Assembly (NCBI RefSeq): GCF_000337095.1
Contig: NZ_AOIV01000037.1
Span: 110,010 to 161,724, forward strand
Source of the DNA: Halogeometricum pallidum JCM 14848
Lineage (GTDB): Archaea > Halobacteriota > Halobacteria > Halobacteriales > Haloferacaceae
Length of the DNA: 51,715 bases
Direction: 5' to 3'
In this document: piece after piece, positions 1-51,715 of the stretch
How the letters are laid out: every line of letters begins with the position of its first letter
How positions within the stretch are numbered: position 1 is the stretch's first letter
Position numbers and translations under genes: made by a program
The notes under the pieces: model-generated
What the model saw: the letters and a program-made list of their open reading frames with translations, nothing else
Databases searched by the model: none
Told to the model about the DNA's origin: nothing

Positions 1-143
1 AACTGACCGACGAGAGCCACCTCGACGAGCAGGCGCACGTCCCCGAGTTCAAGGTGACGGACGTGAAGGTGGTGCCGCGGGACCGCCCCACGGCCGTCGA
101 CGACGACACGAGCACGTCGAGTCCCGAGAGCGCGGACGACTGA
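1..143 (+). CDS. C-terminal fragment of an unidentified protein
   Basis: The window opens inside a reading frame (codons starting at base 3) that ends at a TGA at 141-143. The visible 46 residues include HVPEFKVTDVKVVPRD followed by an acidic Ser/Thr/Asp-rich tail, a common end for haloarchaeal cytoplasmic proteins. Codon use is typical of the neighbourhood. I do not recognise the family from this tail. Only 20 bases separate its stop from the next start, so it is probably the first visible member of the operon that ends with the molybdoenzyme at 644-2758. Confidence 0.6.
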   Translation, partial: LTDESHLDEQAHVPEFKVTDVKVVPRDRPTAVDDDTSTSSPESADD

Positions 144-163
144 ACCAGAGATCCAATACAACC

Positions 164-337
164 ATGACCGAAGACGACTACGACGAGAAGGATACGCCCG
201 AACAGAACCCGGAGAACCCCACCGCGCAGGACCACGAGTGTCAGTTCTGTCACGAGTCGTTCGACTCGGAAGGGGAGATGCGCGAACACGTCGAATCGGA
301 GCACTCCAGCGTGGAGCAGCCCTCGGACGACGGCTGA
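164..337 (+). CDS. C2H2 zinc-finger miniprotein (57 aa)
   Basis: A 57-residue acidic protein whose second half is a classical C2H2 finger: CQFC, then twelve residues, then H-x4-H (HVESEH). The first third is a disordered-looking Asp/Glu/Asn/Pro tail. Single-finger proteins of this kind are common in haloarchaea, where a few are known regulators, but the partner of this one is unknown. It starts 20 bases after the upstream stop and ends 9 bases before the next gene, so it is almost certainly co-transcribed with them. The ATG is chosen because it gives the whole finger and the tight spacing. Confidence 0.8.
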   Translation: MTEDDYDEKDTPEQNPENPTAQDHECQFCHESFDSEGEMREHVESEHSSVEQPSDDG

Positions 338-346
338 GACTCACCC

Positions 347-631
347 ATGGACTTCACTTACCAGTTCAAGCGACTGTTCGGACTCGCGAACGGCCCCGTC
401 GGGGTCGAGAGCGACGACGAACACGACGTGCACGACTGCACCGTCTGCGACACGCGGTTCGACGCGGGGGACGCGCAGTGTCCCTCCTGCGGGAGTCGCA
501 TCTTCCGGACGAAGACCATCGTTCCGAACGCAGCGCTGAATCTGCTGCTCATCTTCGTGGTCTCCGGCCTGGGGGTCGTCTACAACTTCCTCACCGGAGA
601 TATCCCGAAAGAGTCGCCGAAGGAGGAGTGA
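347..631 (+). CDS. Zinc-ribbon protein with one membrane segment (94 aa)
   Basis: A 94-residue protein with a zinc ribbon formed by two CxxC pairs (CTVC about residue 32 and CPSC about residue 47), then one hydrophobic helix (LNLLLIFVVSGLGVVYNFL, about residues 64-82) and a short charged C-tail. The likely topology is a cytoplasmic zinc knuckle anchored in the membrane. Start and stop fit tightly between the C2H2 gene and the molybdoenzyme gene (gaps of 9 and 12 bases). Placement suggests an accessory or assembly role for the oxidoreductase, but that is inference from position only. I know no named family for it. Confidence 0.75.
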   Translation: MDFTYQFKRLFGLANGPVGVESDDEHDVHDCTVCDTRFDAGDAQCPSCGSRIFRTKTIVPNAALNLLLIFVVSGLGVVYNFLTGDIPKESPKEE

Positions 632-643
632 CGCGGACCGACC

Positions 644-2758
644 ATGAGCCGGCAACGCGCGTCCGAACCGAAATCCGAGTCCGACCCCGAATCCGAGGCT
701 GACACCCCGTCCGACGCGGACGAGACGACCCGACGGTACGCTCCCGTCGACACCGTCTGCCCGTCCTGTTCGGTCGGGTGCGGCCTCCGCTACAGCGACC
801 GCACCGGCGGCGCCGTCGGCCGCGAGGGCGCGCCGGTCAACCCCGAGGGTCGCCTCTGTCCGAAGGGCATCGAGGCGTTCGACGGCCTCGACGAGGACCG
901 CCTGACGACGCCGCTGGTTCGAGAGGACGGGACGCTCGTGCCGGCGTCGTGGGAAGAGGCGCTGGACCGCGTCGAACGGGAACTCGGGGGCCTCGTCGAC
1001 GCGCACGGCCCGGACTCGCTCGCGTTCCTCGGCGCGCCCCGTTGTACGAACGAGGAGAACTACCTGTTCGGCAAACTGGCGCGGACGCTCGGGACGAACA
1101 ACGTCGACAACCGCGCGCGCATCTGTCACCGCTCGGCGGTGACGGCGACGACGCGCCGCTTCGGGTGCGGCGCCATGACGAACACGCTTGAGGACATCTC
1201 GGAGGCGGACGTGTTCCTCGTCGTCGGGTCGAACCCGGCGGCCCAGCAACCCATCGCCTTCGACAGTTACGTCCGCCCCGCCGTCAACGACGGCGCGACG
1301 CTGGTCCACGTCGACCCCCGCGCGAATCGGACGACGCGCGCGGCGGACGTCCACCTCGCGGCCCGACCCGGAACCGACGCGCTTCTCGTGCGTCTCCTCC
1401 TCGCGGAACTACTCGAACTCGACGCGGTCGACCGCGAGTTCGTCGAAGAGCGGACCACCGGCTTCGAGGCGTTCGCCGACTCCTTCGAGGAGTTCGACGT
1501 CGACGCCGGCGTCGAACGGACCGGCGTCGACGCAGAGAAAATCCGCCGGGTGGCTCGCGCCGTCGGCGACGCGGACGGAACCGCGGTCATCGTCGGCACG
1601 GGCGCGGAGGCTCCCGACCACCGCGGCACGGCCACGGTGGACGCTCTGTTGAACCTCCTGCTCCTGACGGGGAACGTCGGCCGCCGCGGCGCCGGGATGA
1701 ACGTTCTCCGCGGCCTCAACAACGAACAGGGCGCGAACGACGTGGGAATGCGGCCGACGACGCTTCCCGGGTTCGACCCCGTGGACGACCCCGAGGCGCG
1801 CGAACGCGTCGCCGCCGAGTGGGGCGTCGACCCGCCGACCGACCCCGGTCTGTCGGAACTCGAAGCGGTCCGCGCCTTCGGCGACGACGTGCGCGGCGCG
1901 TACGTCCTCGGCGAGAACCCGGCGGTGACGCGGATGGAGACGCAGTTCGTCGCGCGCAAGTTCGAGTCGCTGGACTTCCTCCTCGTGCAGGACATCGCGC
2001 CGAGCGAGACGGTCGAGCACGCCGACGTGGTCCTGCCGGGGAGCGCGTGGGCCGAGAAGGACGGGACGGTGACGAACCTCGACCGACAGGTCCAGCGGAT
2101 GCGCGCGGCGGCCTCGCCCCCCGATTCGGCCCGGCGCGACCTCGACATCGTGCGGGAACTCGGCCGACGGCTGACGGGGACCGCGTTCGCGCCCGAGACG
2201 CCCGAGGGGGTCTTCGAGGAGATAACGCGGGTGAACCCGCTGTACGCCGGGATGTCCTACGCGGGACTCGAATCCGGCAGCCAGCGCTGGCCGTTCCCCG
2301 AGGGGGCGACGGAGGGCGTCGGCGTCCTCCACCGGGACCGGTTCATGAACGGCGAGAAACGCGCGCCGTTGCTCCCCGTAGACGCGACCGACGACACCGA
2401 GGAGGACGCCGACGACGCCGACGACTCGTCCCCCGGCCTCGTCGTGCTCACCCGAAAACAGGTCAACGAGGGCGGTTCGGGGGCGGACGACGGCGACGCG
2501 CCCGAACTCCTCGTCCACCCCGACGACGCCGCGTCGCGGGGTATCCGTAACGGGGACCGGGTCGTTCTCGACGGCGCCGAAGCGGTCGAGGCCGTCGCGT
2601 CGCTCTCACCGGAGGTCCGCGAAGGGGCCGTCTTCCTCGACGCCGAGTGGGCCGACCGACTCCTCGCCGGCCGGGACTCCCGGACCGTCGGGGTGCGGGC
2701 GGCGGACTCGACCTCCGACTCGGACGCGGAATCGAAGCCGAAATCCGCGTCGGACTGA
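644..2758 (+). CDS. Formate dehydrogenase-like molybdopterin oxidoreductase, alpha subunit
   Basis: A 704-residue member of the molybdopterin (DMSO reductase) superfamily, closest in motifs to formate dehydrogenase alpha subunits. Residues 39-72 hold the [4Fe-4S] site: C39-x2-C42-x3-C46 and C72 in RLCPKG. The active-site stretch RICHRSAVT places Cys161-His162 where FDHs have Sec/Cys-His, so this is the cysteine form. Later FDH-like marks are GAMTNTLEDI, NVGRRGAGMNVLRGLNNEQGAN split over about 350-375, and LPGF. A molydopterin dinucleotide-binding C-terminal domain follows an acidic linker near residue 590. There is no Tat signal, so it is cytoplasmic. The N-terminal 30 residues are acidic and disordered. 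No beta or gamma electron-transfer subunit lies downstream. Formate as substrate is inferred from family resemblance; a related reductase activity is possible. Confidence 0.85.
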   Translation: MSRQRASEPKSESDPESEADTPSDADETTRRYAPVDTVCPSCSVGCGLRYSDRTGGAVGREGAPVNPEGRLCPKGIEAFDGLDEDRLTTPLVREDGTLVPASWEEALDRVERELGGLVDAHGPDSLAFLGAPRCTNEENYLFGKLARTLGTNNVDNRARICHRSAVTATTRRFGCGAMTNTLEDISEADVFLVVGSNPAAQQPIAFDSYVRPAVNDGATLVHVDPRANRTTRAADVHLAARPGTDALLVRLLLAELLELDAVDREFVEERTTGFEAFADSFEEFDVDAGVERTGVDAEKIRRVARAVGDADGTAVIVGTGAEAPDHRGTATVDALLNLLLLTGNVGRRGAGMNVLRGLNNEQGANDVGMRPTTLPGFDPVDDPEARERVAAEWGVDPPTDPGLSELEAVRAFGDDVRGAYVLGENPAVTRMETQFVARKFESLDFLLVQDIAPSETVEHADVVLPGSAWAEKDGTVTNLDRQVQRMRAAASPPDSARRDLDIVRELGRRLTGTAFAPETPEGVFEEITRVNPLYAGMSYAGLESGSQRWPFPEGATEGVGVLHRDRFMNGEKRAPLLPVDATDDTEEDADDADDSSPGLVVLTRKQVNEGGSGADDGDAPELLVHPDDAASRGIRNGDRVVLDGAEAVEAVASLSPEVREGAVFLDAEWADRLLAGRDSRTVGVRAADSTSDSDAESKPKSASD

Positions 2759-2779
2759 CGGGTCGCTTTTCTCCGCACC

Positions 2780-4828
2780 TCACTCTCCCGGCGCGAGACC
2801 GTACGGTTCGCCGCGTGCGAGGCTTTCTACGAGGAGGACGTACGTTGCCTGACTCCACTGGAGGTTCGCGTTCCACCGCACCTGGCCGCCGCCGTCAACG
2901 CGTTCGGGAAGGAGGCCCGCCGCGGTCCGCCACGCGCGACTGTGCTCGAAGACGTGGTCCGCGACGGCGTCCTCGTCGACACCGCTCCGCCAGCGCACCA
3001 CGTCGGCGTACGCCTCACAGAGCGGCCATCCGCCGTCCTCTGCGGTGTTCGTCGGCGTGTAGTCGTCGCCCGGGTAACGCCCGACGCAGGGGTCGCGGTC
3101 GGCGCGCCACGCCGGGTCGTCGGCGCAGGCGACGGTCGACTGCATCGCCTCGCTGTCGGCGGGCACGGCGTTCCACGGCCAGTAGGCCATGAACGCCGCC
3201 GCGTCGGGTCTGCGGTCGGCGGGCGGGTCGTCCCGCGGTTCGGGGTCGTCCGCGGTGACGTAGTGATCGCCGAGCAGGGCGCCCCGCTTAAAACAGTGGT
3301 CGTCGAAGCGCTCGGCCCACATCGCCGCCGTCTCGCGACACTCCGCCGCGTAGTCGTCTTCGCCCACCGAGTCGGCCAGCGCGGCCATCGAACGCAGACC
3401 GGCTATCGCGGCGGCGCTTCCCTCGGTCGTGTACCCCCATATCTCCTCCCAGGGGTCCTGGTGTTTCCCCGGAAAGCCGCCGTCGTCCCAGCCGAGGAGG
3501 AAGTCGGCGGCGCGGCGACTCGTGTCGTAGTAGGCCGCCAGCACCGAGTCGTCGCCCGTCGCCCGCCAACAGAGCCAGTGGGCGTAGATGGGTCCGCCGA
3601 CTTGGTCGAGTTGGAGTGCCCGCCAGTGAGGGGTCTGATCCGCGTAGTAGTTCTGCCACCACGTCCCTCGACGGTCGATACCGCGCGCGTCGGTCACGTC
3701 GTTCGTAATCTGGGCGTGCGAGAGCCAATCGAGGGCCTCTAACGCTTCGGTGGTGGCGCCGGCCGCGAGAAGCGCCTGGATGCAGATGACGAGGTCTCGA
3801 GGCCAGACGAAGCGGTAGGCGAACTCTTTCGGTTTGAATGCGCCGGCGATGATGCCGCCCCGACGGTCCTGCGCGCACTTCATCGCCGTCAGCGAGAGTT
3901 CGTACGTCTCCGCCGCGAAGGCGTCCTCGACCGGGCAGCCGTCTCGGTTTCCGTGCCAACTCTCCCAGACGGCGGCGAACGTCGAGCGCTCGGCGCGATA
4001 GCCGCTCCACAGGGTCGTCAGGGCGTTCTCCCGCGCTTCGAGTTCGCTCTCGCCGAAACCGACGGCCGTCCACCACGTCACGTCGGTGACGTCGTCGACG
4101 AACAGGCCGAACCCGGCGTCGACTTTCCCGTCCAAGTGGTGGTTGTCGTCGACGAGGCCGTCGTTCTCCTCGTAGATGTCGCGCCACGCGCTCCTGTCCG
4201 GACCCGAGGTGACGCCCTGTCGACCGATTCGACACCCATCGAACGTCGTCTGTCCGGTCGAGGGACGGCGCTGCGCGACGGCGAGATAGCGCCCCGAATC
4301 GTGCGCGACGACGAAGTCGTAGCCGTGGTCGTGGACGACGAACGCCTCGTCCACGTCGTCGGCACTGGTACCGTCGTGGATGCCGAGGCCGAACAGCGTG
4401 TAGAGAGTCCGCGTCGACGGCGTGGAGAACCGCGCGCGGTTACGGACGAACAGCGACGCGGAGTCGACGGCGACGAGGATGTCTTGGTCGAGCGTCGCCG
4501 CCGCGCCGTCGTCGAACTCGAACTGGTTGCGCACGTGCACTTCGGGGACGCGCGGCGACTCGTAGGACACCGCGCTGGCGACGGCGTCGTTTCGCACGTC
4601 GAGCGTCTGGCCGACGTTGGCGTCCCACAGGAGCGTGTGCATGTCGTAGAACTGCTCGACGTCCAGCCTGAACGCCGACGTGTCTTCGACGAGCGCGCCG
4701 TTCCAGTCGCGGTGACCCGTTCCCGGGTACTGGTTCACCGTCGCAAGCACCTCCATTCCGTCGCCCAACGGCGCGCTCACGATGGCGTCTTTGTCGCTCG
4801 GCCGGCGCCCGGCGGAGTCTTCCTGCAT
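2780..4828 (-). CDS. Glucoamylase, glycoside hydrolase family 15
   Basis: A 682-residue GH15 enzyme expected to release glucose from the non-reducing ends of maltodextrins. The N-terminal beta-sandwich (about 15-280) is followed by the (alpha/alpha)6 barrel (about 305-675). Diagnostic stretches are FAYRFVWPRD (about 336-345), WWQNYYADQTPHW, and QDPWEEIWGYTTEG (about 457-470), which carries the general-acid Glu. LLPERV near 640 probably supplies the catalytic base, followed by NLQWSQATY. Length matches prokaryotic glucoamylases of the archaeal type. No signal peptide is visible, so it acts inside the cell. The ATG is fixed by an in-frame stop just upstream. It is convergent with the molybdoenzyme and divergent from the DegT gene. 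A trehalase or dextran specificity cannot be excluded. Confidence 0.88.
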   Translation of the reverse strand: MQEDSAGRRPSDKDAIVSAPLGDGMEVLATVNQYPGTGHRDWNGALVEDTSAFRLDVEQFYDMHTLLWDANVGQTLDVRNDAVASAVSYESPRVPEVHVRNQFEFDDGAAATLDQDILVAVDSASLFVRNRARFSTPSTRTLYTLFGLGIHDGTSADDVDEAFVVHDHGYDFVVAHDSGRYLAVAQRRPSTGQTTFDGCRIGRQGVTSGPDRSAWRDIYEENDGLVDDNHHLDGKVDAGFGLFVDDVTDVTWWTAVGFGESELEARENALTTLWSGYRAERSTFAAVWESWHGNRDGCPVEDAFAAETYELSLTAMKCAQDRRGGIIAGAFKPKEFAYRFVWPRDLVICIQALLAAGATTEALEALDWLSHAQITNDVTDARGIDRRGTWWQNYYADQTPHWRALQLDQVGGPIYAHWLCWRATGDDSVLAAYYDTSRRAADFLLGWDDGGFPGKHQDPWEEIWGYTTEGSAAAIAGLRSMAALADSVGEDDYAAECRETAAMWAERFDDHCFKRGALLGDHYVTADDPEPRDDPPADRRPDAAAFMAYWPWNAVPADSEAMQSTVACADDPAWRADRDPCVGRYPGDDYTPTNTAEDGGWPLCEAYADVVRWRSGVDEDAVADHVFEHSRAWRTAAGLLPERVDGGGQVRWNANLQWSQATYVLLVESLARGEPYGLAPGE

Positions 4829-5222
4829 CGGTCACGCGGCTATCTGTTGAGAGAGGTGAAAACAGTTGCCGGCCGGATCCTCGACCGCTTCGCCTCTTCG
4901 GTCCGACCGGTGAAACAGTCGCGTCGCTTATCAGTTAACGCCGCCGGGCGATAACGTATCAGTAAAAAATACTTTAGTGACGTATCCGGTCCGCTCTCCG
5001 TGAGTAATGTTCTCTGCCTCTCGTCCGTTCCGCCGCTCTTCGGGCGAATTCGAGTCCTCTCTTCGAGGTGCGAAACCCGCACGACTTCGCCTCGTTCCGG
5101 TCGGGCGGTCCGGACCTTCGCGGACCGGGGGTGCAGACGCCGAACGGAAGCGCCCGACGGCGGCGACGGGCGGTGCGGTAAGTCACCTGTAACTATCCGC
5201 CGGGGTCGCCTGCCGGCTAGCG
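4829..5222. promoter_or_regulatory. Divergent intergenic region with AT-rich core
   Basis: This 394-base gap lies between the divergent glucoamylase and DegT genes. An AT-rich core at about 4951-4980 (AGTAAAAAATACTTTAG) can serve as a TATA element in either direction. A 61-codon frame starting at ATG 5007 lies about 30 bases downstream of it, but the peptide is Arg/Ser-rich with no recognisable motif, so I do not call a gene. The rest is GC-rich and featureless. Confidence 0.45.
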
Positions 5223-6407
5223 ATGAGAGGAGCGAGACGAGCGCCGCCCTCCACTCGGCGTCGCGCCCGCAGCGTTCACGAGTTCGTGCGCGCACAACCC
5301 AGAACGGCGAGCTACCACGCCTCCGGGAAGGAGGCGCTGCGCGTCGGTCTATCACTGCTCGACCGGTCGGGCGACGAGGTGCTCGTCCCGAGTTACGCGC
5401 CGGTCGGCGTCGCGGACGCCGTACGCGCGGCGGGGGCGTCGCCGCGCTTCTACCGAGTCGAGTCTCCGCACGAACCCGGCCTGGCGTCGGTCGAAGACGC
5501 CGCTTCCGAGTCGACGATGGCGCTCGTCGCCGTCCAGTACTTCGGCTTCCCGCAGGCCCGGTTGGGCGACCTGCGACAGGTGGCGAGAGAACACGGGGCC
5601 GCCCTCGTCGACGACGCCTCGCACGGACCCCTCGGGTCGGTCGACGGCCGAGCGCTCGGGGCCTCCGGCGACGTGGGGTCCGCCAGCTTTCACAAGCCCC
5701 TGAACGTGCCCGACGGCGCCGTTCTCTACGTCGACGGCGCCTCGCCGGCCGTCGGACGGAGGTCCGCCAGCGTCGAACGGACCCGGCGGGTCGGAACCGC
5801 CGGTCCCCATCCGGGTCACGAGGACCTTCGGTACTACGCCGCTTCGGCGGGCGCCGAACTCTGGGAGCGAATCCCGGCGTTGCGCGAACCGCTCCGCGCG
5901 GCCGCCACCGGCGCGACCACGAGAGCGGGAGCGAAAGCCGGTGGTTCGGGCTCCGATAGAGAGTCGGACGCGACCGGTTCGCGACGCCCGACCGACGGCC
6001 GTCGAACGGACGAGGCGGCGTGGCGCGGCGAGATGTCGTGGGCGACGCGACGGGAACTGCGGCGCATACACCCCGACGAGGTGCGGCGGGAACGTCGGGA
6101 CGCGTACCGCGTCTGGGCGTCGGCCGCGGCCGACTGCGGGGGCGTCACCCCCCTCTTCGAGGAACTCCCGGCGGGCGCCTGTCCGTGGATGTTCCCGCTC
6201 GCGGTCGAGTCCGGCGAACGGCGGGCCGTGCGGCTCGAATCACGGGTTGCGGGCGCTTTCCGGTGGCCCGGACTCCCCGACCCGGTGGCCGGCGACGCGG
6301 CCTTCCCGACCGCGAACCGACTCGCGCGGTCGGTCGTCTGCCTGCCGCTTCGCCGCCCGTCGGACGAGGCACACGCCCGACGACTCATTGGGGCGACGGA
6401 CGACTGA
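5223..6407 (+). CDS. DegT/DnrJ/EryC1/StrS-type PLP aminotransferase
   Basis: A 394-residue PLP-dependent sugar aminotransferase-like protein. The order of motifs is that of the family: SGKEALRVGLSLL (cofactor phosphate region, about 34-46), GDEVLVPSYAP, LVDDASHGPLG (Asp131 region, pairing with the pyridine nitrogen), then SASFHKPLNVPDGA with the Schiff-base Lys158. The middle (about 235-275) is a low-complexity Gly/Ser/Arg insert not usual in the family, and the C-terminal domain is shortened or diverged. It is followed after five bases by a flippase, so a role in making an amino sugar for a surface glycan is likely but inferred. With the divergent insert it may be an aminotransferase-fold protein of altered activity. 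Confidence 0.75.
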   Translation: MRGARRAPPSTRRRARSVHEFVRAQPRTASYHASGKEALRVGLSLLDRSGDEVLVPSYAPVGVADAVRAAGASPRFYRVESPHEPGLASVEDAASESTMALVAVQYFGFPQARLGDLRQVAREHGAALVDDASHGPLGSVDGRALGASGDVGSASFHKPLNVPDGAVLYVDGASPAVGRRSASVERTRRVGTAGPHPGHEDLRYYAASAGAELWERIPALREPLRAAATGATTRAGAKAGGSGSDRESDATGSRRPTDGRRTDEAAWRGEMSWATRRELRRIHPDEVRRERRDAYRVWASAAADCGGVTPLFEELPAGACPWMFPLAVESGERRAVRLESRVAGAFRWPGLPDPVAGDAAFPTANRLARSVVCLPLRRPSDEAHARRLIGATDD

Positions 6408-6412
6408 GTCGT

Positions 6413-7831
6413 ATGGACGTCTCGCGCTCCAGTACCCTCGTCTTCCTCGCCTCGGTCGGGACGACCGCCGCGGGGTTCCTCGGGCACGTCTACTTCGCCC
6501 GCGTCCTCGGACCCGAACTGCTCGGCGCCTTCTTCCTCTTTCAGGCGCTTCTCACCGTCTGTATCGTCGGCACCGACCTCGGCGTCGGCACCGGCGTCGA
6601 GAAGCAACTGAGCGGCGCGTCCGACCGAGAGGAGACGTTCTCGACCGCGGTGGTCTTCTACGCGGTCACCGTCGGCGTCGTCGTCTGCGGCATCCTTCTC
6701 TTCTCGTCGAGCATCGACCGATACGTCGGAATAGAGGTCGCGGCGCTGCTCGCGGTGGCCGTCTGCGCCAAGCAGTTCAAGCGCCTCGTCAACACCACGC
6801 TCAAGGGCGAACTCCGTGTCGGCGAGATAGCCGGTCCGATGCTGGTCGACCGGGTGGGGTGGGTCCTCGTCGGGGCGACCCTCCTCGCTCTCGGGTTCGG
6901 CGTCGAGAGCCTCGTGTACGGCACCATCTTCGGGTCCGCGGTCGGTTTCGTCTGGATCATCGCGAAGATAGACACCTCGTTCACCCGACCGTCTCTCGAC
7001 CGCCTGCGGTCGCTGCTCGGGTTCGCCAAGTACAACTTCGTCCCCTCGCTGGGTCTGCAGGTCCACAACTGGATGGACGTGCTGGTCATCGGTTACTTCC
7101 TCTCGCAGTCGGCCGTCGGCGCCTACGAGACCGCCTGGAAGGTATCGACCATCACGACCATCCTCGCCACGTCGGTCAGCGCGACGGTCCTCCCGCAGAC
7201 GAGCGCGTGGGACTCGGGGGAGAAACTGGACCGCATCGAACGACTGCTCTCGTCGGCCATCACGCCCAGCGTCCTCCTCGTCGTTCCGGCGTTCTTCGGC
7301 GCCGTCGCCCTCGCGCCGAACATCCTCGGACTGCTGTTCGGCCCGGAGTTCACCGTCGCGTCGCTGGCGCTCGTCGTCCTCGTCGCCGGGAAGGTGCCCG
7401 AGGCCATCCAACTGCTCGTCGGGCGGTGTCTGCTCGGGATGGACAAACCGAACCTCGTCGCGCGGGCGACCGTCTGGACCATCGCGCTCAACCTCGTGTT
7501 GAACGCCGTCTTGGTCGTCCAGTTCGGCCTCGTGGGTGCCGCAGTCGCGACGACGGCCTCGTTCACCGTCGGATTGCTCCTCCGCGCGAAATATCTCTCG
7601 GCGCTCATGGACCTCCGGATTCCGTACCGCGAGGTCGGGTGGTGCGTCGTCGCCGCGGTCGGAATGTACGCCGTCGTCGTCGGCGTCACCTCCGCGTTCC
7701 CCGCCGACACCCTGCCGAGACTCTTCGGGGTGGTGCTCCTCGCGGCGGTGGTCTACGGTTCGGTACTCCTCCTGTTCGGTCGGTTTCGAACCCGAGCGGT
7801 GGGGTTAGCCCGACGTTTCTCGCCTCTCTGA
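6413..7831 (+). CDS. Polysaccharide/oligosaccharide flippase (MOP superfamily, Wzx-like)
   Basis: A 472-residue integral membrane protein with about 12-14 hydrophobic segments. The start is VSRSSTLVFLASVGTTAAGF, followed by HVYFARVLGPELLGAFFLFQ, the FAR-x-LG pattern typical of Wzx/RfbX-type lipid-linked oligosaccharide exporters. The ATG at 6413 is chosen because it lies five bases after the upstream stop and begins directly with the first membrane helix; a longer open frame upstream would overlap the aminotransferase. Function is expected at the cytoplasmic membrane, flipping lipid-linked glycans for surface glycosylation. No glycosyltransferase is adjacent, which is unusual for such a pair. 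Confidence 0.82.
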   Translation: MDVSRSSTLVFLASVGTTAAGFLGHVYFARVLGPELLGAFFLFQALLTVCIVGTDLGVGTGVEKQLSGASDREETFSTAVVFYAVTVGVVVCGILLFSSSIDRYVGIEVAALLAVAVCAKQFKRLVNTTLKGELRVGEIAGPMLVDRVGWVLVGATLLALGFGVESLVYGTIFGSAVGFVWIIAKIDTSFTRPSLDRLRSLLGFAKYNFVPSLGLQVHNWMDVLVIGYFLSQSAVGAYETAWKVSTITTILATSVSATVLPQTSAWDSGEKLDRIERLLSSAITPSVLLVVPAFFGAVALAPNILGLLFGPEFTVASLALVVLVAGKVPEAIQLLVGRCLLGMDKPNLVARATVWTIALNLVLNAVLVVQFGLVGAAVATTASFTVGLLLRAKYLSALMDLRIPYREVGWCVVAAVGMYAVVVGVTSAFPADTLPRLFGVVLLAAVVYGSVLLLFGRFRTRAVGLARRFSPL

Positions 7832-8176
7832 CCCCGAGATGACTGTTCACTGGCAAAACAACTCTCGATAAAATATTCACATAACAGAATAGAAACATCA
7901 AGTGGTAGTTCTCCTCGTCGCGTCTTTTCCATAGTGTTATCTTATTATCAGCTTCTTAGTTTTCTATACACCCCGTGAGGGCGGAAGCATGGTCGGAATC
8001 CAAGGACGGCTTGGTGACGCCGAACATCCCGCCCCGCACCCCTCCTCGTCCCTCACAGGCGAAGAACGGTGTACCGAGTACGCGGCAGACGGTTTCAGCG
8101 TCACGGTCCTCTTCCACGACCGGAGTCGGAACCGGACCCTACATTTTTCGTGTGACCCGACGATGTTCCGACCACT
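7832..8176. other. Intergenic region, AT-rich stretch then promoter of the SDR gene
   Basis: A 345-base gap. Bases about 7857-7970 are conspicuously AT-rich (for example ATAAAATATTCACATAACAG) against a GC-rich genome and hold no gene-like frame. Near the downstream end, CTACATTTTTCG at about 8138-8149 is a plausible TATA element for the SDR gene at 8177. Nothing else is recognised. Confidence 0.4.
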
Positions 8177-8905
8177 ATGCTCGACGACACCGTAGCTATC
8201 GTCACCGGCGGTTCGACCGGTATCGGGAAGGCCATCGCGGAGAAGTATCTGGAGCACGGCGCCGACGTCGTCGTCTCGAATCGCACGGAGGAATCGGGCC
8301 GGGAGACGGCGGAGGAACTCGGCTGTGAGTACGTGCAGTGCGACGTCTCCGAGTACGACCAAGTGGAGACGTTAATCGAGGCCACCGTCGAGGAGTTCGG
8401 CCGCCTCGACACCATCGTCAACAACGCCGGTATCGGCCACGCCGCCTCTCTCGAGGAGATGTCCATCGAGGACTGGCAGCGGGTGCTCCGAGTCAACCTC
8501 GACGGCGTGATGTACGGTTCTCGGGCGGCGCTGCCCCACCTCAAGGAGACGGAGGGATCCATCGTCAACGTCGCCTCCATCTACGGTCTCGTCGCGGGCC
8601 CCGGTGCGCCCGCCTACTCGGCGGCGAAGGGCGGCGTGGTGAACCTCACGCGCGAGATAGCCGTCGACTACGCGTCGGCGAACGTCCGCGCCAACTGCAT
8701 CTGCCCGGGGTTCGTCGAGACGCCGATGACCGACGACTATCTCGAACAGGACCAGTTCTACGAGTTCGTCCGCGGCGAGACGCCCCTCGGCCGGGTGGCC
8801 CAACCCGAGGAGATTTCGGGAATCGCGGCCTTTCTCGCCTCCGAGGAGGCGTCCTACATCACGGGCGCGAACATCCCCGTCGACGGCGGGTGGACGGCCC
8901 ACTGA
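8177..8905 (+). CDS. SDR-family oxidoreductase (FabG / glucose 1-dehydrogenase-like)
   Basis: A 242-residue classical short-chain dehydrogenase. TGGSTGIG (residues 10-17) binds the cofactor, NNAG lies at 82-85, and the catalytic set is Asn108, Ser134, Tyr147 and Lys151 (YSAAK). PGFVETPMT follows the active site and the protein ends ITGANIPVDGGWTAH, as most family members do. SNRTE after the second beta strand, with no acidic residue at its end, hints at NADP(H). The substrate cannot be told from sequence. It is a stand-alone gene with its own likely promoter, convergent with the next gene (14-base gap). Confidence 0.85.
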   Translation: MLDDTVAIVTGGSTGIGKAIAEKYLEHGADVVVSNRTEESGRETAEELGCEYVQCDVSEYDQVETLIEATVEEFGRLDTIVNNAGIGHAASLEEMSIEDWQRVLRVNLDGVMYGSRAALPHLKETEGSIVNVASIYGLVAGPGAPAYSAAKGGVVNLTREIAVDYASANVRANCICPGFVETPMTDDYLEQDQFYEFVRGETPLGRVAQPEEISGIAAFLASEEASYITGANIPVDGGWTAH

Positions 8906-8919
8906 CGCGTCTCGCCCCC

Positions 8920-9501
8920 TCATAGCAGCGACCCCAGCGAGAACGCGACGGCACCGACGGAAACGATGCCCGCGACGGCGGCGGCGCGGCGTAGCGGGAG
9001 ATTCCGCGCTTCGCGGATTCCGTACGCGAACAGGTAGCCGATCCAGAGGTAGCCGACGGCGTTCGTCGTCACTTGAAAGAGCACGAGCCAGAGCGGCAAC
9101 TGCGCGTGCGTCGGGGTGAGGGTCGGTAGACCGCCGGTCAGGTAGAGAAGCCACACCCCTCCCGTCGTGCACGCGCTCGCGAGTAAGCCGGGGAGCTGCC
9201 CCCATCCGACGTTCGCCGCCGTTCGGGCGAGCGACCCGGATCCGCCGAGCAGGCCGCTCAGAACGTAGACGACCGCCGTGAACACCGCCCATATCCCGAC
9301 TGCGCCCACCGCGCCGCCGAGGAGGACGGCGGCGACTATCGACACCGGGGAAAGCTCGCTCCCGACGGCCTGCTCGAACAGCGGGACGCCGCTCGCGACG
9401 GAGACGACGCCGATAGCGTACACGATACCGGCGGCGCCGAGGAACGACGGCGTCCGTTCGACGAAGAATCGTTCCGGGTCGAACAGCGGGGTGGAGGGCA
9501 T
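8920..9501 (-). CDS. Yip1-domain family membrane protein
   Basis: A 193-residue membrane protein. A short cytoplasmic start (LFDPERFFVERTP) precedes about five hydrophobic segments, and GGSGSLARTAANVGWGQLP lies between the second and third, a pattern seen in haloarchaeal Yip1-domain proteins. I start it at the ATG whose complement is at 9499-9501, because the open frame further upstream runs into the next gene and has no hydrophobic or conserved content. The function of these proteins in archaea is unknown. The next gene upstream on the same strand also encodes a membrane protein (59-base gap). Confidence 0.72.
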   Translation of the reverse strand: MPSTPLFDPERFFVERTPSFLGAAGIVYAIGVVSVASGVPLFEQAVGSELSPVSIVAAVLLGGAVGAVGIWAVFTAVVYVLSGLLGGSGSLARTAANVGWGQLPGLLASACTTGGVWLLYLTGGLPTLTPTHAQLPLWLVLFQVTTNAVGYLWIGYLFAYGIREARNLPLRRAAAVAGIVSVGAVAFSLGSLL

Positions 9502-9560
9502 CGTCCGACGCGACGGCCGGATAATGTTTCTGAACTTACACGATCTGCGGGACAGGCGAG

Positions 9561-10088
9561 TCAGGCGAGCCAGTTCCGCAGGACCGCGCCGAACCCGGCC
9601 GCGCCGATGCCGAACGAGACGATGCCGCCGACGCCGGTCAGCGCCAGCGCACCGTTGAGACCGGCCGCGACCAAGAGCGGCTTGGTCCAACCGTCCTCGC
9701 GGCCGACGAGTCGGGCCGCGATGGCCAGGAAGGCGATGGCCGCGCCGACGGCCCAGACGACGTAGGCGACCAGACCGAGGGGGATGGCGAGGAGGATGCC
9801 GACGAGGGTGATAACCAGCAGTATCGTGACGATTACCACCGCGACGAGACAGAGCAGTCCGTAGAGGAACGACTCGACGGGTTCCTCCAGCACCGTCGCC
9901 ATCGTCCGCTCGACGTACCCGGGGGCGGCGGCGACGAGGATGGCACCGACGATAAGCGTCGTCAGGAACGCGCCGACCGCTCCCCCGACGACGCCGAACG
10001 CGGGGCCGATATCGACGTTCACGTCCGTACCGACCTGTGCGACCCGCGTGGCCACCGGACCGAGCGCCGGGGCGACGATTCCGTTCAT
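9561..10088 (-). CDS. Small multi-pass membrane protein of unknown function
   Basis: A 175-residue, Gly/Ala/Val-rich protein with about four transmembrane segments. The first hydrophobic run is near residues 30-55, the next two are about 72-115, and the last is near 140-170. There are very few charged residues except the loop VGREDGWTK. I recognise no catalytic motif. Similar small membrane proteins occur across haloarchaea without assigned function. It may be co-transcribed with the Yip1-like gene downstream on the same strand. Confidence 0.65.
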   Translation of the reverse strand: MNGIVAPALGPVATRVAQVGTDVNVDIGPAFGVVGGAVGAFLTTLIVGAILVAAAPGYVERTMATVLEEPVESFLYGLLCLVAVVIVTILLVITLVGILLAIPLGLVAYVVWAVGAAIAFLAIAARLVGREDGWTKPLLVAAGLNGALALTGVGGIVSFGIGAAGFGAVLRNWLA

Positions 10089-10134
10089 CGTCCGACCCCA
10101 GAACGCGCAGCTACTTATCCCTCGCTGACGACGG

Positions 10135-10926
10135 CTATCGTTCCCCCTCGAAGTCGTCCAGCCATCCGGAGACCATCTCTTCGAGCGCGCCGGTCGTGCT
10201 CCCGAGGTGGAGCAGTTGGTAACCGTCCTCGGCCTTCTGGTTCACGTCGTCCATCCCGAACCCGAGTCCGCCGAGGGGGACGCCGGCGTCGACGGCGGCC
10301 GAGCGGACCGTCTCGACGGCCTCCTCCACGTCGGAGTGGTCGACTTCGCCGGGGTGACCGTACGAGACGGAGAGGTCGAGGGGGCCGACGAACACGAAGC
10401 CCAACTCCGGCACGTCCAGGATTTCCTCGATATTCTCGACGGCGGATTTCGTCTCGATGGTCGCCCCCACCAGCGTCTCGCGGTCCTCGGTGTCGACGTA
10501 GTCGTCCGCGAGTCCCCACCGACGGGCGCGGGGCGCGGCCAGTCCGCGGTGGCCCGGTTCGCCGTCGTACTCGTACCGGGAGGACCGCACCGCCGCGCGC
10601 ACCGTCTCGGCCTCCTCGACGCGCGGGACGAACACGTTGCGGACGCCGAGGTCGAGGGCCTTCCGAACCGAGGTGGGTTCGGAGTCCGACAGGCGGACGA
10701 GCAGTTCGGTGTCGGTCCGTTCGGCCGCCCGGAGCAGGTCTTCGACCGCCGGGCCGTGGTCGGGCGACGGCCCGCCGTGCTCGAAGTCGATCCAGACGAA
10801 GTCCGCCCCGAGTTCGCCGTAGAACTCCACCAGGGTCGGGCTGTACGCGTTGTCGAGGACGCCGAGCGCGACGGTCCCGTTTTCGAAGCGTTCTCGCAGT
10901 CCGTTGGTCGGTTGTTCGCCACTCAT
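10135..10926 (-). CDS. HpcH/HpaI-family aldolase (2-keto-3-deoxy acid aldolase type)
   Basis: A 263-residue class II aldolase of the HpcH/HpaI (citrate lyase beta-like) family, which splits 2-keto-3-deoxy acids to pyruvate and an aldehyde. WIDFEHGG near residue 45 is the family's substrate-site signature. The divalent-metal pair is the Glu in ATIETKSAVENI and the Asp in VGPLDLSVSYG. GGLGFGMDD and LLHLGSTTGAL close the barrel. The ATG at 10926 is preferred to a longer frame with an unconserved N-terminus. It is divergent from the GH97 glucosidase across a 157-base promoter region. The exact substrate (deoxyrhamnonate, deoxyglucarate or hydroxyheptenedioate) is not decidable. Confidence 0.8.
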   Translation of the reverse strand: MSGEQPTNGLRERFENGTVALGVLDNAYSPTLVEFYGELGADFVWIDFEHGGPSPDHGPAVEDLLRAAERTDTELLVRLSDSEPTSVRKALDLGVRNVFVPRVEEAETVRAAVRSSRYEYDGEPGHRGLAAPRARRWGLADDYVDTEDRETLVGATIETKSAVENIEEILDVPELGFVFVGPLDLSVSYGHPGEVDHSDVEEAVETVRSAAVDAGVPLGGLGFGMDDVNQKAEDGYQLLHLGSTTGALEEMVSGWLDDFEGER

Positions 10927-11083
10927 GCCTCTCGGTTGACGCCTCGCTAGCTTAAGGGTAGTTGCCGGACGGAGTGACTGTCCGCGATTCGAGAGACGTC
11001 TCCCGGTTTCGGGTCGTTTTCTGCCGGTCAGAATGGTCAAACTGCCGCCAGGTTTTTCACCATCGTCCTCGAGAGACTCCACG

Positions 11084-14000
11084 ATGTTTGATGAATTAAA
11101 TAATCGCTCGTCATCGGAGCTGCGCAGACGCGAGTTCGTCGGCGGCATCACGTCGCTGGCGGCGGCCTCCGCGTTCTCGGTGGGCGTCTCCGAGTCGGCC
11201 GCGGCGCAGGTGACAGCCGGGGCCGACGAACCCGGTCAGACGCTGACGTCGCCCGACGGGGCCGTCGAGGTGTCGGTGGACGTGACGGACGGCGCGCCGA
11301 GTTACTCGGTGTCGCGCGAGGGGACGACGGTCATCGAAGAGTCGTCGCTCGGATTCGAGTTCGAGAATCAGGCGCCGTTCGGGGACGGTATCGAGGTGAC
11401 CGGGACGGAACGCTCCAGCGTCGACGAGCGATGGACGCCGGTGTGGGACCAGTACGACGAGATACCGGAGCGATACGAGGAACTCCGGGTCGGCCTCCGG
11501 GAGACGGCGGAACCGAACCGGTCGCTGACGCTCGAACTGCGCGCGTTCGACGACGGGGTGGGTCTCCGGTACGTGTTCCCCGCCGAGAGCGGGTTCGGCG
11601 ACTTCGTCGTCGCCTCCGAGAACACGGCGTTCGCCTTCGCGGACGACTACAACTCCTGGTGGGTAGAGAACGACTTCAACAGCTACGAGTACGCCTACGA
11701 GGAGACGCCGCTGAGCGACATCGGCGAACTGAGTTCGTTCGGCGGGGCGCACACGCCCCTGACGATGAAGGCGGCCGAGGACCTCTATCTCAGCGTTCAC
11801 GAGGCGAACCTCGTCGACTACGCGGCGATGGCCGTCGAACCGACCGAAGACGGCGGCGGGACGACGTTCGAGTCCGTCCTCGCTCCGCTTCCCGACGGGA
11901 CGAAGGTGACCGCGTCCGCGCCGCACCGGACGCCCTGGCGGACGGTGCAACTCGCCACGCGGCCGGGCGAACTCGTGGAATCGAACCTCGTTCTCAACCT
12001 GAACGAACCGTTCGACCCCGAGTCGTTCCCGGAGGGGACCGACTGGATAGAACCGGGGAAGTTCGTCGGCATCTGGTGGCTGATGATAACGGGCCGCGCG
12101 GACTGGGAGTACCTGGGTCCGGAGACGGGCAATCACGGCGCGCAGACCGGCCGGATGAAGCGGTACATGGATTTCGCCAGCGAGCACGGGATTCGGAGCG
12201 TCCTCGTCGAGGGGTGGAACGAGGGGTGGGACAGCTATCCCGGTGAAGGGGACACGATGGACTTCGACGACCCGTACCCCGACTTCGACTGGGAGGGGGT
12301 GACGGAGTACGGCCTGAACCTCGACCCGCCGGTTGAGATGACCGCGCACAACGAGACGGCCGGGAACGTCTCCAACTACGAGTCGCAGTTGGACAACTCC
12401 CCGAATCCGTTCGCCGACTACGAGAAGAGGGGAATTCGGTCGATAAAGACCGGCTACGTCGCTGACTCCGGCGTCACCATCGACGGGGAGACGTACAATC
12501 ACCACTGCCAGCCGTTGGTGAATCACCACCACCTCGTCTACCGCGAGGCGGCCGAGCACCGACAGATGCTGGAGGTGCACGAACCCATCAAACCGACCGG
12601 AGAGCGACGAACGTACCCGAACGTGATGACCCGCGAGGGGGTGCTCGGACAGGAGTACGACTCGTTCGGCTACGTCAGCCCCGACCACCACGTCACGTTC
12701 CCGTTCACGCGGATGCTCGGCGGCCCCGTCGAGTACACGCCCGGCATCTTCGACATGAACTCGGGGTCCGGCGGCATCGAGACGACGCGCGCGAAGCAAC
12801 TGGCGATGTACCCGACGTACTTCAGCGGCCTGCAGATGGTCGCGGACCTGCCGAGTTCCTATCTGGCCGAGCAGAATTCGAGGCTCGATGTCGGCGACGT
12901 GGCGCAGGCGGAGTTCGGCGAACGCGACGGCCTCTCGCGCGCCGCGCGATGGGCGAACGCGCAGGGCGGCCGCTACGTCCCGTTCGACCCGAACACGGTC
13001 GACTCGGGGGCGAGTCTGTCGTGGACCGTCGAGGACGTGCCCGCGGCGGGCGAGTACGACGTGCACCTCCGGTACGCCAGCGACGCCGAGGAGAACGCCG
13101 TCGCCGCCGATACGCCGCGAACGGCCACCGTCGCCGTCGGCGACTCTTCGACCCGAGTGACGCTCCCGCCCACGGGGTACTGGGACGAGTGGGCGACGAC
13201 GACGGCGACGCTCCCGTTCGCCGAGGGGGAGAACGACCTCTCCGTGACGCTCGCCGAGGACGACACGGGCGGATTCAACCTCGACGCCGTCGCCGTCACC
13301 GAGACGGGGGCGCCGACGCCGACGCCCGAGGAGGACCCGACGCTCGGTCCGACGGTGTCCGAGTTCGAGTTCGTCGAGGACGTGCCCGCCGCCGGGTGGG
13401 ACGACACGAACGTCCTCGACGCCGAAATCGGCGAGTACACGCTCACCGCCCGGCGAAAGGGCGAGGAGTGGTACGTCGGCGCGATGACCGGCGCCGACGG
13501 ACGTGCGCTGGACGTGCCGCTGGAGTTCCTCGCGCCCGGCGAGAGCGGTGACTCACCGGGTAAGGGCGGGGACGCGCCCGGAAAGAGCGGTGATTCCTCG
13601 GGGAAGAGCGAAGACGCGCCGGGCAAAAGCGACGAGAACGGAAAATCGAACGACACGCCGCGCGGCCCGATGTACGTCGCGGAGATGTACTCCGACGCCG
13701 CGGACGCCGCCTACGAGTCGAACCTCGCGGCCGTCCGCGTCGACGAGTTCCTCGTGGACCCGAGCGCGACAGTGCTCGCGTCGATGGTCGAGTCGGGCGG
13801 GACGGCGATTCGCCTGCGGCCGCCGGAGGGCAGCGAGGCCGACGACCTGCCGAGGTACGAGCGACCCGAGCAGGACGTGAACGTCGCCATCGCCTCGGAG
13901 ACGTTCGTCAAGTCGACGTTCGTCACCGCCACCGGTTCGAACTCGGGCGACTACGTCGGCGGGACGACGGCGGAGGTGGTCGTCGACGGCGAGGTGGCCT

Positions 14001-14851
14001 CCACCGCGAACGTCCGCTTCCCGCCGAACTCCTCGGAACAGTCGTACACGTTCTCGTTCACCGTCGACAACCCGGGCACGTACGACGTGGCGGTCCGGAC
14101 CCTCGACGGGGACGTGCTCGCGCGTCGGACGGTGACGGTGAAACCGCCCGTCGAGGTGGCCGCCTTCGATGACCCCGCCGGCGACGACGCCGGCCCCGGG
14201 GTCTACACTTACCCCACCAACGAGGCGTTCGAGGAGGGGGCGTTCGACCTCCGGTCGTTCGCCGTCTCGCAGACGTCGGACGTCTACGAGTTCGAGTTCG
14301 AGGTGGCGAACCTGTACGACGCCTTCGGGAGTTCGCGCGGGTTCTCCCCGCACATGTTCGTGCTGTGGGTCCGCGACCCGAGCGCCGACGGCGGGCGAAC
14401 CGACAGCCTCGACGACCTCGGGGCGAACGTCGCGTTCGAGGCGCCGTGGCACTACCGACTGGAGGTGAGCGGCTTCACGAAGAGCGTCGTCGACGCCTCC
14501 GGGTCGCCCCTGACGACCGATGACGGGGGCGCCGTGACGCTGGCCGAGAGCGTCGACGCAGAGGAGGGGACGGTGACGCTCACCCTTGACGAGGACGCCT
14601 TCGGCGACGTCGACGCGGCCGAGTTGGCGGTCGTTCCGATGGTTCAATCGGAGGATAGGGGATCGCTCCGGCCGGTCGCGGAGACGACGGAGGCGTACGT
14701 CTTCGGCGGCGCGAAGGCCGGCGCCGTCGAGCAGGCACCGCTCGTGATGGACCTCGTGACCGGCGAGGGAGTCGACCAGTCGACGGCGCTATCGTACTCG
14801 GTCGAGGAGTCGGCGACGCTGCCGTTCGTCTCGCTCGGCGGAAGCGACTGA
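11084..14851 (+). CDS. Secreted multi-module GH97 alpha-glucosidase
   Basis: A 1,255-residue Tat-exported protein (SELRRREFVGG then a short hydrophobic stretch, residues 11-42). Residues about 45-325 are the GH97 N-terminal sandwich and about 326-600 the TIM barrel, with VEGWNEGW (375-382), SIKTGYV (453-459) and EVHEPIKPTGERRTYPN (497-513). Gly457 where retaining members have an Asp nucleophile, together with the HE pair at 499-500, points to the inverting SusB-like group. A galactose-binding-fold module (about 606-742) precedes the GH97 C-domain (about 755-915), which is interrupted by a Gly/Ser/Lys repeat linker (818-860). An Ig-like domain (about 925-1020) and a glucodextranase C-like domain (about 1022-1250) follow. 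ATG 11084 is chosen because it puts the RR motif near the N-terminus. Confidence 0.85.
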   Translation: MFDELNNRSSSELRRREFVGGITSLAAASAFSVGVSESAAAQVTAGADEPGQTLTSPDGAVEVSVDVTDGAPSYSVSREGTTVIEESSLGFEFENQAPFGDGIEVTGTERSSVDERWTPVWDQYDEIPERYEELRVGLRETAEPNRSLTLELRAFDDGVGLRYVFPAESGFGDFVVASENTAFAFADDYNSWWVENDFNSYEYAYEETPLSDIGELSSFGGAHTPLTMKAAEDLYLSVHEANLVDYAAMAVEPTEDGGGTTFESVLAPLPDGTKVTASAPHRTPWRTVQLATRPGELVESNLVLNLNEPFDPESFPEGTDWIEPGKFVGIWWLMITGRADWEYLGPETGNHGAQTGRMKRYMDFASEHGIRSVLVEGWNEGWDSYPGEGDTMDFDDPYPDFDWEGVTEYGLNLDPPVEMTAHNETAGNVSNYESQLDNSPNPFADYEKRGIRSIKTGYVADSGVTIDGETYNHHCQPLVNHHHLVYREAAEHRQMLEVHEPIKPTGERRTYPNVMTREGVLGQEYDSFGYVSPDHHVTFPFTRMLGGPVEYTPGIFDMNSGSGGIETTRAKQLAMYPTYFSGLQMVADLPSSYLAEQNSRLDVGDVAQAEFGERDGLSRAARWANAQGGRYVPFDPNTVDSGASLSWTVEDVPAAGEYDVHLRYASDAEENAVAADTPRTATVAVGDSSTRVTLPPTGYWDEWATTTATLPFAEGENDLSVTLAEDDTGGFNLDAVAVTETGAPTPTPEEDPTLGPTVSEFEFVEDVPAAGWDDTNVLDAEIGEYTLTARRKGEEWYVGAMTGADGRALDVPLEFLAPGESGDSPGKGGDAPGKSGDSSGKSEDAPGKSDENGKSNDTPRGPMYVAEMYSDAADAAYESNLAAVRVDEFLVDPSATVLASMVESGGTAIRLRPPEGSEADDLPRYERPEQDVNVAIASETFVKSTFVTATGSNSGDYVGGTTAEVVVDGEVASTANVRFPPNSSEQSYTFSFTVDNPGTYDVAVRTLDGDVLARRTVTVKPPVEVAAFDDPAGDDAGPGVYTYPTNEAFEEGAFDLRSFAVSQTSDVYEFEFEVANLYDAFGSSRGFSPHMFVLWVRDPSADGGRTDSLDDLGANVAFEAPWHYRLEVSGFTKSVVDASGSPLTTDDGGAVTLAESVDAEEGTVTLTLDEDAFGDVDAAELAVVPMVQSEDRGSLRPVAETTEAYVFGGAKAGAVEQAPLVMDLVTGEGVDQSTALSYSVEESATLPFVSLGGSD

Positions 14852-14867
14852 GCGCGAGCGGACGGCG

Positions 14868-15869
14868 TTACGCGTCGTTGACGAGCAGCACCTTGCCGCG
14901 GAGGTCGTCCTCCTCGGCCGTCACGTGCGCGTCGATGACGTCGCTGAACGCGAAGCGCACGGAGGTGACGGGCCGTATCGCTCCTTCGTCCACGAGCGAA
15001 GCGATCTGTTCTAACTCCTCGCCGACGCGCTCTTGATGCTTTCCGAGCAGGACGGGGAGGATGACGAGGACGACGCCGAGTTCCAGGGACTTCTGGTGCA
15101 TCGCCGAGAGGTCCTGCGTCGAACTCGACTCCGTGGAGAGGACGGTGCCGAACGGCCGAACCGCCTCGAAGGCGGTCTGGAGGTGGTCGTCGCCGACGGG
15201 GTCGAACACGGTGTCGAACCCCTCTCCGTCGGCGTACTCCTCGACGTACGCTTCCACGTCCGTGTTGGTGTAGTCGACGGTGGCGTCCGCGCCGAGTTCC
15301 TCGGCGAACTCGCGTTTCTCCTCGGAGGAGGCCGTCGCGGTCACGGTGGCGCCGAGGTGGTCCGCGAGTTGGACGCCGATGTGGCCGACGCCGCCGCTGG
15401 CGCCGTAGAGGAGCAGGCTCTCCCCCTCGCCGACGTCCGTCTTGTCCGTGAGCATCTCGAACGCCGTGAGGGACACGACGGGGAGGGCGGCGGCCTCTTC
15501 GAGCGGAATCGACTCGGGTGCGTCGGCGAACGTCTCGGCGTGGCCGACGGTGTAGTCCGCGAGCGACCCCTGCCGACCCGCGCCGCCGGGCATCCCGTAC
15601 ACCTCGTCGCCCTCCTCGAACCGGTCGACGTCCTCGCCGACGGCGTCGACGACGCCCGACACGTCGCAGTGCAGGGTCGCCGGGAACTCCGGGGTGAAAT
15701 CGGGGATGGCACCCTGTCGGATCTTGTAGTCGACGGGGTTGACGCTGGAGGCGGCCACGTCGACGCGAATCTCCTCGGGGCCGGGTTCGGGAACCTCGAC
15801 GGTGGTTCGCTGGAACACGTCCGGGTCGCCGTACTCCTCGATAACGTACGCAGTCATCTCCGCAGGCAT
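14868..15869 (-). CDS. NADPH:quinone oxidoreductase-like MDR protein
   Basis: A 333-residue zinc-independent medium-chain dehydrogenase/reductase. The GroES-like N-domain contains SSVNPVDYKIRQG and GDEVYGMPG. The Rossmann domain carries the cofactor motif GASGGVGHIGVQLADHLGA, and SSEEKREFAEELGAD follows the second strand. No zinc-binding Cys/His set is present, which fits the quinone oxidoreductase branch. An alternative start 12 bases downstream (MTAYVIEEYG) is equally good. It ends 16 bases from the convergent GH97 stop and lies downstream of the aldo/keto reductase on the same strand, so the two may form a carbonyl/quinone detoxification unit; that is inference. Confidence 0.82.
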   Translation of the reverse strand: MPAEMTAYVIEEYGDPDVFQRTTVEVPEPGPEEIRVDVAASSVNPVDYKIRQGAIPDFTPEFPATLHCDVSGVVDAVGEDVDRFEEGDEVYGMPGGAGRQGSLADYTVGHAETFADAPESIPLEEAAALPVVSLTAFEMLTDKTDVGEGESLLLYGASGGVGHIGVQLADHLGATVTATASSEEKREFAEELGADATVDYTNTDVEAYVEEYADGEGFDTVFDPVGDDHLQTAFEAVRPFGTVLSTESSSTQDLSAMHQKSLELGVVLVILPVLLGKHQERVGEELEQIASLVDEGAIRPVTSVRFAFSDVIDAHVTAEEDDLRGKVLLVNDA

Positions 15870-15952
15870 GGACTGTTCGGTTCGGTCGCCGGACGGGAAT
15901 ATGCGGCGGCCCCGGAAGCCGTGACGAAAAGGGAAACGACGGCCGACGCCCG

Positions 15953-16792
15953 TTACTCGGAGATTCCGTAGGTGTCGCCGGACCAATCGCGCGCGGGGAA
16001 GTCGTAGACGACCTTCTCGCGTTCGATGGCGCCGATGCGCTCTTTATCCTCCTCGTCCAGCGACCACTCGAACAGGTCCAGATTCGACCGGACGTGGTCG
16101 GGCGAGGAGGACTTCGGCAGGACGACCACGTCGTTCTCGACGGCCCACTTCAGGATTATCTGCGGGGGTGACTTCTCGTAGTCCTCGGCTATCTCCTGGA
16201 CCGTCTCGTCTTCGAACACCTCCGTCCGTCCGAGGGGGGCGGCGGCCTCGACGACGGTGTCCGTCTCGCGACAGTGTTCCACCACGTCGTCCTGCGTGTT
16301 CCACGGGTGGTACTCTATCTGGTTGACCGCGATGGGCACATCGGAGACGTGCTGGGCGCAACTGAGTTGGTAGGCGCTGAAGTTCGAGACGCCGACGTTC
16401 TTCACCTTCCCCTCCTCGTGGAGCGTCGCCATCGCGTTCAGCGTCTCGCGGAGCGAGATAGCCGGGTTGGGCCAGTGGATCAAGTAGAGGTCGAGGTAGT
16501 CGGTACCCAACCGTTCGAGCGACTGCCGGCAGGAGTCCAGCACCGACTCGTAGTCGAGGTTCTTCGCCAGTACCTTCGAGGTGAGAAATACGTCCTCGCG
16601 GTCGTAGTCGGCGAGGGCGTCGCCGATCTCCGATTCGTTACGGTACCCCTCGGCGGTGTCGACGTGACCGTACCCGGCGTCCAGTCCCGCCCGGACGGAG
16701 TCGCGCACGGTGTCGCCGTCGATGTCCCACGTGCCGATGCCGACCATCGGCAGTTCGTCACCGCTCGGGAGCGTCGTCGTCGGTGGTGTCAT
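15953..16792 (-). CDS. Aldo/keto reductase
   Basis: A 279-residue AKR of the 2,5-diketo-D-gluconate reductase type. The catalytic tetrad is complete: Asp45 and Tyr50 in DTAEGYRNE, Lys73 in TSKV and His106 in LIHWPNP. KNVGVSNFSAYQL and NQIEYHPWN line the substrate pocket. LPKSSSPDHVRSNLDLF is the NADP(H) 2'-phosphate loop. It is cytoplasmic, reducing aldehydes or keto sugars with NADPH. It shares a strand with the quinone-reductase-like gene 83 bases downstream and with the short unknown gene 72 bases upstream. The substrate is not predictable. Confidence 0.88.
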   Translation of the reverse strand: MTPPTTTLPSGDELPMVGIGTWDIDGDTVRDSVRAGLDAGYGHVDTAEGYRNESEIGDALADYDREDVFLTSKVLAKNLDYESVLDSCRQSLERLGTDYLDLYLIHWPNPAISLRETLNAMATLHEEGKVKNVGVSNFSAYQLSCAQHVSDVPIAVNQIEYHPWNTQDDVVEHCRETDTVVEAAAPLGRTEVFEDETVQEIAEDYEKSPPQIILKWAVENDVVVLPKSSSPDHVRSNLDLFEWSLDEEDKERIGAIEREKVVYDFPARDWSGDTYGISE

Positions 16793-16864
16793 CGACCCGT
16801 CGTTCTCGGTGTCGCCCCAAAGCAGTTCGGTTCACAGCGACCCGCGGGGGGTTACCCTCGCCGT

Positions 16865-17191
16865 TCAGGCGTCGACGTCGTCGCGTTCTTGGAGCGTGAC
16901 GGTCTTCTCGCCGTCGATGGGCGTCCCATCCGTCGAGTACACCAGCGCGAGTTCCCGCTCTTCGAACTCCTCCCGGAACTCCTCCCACGAGATGTCCTTC
17001 ATCTCCTCGTCGTCGTCGCGGAAGCCGATTCGCAGGAGTCCTGCGCCCTCCGATTCGGACTGCGCCGCGTGGCCCGGGTAGCCGCCGCGGCCCTCGACGA
17101 CGCTCTGGGCCGTCCACGGGTCGTCCGTGTGCTCGACGTCCGATTCGGCCGTGTTCGGGTCGGCGCCGTTCTCGCTATCGTCGGATGCCAT
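16865..17191 (-). CDS. Acidic hypothetical protein (108 aa)
   Basis: A 108-residue very acidic protein. The first third is a Ser/Asp/Glu-rich disordered tail. The C-terminal part, from about residue 45, has a structured look (GLLRIGFRDDD, ISWEEFREEFEERELALVY, then a turn and KTVTLQERD), which could be a small beta-rich fold. I do not recognise the family. Base composition and codon use match a real haloarchaeal gene. The ATG at 17191 is preferred to a GTG two codons earlier. It is divergent from the lipoprotein gene and upstream of the aldo/keto reductase. Confidence 0.7.
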   Translation of the reverse strand: MASDDSENGADPNTAESDVEHTDDPWTAQSVVEGRGGYPGHAAQSESEGAGLLRIGFRDDDEEMKDISWEEFREEFEERELALVYSTDGTPIDGEKTVTLQERDDVDA

Positions 17192-17284
17192 AGTCACCCT
17201 CCCCTCCGTCCGCCGCCGGAAAAGAAGCTACGGCAGATACGACCCGCCGGGTTTCGACCGCCCGTTCCTGTCTCCGAAATAGGA

Positions 17285-17294
17285 CAATATATTA
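17285..17294 (+). promoter_or_regulatory. TATA element for the lipoprotein gene
   Basis: CAATATATTA stands out in GC-rich sequence about 30 bases before the ATG at 17319. The archaeal TATA-to-start distance of about 26 bases puts the transcript start almost at the start codon, giving a nearly leaderless mRNA. Confidence 0.6.
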
Positions 17295-17318
17295 CACTAA
17301 CACGAGGGAGACGAAGAT

Positions 17319-18305
17319 ATGTCCCTCCAACGGGGCGCTGGCGTTCTCGGATTGGTTCTCTTAGTCGTCCTCGGCGGTTGCCTCGGCGGCGGCGGGACGC
17401 CGGGACAGGGTGCCACCGCGAGCACCGACGCGGAGACGGGCGCGCCGACCCCATCGTCGACGCGGACGACGGGTGGACCGTCCGACGGAACCCCGACGAT
17501 GGGGGAGATTCCGACGCCGAACGACCGGACCGAGGAAGTGCTCGAAGAGATACGGCGGACCCAGGCCGACATCGAGAGCTATCGGGCGACGGTGACCGAA
17601 CGGACGGTGACGCAACTGTCGAACGGGAGCGAACTCACCCGCGAACGGACGTGGTACGTCTGGGTGAAGTACACCGACGAGGGCGTCCTCGCGCGCGTCG
17701 AGACGCCGCGGCGGGACGACCCGTCTGGGGAGCGACGGGCGTACGTCCGAAATCGGACGGCGAGCGTCACCTACGACCCCGCGCAGGACGAGTACCTGAT
17801 CGACCGGAACGGCGGTGCCGCCGACGCCGACGAACCCGTCAACCTCCACCCGCACCTCCGCTCCGACGGCGACGAATACAACCTCTACGAGGCGCCGGCA
17901 TCGGTCATCAGAGCGGAGAACGCCGTCTCCTACGAGGGCACCGAGACGGTCGGCGGAGAGGAGGCGTACGTGATTCACCTCGACGGCAACCCCAACGGCG
18001 GCAACCGCGCGTACTACGACGCCCAGACGCTCTGGGTCGACATCGACACCGGGTTGGTGCTGCGACAGACGGCGCAGAAACCGCACCTCGACTCGATGCC
18101 GAACGTCTCGGTGAGCGACGTCCGGAACCCGGAGGAGAACAGTCCGTTCAACGACTCCGACGACGGCCCGAACACCGTGTATTTCGGCGACAAGACCATA
18201 ACGACCACGTACACGAACGTGAGCGTCGACGTCCCCGACGACGCCTTCGGCCCGAAGATTCCCGCGGGTGCGGACGTCGAGAACGTGACCGACGAGCGGG
18301 CGTGA
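17319..18305 (+). CDS. LolA-like secreted lipoprotein
   Basis: A 328-residue exported protein. A hydrophobic leader ends in the lipobox LGGC with Cys21 as the lipidated residue, followed by a long Gly/Ser/Thr/Pro linker to about residue 65. The remainder looks like the LolA/LppX open beta-barrel seen in haloarchaeal lipoproteins: IESYRATVTERTV, RRAYVRNRTASVTYDPAQDEYL, EAYVIHLDGNP and LWVDIDTGLVLRQTA are alternating strands. Members are thought to bind lipids or act in lipoprotein traffic, but archaeal roles are untested. It sits at the outer face of the membrane. A PadR regulator gene follows 92 bases downstream on the same strand. Confidence 0.78.
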   Translation: MSLQRGAGVLGLVLLVVLGGCLGGGGTPGQGATASTDAETGAPTPSSTRTTGGPSDGTPTMGEIPTPNDRTEEVLEEIRRTQADIESYRATVTERTVTQLSNGSELTRERTWYVWVKYTDEGVLARVETPRRDDPSGERRAYVRNRTASVTYDPAQDEYLIDRNGGAADADEPVNLHPHLRSDGDEYNLYEAPASVIRAENAVSYEGTETVGGEEAYVIHLDGNPNGGNRAYYDAQTLWVDIDTGLVLRQTAQKPHLDSMPNVSVSDVRNPEENSPFNDSDDGPNTVYFGDKTITTTYTNVSVDVPDDAFGPKIPAGADVENVTDERA

Positions 18306-18363
18306 ACGAGCCGAGGAGAAAACTCTCCGACAATAATGTCTGCTATACAAAACTTTCTTGGAT

Positions 18364-18390
18364 AGAGTTATGTTAGATAACCGTATATAC
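18364..18390 (+). promoter_or_regulatory. AT-rich promoter/operator of the PadR gene
   Basis: Just before the GTG start at 18398 lies an AT-rich stretch with two dyads: GTTA-n7-TAAC (18367-18381) and the perfect 8-base palindrome GTATATAC (18383-18390). The earlier part is at TATA distance for a leaderless transcript. The overlap of dyads and promoter fits autoregulation, which is common for PadR proteins but not shown here. Confidence 0.45.
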
Positions 18391-18397
18391 TTCGAAC

Positions 18398-18673
18398 GTG
18401 CACGATCTCACTGGCTTTCAGCGCGACCTGCTCGTCGTCGTCGCCGGCCTCGACGAACCGCACGGACTCGCCATCAAAGACGAACTCGAATCGTACTACG
18501 AGAAGAAGATCCACCACGGCCGACTCTATCCGAACCTCGACACGTTGGTCGAGAAAGGGTTAGTCGAGAAGGGGACGGTCGACCGGCGGACGAACTCCTA
18601 CACCACCACGCGGCGCGGGCGGCGCGAACTCGACGCTCGACAGGAGTGGGAGGGGCGGTACCTGAGCGAGTAG
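18398..18673 (+). CDS. PadR-family transcriptional regulator
   Basis: A 91-residue winged-helix protein matching the compact haloarchaeal PadR type. HDLTGFQRDLLVVVAGLDEP begins the first helix, HGLAIKDELESYYEKKIHHGR leads into the recognition helix, and RLYPNLDTLVEKGLVEKG followed by NSYTTTRRGRREL forms the wing. The GTG start is chosen because family members begin with this same M-H-D-L-T-G-F-Q segment. There is no C-terminal dimerisation extension, as is usual for the short form. The regulated genes are unknown; the dyads in its own promoter suggest self-control. Confidence 0.85.
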   Translation: MHDLTGFQRDLLVVVAGLDEPHGLAIKDELESYYEKKIHHGRLYPNLDTLVEKGLVEKGTVDRRTNSYTTTRRGRRELDARQEWEGRYLSE

Positions 18674-18723
18674 CGTCCGCCCGCCGCGGTCCCTCCGACG
18701 CGCTTCCGGTCTCGACGAGGCCG

Positions 18724-19725
18724 TTACGCTCCCAGCACCTGCCGGGGGTTCTCGTAGACGACCTGCCGGATGGTGTCGACATCAAGTCCCATCCGATACA
18801 GCTCGAATATCGTCCGCTTGAACGAGAAGACGTCGCTGCGGAGGATGCCGGCGCTGTCCGTCTCTACGAGGATGCGCTCCGGTCCGTACTCGTGGACGAC
18901 TTCGGCGACGTCGCGGGGCGTCACCCCGAGCAGCCACGGATAGCTCACGGTGAAACTCAGATAGCAGTCGGTGTTCTCCAGCACGTAGGGCGCGATTCCC
19001 CGGTCGGCGTGCGATAACACCAGTTTGTCGTCGTCGAGGCCGGCCTCCTCGGCCAGTTCGACGTCGAGTTCCGTCGCCGCCCGCTTGACGTCCTCCGCTT
19101 CGAGGACCGGGTCCTGCTGGAGGCTCATGTCGAGTTCGTAGCCCGGGATGGTCCCCCGCTTCCGGTACGGAATGTCCACGTTTTCGAGGTCCGGCGGCGT
19201 GTGGACGACGGCGGGCAAACCGTGGTCCGCGGCCACCTCCATCTGCCGGCGCATGACCTCCTTTTGGTCTTCGAGCGGCCACGCCGAGACGTGCTGGGAG
19301 GCGGTGATACCGATTTCGCCGACTGCGGCGACTTCGTCCAGCGCGCAGTAGTCGGGCAGCACGTCCAGCAGTTCCTCGTAGTTCTCGACGCGCGCCCCGG
19401 TGTGGATGCCGACGCCGAGTTTCGCGTCGAACACGTGCGAGCGCCGTATCTGCGGGAGGCGATTGAGCGCGTCGTCCCACAGATACCGCACGTCCTCGGG
19501 CGCCACCGGCTTGTAGGGGGTCCAGTAGTACGCCGCCGCCATCATCACCATCCCCTGACAGCCGCTCAGCGCGAACTGCTCCCGCTCGTTCCACGAGAGC
19601 GTGTGCGCGTGGTTGTGGATATCTATCCACGGGACGTTCGTCAACTCCGGCGGGAACGGTTCGGGGGCCTCCCCGGTCAGGAACTCTGCGTCGGTCGGTC
19701 GCTTCGTCGGGTAGTGGGTGTCCAT
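18724..19725 (-). CDS. TatD-family metal-dependent hydrolase
   Basis: A 333-residue amidohydrolase-fold protein. Metal ligands expected for TatD enzymes are all visible: HNHAH near residue 37, GEIGIT near 137, VVHTPPDL near 172, LSHADRG near 238 and VETDSAG near 288. The protein is longer than bacterial TatD nucleases (about 260 residues) and has a distinct N-terminal 30 residues and an insert after VVHTPP. It is therefore a haloarchaeal TatD-like branch whose substrate (DNA or a small molecule) is not known. It is cytoplasmic. It lies 88 bases downstream of the dioxygenase gene on the same strand, so they may share a transcript. Confidence 0.8.
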   Translation of the reverse strand: MDTHYPTKRPTDAEFLTGEAPEPFPPELTNVPWIDIHNHAHTLSWNEREQFALSGCQGMVMMAAAYYWTPYKPVAPEDVRYLWDDALNRLPQIRRSHVFDAKLGVGIHTGARVENYEELLDVLPDYCALDEVAAVGEIGITASQHVSAWPLEDQKEVMRRQMEVAADHGLPAVVHTPPDLENVDIPYRKRGTIPGYELDMSLQQDPVLEAEDVKRAATELDVELAEEAGLDDDKLVLSHADRGIAPYVLENTDCYLSFTVSYPWLLGVTPRDVAEVVHEYGPERILVETDSAGILRSDVFSFKRTIFELYRMGLDVDTIRQVVYENPRQVLGA

Positions 19726-19813
19726 CGTCTGTCTCGTATCGGGGTGTCGGGACTCGCGTCGGAATCGGTGGCAGTCGGGGGCGCTGCGAAGGGGTCGACG
19801 GGGGACGGCCCCG

Positions 19814-20761
19814 TCAGTCGAGCGTGATGTCGGGGAGTTGCTCGTCGATGTAGTCGATGTCGACGTCGAGCCAATCGGGAACCCGGAGGTTCTGCCCCAG
19901 TTCGTCGACGTCCTCGTCGAGCGTCACGCCCGGCCCGGTGGTCGCGAACTCGAACACCGCTCCGCCGGGTTCGGTGAAGTACATCGACCAGAAGTAATCG
20001 CGGTCCTTCCGAGAGGTCGTTATCAGCCCCTCCTCGCGGAATCGGTTGCTCCACTCCTTTTGCTCCCACTTCTCGCCGGCGTCGAAGGCGACGTGGAGGA
20101 ACGTGCCGGTCCCCATGACGCCCTGCGGGGCGTTCGGCCGGATGAGCACGTCGACGAACTCCGCGCTCCTCCCCTCGCCGGGCGCCTGGTATCGAACTCG
20201 GTCGCCCGCCTGCGGGTAGTCCTGCCGTCCGACGCGCGTCCAGTCCATCGTCTCCAACGCGCGGAACGTGCCGGCGGGGTCGTTCGAGTGGACCGTCACG
20301 CTGTGCAGGCCGCGAATCGCGTGTTCGGTCGGGACGTCGCTCCCGTCCCAGGGTTCGATGTCCGACTCGCCGGTGACGAGCTCGAAGGGAGTGCCGTCCC
20401 GGTCGGTGAACTCGATGGCCGTCTCGTCGAACCGCTCGGTGACGGCGTGTTCGATGCCGTGGTCCTCGAACCGGTCCGTCCAGTAGTCGACCGACTCCTC
20501 GGGGATGACCAGCCCGCACCCGCTGAGTCCGCCCTTGCCGATGGAGCCCTCCTCCATGTCCTCGATGGGGAAGAACGTGACAATCGACCCCGCAGAGCCC
20601 TCCTCGTCCCCGTAGTAGAGGTGGTATATCTTCTCCGGAATGTCGAAGCGGACGGTCCGTTTGACGAACCGTAGCCCGAGTACCTCCCTGAAGAAGTCCA
20701 GATTCTCCTGTGCGTCGCTCGCGAACGCCGTCACGTGATGGATACCGTCAATCTCTCCCAT
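19814..20761 (-). CDS. VOC-family ring-cleaving dioxygenase (MhqO/MhqA-like)
   Basis: A 315-residue protein of two vicinal-oxygen-chelate modules. The first opens with IDGIHHVTAFASDAQENLDFF, the second with AIRGLHSVTVHSNDPAGTF. The metal triad of the family is suggested by the His in GIHHVT, a second His in TFLHVAFD and the Glu in GGAVFEFATTGPG. Bacterial relatives (MhqO, LinE-like) are induced by and act on hydroquinones or catechols; the substrate here is not known. The start ATG is followed directly upstream by a palindromic operator candidate, and a TetR regulator gene lies upstream on the same strand. Confidence 0.85.
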   Translation of the reverse strand: MGEIDGIHHVTAFASDAQENLDFFREVLGLRFVKRTVRFDIPEKIYHLYYGDEEGSAGSIVTFFPIEDMEEGSIGKGGLSGCGLVIPEESVDYWTDRFEDHGIEHAVTERFDETAIEFTDRDGTPFELVTGESDIEPWDGSDVPTEHAIRGLHSVTVHSNDPAGTFRALETMDWTRVGRQDYPQAGDRVRYQAPGEGRSAEFVDVLIRPNAPQGVMGTGTFLHVAFDAGEKWEQKEWSNRFREEGLITTSRKDRDYFWSMYFTEPGGAVFEFATTGPGVTLDEDVDELGQNLRVPDWLDVDIDYIDEQLPDITLD

Positions 20762-20795
20762 GATAGTTCGTTTTTGACCAAGCGGTAAACTATCA
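20761..20795 (-). promoter_or_regulatory. Nested palindromic operator candidate at the dioxygenase start
   Basis: TGATAGTT (20761-20768) and AACTATCA (20788-20795) form a perfect 8-base inverted repeat with a 19-base spacer. Inside it, TTGACC-AAGC-GGTAAA (20774-20789) is a second, near-perfect dyad with the four-base centre often seen in TetR operators. The element touches the start codon, so a bound repressor would block the start of transcription. The neighbouring TetR protein is the obvious candidate. Confidence 0.55.
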
Positions 20796-21095
20796 AGTCG
20801 CTACTGCTACCGGAGATTGTTGACGGTTTTCCCTGTGGAATGAGGCGCGGTGTTGTCGGCACGCTCTGATTGGCGCACACTGCGCGCGAGGCGCATCGTC
20901 AGTGTCCGACGGAGGAGCGCACGCGCACCGCAGATGGAGGCGTCGAACGGGGTCCGTTCGTTCGTCCGATCGTCCGGCCGGCGTGAAGGGGTCCGTAAAT
21001 CGAGCCGATTTACCGTCCGGTCAACCGACGGGTCCGGAGAGATTCGGCAGGAGAACGAAGGCGTCACCGACGCGAGAAACGGGCGTTTTCCGCGC
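20796..21095. other. Intergenic region upstream of the dioxygenase
   Basis: These 300 bases lie between the TetR stop and the dioxygenase operator, both genes being on the minus strand. I see no convincing gene: an 86-codon minus-strand frame has Arg/Thr-rich composition without motif. The region should hold the dioxygenase promoter just upstream of the palindrome, but no strong TATA box stands out. Confidence 0.35.
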
Positions 21096-21755
21096 CTATT
21101 CGTTCGACTCGCCGGTCTTCCGTCGCGAGGAGACGACGAACTCCGGTTCGAGCAGCGACGCGAGAACGAACTGGTGGACGCTCCGTCGCGCCTGCTTGGG
21201 GGCGTCCTCGTGACCGAGCGAGATTCGCCGCGCGCGGGCGGCGTGGATGCTGTCGGTGATGAACTGCGCCGTCTCCTCGGCGTCGACCGGTCGGAAGGCG
21301 TTCTCCTCGATGCCGCGTTCGATCACCCGCGTGATGCTGTCGCGGATGGCGGCGTAGTGGTCGTTGAACACCTCGCGGTGCCGTTCGTTGTGCTGCGCCT
21401 GCGAGAATAGTTCGTGGTACACCTTCATCCGCTCCCAGTGTCCGAAGTCGCTGTCGAACTCGGGGCCGAACAGGCACTGGTCGATTCGCGCGTTCAGTTC
21501 CGTCAGCGGGTCGGCGTCCTCGTCGACGCTCACGCTCCCCTCGTACTGTTCGATCACGTACTCCAGAAACGCCGAGATGAGGTCGTGCTTTCCGTCGTAG
21601 TGGTAGTGGATGAGCGTTCGACTCATCTCAAACTCCTCGCCGATGTCCCGCATCCGGAGGTCGTTGTATCCGTGCTTGCTGAGCGCTCGAAACGTCGCCT
21701 CCATGATGGCCTCTCTCGTCTCCGCAGAAGAACCGGTTCCGACCGACGAGTCCAT
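21096..21755 (-). CDS. TetR/AcrR-family transcriptional regulator
   Basis: A 219-residue regulator. The DNA-binding part (about 12-60) reads REAIMEATFRALSKHGYNDL, then MRDIGEEFEMSRTLIHYHYDGKHDLI, the usual TetR helix-turn-helix with HYHY in place of the common YYHF. The helical C-terminal domain has the haloarchaeal pattern ERMKVYHELFSQAQHNERHR and should bind an effector. The ATG at 21755 gives a normal N-terminal arm. It lies between the Rieske gene (upstream) and the dioxygenase (downstream), and a TetR-like dyad overlaps the dioxygenase start, so control of an aromatic or quinone response is a reasonable inference. Confidence 0.85.
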   Translation of the reverse strand: MDSSVGTGSSAETREAIMEATFRALSKHGYNDLRMRDIGEEFEMSRTLIHYHYDGKHDLISAFLEYVIEQYEGSVSVDEDADPLTELNARIDQCLFGPEFDSDFGHWERMKVYHELFSQAQHNERHREVFNDHYAAIRDSITRVIERGIEENAFRPVDAEETAQFITDSIHAARARRISLGHEDAPKQARRSVHQFVLASLLEPEFVVSSRRKTGESNE

Positions 21756-21805
21756 GCGTCCACGTTCGACGGCGGAGGTCTTATACTCGCGGACTCGCTC
21801 GCCGC

Positions 21806-22219
21806 TCAGAATCCGATGTGAGAGGATGAACTGGGTCCGTCGCCCCCGCCGATGCCGCCCTCGTGCAGGTAGGTATAGTTGTCGTCGACGAGGTAGACGC
21901 TCCCGCCTTCGACCGCGATATCGACGTCGGGGAGCGTCGTCCCGGCGGCTTCCCCGTTGTCGCACGCGCCCGAGCAGGCGTCGAACATCGACCCGTGCCG
22001 CGGGCAGATTATCTGCCCGTCCCGCATGGCGGCCCCGGACCCCCGGTCCAGCCGTTGGTCCTCGTGCGTGCAGTTGTTCACCCACGCCTCGACGCCCGGG
22101 TCCTCCTCGCACCGCACGAGGATGACCTCCCATTCGTTGGTGAAGGCGTCCTCCGCGGTGAACAGGTACGATCCGACTTCGGGGACGTCGTCGACGCCCG
22201 CGATTCGCGTTCCGTCCAT
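21806..22219 (-). CDS. Rieske-type [2Fe-2S] protein
   Basis: A 137-residue soluble Rieske ferredoxin-like protein. The cluster ligands are Cys50 and His52 in NNCTHEDQRLDRGSG and Cys72 and His75 in ICPRHGSMFD. An additional CSGACDNG loop follows, where Rieske oxygenase ferredoxins have C-G-P. The tail is Gly/Ser-rich. It probably delivers electrons to an oxygenase or reductase that is not adjacent. The start at ATG 22219 begins the domain cleanly; the frame is open further upstream but without conserved sequence. It ends 50 bases before the TetR start on the same strand and may be in one transcript with it. Confidence 0.82.
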   Translation of the reverse strand: MDGTRIAGVDDVPEVGSYLFTAEDAFTNEWEVILVRCEEDPGVEAWVNNCTHEDQRLDRGSGAAMRDGQIICPRHGSMFDACSGACDNGEAAGTTLPDVDIAVEGGSVYLVDDNYTYLHEGGIGGGDGPSSSSHIGF

Positions 22220-22439
22220 CGACGCCACGTACTCGACAGACGGGCAAGTAGTCGTCGCCGCGCGACCGTCGAAGGTTCGCCGAACCGGATTTCTGCGTAG
22301 CACTCTGGAGCTGAGAAACGCGGTCGGAGACGGCCATCTGGCGATAATACGCCTCTCATTGCTCCACTGATACGGCATCTGCCAGTACCGCGCTTCCGCT
22401 TGCGGGACCGTTATCACCGACGGCGACATTCGCTCGAAC

Positions 22440-23189
22440 ATGAACCGACGCGAGGCCGATGACGGGGCCGCGGGACGCGTCGCCGGACAGACGGTCCGAC
22501 ACGGAACGGGCGTGAACTCGAACCGCGCATTCCCGACCGACAACTACCCCTCGAACCTCGACCCGTTCGTCCTGTTCGAGCGGTTCTACGTCGACCCCGA
22601 GACGGGGTTTCCCATGCATCCGCATCGCGGGTTCGAAATCGTCTCCTACATGCTCGACGGCGGCATGGCGCACGAGGATTCCCTCGGCGTCTCCCACACC
22701 GCCCGGGAGGGAAGCGCGATGCACATCGTCGCCGGGTCGGGCATCGAACACGCCGAACTCCCGGCCGACGACGCGGGGTGCAGCGGTCTCCAACTCTGGG
22801 TGAACCTCCCGCGCGAGAAGAAGGATGCGGACGCGACGTACGCGGACGCCGCGGCCGACGAACTCCCGACGGCCGACCGGGACGGGGCGACGGTCACGAC
22901 GGTCGTCGGCGAGGGGTCGCCGCTGTCCCTCGAGACGCCGATGGAGTACCTCGACGTCCGCGTCGACGACGCGTGGACGTGGGACGGACCCGACGGCCGG
23001 ACGGGGTTCGTCTACGGCATCTCCGGGACGGGAACGGTCGACGGCGAGGCGTTCGGCGAGGGCGACGTGTTCCCGATGACCGAGACGCGACCGGTCGAAC
23101 TCCGGAGCGAGGAGGCCCTCCGCGTCGTCGTCGTCTCCGGCCGACCGCACGGTGAACCGATCCGACAGCGCGGCCCGTTCGTGCTCTGA
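22440..23189 (+). CDS. Pirin family protein
   Basis: A 249-residue bicupin of the pirin family. The metal site of the N-terminal cupin is intact: His60 and His62 in GFPMHPHRGFEIVSYMLDG, and His104 and Glu106 in AGSGIEHAEL. LQLWVNLPREKK bridges to the second, metal-free cupin, which ends ALRVVVVSGRPHGEPI. Bacterial pirins include quercetin 2,3-dioxygenases and redox regulators; no specific role can be assigned. It is near a VOC dioxygenase, a Rieske protein and a TetR regulator, which suggests an aromatic or oxidative-stress neighbourhood. It is convergent with the beta-helix gene. Confidence 0.87.
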   Translation: MNRREADDGAAGRVAGQTVRHGTGVNSNRAFPTDNYPSNLDPFVLFERFYVDPETGFPMHPHRGFEIVSYMLDGGMAHEDSLGVSHTAREGSAMHIVAGSGIEHAELPADDAGCSGLQLWVNLPREKKDADATYADAAADELPTADRDGATVTTVVGEGSPLSLETPMEYLDVRVDDAWTWDGPDGRTGFVYGISGTGTVDGEAFGEGDVFPMTETRPVELRSEEALRVVVVSGRPHGEPIRQRGPFVL

Positions 23190-23280
23190 CCGGCCGGCCC
23201 TCGCGCTCACTCGACCTCGACCCGCTCGAACACCTCTCTACCGATGAACAACGATTCACGACGTGAACAGCGGTCGGGTC

Positions 23281-24591
23281 TCAGCGACCGCCGGTGTCGG
23301 GTAGGGGACAGGAGTCGGCCGCCGTCACGTTCGTCGCGTCGGCGCCGACGACGGGTTCGCCCGAACAACTGATCCTCGTGTCCTCGAACCGCCCGGCGCC
23401 GTCTTCGAACACGACGCCGTGCTGTCCGTCGGCGTCCAACTTCAGACAGCAGGCGTCGAACACCGTCCCGCCGCGACCGCGGACGCGGACCGCCGCGCCC
23501 CTGGACCCGCCGTAACCCGTAACCGAGACGTTCGAGAACGTGATGTGGGTGTCGTCCCACTGGATGTCCGGCGATCCGACGCTGATGACCTGACCGACGT
23601 CCGACGAGGTGACGCGGATCCGCGTGTCTCTGACGACGGCGGCGCCGACGCTGTTCCCCACCACGACGGCCCCGGAGGCGCGCCCCGCCTCCATGTTGAT
23701 GTCGCAGTCCTCGACCAGTAGTCCCGTCCGGTTGGTCAGCCAGATGCCGCGGGCGTTGACGACGGGGTCGGGTTCGCTGCCCGACCGCGGCATGATGTCA
23801 TACCCGCGGGAGTCCCACGTATCCCCCGACGGGTTGCGTTCGTTGACGATAGTGACCTCCTTCACCGAGGACCCCGTCGTCCCGATGCGCACGTTGGCGA
23901 TGTTGTTGTTCTTGTAGACGCCGCCGAGAACGTGCACCTCGCCGTCGCCGCGGTCGTTCGTCTCCGTTCCATTGTAGGAGCCGACGTAGCCGGGAGAGGA
24001 CGCGTAGAGGCCGTTGTCCGACCAGTTCCACACCTCGCAGTCGACCACGTTCAGGCGGCCGGTGTGAGAGTCGGCGACGAAGATGCCGTGCGACGACGAG
24101 TCGTAGCCGCTCCCGTCGCGGGCGTAGAACCGCTCTACCGTCCCGACGCCGTCGGGGTCATCGACGGCGACGGCCAACCCGTCCACCGAGTCGGGGGCGA
24201 TGCCCCGGACGCGGACGTCCTGGATGTGGAAGTCGCCGTCGGGGGGCATGACCCGAAGCGATCCGCCGTACCCCTCCTGGGTGAAGTCGAACTCGAACCC
24301 CGAGACGACGTGGTCGCCGCCGGTCTTCAACAGCAGCGTCCAGTCCTCCGAGTCGGCGGTGGGTTCGGCCGGGACGAACACCGGGTTGGCGCCGTCGGCG
24401 GCGACGAGGCCGACGTTGTCGGACCGAATCCAGCAGGAGTCGATGAGATACCGGCCCGTCGGGAACTCGACGCGGGTTCCGGGGTCGACCGCCGCCAACG
24501 CGTCGTCGACGACGGTTCCCTCGTCGGGATCCAATCCGAGGTCTGCGACGGCGTCGACGGTGCGCTCGAAGCTGATGCTGTGGCGCGTCAT
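23281..24591 (-). CDS. Right-handed parallel beta-helix protein
   Basis: A 436-residue protein built of repeated short strands with Asn/Gly/Val turns typical of the pectate-lyase-like beta-helix (for example GIWLTNRTGLLVEDCDINME, AVVVGNSVGAAVVRDTRIRV). The first 60 residues contain FPTGRYLIDSCWIRSDNVG, an N-terminal cap seen in polysaccharide-degrading or surface beta-helix proteins. No Tat or Sec signal is visible, which is odd for a carbohydrate-active beta-helix. No catalytic residues can be named. Immediately past the stop another frame reads SLFIGREVFERVEVE to a TGA at about 23211, so a late frameshift is conceivable but unproven. It lies upstream of the galactoside island and might act on a plant or algal polymer. 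Confidence 0.72.
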   Translation of the reverse strand: MTRHSISFERTVDAVADLGLDPDEGTVVDDALAAVDPGTRVEFPTGRYLIDSCWIRSDNVGLVAADGANPVFVPAEPTADSEDWTLLLKTGGDHVVSGFEFDFTQEGYGGSLRVMPPDGDFHIQDVRVRGIAPDSVDGLAVAVDDPDGVGTVERFYARDGSGYDSSSHGIFVADSHTGRLNVVDCEVWNWSDNGLYASSPGYVGSYNGTETNDRGDGEVHVLGGVYKNNNIANVRIGTTGSSVKEVTIVNERNPSGDTWDSRGYDIMPRSGSEPDPVVNARGIWLTNRTGLLVEDCDINMEAGRASGAVVVGNSVGAAVVRDTRIRVTSSDVGQVISVGSPDIQWDDTHITFSNVSVTGYGGSRGAAVRVRGRGGTVFDACCLKLDADGQHGVVFEDGAGRFEDTRISCSGEPVVGADATNVTAADSCPLPDTGGR

Positions 24592-24907
24592 GTCCCCTCC
24601 GGGTCCGGCGTTCTGCGGTTCACGTCTCCGAGAGACTCGCCCCTCCCGTAGTTGTTCGGGCCGTTTAGACGGTCGTTGGATGACGGCGTCCGACTCTCGA
24701 TTTCCACCTCGAACACTTTTCCCTCATTAGTATTTCGAAATGTGCATAGAAAGTATTTGTCTATTCGATATACAGAATTGAATTCCGAAACTGGCGAATA
24801 TAATTCCGAGTACACATCCATATCCTACAAATATAGACCGGCATAGGTGCAAATAAGTCTGTCCATGAGGTACGAGTGTCTGAAATCGAAAAAGATATTT
24901 GAAAAGG
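24592..24907. other. AT-rich intergenic region upstream of the beta-helix gene
   Basis: A 316-base gap between two minus-strand genes. The part from about 24715 to 24905 is strikingly AT-rich for this genome. It holds several short dyads, such as TTTCGAAA (24735-24742). It probably contains the beta-helix promoter and the 3' end of the IclR transcript. I see no gene in it. Confidence 0.4.
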
Positions 24908-25657
24908 TCACAGGAGGTCGTTTTCGACCGATTTCGCGGTGCTGACGACGAGGCCGGTGATGTCCTCTTCGAGCGTCTTCCCGGACATCCGGTCGGTCGG
25001 GCCGGAGACGCTCACGGCGGCGACGGCGCGCTGTCGACTGTCGGTGACCGGTGAAGCGACGCTCCGCCACCCCGTCGCGCTCTCCTCGCGGTCGAACGCC
25101 ACCCGTCGGTCTCGAATCGACCCGAGTTCTCGGCGCAGGCGTTCGCCGTCGGTGATGGTGTTCTCGGTGACGGCTTCGAGGCCGGCGGCGACCACTCGGT
25201 CGACCTCCTCGGCGGGACGGTAGGCGAGTATCGTCTTGCCGGCCGCGTTCGCGTGCAACGGAACGGCGTCGCCCTCGCTCAGCGGCGGGGTAAGCGCGTC
25301 GTCTCCACGAGTCTGCGCGACGACGACGCCGCGACCCGACTCGTAGACGAGGAGCGACGCTACGCACCCCGACACGTCCGCGAGTTGCTCGACGGCCGGC
25401 AGCGCCACCTCGTAGACGCGGAAGCGCTCGCGCGCCGCGACTGCGAACTTCAAGAGCCCCAACCCGAGGTAGTAGTCGTCTCCTTCCCGCGCGAGAAGTC
25501 CGAGCGCGGTGAGCGTCTGCAGGTGCTTGTGGACGGCGCTCTTCGAGAGGTCCAACCGGCGCGCGAGTTCGGAGACGCCGACGCCGCGCGCTCCCATCAC
25601 CGCCCGCAGCACCCGAACGCTCGTGTGCGTCGCCTTCACCGGGTACTCGTCGTTCAC
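24908..25657 (-). CDS. IclR-family transcriptional regulator (first copy)
   Basis: A 249-residue IclR protein. The winged helix-turn-helix is at about 10-65 (VSELARRLDLSKSAVHKHLQ, then LGLLAREGDDYYLGLGLLKF). The effector-binding GAF-like domain follows, with PLHANAAGKTILAYRP near 140 and FDREESATGWRSVASPV near 200, the usual ligand-pocket stretches. It is cytoplasmic and binds a small metabolite, probably a sugar acid or sugar. It lies next to a second, related IclR gene at the edge of the galactoside island. Either could control the GH2 gene, the ABC importer, GH42 or the galactonate genes. Confidence 0.88.
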   Translation of the reverse strand: MNDEYPVKATHTSVRVLRAVMGARGVGVSELARRLDLSKSAVHKHLQTLTALGLLAREGDDYYLGLGLLKFAVAARERFRVYEVALPAVEQLADVSGCVASLLVYESGRGVVVAQTRGDDALTPPLSEGDAVPLHANAAGKTILAYRPAEEVDRVVAAGLEAVTENTITDGERLRRELGSIRDRRVAFDREESATGWRSVASPVTDSRQRAVAAVSVSGPTDRMSGKTLEEDITGLVVSTAKSVENDLL

Positions 25658-26172
25658 AGACTCGCCTCCCCGCTGCCATCGTTTTTGGCGGTTTCGGTGG
25701 TCCCATCAGGTCGTTTCGGCTGCCGTTCTCTATGAGTGAACATACCTCGAATCACGCCCAATCGATGTTATAGCTTTCGGCTGAGGGGGCGTCCGCGGAC
25801 GCGCAACGCCTCTGTACGCCGAGTTCGCCCCTTGAGGAACTCTCTTCACACCGATGTGACGAGTCTTTCTCTCTCCGGCGCCGCTACTCGGGTACGGTAC
25901 GGATATCGGCCACGAAACATTACAGAGATAGATTTGTAACGTACATCTTCGTTTCCGAGTTTCGCTGTGGTTTCATCGAGTTTGAAGCGGAGTTTCGGAC
26001 ACGCGCTGATCGAGATAGGTGGCCGTACTCATCGTTAACCATCGGTGAACGCGGCGCGGGATGCTGAGCGATTGCTCCGCCCACGAGGACCACGGTAAAG
26101 CGCTGAACTTCCTAAACGTTCGCTATAGATGCCGGAACGCCGAACGGAGAGGCGGCCACCGGTCGTTTCCCA
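25658..26172. other. Intergenic region between the two IclR genes
   Basis: A 515-base gap, both flanking genes on the minus strand. It should hold the promoter of the first IclR copy. Composition is mixed, with an AT-richer stretch at about 25915-25990. No frame in it looks coding: the open stretches give Arg/Ser-rich peptides with no motif. I see no RNA gene. Confidence 0.4.
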
Positions 26173-26182
26173 TTAGGAAACG
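26164..26182 (-). terminator. Hairpin overlapping the stop of the second IclR gene
   Basis: CGTTTCC (26164-26170) and GGAAACG (26176-26182) are perfect 7-base arms around a five-base loop that contains the TAA stop of the gene. No T-run follows on the minus strand, so it may stabilise or end the transcript rather than act as a classical terminator. Confidence 0.35.
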
Positions 26183-26937
26183 GTCGGGGACCGTCGCGTC
26201 TCCTTCTCGATGCGCTTCGCCGCGGAGATGGTCAGTCCTACGACGTCTTCTTCTAACCGTTTCCCGGACATGCGCTGGACGGTGCCCGTCACGCTCACCG
26301 CTCCGACGGGCGTCCCGTCGTCGCGCAGAACGGGAGATGCCACGGACTGGCACCCGCGAACGTACTCCTCGCGGTCGAAGGATGCGCGCTTGTCACGTAT
26401 CGATTGCAGTTCTCGGTCGAGCGCCGACCGGTCGGTGATGGTCTTGTCGGTGCACGCCGGTAGTCCCGTCCGGTCGAGTATCTCTTCGCGCGTCGCCCCG
26501 TCGAGATTAGCGAGTATGGCCTTCCCGTCCGACGTCGCGTGTAGGGGGACGATCTCCCCTTCGGTCCGCTTCGCGGGGGCCGACTCGGATGGGTCGGCCC
26601 GACAGGCGTAGACGGCCCGGTCGTTCTCCCGGACGGAGAAGTAAGCGGCGTGTCCCGTCGTCTCCGCCAGTCGAGCGACGACCGGTTCGACGATGTCGTA
26701 CGGGAGACGTTCGCGCGCCCGCGTCCCGAGCGTCAGAAAGCGGAGGCTCAGATGGTATCGGTCCCCTCGACGGACGAGATAGCCGAGTCGGGAGAGCGTC
26801 TGAACGTGTTTGTAGACGCCGCTCTTCGAGATGCCTACGTCACGGGCCAGTTCGCTGATACCGGCGTCTCCGTTCCTCCGAACGGCCTCGATGATGGCGA
26901 AACAGGTCGTTGTCGATTTGATCTCGGTTCGTGCCAC
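26173..26937 (-). CDS. IclR-family transcriptional regulator (second copy)
   Basis: A 254-residue IclR protein, clearly related along its whole length to the one at 24908-25657. The DNA-binding part reads ISELARDVGISKSGVYKHVQ and LGYLVRRGDRYHLSLRFLTL. The effector domain has VPLHATSDGKAILANL, FDREEYVRGCQSVASPV and MSGKRLEEDVVGL. It lies just downstream of the GH2 beta-galactosidase gene on the same strand, with 148 bases between, so it could be a distal operon member or have its own promoter. Binding of galactose, galactonate or 2-keto-3-deoxygalactonate is a reasonable guess from context. Confidence 0.88.
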   Translation of the reverse strand: MARTEIKSTTTCFAIIEAVRRNGDAGISELARDVGISKSGVYKHVQTLSRLGYLVRRGDRYHLSLRFLTLGTRARERLPYDIVEPVVARLAETTGHAAYFSVRENDRAVYACRADPSESAPAKRTEGEIVPLHATSDGKAILANLDGATREEILDRTGLPACTDKTITDRSALDRELQSIRDKRASFDREEYVRGCQSVASPVLRDDGTPVGAVSVTGTVQRMSGKRLEEDVVGLTISAAKRIEKETRRSPTVS

Positions 26938-27085
26938 GGCATCTCACCCGACGAAGGGGGTGGTCAAAAGTCGTTCGCCGACGGTGACCGACAGCAACCC
27001 ACCGGAAACTCTCGGGCGAGAAGATAGAATCGCGGCCGACCGTCTTCGTTCTCCGATAGTTAACGGTCGGCTTCGGGAGTTCGGG

Positions 27086-30481
<3,396 letters not shown>

Positions 30482-31861
30482 ATGAAAGATTCTTCGGACC
30501 CCAGCGTACGCCGCCGTCGATTCCTCACGGCGCTCGGCGTCGTCGGGGCAGGCGGTCTGGCGGGATGCATCAGCACCGGTGGTAGTACCGGCGGTGAGAG
30601 CGGTGGCGACGGCGAAAGCGGCGACGGGGGGAGCGGCACGGGAACCGGGGGCGATTCCGGATCCGAGATGGCGGGCTCGGCTCAAGGGTGGGGTTGGAAC
30701 ATCGCCGCTCGCGCCCTTCAAGGCGCCGCGGAAACGTACAACCAGGAGAAGGGCAGCGACGTCTCCGTCAAAGAGATGGGCGGGAACACGTGGGAACAGC
30801 GGTTCCAGACGGCCATCACGAGCGGCAGCGGCGCGCCCGACTTCTCGGTCGTCCAGAACTACGACGTGACGGCGTTCGGGAGCAAGAACGGGCTGATGGA
30901 CCTCACCAGCCGAATCGACGAGGCGGGCGTCCGCGAGGACATCGTCGAGGGGAAGTGGCAGACGGTCAGCGTCGACGGGAAGGATTACGCGCTGCCGTGG
31001 GACATCGGACCGACGGGCGTCTTCTACAAGCGCGACCGGTACGAGGAGGCCGGTATCGACCCCAACTCTCTGGAGACGTGGGACGACTTCATCGAGGCCG
31101 GCAAACAGCTCCCGGACGACGTGGCGATGATAAACATCCCCGCGCAGGACTCCCCGCAACTGTGGCGGATGCTGTTCCGGCAACTCGGCGGCCAACCGTT
31201 CACCGAGGACGGCGCCGTGAGCATCAACAGCGAGGAGAGCGTCCGCGCCCTGCAACTCATCAAAGACATGAAGGACGCCGGTATCACCCGTCGCATCGAG
31301 ACGTGGTCCGGCGGCTGGTTCACCTCGTTCTCGGAGGGGACGCTCGCGTCGGTGGCCACGGCGGCGTGGATGGACGGGACACTCCGCGCGGAACTCCCCG
31401 ACACGGCGGGTAACTGGGGCGTCTACAAGCTGCCGGCCTTCGAGAAGGGCGGCAACCGCGCCTCGAACCGGGGCGGTTCGAACATGGCGATTCCCTCGCA
31501 GATCGACGACCAGGCGACCGTCAACCGCGCGTGGGACTACATCGAGTACGCCATGACGACGCCGGAGGTGCAGAACACCATGCTCGAGGAGTTCGGTCTC
31601 TTCCCGTCGCTGACCACGGCGTACGACGCGGACATCTACGACCAGGAACTCGACTTCTACGGCGGGCAGCCCATCTTCCGACTGTTCGCGGAGGTCGCAG
31701 AGGACATCACCCCCTACCGCTACACGACGGACACGCCGGAGGTTCAGGACGCGATGAACACCGAGATCGGGCGGATGCTCGACGGGAAGAAGTCGCCCGA
31801 GAAAGCCGCGCAGGCGGCCGCACAGACCGTCGCCGACCGGACCGACCGCGAAGTGGCGTAA
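30482..31861 (+). CDS. Sugar ABC transporter substrate-binding lipoprotein
   Basis: A 459-residue family 1 extracellular solute-binding protein. The leader has twin arginines (SVRRRRFLTALGVV) and a lipobox LAGC, so it is Tat-exported and lipid-anchored. A Gly/Ser-rich linker reaches about residue 62. The binding domain has YNQEKGSDVSVKEMGGNTWE, ALPWDIGPTGVFYKRDRYEEAG and LETWDDFIEAG, typical of sugar-binding proteins of the CUT1 class. The ATG at 30482 is chosen because it places the signal at the N-terminus and lies at the right distance from the TATA box. The ligand is probably a beta-galactoside, inferred from the flanking galactosidases. Confidence 0.9.
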   Translation: MKDSSDPSVRRRRFLTALGVVGAGGLAGCISTGGSTGGESGGDGESGDGGSGTGTGGDSGSEMAGSAQGWGWNIAARALQGAAETYNQEKGSDVSVKEMGGNTWEQRFQTAITSGSGAPDFSVVQNYDVTAFGSKNGLMDLTSRIDEAGVREDIVEGKWQTVSVDGKDYALPWDIGPTGVFYKRDRYEEAGIDPNSLETWDDFIEAGKQLPDDVAMINIPAQDSPQLWRMLFRQLGGQPFTEDGAVSINSEESVRALQLIKDMKDAGITRRIETWSGGWFTSFSEGTLASVATAAWMDGTLRAELPDTAGNWGVYKLPAFEKGGNRASNRGGSNMAIPSQIDDQATVNRAWDYIEYAMTTPEVQNTMLEEFGLFPSLTTAYDADIYDQELDFYGGQPIFRLFAEVAEDITPYRYTTDTPEVQDAMNTEIGRMLDGKKSPEKAAQAAAQTVADRTDREVA

Positions 31862-31892
31862 CCCCCGTCTCCCTCGAGGCGGCGACGTAATC

Positions 31893-31905
31893 TTTATAAA
31901 ATAAT
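31893..31905 (+). promoter_or_regulatory. AT-rich TATA-like element in the binding-protein to permease gap
   Basis: CTTTATAAAATAA lies 31 bases after the binding-protein stop. It would start a separate transcript near 31925, giving the permeases, which are needed in smaller amounts, their own promoter. It could also simply mark the end of the first transcript. Confidence 0.4.
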
Positions 31906-32101
31906 ACGGTATGATACACGCAAACGAGAGTACGAGTATGTGGCACCAACTCACTCGGGTGGCGGATCGCGGTTCCGAGAGGCCTCGTCGCTCGGTCGGT
32001 TCCCCGTCCGATGCGACCGGCCGCCGGAGCGGCGGAAGCCGGGTATCGCGCGGACGACCACCGACGCCGGTTCGACGCCGAGAGGGGAGGGCGAGCGAGC
32101 G

Positions 32102-33121
32102 GTGATCCTGAACACGATTCAGTCGCGCGTCCGCACCTCGCCGGCGTACCGCGCGATCGCGGACCAGGTTCGTTACCGCCGGCAGGACGTCTCCGGGACC
32201 GTCCCGAAGATTCCGGCGCTCCCCTACCTGTACATCTCGCCGTTCTTCGTCCTGTTCGCCGTCTTCCTCCTGTTCCCGACGGTGTACACGCTGTATCTCT
32301 CGTTCTTCAACTACCTCGGGGCCTCGAACGAGGTTCTGCTGACCGTCGACTTCGTCGTCTTCCAACTGACGATCCCGCAGATAGCGAACCTGCAGTTCGT
32401 CGGACTCGACCACTACACGCGGCTCCTGTTCCAGGACTCGCTGTTCCACCAGGCGCTGTTCAACACCTCGTTCATCTTCCTCGTGCAGGTGCCGCTGATG
32501 GTGGTTCTCGGTCTCGCCACCGCCTTGGTGCTCGACGCGAAGTTCATCCGCGCGAAGAGCGTCTTCCGGACGCTCATCGCCCTCCCCGTCGCCACGGGGC
32601 TGGTCGCCTACTCCACGATATTCCTGCTGCTGTTCAACGGCGACGTGGGCGTCATCAACTACGCCTTGGAGACCATCGGTCTCGGAAGGGTGCCGTGGCT
32701 CAGCGACGCGTGGTGGGCGCGAATCACCCTCGTCATCGCGGTGACGTGGCGCTGGCTCGGGTACAACATGATCATCCTGCTCGCGGGCCTCCAGACGGTT
32801 CCCGAGCAGTTATACGAGGCCGCGGAGGTCGACGGCGCCTCGCGCTGGCAGAAGTTCCGGTTCGTCACGCTGCCGCAACTCCGGCCTGTGCTGCTGTTCG
32901 TCGTCGTCTCCTCGACCATCGGGACGTTCCAGATATTCGCCGAACCGTACGTCATCACCGGTGGCGGTCCGTCGAACGCCACGATAACCATCGTTCAGTA
33001 CATCTACAACCAGGCGTTCCTGCAACTCAACCTCGGGTACGCCAGCGCCGTCTCGGTGGCGCTCGTGATACTCGTGAGCATCATGTCGATCATACAGATT
33101 CGGTACGGAGGGGCTGAGTAA
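32102..33121 (+). CDS. Sugar ABC transporter permease (MalF/UgpA type)
   Basis: A 339-residue inner-membrane permease of the CUT1 class. Six main hydrophobic segments begin with LPYLYISPFFVLFAVFLLFP. The cytoplasmic EAA loop that contacts the ATPase is EAAEVDGASRWQKFRFVTLP. It partners with the permease at 33121 and the ATPase at 33968. The GTG at 32102 is preferred because the protein then begins at normal length; the frame stays open upstream to a GTG at 31940, but those 54 codons are Arg/Gly/Pro-rich and unlike family members. Its TAA shares one base with the ATG of the next gene, a sign of translational coupling. Confidence 0.87.
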   Translation: MILNTIQSRVRTSPAYRAIADQVRYRRQDVSGTVPKIPALPYLYISPFFVLFAVFLLFPTVYTLYLSFFNYLGASNEVLLTVDFVVFQLTIPQIANLQFVGLDHYTRLLFQDSLFHQALFNTSFIFLVQVPLMVVLGLATALVLDAKFIRAKSVFRTLIALPVATGLVAYSTIFLLLFNGDVGVINYALETIGLGRVPWLSDAWWARITLVIAVTWRWLGYNMIILLAGLQTVPEQLYEAAEVDGASRWQKFRFVTLPQLRPVLLFVVVSSTIGTFQIFAEPYVITGGGPSNATITIVQYIYNQAFLQLNLGYASAVSVALVILVSIMSIIQIRYGGAE

Positions 33122-33957
33122 TGCGCCGAGAGACGCGGAACGATGCGCTGTGGAAGTTCGGGAGTTACATCTTCCTGCTCACCATCACGGCGCTGGTGCT
33201 CATCCCCATCTACTGGATGTTGGTCGCCGCGACGATTCCGCAGTCGGAGTTCTTCTCGTGGCCGCCGCGGCTCCTTCCGGGCCTGCACTACCTGCAGAAC
33301 TTCCAAGCGCTGCAGGAGAGCGTCGACTTCATCCGGAGCATCGGCAACAGCCTCATCATCGCCGTTTCGTACACGGCGCTGTCGCTCGTGCTCTGCTCGA
33401 TGGCGGGATTCGCGTTCGCCAAGTACGAGTTCAGATTCAAGGAGCCGCTGTTCTACGCCATTCTGGCGACGCTCGTGCTCCCCATCCAACTGCTCATCAT
33501 CCCGCTGTTCCTGCTCATCACCCAGATCGGCTGGACCAACTCCTACCTCGCGGTCATCCTGCCGTGGGCGGCGAACCCGCTGGGTATCTTCCTGATGCGG
33601 CAGAACATGAAAGCGATACCCGACGCGCTGTTGGAGTCGGCGCGGATGGACGGCGCGACGGAGTTCCAACTGTACTACAAGATAGCGCTCCCGACGATGA
33701 TCCCGTCGCTGTCGGCGCTCGCCATCATTCTCTTCTTGAACCAGTGGCAGGCGTTCCTCTACCCGCTCATCGTCCTCCAGGAGGAGAAGATGTTCACCAT
33801 CCCCATCGCGCTCGCCCAACTCGTCGGGCAACAGCGGGTGAACTTCGATCAGGTGATGGTCGCCACCTCGCTGGCGATAATCCCCATCTTCCTGATGTTC
33901 ATCTTCCTCCAGCAGTACTTCATCAAAGGCATCCTCTCCGGCTCGGTCAAACAGTAA
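33121..33957 (+). CDS. Sugar ABC transporter permease (MalG/UgpE type)
   Basis: A 278-residue six-helix permease. The first helix is FGSYIFLLTITALVLIPIYW. The EAA-type loop reads ESARMDGATEFQLYYKIALP. The cytoplasmic stretch MAGFAFAKYEFRFKE is typical of CUT1 MalG partners. It forms the transport channel with the preceding permease, whose stop overlaps its start by one base. The ATPase gene follows after 10 bases. The protein ends FIKGILSGSVKQ, the usual MalG-type tail. Confidence 0.92.
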   Translation: MRRETRNDALWKFGSYIFLLTITALVLIPIYWMLVAATIPQSEFFSWPPRLLPGLHYLQNFQALQESVDFIRSIGNSLIIAVSYTALSLVLCSMAGFAFAKYEFRFKEPLFYAILATLVLPIQLLIIPLFLLITQIGWTNSYLAVILPWAANPLGIFLMRQNMKAIPDALLESARMDGATEFQLYYKIALPTMIPSLSALAIILFLNQWQAFLYPLIVLQEEKMFTIPIALAQLVGQQRVNFDQVMVATSLAIIPIFLMFIFLQQYFIKGILSGSVKQ

Positions 33958-33967
33958 GGTTACAACA

Positions 33968-35101
<1,134 letters not shown>

Positions 35102-35219
35102 CCCGCGCCGCCGCGGACTCCTCCGCGACGCCCGCCCCGCCCGCTACGACCGCCGCGCGGCCGAGAGCCGACGGGCCGCCAGCCCCCGAAAAACGGGCGT
35201 TTCGTGCCGGATGCAGGCG

Positions 35220-35246
35220 ATTTTATCACGGTCGATGTGAATCGAC
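35220..35246 (+). promoter_or_regulatory. TATA box and palindromic operator of the GH42 gene
   Basis: ATTTTAT (35220-35226) lies about 28 bases before the ATG at 35251, the position for a leaderless transcript. Between them GTCGAT-GTGA-ATCGAC (35231-35246) is a perfect inverted repeat of two 6-base arms. A repressor bound there would cover the transcript start. An IclR protein of this island is the natural candidate. Confidence 0.6.
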
Positions 35247-35250
35247 ACGT

Positions 35251-37296
35251 ATGCGAATCGGAGTCTGCTACTTCCCGGAGCACTGGCCGGCGGACCGAAT
35301 GGAGACCGACGTCGAACGGATGGCCGAGGCCGGCCTGCGGTACGTCCGGATGGGCGAGTTCGCGTGGTCGAAACTGGAACCCGAACCCGGCGAGTACGAG
35401 TTCGGGTGGCTGGACCGCGCCGTCGAACTCGTGGACGACTACGGCATGAAGGCGGTCCTCTGTACGCCGACGGCCGCGCCGCCGAAGTGGTTAGTCGACG
35501 AGCATCCGGAGATACTGCAGGAGGAGGCCGACGGGACGACGCGCCACTACGGCGGCCGTCGGCACTACTGTTACAACTCGGAGGTCTTCCGGCGGGAGAC
35601 CCGCCGCATCGTCGGGACGCTCGCAGAGCGCTACGCCGACCACCCGGCGGTGGCGGGATGGCAGACCGACAACGAGTACGGCTGTCACGGCACGCTCCGC
35701 TGCTACTGCGACGACTGCGCCAGCGCGTTCCGGACGTGGCTCCGCGAGAAGTACGGCGACGCGGAGACGCTCAACGAGCGGTGGGGCAACGCCTTCTGGA
35801 GTCAGGACCTGAACGACCTCTCGCAGGTGGACCCGCCGCGGCACGCCGCGGCCGACCACCATCCTTCGCGCCTGCTCGATTACCGGCGCTTCAGCAGCGA
35901 CGGCGTCGTCGCGTACAACCGCCTGCAGACCGAGACGCTCCGCGAGGCGAACGACGACTGGTTCGTCACGCACAACTTCATGTCGCACGACGGGCTGAAC
36001 GCCTACGACGTGGCCGAGGACCTCGATTTCGCCTCGTGGGACTCCTACCCGACCGGACACGTGCAGGAACGGCGCGGCCCCGTCACGGAAGAACAGTTCC
36101 GCGCGGGCGACCCGGACAACCTCGGCCTCGACCACGACCTGTACCGGTGCGCGGCCGACGGCGCTCACTGGGTGATGGAACAGCAACCGGGCGACATCAA
36201 CTGGCCACCGTACTCCCCGCAACCCGCCGAGGGGGCGATGCGCCTGTGGGCGCACTACGCGACGGCCCACGGCGCGGGCGTCGTCTCGTACTTCCGGTGG
36301 CGGCGGTGCCGAACGGGACAGGAGCAGTACCACAGCGGACTGCTCGCGGCGGACGGGACGCCCGACGCCGGGTACCGCGACGCCGCGAACGCCGCCTCTG
36401 ACCTCGAAACGCTCCGCGAGGCCGCGGAATCGGACGAGGGCGACGAGGTCGGAGAGGGGGCGTCGGCACCGACCGGCGACGTGGCGCTCCTCCACGACTA
36501 CGACAACCTCTGGGCGTTGGAGATAGAGCCGATGACGCCGGAGTTCGACTACTGGGACCACGCGGAGACGTACTACGCGGCGCTCCGGGCCCGGTCCGTC
36601 GGCGTCGACGTCGTTCCGTCGTCCGCCGACCTGACGGCCTACGACGCCGTCGTCGCGCCGACGCTGTACCTCGCGGACGACGAACTCGCGGCGCGACTGG
36701 AGGAGTACGTCGCCGACGGCGGCGAACTCCTCGTGACGATGCGCTCGGGCGTGAAAGACCCGTACGATACGCTCCACGGCGCGCCGCGTCCCGGTCCGCT
36801 CCGCGGACTCGTCGGCGCCGACGTCGACCAACACGAGAGCGTCCCCGAATCGCTCGCGAGCGACGTCGTCTGCGGGGGCGACCGCTACGAGGCCCGCGTC
36901 TGGAACGAGTGGCTCGCACCCGCCGACGGGGGCGCGTCGGTCGAGGGGCGCTACGAGGGCGGACGGGCGGACGGGACACCGGCCGTCGTTCGGAACGCCG
37001 TCGGCGACGGGTCCGCGACGTACGTCGGGACGTGGCCGGACGCTGACCTCGCGGGCGCCGTCGTCGGCGACCTGTTGGACCGCGCGGGCGTCCCGACGAC
37101 GGACCCCCTCCCGCCGCAGGTCCGCATCGCGAACCGCGGCGGACTGACGTGGGTGGCGAACTTCGGCGCGGACCCGTTCGCCGTCGACGCGCCCGGGGAC
37201 GCCGAGTGGGTCGTCGGCGGTCCGACGGTTGCTCCGTACGACGTCGCGGTCACGGACGCGGCCCCGTCCGACCTCTCGGCGGAGGAGCGACCGTGA
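35251..37296 (+). CDS. Beta-galactosidase, glycoside hydrolase family 42
   Basis: A 681-residue GH42 enzyme. The acid/base is Glu142 in WQTDNEYGCH and the nucleophile is Glu310 in WVMEQQPGD. Four cysteines that form the zinc site in Thermus-type GH42 enzymes are present with matching spacing (Cys107, Cys151, Cys153, Cys156). The TIM barrel (about 1-385) is followed by the class I glutamine amidotransferase-like trimerisation domain (about 420-610) and a small beta C-domain. It is cytoplasmic and splits beta-galactosides, probably with a preference different from the GH2 enzyme in the same island. It begins a likely new transcript 149 bases after the ABC operon. Confidence 0.93.
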   Translation: MRIGVCYFPEHWPADRMETDVERMAEAGLRYVRMGEFAWSKLEPEPGEYEFGWLDRAVELVDDYGMKAVLCTPTAAPPKWLVDEHPEILQEEADGTTRHYGGRRHYCYNSEVFRRETRRIVGTLAERYADHPAVAGWQTDNEYGCHGTLRCYCDDCASAFRTWLREKYGDAETLNERWGNAFWSQDLNDLSQVDPPRHAAADHHPSRLLDYRRFSSDGVVAYNRLQTETLREANDDWFVTHNFMSHDGLNAYDVAEDLDFASWDSYPTGHVQERRGPVTEEQFRAGDPDNLGLDHDLYRCAADGAHWVMEQQPGDINWPPYSPQPAEGAMRLWAHYATAHGAGVVSYFRWRRCRTGQEQYHSGLLAADGTPDAGYRDAANAASDLETLREAAESDEGDEVGEGASAPTGDVALLHDYDNLWALEIEPMTPEFDYWDHAETYYAALRARSVGVDVVPSSADLTAYDAVVAPTLYLADDELAARLEEYVADGGELLVTMRSGVKDPYDTLHGAPRPGPLRGLVGADVDQHESVPESLASDVVCGGDRYEARVWNEWLAPADGGASVEGRYEGGRADGTPAVVRNAVGDGSATYVGTWPDADLAGAVVGDLLDRAGVPTTDPLPPQVRIANRGGLTWVANFGADPFAVDAPGDAEWVVGGPTVAPYDVAVTDAAPSDLSAEERP

Positions 37297-37359
37297 CTCG
37301 CGTGGGGGCGTTCCGCTCGAACCCAAAAGACAGTAGTCGCTCGCCCGAGAGGGAGACCC

Positions 37360-38223
37360 ATGGCACTCGAACTCGTGGCCGACTACCCGTGCGAGACGGG
37401 CGAGGGTCCGGTCTGGCACGTCGACGAGGAAGCGCTGTACTGGGTCGACATCCCGAACGGACTGCTGTACCGGTACGACCCCGAGACCGACGAGCACGGA
37501 CTCGTCCGCGAGGGGAACCCGGTCGGCGGCGTGACCGTGCAGGCCGACGGATCGCTGCTGCTGTTCGGCGCGGGCGGCGCCGTCGACCGCTGGGAGGCGG
37601 AGAGCGAGACGGCGACGCGGGTCGCCACCCTCGGCGAGGCGGCCGACACGCGCTTCAACGACGTCATCGCCGACCCCGAGGGCCGCGTCTTCTGCGGGAC
37701 GATGCCCACCGAGGACCGCCTCGGGGCGCTCTACCGTCTGGACCGCGACGCGGGGTTCACCCGCGTCGTCGACGAGGCGGACATCCCGAACGGGATGGGA
37801 TTTTCGCCCGACTGGGAGACGTTCTACTTCACGGTCTCCGAGGAGGAGACGATATACGCGTTCGACTACGACGTCGAGACGGGCGGCCTGTCGAACCGCT
37901 CGGTGTTCGTCGACACGGGCGGCGAGGCGGGCGTTCCCGACGGACTGACCGTCGACGCGGCGGGCGACGTTTGGTCGGCCCGATGGAACGGCGGCGTCCT
38001 CGTCCGGTACTCGCCCGCGGGCGAGGAACGGGAGCGAATCGAGTTCCCGGCCCGCAAGGTGTCGAGCGCGGCGTTCGGCGGTCGGTCGCTGGACGACCTC
38101 TACGTCACGACGGCCGGCGGCGACGGCCGCCCCGACGAGGGGGAACTGGCCGGGTCGCTGTTCCGGTACGACCCCGACGCGTCGGGGACGCCCGCGTTCC
38201 GCTCCCGCGTCGGACTCGACTGA
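37360..38223 (+). CDS. SMP-30/gluconolactonase-type sugar lactonase
   Basis: A 287-residue six-bladed beta-propeller of the SMP-30/gluconolactonase/LRE family. GEGPVWHVDEEALYWVDIPNG split over about residues 13-33 gives the metal-binding Glu; FNDVIADPEGRVFCGTM supplies the Asn; NGMGFSPDWETFYF and DGLTVDAAGDVW supply the remaining Asn and Asp ligands. It is soluble and cytoplasmic. In the galactose pathway it would open galactono-1,4-lactone (or 1,5-lactone) to galactonate, between the galactose dehydrogenase and the dehydratase. That assignment rests on its place between GH42 and the galactonate dehydratase gene; arabino- or xylonolactone is also possible. Confidence 0.87.
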   Translation: MALELVADYPCETGEGPVWHVDEEALYWVDIPNGLLYRYDPETDEHGLVREGNPVGGVTVQADGSLLLFGAGGAVDRWEAESETATRVATLGEAADTRFNDVIADPEGRVFCGTMPTEDRLGALYRLDRDAGFTRVVDEADIPNGMGFSPDWETFYFTVSEEETIYAFDYDVETGGLSNRSVFVDTGGEAGVPDGLTVDAAGDVWSARWNGGVLVRYSPAGEERERIEFPARKVSSAAFGGRSLDDLYVTTAGGDGRPDEGELAGSLFRYDPDASGTPAFRSRVGLD

Positions 38224-38254
38224 GGGGGCGAGAAGAGAGCGACCACCGGACGAC

Positions 38255-38280
38255 CGTGCGAGAAAATAAGCCACCGCACG
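38255..38280 (+). promoter_or_regulatory. Promoter with flanking palindrome upstream of galactonate dehydratase
   Basis: The TATA-like AAAATAA (38263-38269) is bracketed by the perfect inverted repeat CGTGCG (38255-38260) and CGCACG (38275-38280). Transcription would start near 38290, leaving a leader of about 70 bases before the ATG at 38363. The dyad placement suggests regulated transcription of the dehydratase/SDR pair. Confidence 0.45.
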
Positions 38281-38362
38281 CTATGAACACACACGCGAAC
38301 GCTCGCCGAGACGCCGAATCGAACCGCGGACGACCGACGCAGACACCGATCACCGATACACC

Positions 38363-39511
38363 ATGAAGATAGTCGATTACGACCTCTACGCCGTACCGCC
38401 CCGATGGCTGTTTCTCCGCGTCGAGACCGACACCGGTCTCGTCGGGTGGGGAGAACCCGTCGTCGAGGGCCGCGCGCGAACCGTCAGAACCGCCGTCGAA
38501 GAGTTGATGGACACCTACCTCCTCGGGAGCGACCCGCTCCGCATCGAGGACCACTGGCAGACGATGTACCGCGGCGGCTTCTACCGCGGCGGCCCCGTCC
38601 TCATGAGCGCCATCGCGGGCGTCGACCAGGCGCTCTGGGACATCAAGGGAAAACACCACGACGCGCCCGTCCACGAGTTGCTCGGCGGGAAGGCCCGAGA
38701 CAGAATCCGCGTCTACCAGTGGATCGGCGGCGACCGACCCGACGGCGTCGCCGACGCCGCCCGAGAGAAAGTCGATGCCGGCTTCACCGCGTTGAAGATG
38801 AACGCCACGTCCGAACTCCGGCGCATCGACTCGCCGAAGGCCGTCTCGCGCGCCGTCGACCGACTCGGCGCCGTCCGCGAGGCGGTGGGCGACGAGGTGG
38901 ACATCGGCGTCGACTTCCACGGCCGCGTGACGAAGCCGATGGCCAAGCGCCTCGCGGAGGCGCTCTCCGACCACGACCCCTTCTTCTTGGAGGAACCGGT
39001 GCTACCGGAGCACAACGACGCGCTGCCCGAAATCGCCGCCCACACCTCGACGCCCATCGCCACGGGCGAACGGATGTTCTCCCGGTGGGACTTCAAGGAG
39101 GTGTTCGAACAGGGCGTCGTCGACATCATCCAACCCGACGTGAGCCACGCGGGCGGCATCACCGAGGTGAACAAGATAGCCGCGATGGCCGAGGCGTACG
39201 ACGTGGCGCTGGCGCCGCACTGTCCGCTCGGCCCCATCGCGCTGGCGGCGTGCCTGCAGGTGGACGCCTGCGCCCCGAACGCTCTCATCCAAGAGCAGAG
39301 CCTCGACATCCACTACAACGAGACGAGCGACGTGCTCGACTACCTCGCGGACCCGAGCGTCTTCGAGTACGACGAGGGCTTCGTCGACATCCCGGACGGG
39401 CCGGGCCTCGGCGTCGACATCGACGTCTCGATGGTCGAAGAGCGCGCCGGTCACGACGACTGGCACAACCCCGTGTGGCGCCACCCCGACGGGAGCGTCG
39501 CGGAATGGTAG
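38363..39511 (+). CDS. dgoD: D-galactonate dehydratase (enolase superfamily)
   Basis: A 382-residue mandelate racemase/enolase-type enzyme with the same length and start as E. coli DgoD (KIVDYDLYAVPPRWLFLRVE, then GWGEPVVEGRA). It removes water from D-galactonate to give 2-keto-3-deoxygalactonate. All expected active-site residues are visible: Asp184 and His186 in VDFHGR, Glu210 in FLEEP, Glu236 in ATGERMF, Asp259 in QPDV and His286 in PHCPLGP. Each is shifted by one position from the E. coli numbering. It overlaps the next gene by seven bases. A gluconate or related aldonate dehydratase activity is less likely given how closely the motifs match DgoD. Confidence 0.93.
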   Translation: MKIVDYDLYAVPPRWLFLRVETDTGLVGWGEPVVEGRARTVRTAVEELMDTYLLGSDPLRIEDHWQTMYRGGFYRGGPVLMSAIAGVDQALWDIKGKHHDAPVHELLGGKARDRIRVYQWIGGDRPDGVADAAREKVDAGFTALKMNATSELRRIDSPKAVSRAVDRLGAVREAVGDEVDIGVDFHGRVTKPMAKRLAEALSDHDPFFLEEPVLPEHNDALPEIAAHTSTPIATGERMFSRWDFKEVFEQGVVDIIQPDVSHAGGITEVNKIAAMAEAYDVALAPHCPLGPIALAACLQVDACAPNALIQEQSLDIHYNETSDVLDYLADPSVFEYDEGFVDIPDGPGLGVDIDVSMVEERAGHDDWHNPVWRHPDGSVAEW

Positions 39512-40311
39512 GCGGCGACTCGACGCCCGTCCCCGGTCGATTCGAGGGCGATATCGCACTCGTCACCGGGTCGACGCGAGGCATCGGCGCGGGCATCGCG
39601 GAACGACTCGCCGCAGAGGGGGCGGACGTCGTCGTCACCGGCCGAACCGCCGAGGCGGGGGAGGCCGTCGCCGAGCGAATCCGCGAGAACGGCGGCGAGG
39701 CGGCGTTCGTCGAGGCGGACGTGCGCGACCCCGACGACATCGCCGCACTCGTCGATGCGACCGTCGGGGCGTTCGGCGGCCTCGACGTCCTCGTGAACAA
39801 CGCGGGCGTCGAGACGGACACCGGCGCCGGCGAGGCGTCGATGGACGACTGGGAGTTCGTCTTGGAGACCGACTTCCGTTCGTACTGGCTCTGCGCGAAG
39901 CGCGCAGTCGCCGAGATGGACCGGGGGTCGGTCGTCAACGTCTCCTCGAACCACGCGTTCCTCACGATGCCGGGGAAATTCCCCTACAACGCCGTAAAGG
40001 CGGGCATCAACGGGATGACGCGCGCGATGGCGCTGGACTTCGGGCCGGACGTCCGCGTCAACACGGTCAATCCGGGGTGGGTCGACATCGACCGCACGAC
40101 CGAAGGGATGTCCGACGAGCGACGCCGCGAACTGGAGGCGATACACCCGGTCGGTCGCCTCGGCACGCCGGAGGACATCGCGGGCGTCGTCTCCTTTCTC
40201 GCCAGCGACGACGCGGCGTTCGTCACGGGCGCGCACCTCCTCGCGGACGGTGGACGCGCCGCGGTCATGCAGGACGACACGCTCCCCGACTACCGCGCGC
40301 GCAGAGAATAG
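39505..40311 (+). CDS. SDR-family oxidoreductase, candidate D-galactose dehydrogenase
   Basis: A 268-residue short-chain dehydrogenase. TGSTRGIG (21-28) binds the cofactor, VNNAG is at 97-101, and Tyr161 and Lys165 (YNAVK) with a Ser near 147 form the active site. The usual catalytic Asn (VNL motif) is replaced by Asp123 in LETDFRS, an unusual change. Its ATG overlaps the last bases of dgoD (ATGGTAG), so the two are translationally coupled. The haloarchaeal DeLey-Doudoroff route needs an NAD(P)-dependent galactose dehydrogenase, and this gene is the best local candidate. That is inferred from position, not motifs; a ketose or sugar-acid dehydrogenase is also possible. Confidence 0.8.
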   Translation: MVGGDSTPVPGRFEGDIALVTGSTRGIGAGIAERLAAEGADVVVTGRTAEAGEAVAERIRENGGEAAFVEADVRDPDDIAALVDATVGAFGGLDVLVNNAGVETDTGAGEASMDDWEFVLETDFRSYWLCAKRAVAEMDRGSVVNVSSNHAFLTMPGKFPYNAVKAGINGMTRAMALDFGPDVRVNTVNPGWVDIDRTTEGMSDERRRELEAIHPVGRLGTPEDIAGVVSFLASDDAAFVTGAHLLADGGRAAVMQDDTLPDYRARRE

Positions 40312-40338
40312 CGAACGGCGTCCGCTTTCCGCCGTCGC

Positions 40339-40986
40339 TCACTCGGCGCGGGCGTCCTCGACGGCGGCGACGAAGTCCCGGGCGTTCTCCTCGATGACGT
40401 CGAAGTCGCCGCGAGCGACGGCGTCGTTGTCGACGATGGAACTGCCGACGCCGACGGCCGCCGCGCCCGCCTCGAAGAAGTCGCGGACGTTGTCGAGGTT
40501 CACGCCGCCCGTCGGCACGGTCGGAATGTGACCCAGCGGTCCGCCCAGTGCGGAGACGAACCCCGGCCCCAGCGTCCCCGCCGGGAACACCTTCACCATG
40601 TCTGCGCCCGCCTCGAACGCGCGGACGGCCTCGGTGGGCGTCGCGACGCCGACCAGCGAGGGCTTCCCGTAGCGGTTCGCGGTGCGGACCACGCCGTCGT
40701 CGAACGACGGCGTGACGAGGAACTCCGCGCCGGCGAGCGTCGTCGCGCGCGCCGTCTCGGCGTCGAGCACCGTCCCCGCGCCGACGGTCACCTCGTCCGC
40801 CGCGAACGACGAGGAGACGTCCCGAATCATGTCGAGGACGCCCTCGGTGTTGGCCGTAATCTCGACCGTCGGAACGCCGCCGCGCCGAATCGCGTCGACC
40901 GTCTCGATGGCGGTGTCGGCGTCGGTCCCGCGGACGATAGCGACGATACCCGTCTCCCGGATGCGACTCGCCGTCGTGTCGCTCAT
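40339..40986 (-). CDS. KDPG/KDPGal-type class I aldolase
   Basis: A 215-residue aldolase of the KDPG/KHG family (Eda/DgoA fold). IVAIVRG opens the first strand, VEITANTEG carries the catalytic Glu42, VGAGTVLDAETA follows, and Lys132 in DMVKVFPAG forms the Schiff base with pyruvate. PTVPTGGVNLDNV closes the phosphate-binding end. It is expected to split 2-keto-3-deoxy-6-phosphogalactonate (or the gluconate isomer) to pyruvate and glyceraldehyde 3-phosphate, the last step of the route encoded by the neighbours. It is convergent with the dgoD/SDR pair, 27 bases away, so it has its own promoter. ATG 40986 is preferred to a GTG nine bases earlier. Confidence 0.9.
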   Translation of the reverse strand: MSDTTASRIRETGIVAIVRGTDADTAIETVDAIRRGGVPTVEITANTEGVLDMIRDVSSSFAADEVTVGAGTVLDAETARATTLAGAEFLVTPSFDDGVVRTANRYGKPSLVGVATPTEAVRAFEAGADMVKVFPAGTLGPGFVSALGGPLGHIPTVPTGGVNLDNVRDFFEAGAAAVGVGSSIVDNDAVARGDFDVIEENARDFVAAVEDARAE

Positions 40987-41520
40987 ATTCGCCACTCGTC
41001 GGGCGGTCGCTTAAACGCGAGGGTTCGCACGGCGGGCGGTTCCGCGGCGCGATGATCGACGTTCCCTCTCGGTCCCTCGCCCGCGCACCGCCGATTTTTG
41101 TACACTCACTTCTGATGGTTATTCCGAGTGACACTCACCGACGCGGTGACTGAAGCGGTCCACCCCGCCGTCCCGATACGCCAACCGATCGGTGTTCGAT
41201 CGAGGTACCGGGCCTCAGTAGACGGATACTCGTCCCGATAAAGTGTCCCCTTCGATTTCGACCCCGCCGCGGACTCGAACGCGAGCGGATTGAGGGCCTC
41301 GTCACGTCCTTCTCTTGAATGTAAGTTATCGGACCCAACTGGTTTTCCCCAGTCTGAGGGTCGCTGGAAGGCAAAACTACCAAAGCTGCCAAAGAAATTT
41401 TGATGGTAAACCCGTATTTGCTTTCTTTGCCAGTTTTGAATAACTCGTCATTCCGGGATACTGCGCCGAGAGAGCGTTTCTTACGCTCTCTCGGAGACCT
41501 GCCGGACTCGTCGTCTCGGA
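40987..41520. other. Intergenic region upstream of the aldolase gene
   Basis: A 534-base gap between two minus-strand genes. Near the aldolase, CCGATTTTTGTACACTC (about 41091) and a GAGTG-A-CACTC dyad (about 41126-41136) may belong to its promoter. Bases 41330-41455 are AT-rich and hold the inverted repeat described separately. An 85-codon minus-strand frame at 41135-41392 gives an Arg/Ser/Gly-rich peptide and is not called. Confidence 0.4.
41372..41438. repeat. Imperfect inverted repeat in an AT-rich patch
   Basis: Two nested pairs of arms face each other: CAAAACT (41372-41378) with AGTTTTG (41432-41438), and CAAAGAAA (41390-41397) with TTTCTTTG (41422-41429). The left arm carries about nine extra bases with a further CCAAAG copy. 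The element has no gene-like frame. It might be a regulator cluster site, a transcript hairpin or the remnant of a small mobile element. Confidence 0.45.
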
Positions 41521-43140
41521 CTACTCGGTCGGTCGTCGCACCCGGTACATCGTCGTCGTCCCGCTGAGTTCGTTGCCGACGGCGACGAGGGGGGTGTCGA
41601 CGGGGCCCTCGGCGCGCGAGACGAACGTCACGCCCTCCGGTCCGAGGTCGCCGGCGTCGCCCGCGTCCGCGTCGCCCTCCTCGACGTCCGACATCGGGTC
41701 GACGTCGAAATCGCGGTTGTTGAGATACTGGACGAACGAGGGGTTGTGCGGGTCGCTCACGTCGTAGACGACGACGCTTCCGATCCGTTCCAGGCCGACG
41801 AACGCGTACGTCCGACCGTCCACCTCGCCGACGGTGATGCCCTCCGGTTCGGGACCTTTTGTCGTGCTCTGCGCGAACGGCGCGTTCCGAAGACCGTCCG
41901 CGTTGAAATGTTCGGGGTGGTGCATCGCCACGAGCAACTCGAAGTCGGCGCCGCTATCGTAGACGAGTTCGCCCTCCGTCGTCCAGATGGCGAACGACCG
42001 CCCGCCGAAGGCGTACAGTTCCTCGTGCAGGCCGTCGCCGTCGACGTCGCCGTACTCGGTCGTCGTCAGGAGGTTGCCGAGGTGTTCGGCCTCCTGCAAC
42101 TCCTCGACGCTCTCGACGCTCGAGACGTCCCCGAGGTCGAACGCCTCCGGGTCGAGGTCCAACTCGGAGACGGTCGTCACCTCGCTGAACCCCTCGGTAT
42201 CGCGCATCGCGCCCTCGTTCGCGGTGACGAGGTACGTCTCCCCCGCGGCCTCGTAGCGGTCGATGGCGTCGGGTTGGTACATCCCGTACACCGGCCAGTT
42301 GCGGATGCAGAGGCGGTCGACGTCGCTGGCGTCGAGTTCGTTCCCGGTCGCGTGGTGGTCCTTGTAGCCGAACGGGTGAATCTCCTCGACGGACGCCGAC
42401 TCGATATCGACGACGGCGAGGGCGTTGTTCACCTGCAGGACGACGTACGCCGTCTCGGAGTCCTCCGAGACGGTGAGGTACTCGGGTTCGAGGTCGGTCG
42501 ACGCCTTCGGGTTCGGTCCGAAGATTCGCACGCCTCGCTCCCGAAGTTCGTCCTCCCGGCCGTCGTAGCCGGTGAAATCGGCCCGCGCCACGGAAGCCGC
42601 GTCGAGGCCGTCGCGCACGTCTATCACGCTCACCGTCCCCGGCGGGTCGACGGAGTAGTCGTCGCTCGGTTCGCCGGAGTCGGCCGTGAGCACGCGCGTC
42701 CCGTCGGGCGTGAATCCGACCTTGTCCGGGGCCACGCCGACTTCGACGTTCGCCACGTGCGTCCGTTCGACGGCGTCGTAGAAGACGACCCGCCCGGAGT
42801 CCCCCGGTTCCTCGGCGACGGCGGCGACGGCTAGCACGGAGGTGCGGTCGCCGCCGACCGATACGTCGTCCCGAAGCGCCACGTTCGTCACCTCACCGGT
42901 CCCGTCCCAGACGTCCCCGAGAACGAGTCGGTCGAGGCGTTCGGGGTCGCTCGGGTCGGACACGTCGAGCACGTCGACGCCGCCGATGTCGGCGTTGACG
43001 ACGAAGAGGGCGTCGACGCGCTCGCTGTGGGCGATTATCTCGGCCGCGTCCTCGGCGAACTGTCCGGACTCGAAGCGGCCGATCCGTTCGAGCGAGATGC
43101 CCCCGTGGGCACCGATACCGGCGGGGTGAGGTTCTGTCAT
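41521..43140 (-). CDS. Choice-of-anchor-I type beta-propeller protein
   Basis: A 539-residue protein of the large bacterial/archaeal family known as choice-of-anchor I, related to alkaline-phosphatase-associated propellers. Typical stretches are GGVDVLDVSDPSDPERLDRL, VGFTPDGTRVLTADSGEPSD, FGPNPKASTDLEPEYLTVS, YLVTANEGAMRD, EPEGITVGEVDGRTYAFVGL and SVVVYDVSDPHNPSFVQYLN. Family members are usually secreted and surface-anchored; this one has neither signal peptide nor C-terminal anchor and seems cytoplasmic. No enzymatic activity is established for the family. It is downstream of the exonuclease gene on the same strand but 89 bases away, so co-transcription is uncertain. Confidence 0.82.
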   Translation of the reverse strand: MTEPHPAGIGAHGGISLERIGRFESGQFAEDAAEIIAHSERVDALFVVNADIGGVDVLDVSDPSDPERLDRLVLGDVWDGTGEVTNVALRDDVSVGGDRTSVLAVAAVAEEPGDSGRVVFYDAVERTHVANVEVGVAPDKVGFTPDGTRVLTADSGEPSDDYSVDPPGTVSVIDVRDGLDAASVARADFTGYDGREDELRERGVRIFGPNPKASTDLEPEYLTVSEDSETAYVVLQVNNALAVVDIESASVEEIHPFGYKDHHATGNELDASDVDRLCIRNWPVYGMYQPDAIDRYEAAGETYLVTANEGAMRDTEGFSEVTTVSELDLDPEAFDLGDVSSVESVEELQEAEHLGNLLTTTEYGDVDGDGLHEELYAFGGRSFAIWTTEGELVYDSGADFELLVAMHHPEHFNADGLRNAPFAQSTTKGPEPEGITVGEVDGRTYAFVGLERIGSVVVYDVSDPHNPSFVQYLNNRDFDVDPMSDVEEGDADAGDAGDLGPEGVTFVSRAEGPVDTPLVAVGNELSGTTTMYRVRRPTE

Positions 43141-43229
43141 CGGTCGTTAGAAGGTCGTTCCGGACCCGCATAGTCCCTCTGGCAAGCGGACCGGCTCGGC
43201 CTCGACGGGACCGACGCTCGACGACCCTC

Positions 43230-44222
43230 TCAGAAATCGCCGAGGGCGGTCTGATTCCGCTTCAGCGCCGTCGCCTCGTAGCCGCGCCGCGTCAACGTCT
43301 CCGCGAAGGCGTCCGTCGACCCGTGCTGGGTGTACACCCGGTCGGGGTCGACTGCGTCGACGAGGTCACGGAGTTCGGCGAAGTCGCAGTGGTCCGACAG
43401 CGGAAACGTCTCGTCGAACTCGCCGCGGAACTCGAACGCGTCGTCGACGGCCCACCCCGAGAAGCCGGCCTTGAGGGCGCCCGTCTCCTCGGCGAGGTTC
43501 CGGATCCAGTCGATTCGCGCCGTCGTCATCGGGAGGACGAGGGCGTCTCCCGGCCCCAGTTCCGTCTCGGCCTCGTACCGGTCGGCGCCGAACGACACGT
43601 CGAGGTGCGACGCCACCACGTCGTTCACTCGGAAGACGGCGTCCGTGGTGAACAGTCGCTCGCGGCCCGCCTCCTCGGCGAGCAACTGGAGCTTCTGCGC
43701 CCGGCCGAGGGCGTAGCCGAACAGGATGACGGGTTCGTCCGTCTCCCGAAGCCACGAGACGATATCGGCGGCGACCGTCTCGTGGTCGGGGAAGACGTAC
43801 TCCGGTTCGCCGTACGTCGTCTCGGTTATCAGCACGTCCGCGTCCGGCGGTTCGAAGCCGTCGAGGTAGAATCGCGACCGGGTGCAGACGTCGCCCGTGT
43901 AGAGGTAGCGCGTGCCGTCCGGGTCGGTCACGAGGGCGGCCGTCGACCCGGCGACGTGGCCCGCCGGGAGCAACTCGATTCGGTCGTCCGTCGTCGCGTG
44001 CAGGGGTATCTCGCGACGCGCCGACGCCAGGTCGGCGGTCAGGGGCGAACACACCGCCGTGGCCTCGCCCTCGGGGAAGTGGTCGCCGTGCGCGTGGGAG
44101 ACGACGGTCACGTCGCCGGCGGGTCCGTCGGCGGACGAACCCGGCGGGTCGTCCGCGTCGCAGACGACGCGGGTTCCATCGGAGAGCGTTATCTCGATGC
44201 CGTCGCGGTACTGGACCGTCAC
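43230..44222 (-). CDS. Metallo-beta-lactamase fold exonuclease (DNA ligase-associated type)
   Basis: A 330-residue MBL-fold nuclease. The metal ligands are visible in VVSHAHGDHF, the His of AGHVAGSTA, the Asp of YTGDVCTRSRFYLDGF, the His of LSDHCDF and a final His in YTQHGS. ADVLITETTYGEPEYVFPD resembles the ligase-associated exonuclease family, and the DNA ligase gene lies 103 bases upstream on the same strand. Bacterial members act with an ATP-dependent ligase and an Lhr-like helicase in repair. I choose GTG 44222 (VTVQYRDGIEI); the frame is open to a TTG at 44249. A beta-CASP RNA-processing role is less likely because the protein is too short. Confidence 0.8.
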   Translation of the reverse strand: MTVQYRDGIEITLSDGTRVVCDADDPPGSSADGPAGDVTVVSHAHGDHFPEGEATAVCSPLTADLASARREIPLHATTDDRIELLPAGHVAGSTAALVTDPDGTRYLYTGDVCTRSRFYLDGFEPPDADVLITETTYGEPEYVFPDHETVAADIVSWLRETDEPVILFGYALGRAQKLQLLAEEAGRERLFTTDAVFRVNDVVASHLDVSFGADRYEAETELGPGDALVLPMTTARIDWIRNLAEETGALKAGFSGWAVDDAFEFRGEFDETFPLSDHCDFAELRDLVDAVDPDRVYTQHGSTDAFAETLTRRGYEATALKRNQTALGDF

Positions 44223-44325
44223 GTCGGTCCGTAGCGCTCGCAGAGGCAAGGGGGTTCCGGGCGACGCGGGTCCGGACCACCGAATGGAACCACGGAATCC
44301 GGCGACGGCCGGCAGATCGTCGCGT

Positions 44326-46050
44326 TTACTGCGAGTCGTACAGCGATTCGACCCGGTCGAACGTGTCGGCGTCCGTTCGTCCCAGGTCCGCGCGGACGTT
44401 CAGAAAGCGCGGGAAGCGGAGCGCGTACCCCGACTCGTACTCCGTCGAGGACTGTATCTCCTCGTACTCAACCGCTAACACCACTTCGGGTTCCAGTTCG
44501 ACGAGGCGGCCGTCCCGGTTGACGACCCGCGCCTCCAGTTCCTCGGTGAGGGCCGCGAGTTCCTCGTCGGTGTAGCCGGTGGAGAGCCGGCCGACCTCCC
44601 GCAGTTCGTCCGTCTCCGGGTCGTAGCAGGCGAGGTAGAGCCGACCCAGCCACTCGCTCCGCCGGCCCTCGCTGTACTTCGCGCGGGTCACCACCAGGTC
44701 GAGCGGTTCCATCGTCGGCTTGAGTTTCAGCATGCGCCCGACGCGCCGACCCGGTTGGTACGCCGCGGCCGCGTTCTTCATCATCAGCCCTTCGTGACCG
44801 CGTTCCAGCGCCTCCTCGTAGAGCGCCGCCGCCGGGTCGGGATCGTCGGGCGACGCCGACGCCGAAGTCGCCCGTTCGAGGCCGGCGACGCCGGCCTCGG
44901 CGTCCGGCGCGACCGGCGAGAACGCGGCTTCGAGGCGGTCCAGCCGTTCGGACGCCGGGCGGTCCAGCGCCGTCTCGCCGTCGTAGAGGCAGTCGAACAG
45001 GTGGACGACGACGGGAATCTCTCTGACGATCTCCTCGATGTCGGACTCGCGTTTGACCCGCCGGGAGAGCGTCTGGAAGACGACCGGCGAGCGACGCTCT
45101 TCGGCGACAGTTTCGGGTGCGTACCCGACGAGTTCGCCGTCGAAGATGGCTCGCTCGGCCGCGACGCCCTCGCGAACCGCGCGGACGACGTCCGGGAACT
45201 GCGGCGTCACCTCTTCGAGGCGCCTCGTGAACAGTCGCACCTCGTCTCCGTCGACGTGTATCTGCACTCGAATTCCGTCGTACTTGTACTCACACCGGAC
45301 CGCCTCCCCGCCGTCTGCCGCCGCGTCGGCGAGGCCCTCGCCCAGCGTCTCGGCCTTCTCGGCGAGCATCAACTGAATCGGTCTGAACAGTTCCACGTCG
45401 AGTTCGCGGAGGGCGTCGACGCCGCCGTCGCGCGCCGTCTCCGCGACGACGCCGAAGTCGTTCGTCACCTGGTAGGCGCGTTCGACCGCCTCGGTCGACC
45501 CCTCCTCGTCGCCGAGGAAGGCGACGGCGACGGCGTCTCTGATGGTCCCTTCGCCGACGCCGACGCGCAGGTGTCCGAGGGCGGTCCGAACGACGTAGCG
45601 CGCCTCGTCGGCCGTCGCGTCGGAGACCAGTCCGGCGAGGGCGTCGACGCGCCGCCCCTGGCTCCCCTCCCCCTCGAAGTCGGCCAGTCCGCGCAGGTCG
45701 TCGTGGACGCGTTCGACGGTCAACTCGCGGGAGAACAGCGTCTGCTGGCCGCCGTTGTCGACCGCCCACGCCGCCGCGTCGCCGAGGTCGCCGGTCTCCC
45801 GCCACCGCTCGCGCACCTCGCTCTCGGCGGCGCCCGTCGCCGCGAGGATTGCCTCCAAGGTGAGACTGGAGGAGACGCCGAGTTCGCCGCGGTCGTACGC
45901 GGGGAACAGTCGCCCCCGCACGAGGACGGCGAGTCGCGGCAGGAGGTCGCCGGCGCCGGCGAACGACTCGGCGACGATATCGCATTTCTCGTTGTTCGAG
46001 GCCGTCGCCGCGAGACGGTCGTACACGTCGACGAGGGCGGAATACTCCAT
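44326..46050 (-). CDS. ATP-dependent DNA ligase
   Basis: A 574-residue archaeal-type replicative DNA ligase. The N-terminal DNA-binding domain (about 1-230) has the family stretch RTALGHLRVGVGEGTIRDA. The adenylation domain has the nucleotidyl-transfer Lys256 in CEYKYDGIRVQIH, followed by AIFDGELVGY, EGLMMKN and RMLKLKP as the later motifs. The OB-fold domain ends LRFPRFLNVRADL. It seals nicks during replication and repair. The ATG at 46050 matches the usual start (EYSALVDVYDRLAAT) and has a TATA-like CCTTTTGCC at proper distance. It is divergent from the E1-alpha gene across 248 bases. Confidence 0.93.
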   Translation of the reverse strand: MEYSALVDVYDRLAATASNNEKCDIVAESFAGAGDLLPRLAVLVRGRLFPAYDRGELGVSSSLTLEAILAATGAAESEVRERWRETGDLGDAAAWAVDNGGQQTLFSRELTVERVHDDLRGLADFEGEGSQGRRVDALAGLVSDATADEARYVVRTALGHLRVGVGEGTIRDAVAVAFLGDEEGSTEAVERAYQVTNDFGVVAETARDGGVDALRELDVELFRPIQLMLAEKAETLGEGLADAAADGGEAVRCEYKYDGIRVQIHVDGDEVRLFTRRLEEVTPQFPDVVRAVREGVAAERAIFDGELVGYAPETVAEERRSPVVFQTLSRRVKRESDIEEIVREIPVVVHLFDCLYDGETALDRPASERLDRLEAAFSPVAPDAEAGVAGLERATSASASPDDPDPAAALYEEALERGHEGLMMKNAAAAYQPGRRVGRMLKLKPTMEPLDLVVTRAKYSEGRRSEWLGRLYLACYDPETDELREVGRLSTGYTDEELAALTEELEARVVNRDGRLVELEPEVVLAVEYEEIQSSTEYESGYALRFPRFLNVRADLGRTDADTFDRVESLYDSQ

Positions 46051-46298
46051 CGGCGATGCTAGGGGCGGGAGCGGCAAAAGGCTCTCGCGGCCGACGGTCG
46101 AAACACCGCAATTCCCGCCGTCCGCACCACTGGAATCCGGAGGACGCTGGTGGTGTTCACGCCACCGAGACCGGACATCGAAGAACGTCGGAAACGAGGG
46201 GGGGTGGGACGCGAACGGCACTCGACGCCGCCCGCCTCGGACCGCGGCGTTCGCCGACCCGACGTTTCTTATCCGTCGTCCGTGATGGACCGAATACT

Positions 46299-47414
46299 AT
46301 GGTATCGAGGGACGACGTGCTGTCGCGCGAACCGGACGACACGGTGCGAGTGCTGGACGCCGACGGGACCGTCGTCGCGCCGGATCTCCTGCCGGACCTG
46401 AGCGAAGGGACGTTCGTCTCGATGTACCGCGACATGCTGTTCTGTCGGCGGTTCGACGAGCGGATGATAAGCCTCCAGCGGCAGGGTCGCATCGGGACGT
46501 ACTCGTCGCTCGCCGGGCAGGAGGGCTCGCAGATGGGCTCGACGTACGCGCTCGCCCCCGAGGACCTCGTCTCCTACCAGTACCGCGAGCACGGCGCCGT
46601 CGTCGGCCGCGGGTTCCCGTGGGAGTATCTCCTCTACTGGGCGGGCCACGAGGCGGGGAACGAAGCGCTGGCGGACCGCGAAATCTTCCCGCTGAACATC
46701 GCCATCGCGGACCACCTCCCGCACGTCGTCGGCGCGGCGATGGCGATGAAGCTACGGGAGGAGTCGCGCGTGGCGGTCGCGCACTTCGGCGACGGGGCGA
46801 CCAGCGAGGGGGATTTCCACGAGGCGATGAACTTCGCCGGCGTGTACGACGTGCCCGCCGTCTTCGTCTGCAACAACAACCAGTGGGCCATCTCGACGCC
46901 GCGGGCGCGGCAGACGGCGAGCGAGACGTTCGCGCAGAAGGCCGACGCGTACGGTTTCGACGGGGTACGGGTGGACGGGATGGACCCGTTGGCGACGTAC
47001 GTCGTGACGAGGGCCGCCCGCGAACGAGCGCTCGACGCCGCGGGCGAGCATCCCCGTCCGACGCTCCTCGAGGCGGTGCAGTACCGCTTCGGCGCGCACA
47101 CGACGGCCGACGACCCCTCCGTCTATCGCGACGACGAGGAGGTCGAGGAGTGGCGAACGAAGGACCCCTTGGACCGTTTCGAGACGTTCCTCCGCGACCG
47201 GGGGAACCTGGACGACGCGCGGAAAGCGGAGATGGAGTCGGAGATAACCGAGACGCTGGCGGACGCCGTCGACCGGATGGAGTCGTTCGAGGCCGACCCC
47301 GAAGCGATGTTCGACCACGCCTACGCGGAGTCGACGCCGGCGGTGCGCGACCAGCGCCAACGCTTCCGCGACCTGCGCGACCGACGGGGGGACGAGTCGT
47401 TCTTGCGGGAGTAG
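46299..47414 (+). CDS. Thiamine-diphosphate dehydrogenase E1 alpha subunit (pyruvate/2-oxoacid type)
   Basis: A 371-residue E1-alpha protein. YRDMLFCRRFDERMISLQRQ starts the fold and QYREHGAVVGRGF follows. The thiamine diphosphate motif is FGDGATSEGDFHEAMNFAG through VCNNNQWAIS. RFGAHTTADDPSVYRDDEE is the phosphorylation-loop region of branched-chain-type E1-alpha proteins. It normally pairs with an E1-beta subunit and E2/E3 in a 2-oxoacid dehydrogenase complex, yet neither partner follows: the next gene is on the other strand. A TTTCTTATC element about 31 bases before the ATG suggests its own promoter. Substrate may be branched-chain 2-oxoacids, pyruvate or acetoin. Confidence 0.87.
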   Translation: MVSRDDVLSREPDDTVRVLDADGTVVAPDLLPDLSEGTFVSMYRDMLFCRRFDERMISLQRQGRIGTYSSLAGQEGSQMGSTYALAPEDLVSYQYREHGAVVGRGFPWEYLLYWAGHEAGNEALADREIFPLNIAIADHLPHVVGAAMAMKLREESRVAVAHFGDGATSEGDFHEAMNFAGVYDVPAVFVCNNNQWAISTPRARQTASETFAQKADAYGFDGVRVDGMDPLATYVVTRAARERALDAAGEHPRPTLLEAVQYRFGAHTTADDPSVYRDDEEVEEWRTKDPLDRFETFLRDRGNLDDARKAEMESEITETLADAVDRMESFEADPEAMFDHAYAESTPAVRDQRQRFRDLRDRRGDESFLRE

Positions 47415-47477
47415 CCGTCGCAACGCCGTCGCGTTCCCCCGCACCAGTGCGCGGCGCATCCGCGGGCGGTGGCGGCG

Positions 47478-48344
47478 CTACTCGTACCGGTCCTCGGCGC
47501 CGTTGAGCGCCATCCAGTACCGAATCAGCGCCGAGGCGTCCTTCTCGTCGTCGTCCGCGAGGCGGCGAGTCGCGCGGAAGGCTTCGTGGACCACGGCGTT
47601 CATCGGCAGGGCCGTCCCCTCCTCGTGAGCGACCGACCGCGCGTAGCCGATGTCCTTGTCCCAGATGGCCCGACCGCCGAGGCCCTCGACGTCCCTTGTG
47701 AAGTCGCCGGTGAAGTAGTTCTCGGGGACGTCCATGCCGAAGAACTCGGCGAACAGCGTCGGGTCGACGCCGTTGTCGCGGGCGAACTCGACTATCTCCG
47801 CGTCGAGCGCTCTCCGCCCGGCGTAGCGCATCTGGAGGCCGATTTTAAGTATCGTCCCGTCGGGGACCGGGCCGACTCTGACGTGCGCGTCGGAGAGGAC
47901 GTCGAGCAACGCTGTCGCCGCCGCGTAATTCTCCCCGGTACCGCCGATCATCATCTGGTAGCCCTCTCGCGGCGCTGCGCCGGTGATGGGCGCTTCGACG
48001 AATTTCGCCCCCGCCTCGGCGCACAGTTCCTCGCAGGCGAGCGAGGTGTCCGGGTGCGTGGTCGTGGCGTCGACGAGGAGTTGGTCCCGGGAGAGCGACC
48101 CCGCGAGTCCGTTCTCGCCCTCCATCGTCGCCTCCACCTCCGGCGTCCCGGGCACCGCCATCACCACCGCGTCCGTTTCCTCGGCGACCGCCGCCGGCGA
48201 GTCGGCCGCCGTCGCGCCGCGGTCGACCGCGCGTTCGACCCGTCCGTCGTCGGTATCGTACACCGTCACCTCGCGGTCGGGGAGCAGTCGGTCGAGGAAC
48301 TCCGTGCCGATATAGCCGACGCCGACGAGTCCGATTCGGTCCAT
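47478..48344 (-). CDS. 3-hydroxyisobutyrate dehydrogenase-like beta-hydroxyacid dehydrogenase
   Basis: A 288-residue NAD(P)-dependent beta-hydroxyacid dehydrogenase. The Rossmann motif is GLVGVGYIG (Gly8, Gly10, Gly13). VYDTDDGR after the second strand favours NAD(H). VDATTTHPDTS is the substrate-binding loop, TGAAPREGYQMMIGG the second signature, and Lys167 in TILKIGLQMRYAG the catalytic lysine. The C-terminal helical domain is complete. Family members oxidise 3-hydroxyisobutyrate, tartronate semialdehyde or 2-(hydroxymethyl)glutarate. A role in valine or glycerate metabolism is possible, and it faces the E1-alpha gene, also linked to branched-chain acids, but this is only suggestive. Confidence 0.87.
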   Translation of the reverse strand: MDRIGLVGVGYIGTEFLDRLLPDREVTVYDTDDGRVERAVDRGATAADSPAAVAEETDAVVMAVPGTPEVEATMEGENGLAGSLSRDQLLVDATTTHPDTSLACEELCAEAGAKFVEAPITGAAPREGYQMMIGGTGENYAAATALLDVLSDAHVRVGPVPDGTILKIGLQMRYAGRRALDAEIVEFARDNGVDPTLFAEFFGMDVPENYFTGDFTRDVEGLGGRAIWDKDIGYARSVAHEEGTALPMNAVVHEAFRATRRLADDDEKDASALIRYWMALNGAEDRYE

Positions 48345-48456
48345 GCGTCGTGCCGTCGGGGGCTATCTCCAATAAACCTCGGAGGCGACCCGACGCGGAA
48401 GCGACATGCTTTGGCGTTTCGGGTCGTCCGTCACGGGGTGCCGCCGTCGGTCACGG

Positions 48457-49752
48457 TTACGGTTCCGACGCTTCCCCCTCGAACGCCGCCGCCAGCCGGT
48501 CTCGCATGTGCGCCCGGCGGAGTTGCCTCGCGCGCGCGTCCGAGAGGTAGCTGTGGAGGACGACCTCAGCGCTCGAACTCCCCTGTTCGGCGGCTATCTC
48601 GTCTAAACTCCCGAGGACGACGTCGAGCGAGGAGGAGTACGCGTCGTACCAGAAGCGCCGCCCCAACTTCGGAGAGGTGGAGACGCCGTCGACGGCGTCG
48701 GGGAGGCCGGCCCGGTCGCTCAGTCGCTCGAACCGCTTCCAGACGGTCCACCGGGAGACGTGCTCGCGCGAGGCGTGCGGCGACGGGAACAGGTAGCCGT
48801 TCCAGTCGTCCTCTCGTTCGCGGGCGGCGAGGTGCGATTCGAGTTCCTCCCGACCGTACAGCAGCGACACCTCCCCGGGACCGTTCTTTCGCTCCCGGAA
48901 GTCGATGAACGGCACGTCCCCGTCGTCGACGTCGAGGACGAACTGCTCGGCGGACAGGCCGGCGACTTCGTTCGGCCGGAGCCCCCACGCGCACAGCGCC
49001 AGCACGAGGAGTCGCCCCTCGGAATCGGCCGCGGTTCGATACAGCGAGCGGACGTGCGACGGCGTCAGACACGGCGTGTCGCCGTCGGCGTCGCCCCCCG
49101 AGTCGGTCGACCAGTCGAACTCCTCGTCGAGGCCGTCCGCCGGGTTCACGGCCGCCCACTTCCGCCGGACCAGGTGCGCGTACCAGTTCTCGACGGCGAG
49201 GTGGATGCGCCGCTTCGTTCGACCGCCGTCGAGTTCGTCGTGTAGGCGGTCGAACGCGGCCCAGCAGGCGTCCACGGCCTCGTGCGCCGGCGCGTCGCCG
49301 TCGCGGGCCACCGGGCTGAGCAGGTCGTCCGTCCCGTTCGCGTCCCCGTACGCCCGGACGTAGCGGTTCAGCCGGTACCGGAGGGTGTCGATCGAGGAGT
49401 CTGCGAGCCCTTTCCGGTCCCGCCGCGACGTCAGAAACGACTCCAGCGCGTCGACGGTTCGCTCGTCTCCGGTCGCCCACTTGGGCCCCTGGGCCGGCGG
49501 TTCGAGACCCAGATCGTCGCGCCAGAACTGCTCGAACGTCCGGTCGTGGTACTCCCTGAGCGCGTACAGGAGCGGCCGAAAGCCGTGCTCTCGAAGCCAC
49601 CGATGCGTCGGTTTCTCCGCGCGCGGGTCCCCCCCGTCCGCCTCGAACGCGGGCGCGACGACGGTCCAGTACGCCTCGGTCAACTCCTCGACGTCGAGGA
49701 GCGTCCAGGAGACGTCCGCGGCGCGTTCGGCCGAACCGTCCGTCTCAGCCAC
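48457..49752 (-). CDS. Tyrosine recombinase-like protein with degenerate active site
   Basis: A 431-residue haloarchaeal integrase-like protein. A long N-terminal extension (about 1-85) precedes a SAM-like core-binding domain (about 90-205) and a catalytic domain (about 225-410). Box I Arg259 lies in LCAWGLRPNEVAGL and the beta-hairpin Lys289 in FRERKNGPGE. The box II H-x-x-R is replaced by Lys362-x-x-Arg365 (PKLGRRFWYD), and where active enzymes have LGHSS this one has EQGSSS, so the second His/Trp is lost. Tyr402 in LHSYLSD could be the nucleophile. It begins with GTG. It may be inactive or a DNA-binding relic. An AT-rich hairpin region lies just upstream. Confidence 0.75.
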   Translation of the reverse strand: MAETDGSAERAADVSWTLLDVEELTEAYWTVVAPAFEADGGDPRAEKPTHRWLREHGFRPLLYALREYHDRTFEQFWRDDLGLEPPAQGPKWATGDERTVDALESFLTSRRDRKGLADSSIDTLRYRLNRYVRAYGDANGTDDLLSPVARDGDAPAHEAVDACWAAFDRLHDELDGGRTKRRIHLAVENWYAHLVRRKWAAVNPADGLDEEFDWSTDSGGDADGDTPCLTPSHVRSLYRTAADSEGRLLVLALCAWGLRPNEVAGLSAEQFVLDVDDGDVPFIDFRERKNGPGEVSLLYGREELESHLAAREREDDWNGYLFPSPHASREHVSRWTVWKRFERLSDRAGLPDAVDGVSTSPKLGRRFWYDAYSSSLDVVLGSLDEIAAEQGSSSAEVVLHSYLSDARARQLRRAHMRDRLAAAFEGEASEP

Positions 49753-49882
49753 GAGAGCCTCCCGATTTTCGCTCCTCGTCGCGAGCGGTTCGTACGACGC
49801 CCGCCGTCCCCCTCACCAGTTCTGAGTCGAGCATATTCGGTCGGTAGCGCTGTTTGATAAGAATTAAGATAAGTTTTGGGGA

Positions 49883-49907
49883 CACACAGACCCTTACAGT
49901 CTGTGTG
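49883..49907. repeat. Perfect 9-base inverted repeat upstream of the recombinase gene
   Basis: CACACAGAC (49883-49891) and GTCTGTGTG (49899-49907) flank a seven-base loop. It lies 131 bases upstream of the recombinase start within an AT-rich stretch (49853-49970), between two minus-strand genes. It may be a recombinase binding site, an operator or a transcript-end hairpin for the MFS gene. Confidence 0.6.
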
Positions 49908-50039
49908 AACACCAATATTTGCACTCCTGTACCGGCGACAACGAGTATACTCTATGACGCTATATGAAATTCTGGGTGGTACGATTCGTTTCGTAACCAG
50001 GGAACCGTATCCCGATTCACCTCCGGGCCTCTGTCGGGG

Positions 50040-51236
50040 TCACTCCCGCATCGCTGGCTCGTCGACCGGCGGTTCGAGTCGGATACCGTAGGCGAGCAGT
50101 CCGGACGCTGTGACGGTGCCCAGGGCGAGCAGCCACCACGAACCCCGGTAGCCGACCGTGTCTGCGAGGTAGCCGAAGGCGGGCGGGGCGACGACCGAAC
50201 CGGCCACGAGCGCGAGTTGACCGCCGGCGGTCGCACCGCCCATCTCGTCGGACGTGACCAGCGTTGCCATGTAGGAGTAGTAGACGCCGGTATTTCCGAG
50301 GACGAAGAACCCGAGCGCGGAAAACGCGACGACGGCACTCCGGATGCTATCGGTCGCGGCAACGGCGACGAACAGCGCAGCACCGGCGACGGCTTGCACG
50401 ATCAGGATCGAACCGATTCTGCGCTGGGGTTCGCCGGGCAGATTGTCGCTCAACCACCCTCCGACGAGGCGGCCCGCGCTGCCGAACAGTTGTACGAGCG
50501 CGAGCACGATACCGCCGAAAGCGATCGACGTACCGATCGCCTCGTGAAGATAGAGAATCGTGTACCCCGTTGTCGTGAACAATGCTGCGCCGAGGAAGAA
50601 CCCCGACGCGAGTAACACGCGGTACGGACGGTTGCGGGAGAGAGCTCGAAAATCCGGATACTCCGCCGGTCCGCCGCTATCTGCACCGCGATACGAGAGT
50701 GCGAAGATGACGGCGACGATGAGACCGACACCGGCCGCAACGAGAAATCCGGCCTGCCAGAAGAGGACGCCCGCGAGGCCGGTTACCAGCAACGAACTGA
50801 TTCCGCTACCGGCTGTAACGCCAACCTGTTTGATTCCGATTGCGAGATTCTGGCGGCCTGCGGCGATGTTGTCGTAAACCGCTTTGTTCGTCCCCGGAAT
50901 CGCCGTCGCGTACGCCGAACCGAGGAAAAAGGCCGCCGCGAGGAGGAGGGCGTACGTCGGAGCGCCCGCGACCGCTGCGGCCCCGGCGGAGAGACCGACG
51001 AGACCGATGATGAGCGTGCGTCGCTCGCCGAATCGATCGACCAGCGCACCGAGCGGTAGCAACCAGACCGCGTAGCCGAGTGTGAGCGCCGTCACGACGA
51101 ATCCGAGCGTAAACCGCGATAAGCCGAACACGTCGCGAAAGAACGGCGTCGCCGCGAACACCGTGTAATAACAGATGCTCGCCGCGACCTGCCACAGGGA
51201 GACGAGCGAAACCGTTCGCCAGTACAACCGATCCAT
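50040..51236 (-). CDS. MFS transporter
   Basis: A 398-residue major facilitator with 12 predicted membrane helices. The start is LYWRTVSLVSLWQVAASICYY. The helix 2-3 loop GALVDRFGERRTL is the MFS signature, repeated in the second half as GGWLSDNLPGEPQRR. The central loop (SYRGADSGGPAEYPDFRALS) separates the two six-helix bundles. The substrate is unknown. Codons ending in A or T are clearly more frequent than in neighbouring genes, which may indicate later acquisition. It lies upstream of the recombinase-like gene on the same strand, separated by an AT-rich 287 bases. Confidence 0.87.
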   Translation of the reverse strand: MDRLYWRTVSLVSLWQVAASICYYTVFAATPFFRDVFGLSRFTLGFVVTALTLGYAVWLLPLGALVDRFGERRTLIIGLVGLSAGAAAVAGAPTYALLLAAAFFLGSAYATAIPGTNKAVYDNIAAGRQNLAIGIKQVGVTAGSGISSLLVTGLAGVLFWQAGFLVAAGVGLIVAVIFALSYRGADSGGPAEYPDFRALSRNRPYRVLLASGFFLGAALFTTTGYTILYLHEAIGTSIAFGGIVLALVQLFGSAGRLVGGWLSDNLPGEPQRRIGSILIVQAVAGAALFVAVAATDSIRSAVVAFSALGFFVLGNTGVYYSYMATLVTSDEMGGATAGGQLALVAGSVVAPPAFGYLADTVGYRGSWWLLALGTVTASGLLAYGIRLEPPVDEPAMRE

Positions 51237-51419
51237 TGACTGTTGACCCTTTTTCGAGCGAGCGCTTTACCGTCTCGGAATCCGCTCGCAGTCGCCGACG
51301 CGGGAGCGACCGCCGAACACGTCGCGCACCCGAACGGTTATGCGGGCTTCCCCCGTGACTCGCGGACGCACGATGAGATTCGATGACACACCGACCGACC
51401 GGGGGAGTCCGTAGTGGGG

Positions 51420-51688
51420 ATGCCTCTCTCGTCAGTCTCTGCGGCGTGGGTCGCAGAGGCCGGCGAGTCGATGGGGTTCGACCTCTCGGACGAGGACGCG
51501 GAGCGGTTCGCCCGCGGCGTGAACGACGAGATAGACGGGTACGCCGCACTCGACGAACTCGCGCCGGCGGACGCCGCGGAGTCGATAGCCGTGCGCGACG
51601 TTCGCGCGCCGGTCGAGGAGGAGGACCCGCACAACGCCTACATCACGGCGTTCACGGCGGAGGAAGACGCCGACGGTCCCCTCTCCGA
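51420..51688 (+). CDS. N-terminal fragment of an amidase-signature family protein
   Basis: The first 89 or so residues of a protein cut by the end of the genomic sequence. LSSVSAAWVAEAGESMGFDL is followed by an acidic helical stretch, then EEDPHNAYITAFTAEEDADG and DGPLS. In amidase-signature enzymes of haloarchaea the order DPHNA, then DGPL, then G-x-x-V-x-x-KD precedes the Ser-cisSer-Lys triad, so the catalytic core lies beyond the window. Codons past 51688 read through adapter and are not real. The ATG at 51420 is used; an in-frame GTG lies two codons upstream. Confidence 0.7.
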
Positions 51689-51715
51689 CTGTCTCTTATA
51701 CACATCTCTGATGGC
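51689..51715. other. Sequencing adapter (Nextera transposon end), not genomic
   Basis: Bases 51689-51707 are exactly the 19-base Tn5 mosaic end CTGTCTCTTATACACATCT used in Nextera libraries. The eight further bases CTGATGGC match the start of the reverse complement of the original Epicentre 454-style Nextera adapter (ending GCCATCAG on its own strand). The window therefore ends in untrimmed adapter at a contig edge. Confidence 0.95.

Follow-up and report, generated by a model that had tools for sequence, protein, structure and literature searches.

The window, meaning the whole stretch of 51,715 nucleotides analysed here, covers C37:110010-161724 and so forms the right-hand end of this contig in a 45-contig haloarchaeal draft genome of 4.38 Mb. 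On the forward strand, positions 11033-14851 encode a 1272-aa protein in which GH97 domains (N, catalytic and C) are combined with a weak CBM6 match and a glucodextranase C-terminal module. On the reverse strand, positions 48457-49752 encode a 431-aa protein that adjoins an MFS transporter gene and shows a weak match to Phage_integrase (E 3e-4, below the Pfam cut-off). This protein may be a diverged tyrosine recombinase. No Rfam families were found in the window. Near its right edge lies the genuine 5' part of an amidase gene (51414-51688, forward strand, ~91 aa), which is cut by the contig end. The edge itself reads ...GGTCCCCTCTCCGA, CTGTCTCTTATACACATCT and CTGATGGC in immediate succession.

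The second of these blocks, at 51689-51707 on the reverse strand, is the exact reverse complement of AGATGTGTATAAGAGACAG, the 19-base Tn5/Nextera mosaic end. The initial annotation had described it as an exact mosaic end, and the comparison gave 0 mismatches. No second mosaic-end match was found in the window, even when up to three mismatches were allowed (shuffle mean 0.01). The third block, CTGATGGC, follows directly at 51708-51715, also on the reverse strand, and is the reverse complement of ...GCCATCAG. The adapter had been said to close the contig, and it does so, as C37 stops at 161724 and position 51715 is its true end.

The reading frame at 51414-51713 translates into ...DADGPLS followed by DCLLYTSLM, and the latter part is encoded by the adaptor. 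The 91 residues encoded by 51414-51688 end in DGPLS and share 86% identity with the N-terminal part of an intact 612-aa homologue from a related genome (G011), which matches Amidase PF01425 at positions 38-445 and lacks the adaptor. The coding sequence is taken up again at base 2 of contig C38, from where 383 aa are open to a stop (frame 2) and match positions 86-445 of PF01425. The earlier proposals that the amidase gene is interrupted after DGPLS and that any peptide past 51688 is an artefact are thus both correct, since the homologue and C38 continue differently from DCLLYTSLM. In the alignment to the G011 locus, C37 reaches base 1771 and C38 starts at 1881, leaving ~109 bases missing. Judged by the G011 homologue, this stretch includes the KDN motif, whose lysine is the catalytic one in the amidase signature family. 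From the Ser-cisSer-Lys motif, GGSSSGSAAAV is present in C38 and the Lys (KDN) position falls inside the missing stretch. Because the contig terminates in adaptor, these bases between C37 and C38 are absent from the assembly; a search for the stretch elsewhere in the assembly found no further copy, the four matches being paralogues at 45-60% identity. Scanning the 91-aa fragment against Pfam gave no match, because the Amidase match of the G011 protein starts only at residue 174, near the PLSG motif at which the fragment in the window stops. Compared with PF01425, the window holds the N-terminal part only, which precedes the domain match. The two pieces together correspond to the G011 protein, C37 to its N-terminus and C38 to the later profile positions, and the middle is missing.

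A real truncated pseudogene, with which the adaptor merely coincides, would also account for an amidase gene that lies in two pieces while its homologue is intact elsewhere. The pieces, however, occupy two contig ends, each is open in frame up to the end, and against the homologue they are collinear, lacking the ~109 bases, which makes a pseudogene very unlikely. The interrupted amidase gene is real, with its 5' part ending C37 and its 3' part opening C38. The advice to trim the adapter from the contig end is sound as regards the adapter, which is confirmed, but the last base that had been called genomic (51688, forward strand) is also untrustworthy. It is an A, whereas the codon in the intact homologue is GGC (Gly), and Gly also follows PL-x (PLxG) in three paralogues of the same genome. 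A strain difference or an end-of-read error could explain this, and the base should be regarded as doubtful.

The assembly contains 27 mosaic ends (25 exact and 2 with one base given as N), that is, 26 in addition to the window copy. Sixteen of the 27 lie within ~20 bases of a contig end; the 11 others are internal, and each of these has a single N within 20 bases. The flanking DNA differs at each copy, and several copies extend into more adaptor sequence. In C4, C11, C20 and C24, two facing copies surround a single N; for C11, a congener (G004) shows ordinary sequence in place of the two facing adaptors at the join. Internal adaptor scars therefore exist besides the terminal ones. Such scars near single Ns were located in the same assembly (G000) at C4:9048-9113, C11:132256-132308, C20:8205-8243 and C24:115067-115111, with further ones at C23:57542, C36:5426 and C41:118958. 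The genes at internal scars are likely broken by the same adaptor artefact. A chance match of archaeal genomic DNA to the adaptor has a practically negligible probability, as only ~3e-5 exact 19-mers would be expected in the 4.38-Mb genome (uniform bases) against the 27 found, and a control with the reversed pattern gave 0 matches in the assembly.

A genome_contigs search matched the exact 27-mer to at least 120 stretches from other public drafts. The matches listed come from drafts of organisms unrelated to one another, for the most part haloarchaea with AO-prefix accessions and Streptomyces/Actinoplanes. In the loci retrieved from these stretches, 125 occurrences were classed by what comes after the 27-mer, and 124 of them follow the 38-base adaptor up to the point where the contig ends, an N intervenes or more kit sequence begins. 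The occurrences stop at the end of the retrieved sequence in 46 cases and at an N in 55, while 23 carry the full 38-base adaptor, then mostly further kit sequence or Ns. One occurrence shows 34 adaptor bases and then other DNA. In Natrialba aegyptia contig_15 (L068), the adaptor passes from 4731 directly into other DNA, with neither an N nor a contig end, and is built into the contig without a gap mark. The same 27-base adaptor lies near the stretch end in two IMG/VR viral contigs (L159, 6942-6968; L160, 11125-11151); contamination has therefore passed into derived collections.

Within the window's own family, the mosaic end is present in 12 of 148 assemblies, 11 with 18-34 copies and one with a single copy. 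It is absent from the 136 others, among them the four remaining assemblies of the genus. This distribution reflects sequencing batches, not lineage. Chance matching was rejected on the copies in the assembly, the stretches found elsewhere and the distribution in the family; nothing was found in its favour. The mosaic end derives from the ends of Tn5, and repeats do break contigs, so that a natural Tn5-like transposon end, with the contig broken at a repeated element, might be imagined here. The mosaic end is, however, an engineered hybrid, the bases beyond it are a kit primer tail and match neither IS50 nor a transposase gene, other copies continue with more of the kit's sequence, and the family distribution goes by assembly and not by lineage. 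A natural transposon end at this site is accordingly highly improbable, and the presence in these genomes of a natural mobile element with the mosaic end is hardly conceivable. A study of 59 haloarchaeal drafts states that its libraries were made with Epicentre Nextera (PMC4230888), and the present genome may have been part of that study. A first literature search on haloarchaeal Nextera drafts with adapter problems returned nothing relevant.

The final 27 bases are almost certainly an untrimmed adaptor of a first-generation (Epicentre) Nextera library. This identification follows from their sequence, their place at the contig end, their recurrence both at other ends and joins of this assembly and in drafts of unrelated organisms, and the fact that the gene carries on in a different contig. 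No evidence against it was found. During tagmentation, which puts the mosaic end and tail on every fragment end, the transposase would have joined them to genomic DNA that stops at 51688. Sequencing of fragments below the read length would then have run on into the adaptor, and if the reads were left untrimmed, the assembler may have closed the contig with adaptor bases for want of other reads across the site. The terminal bases are an artefact without biological novelty, and their significance is one of data hygiene only. The adaptor adds nine false residues to a predicted protein and marks the point at which an amidase is divided between two contigs. With its many copies in this assembly and its wide occurrence in old Nextera drafts, it can create spurious k-mers common to unrelated genomes, and such k-mers are possible in derived collections too.

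The generation of the adaptor can be read from its tail. Adaptor 1 (...GCCTCCCTCGCGCCATCAG), the mosaic end and the name of the Epicentre kit are all given in the paper on the Botryllus genome (PMC3699833). All 8 available tail bases match the reverse complement of this old adaptor, in which ...GCCTCCCTCGCGCCATCAG stands directly 5' of the mosaic end, in agreement with the initial annotation, which had recognised eight bases of the original 454-style adapter. Elsewhere in the assembly, contig ends and joins show longer adaptor-1 tails, CTGATGGCGCGAGG(GAGGC) and CTGATGGCGCGAGGGAGG. The adaptor-2 tail (CCCGCTCAG, CTGAGC...) is also present at some assembly sites, showing that both adaptor types occur. 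Current Illumina Nextera adaptors consist of the mosaic end with GACGCTGC... or CCGAGCCC...; the 19-base mosaic end is common to both generations, but the tail CTGATGGC fits neither current tail. Compared with the mosaic end and adaptor 1 of the first-generation Epicentre kit, all 27 bases are identical and other contigs continue identically; the one difference is that the contig stops after the first 8 of the 19 tail bases.
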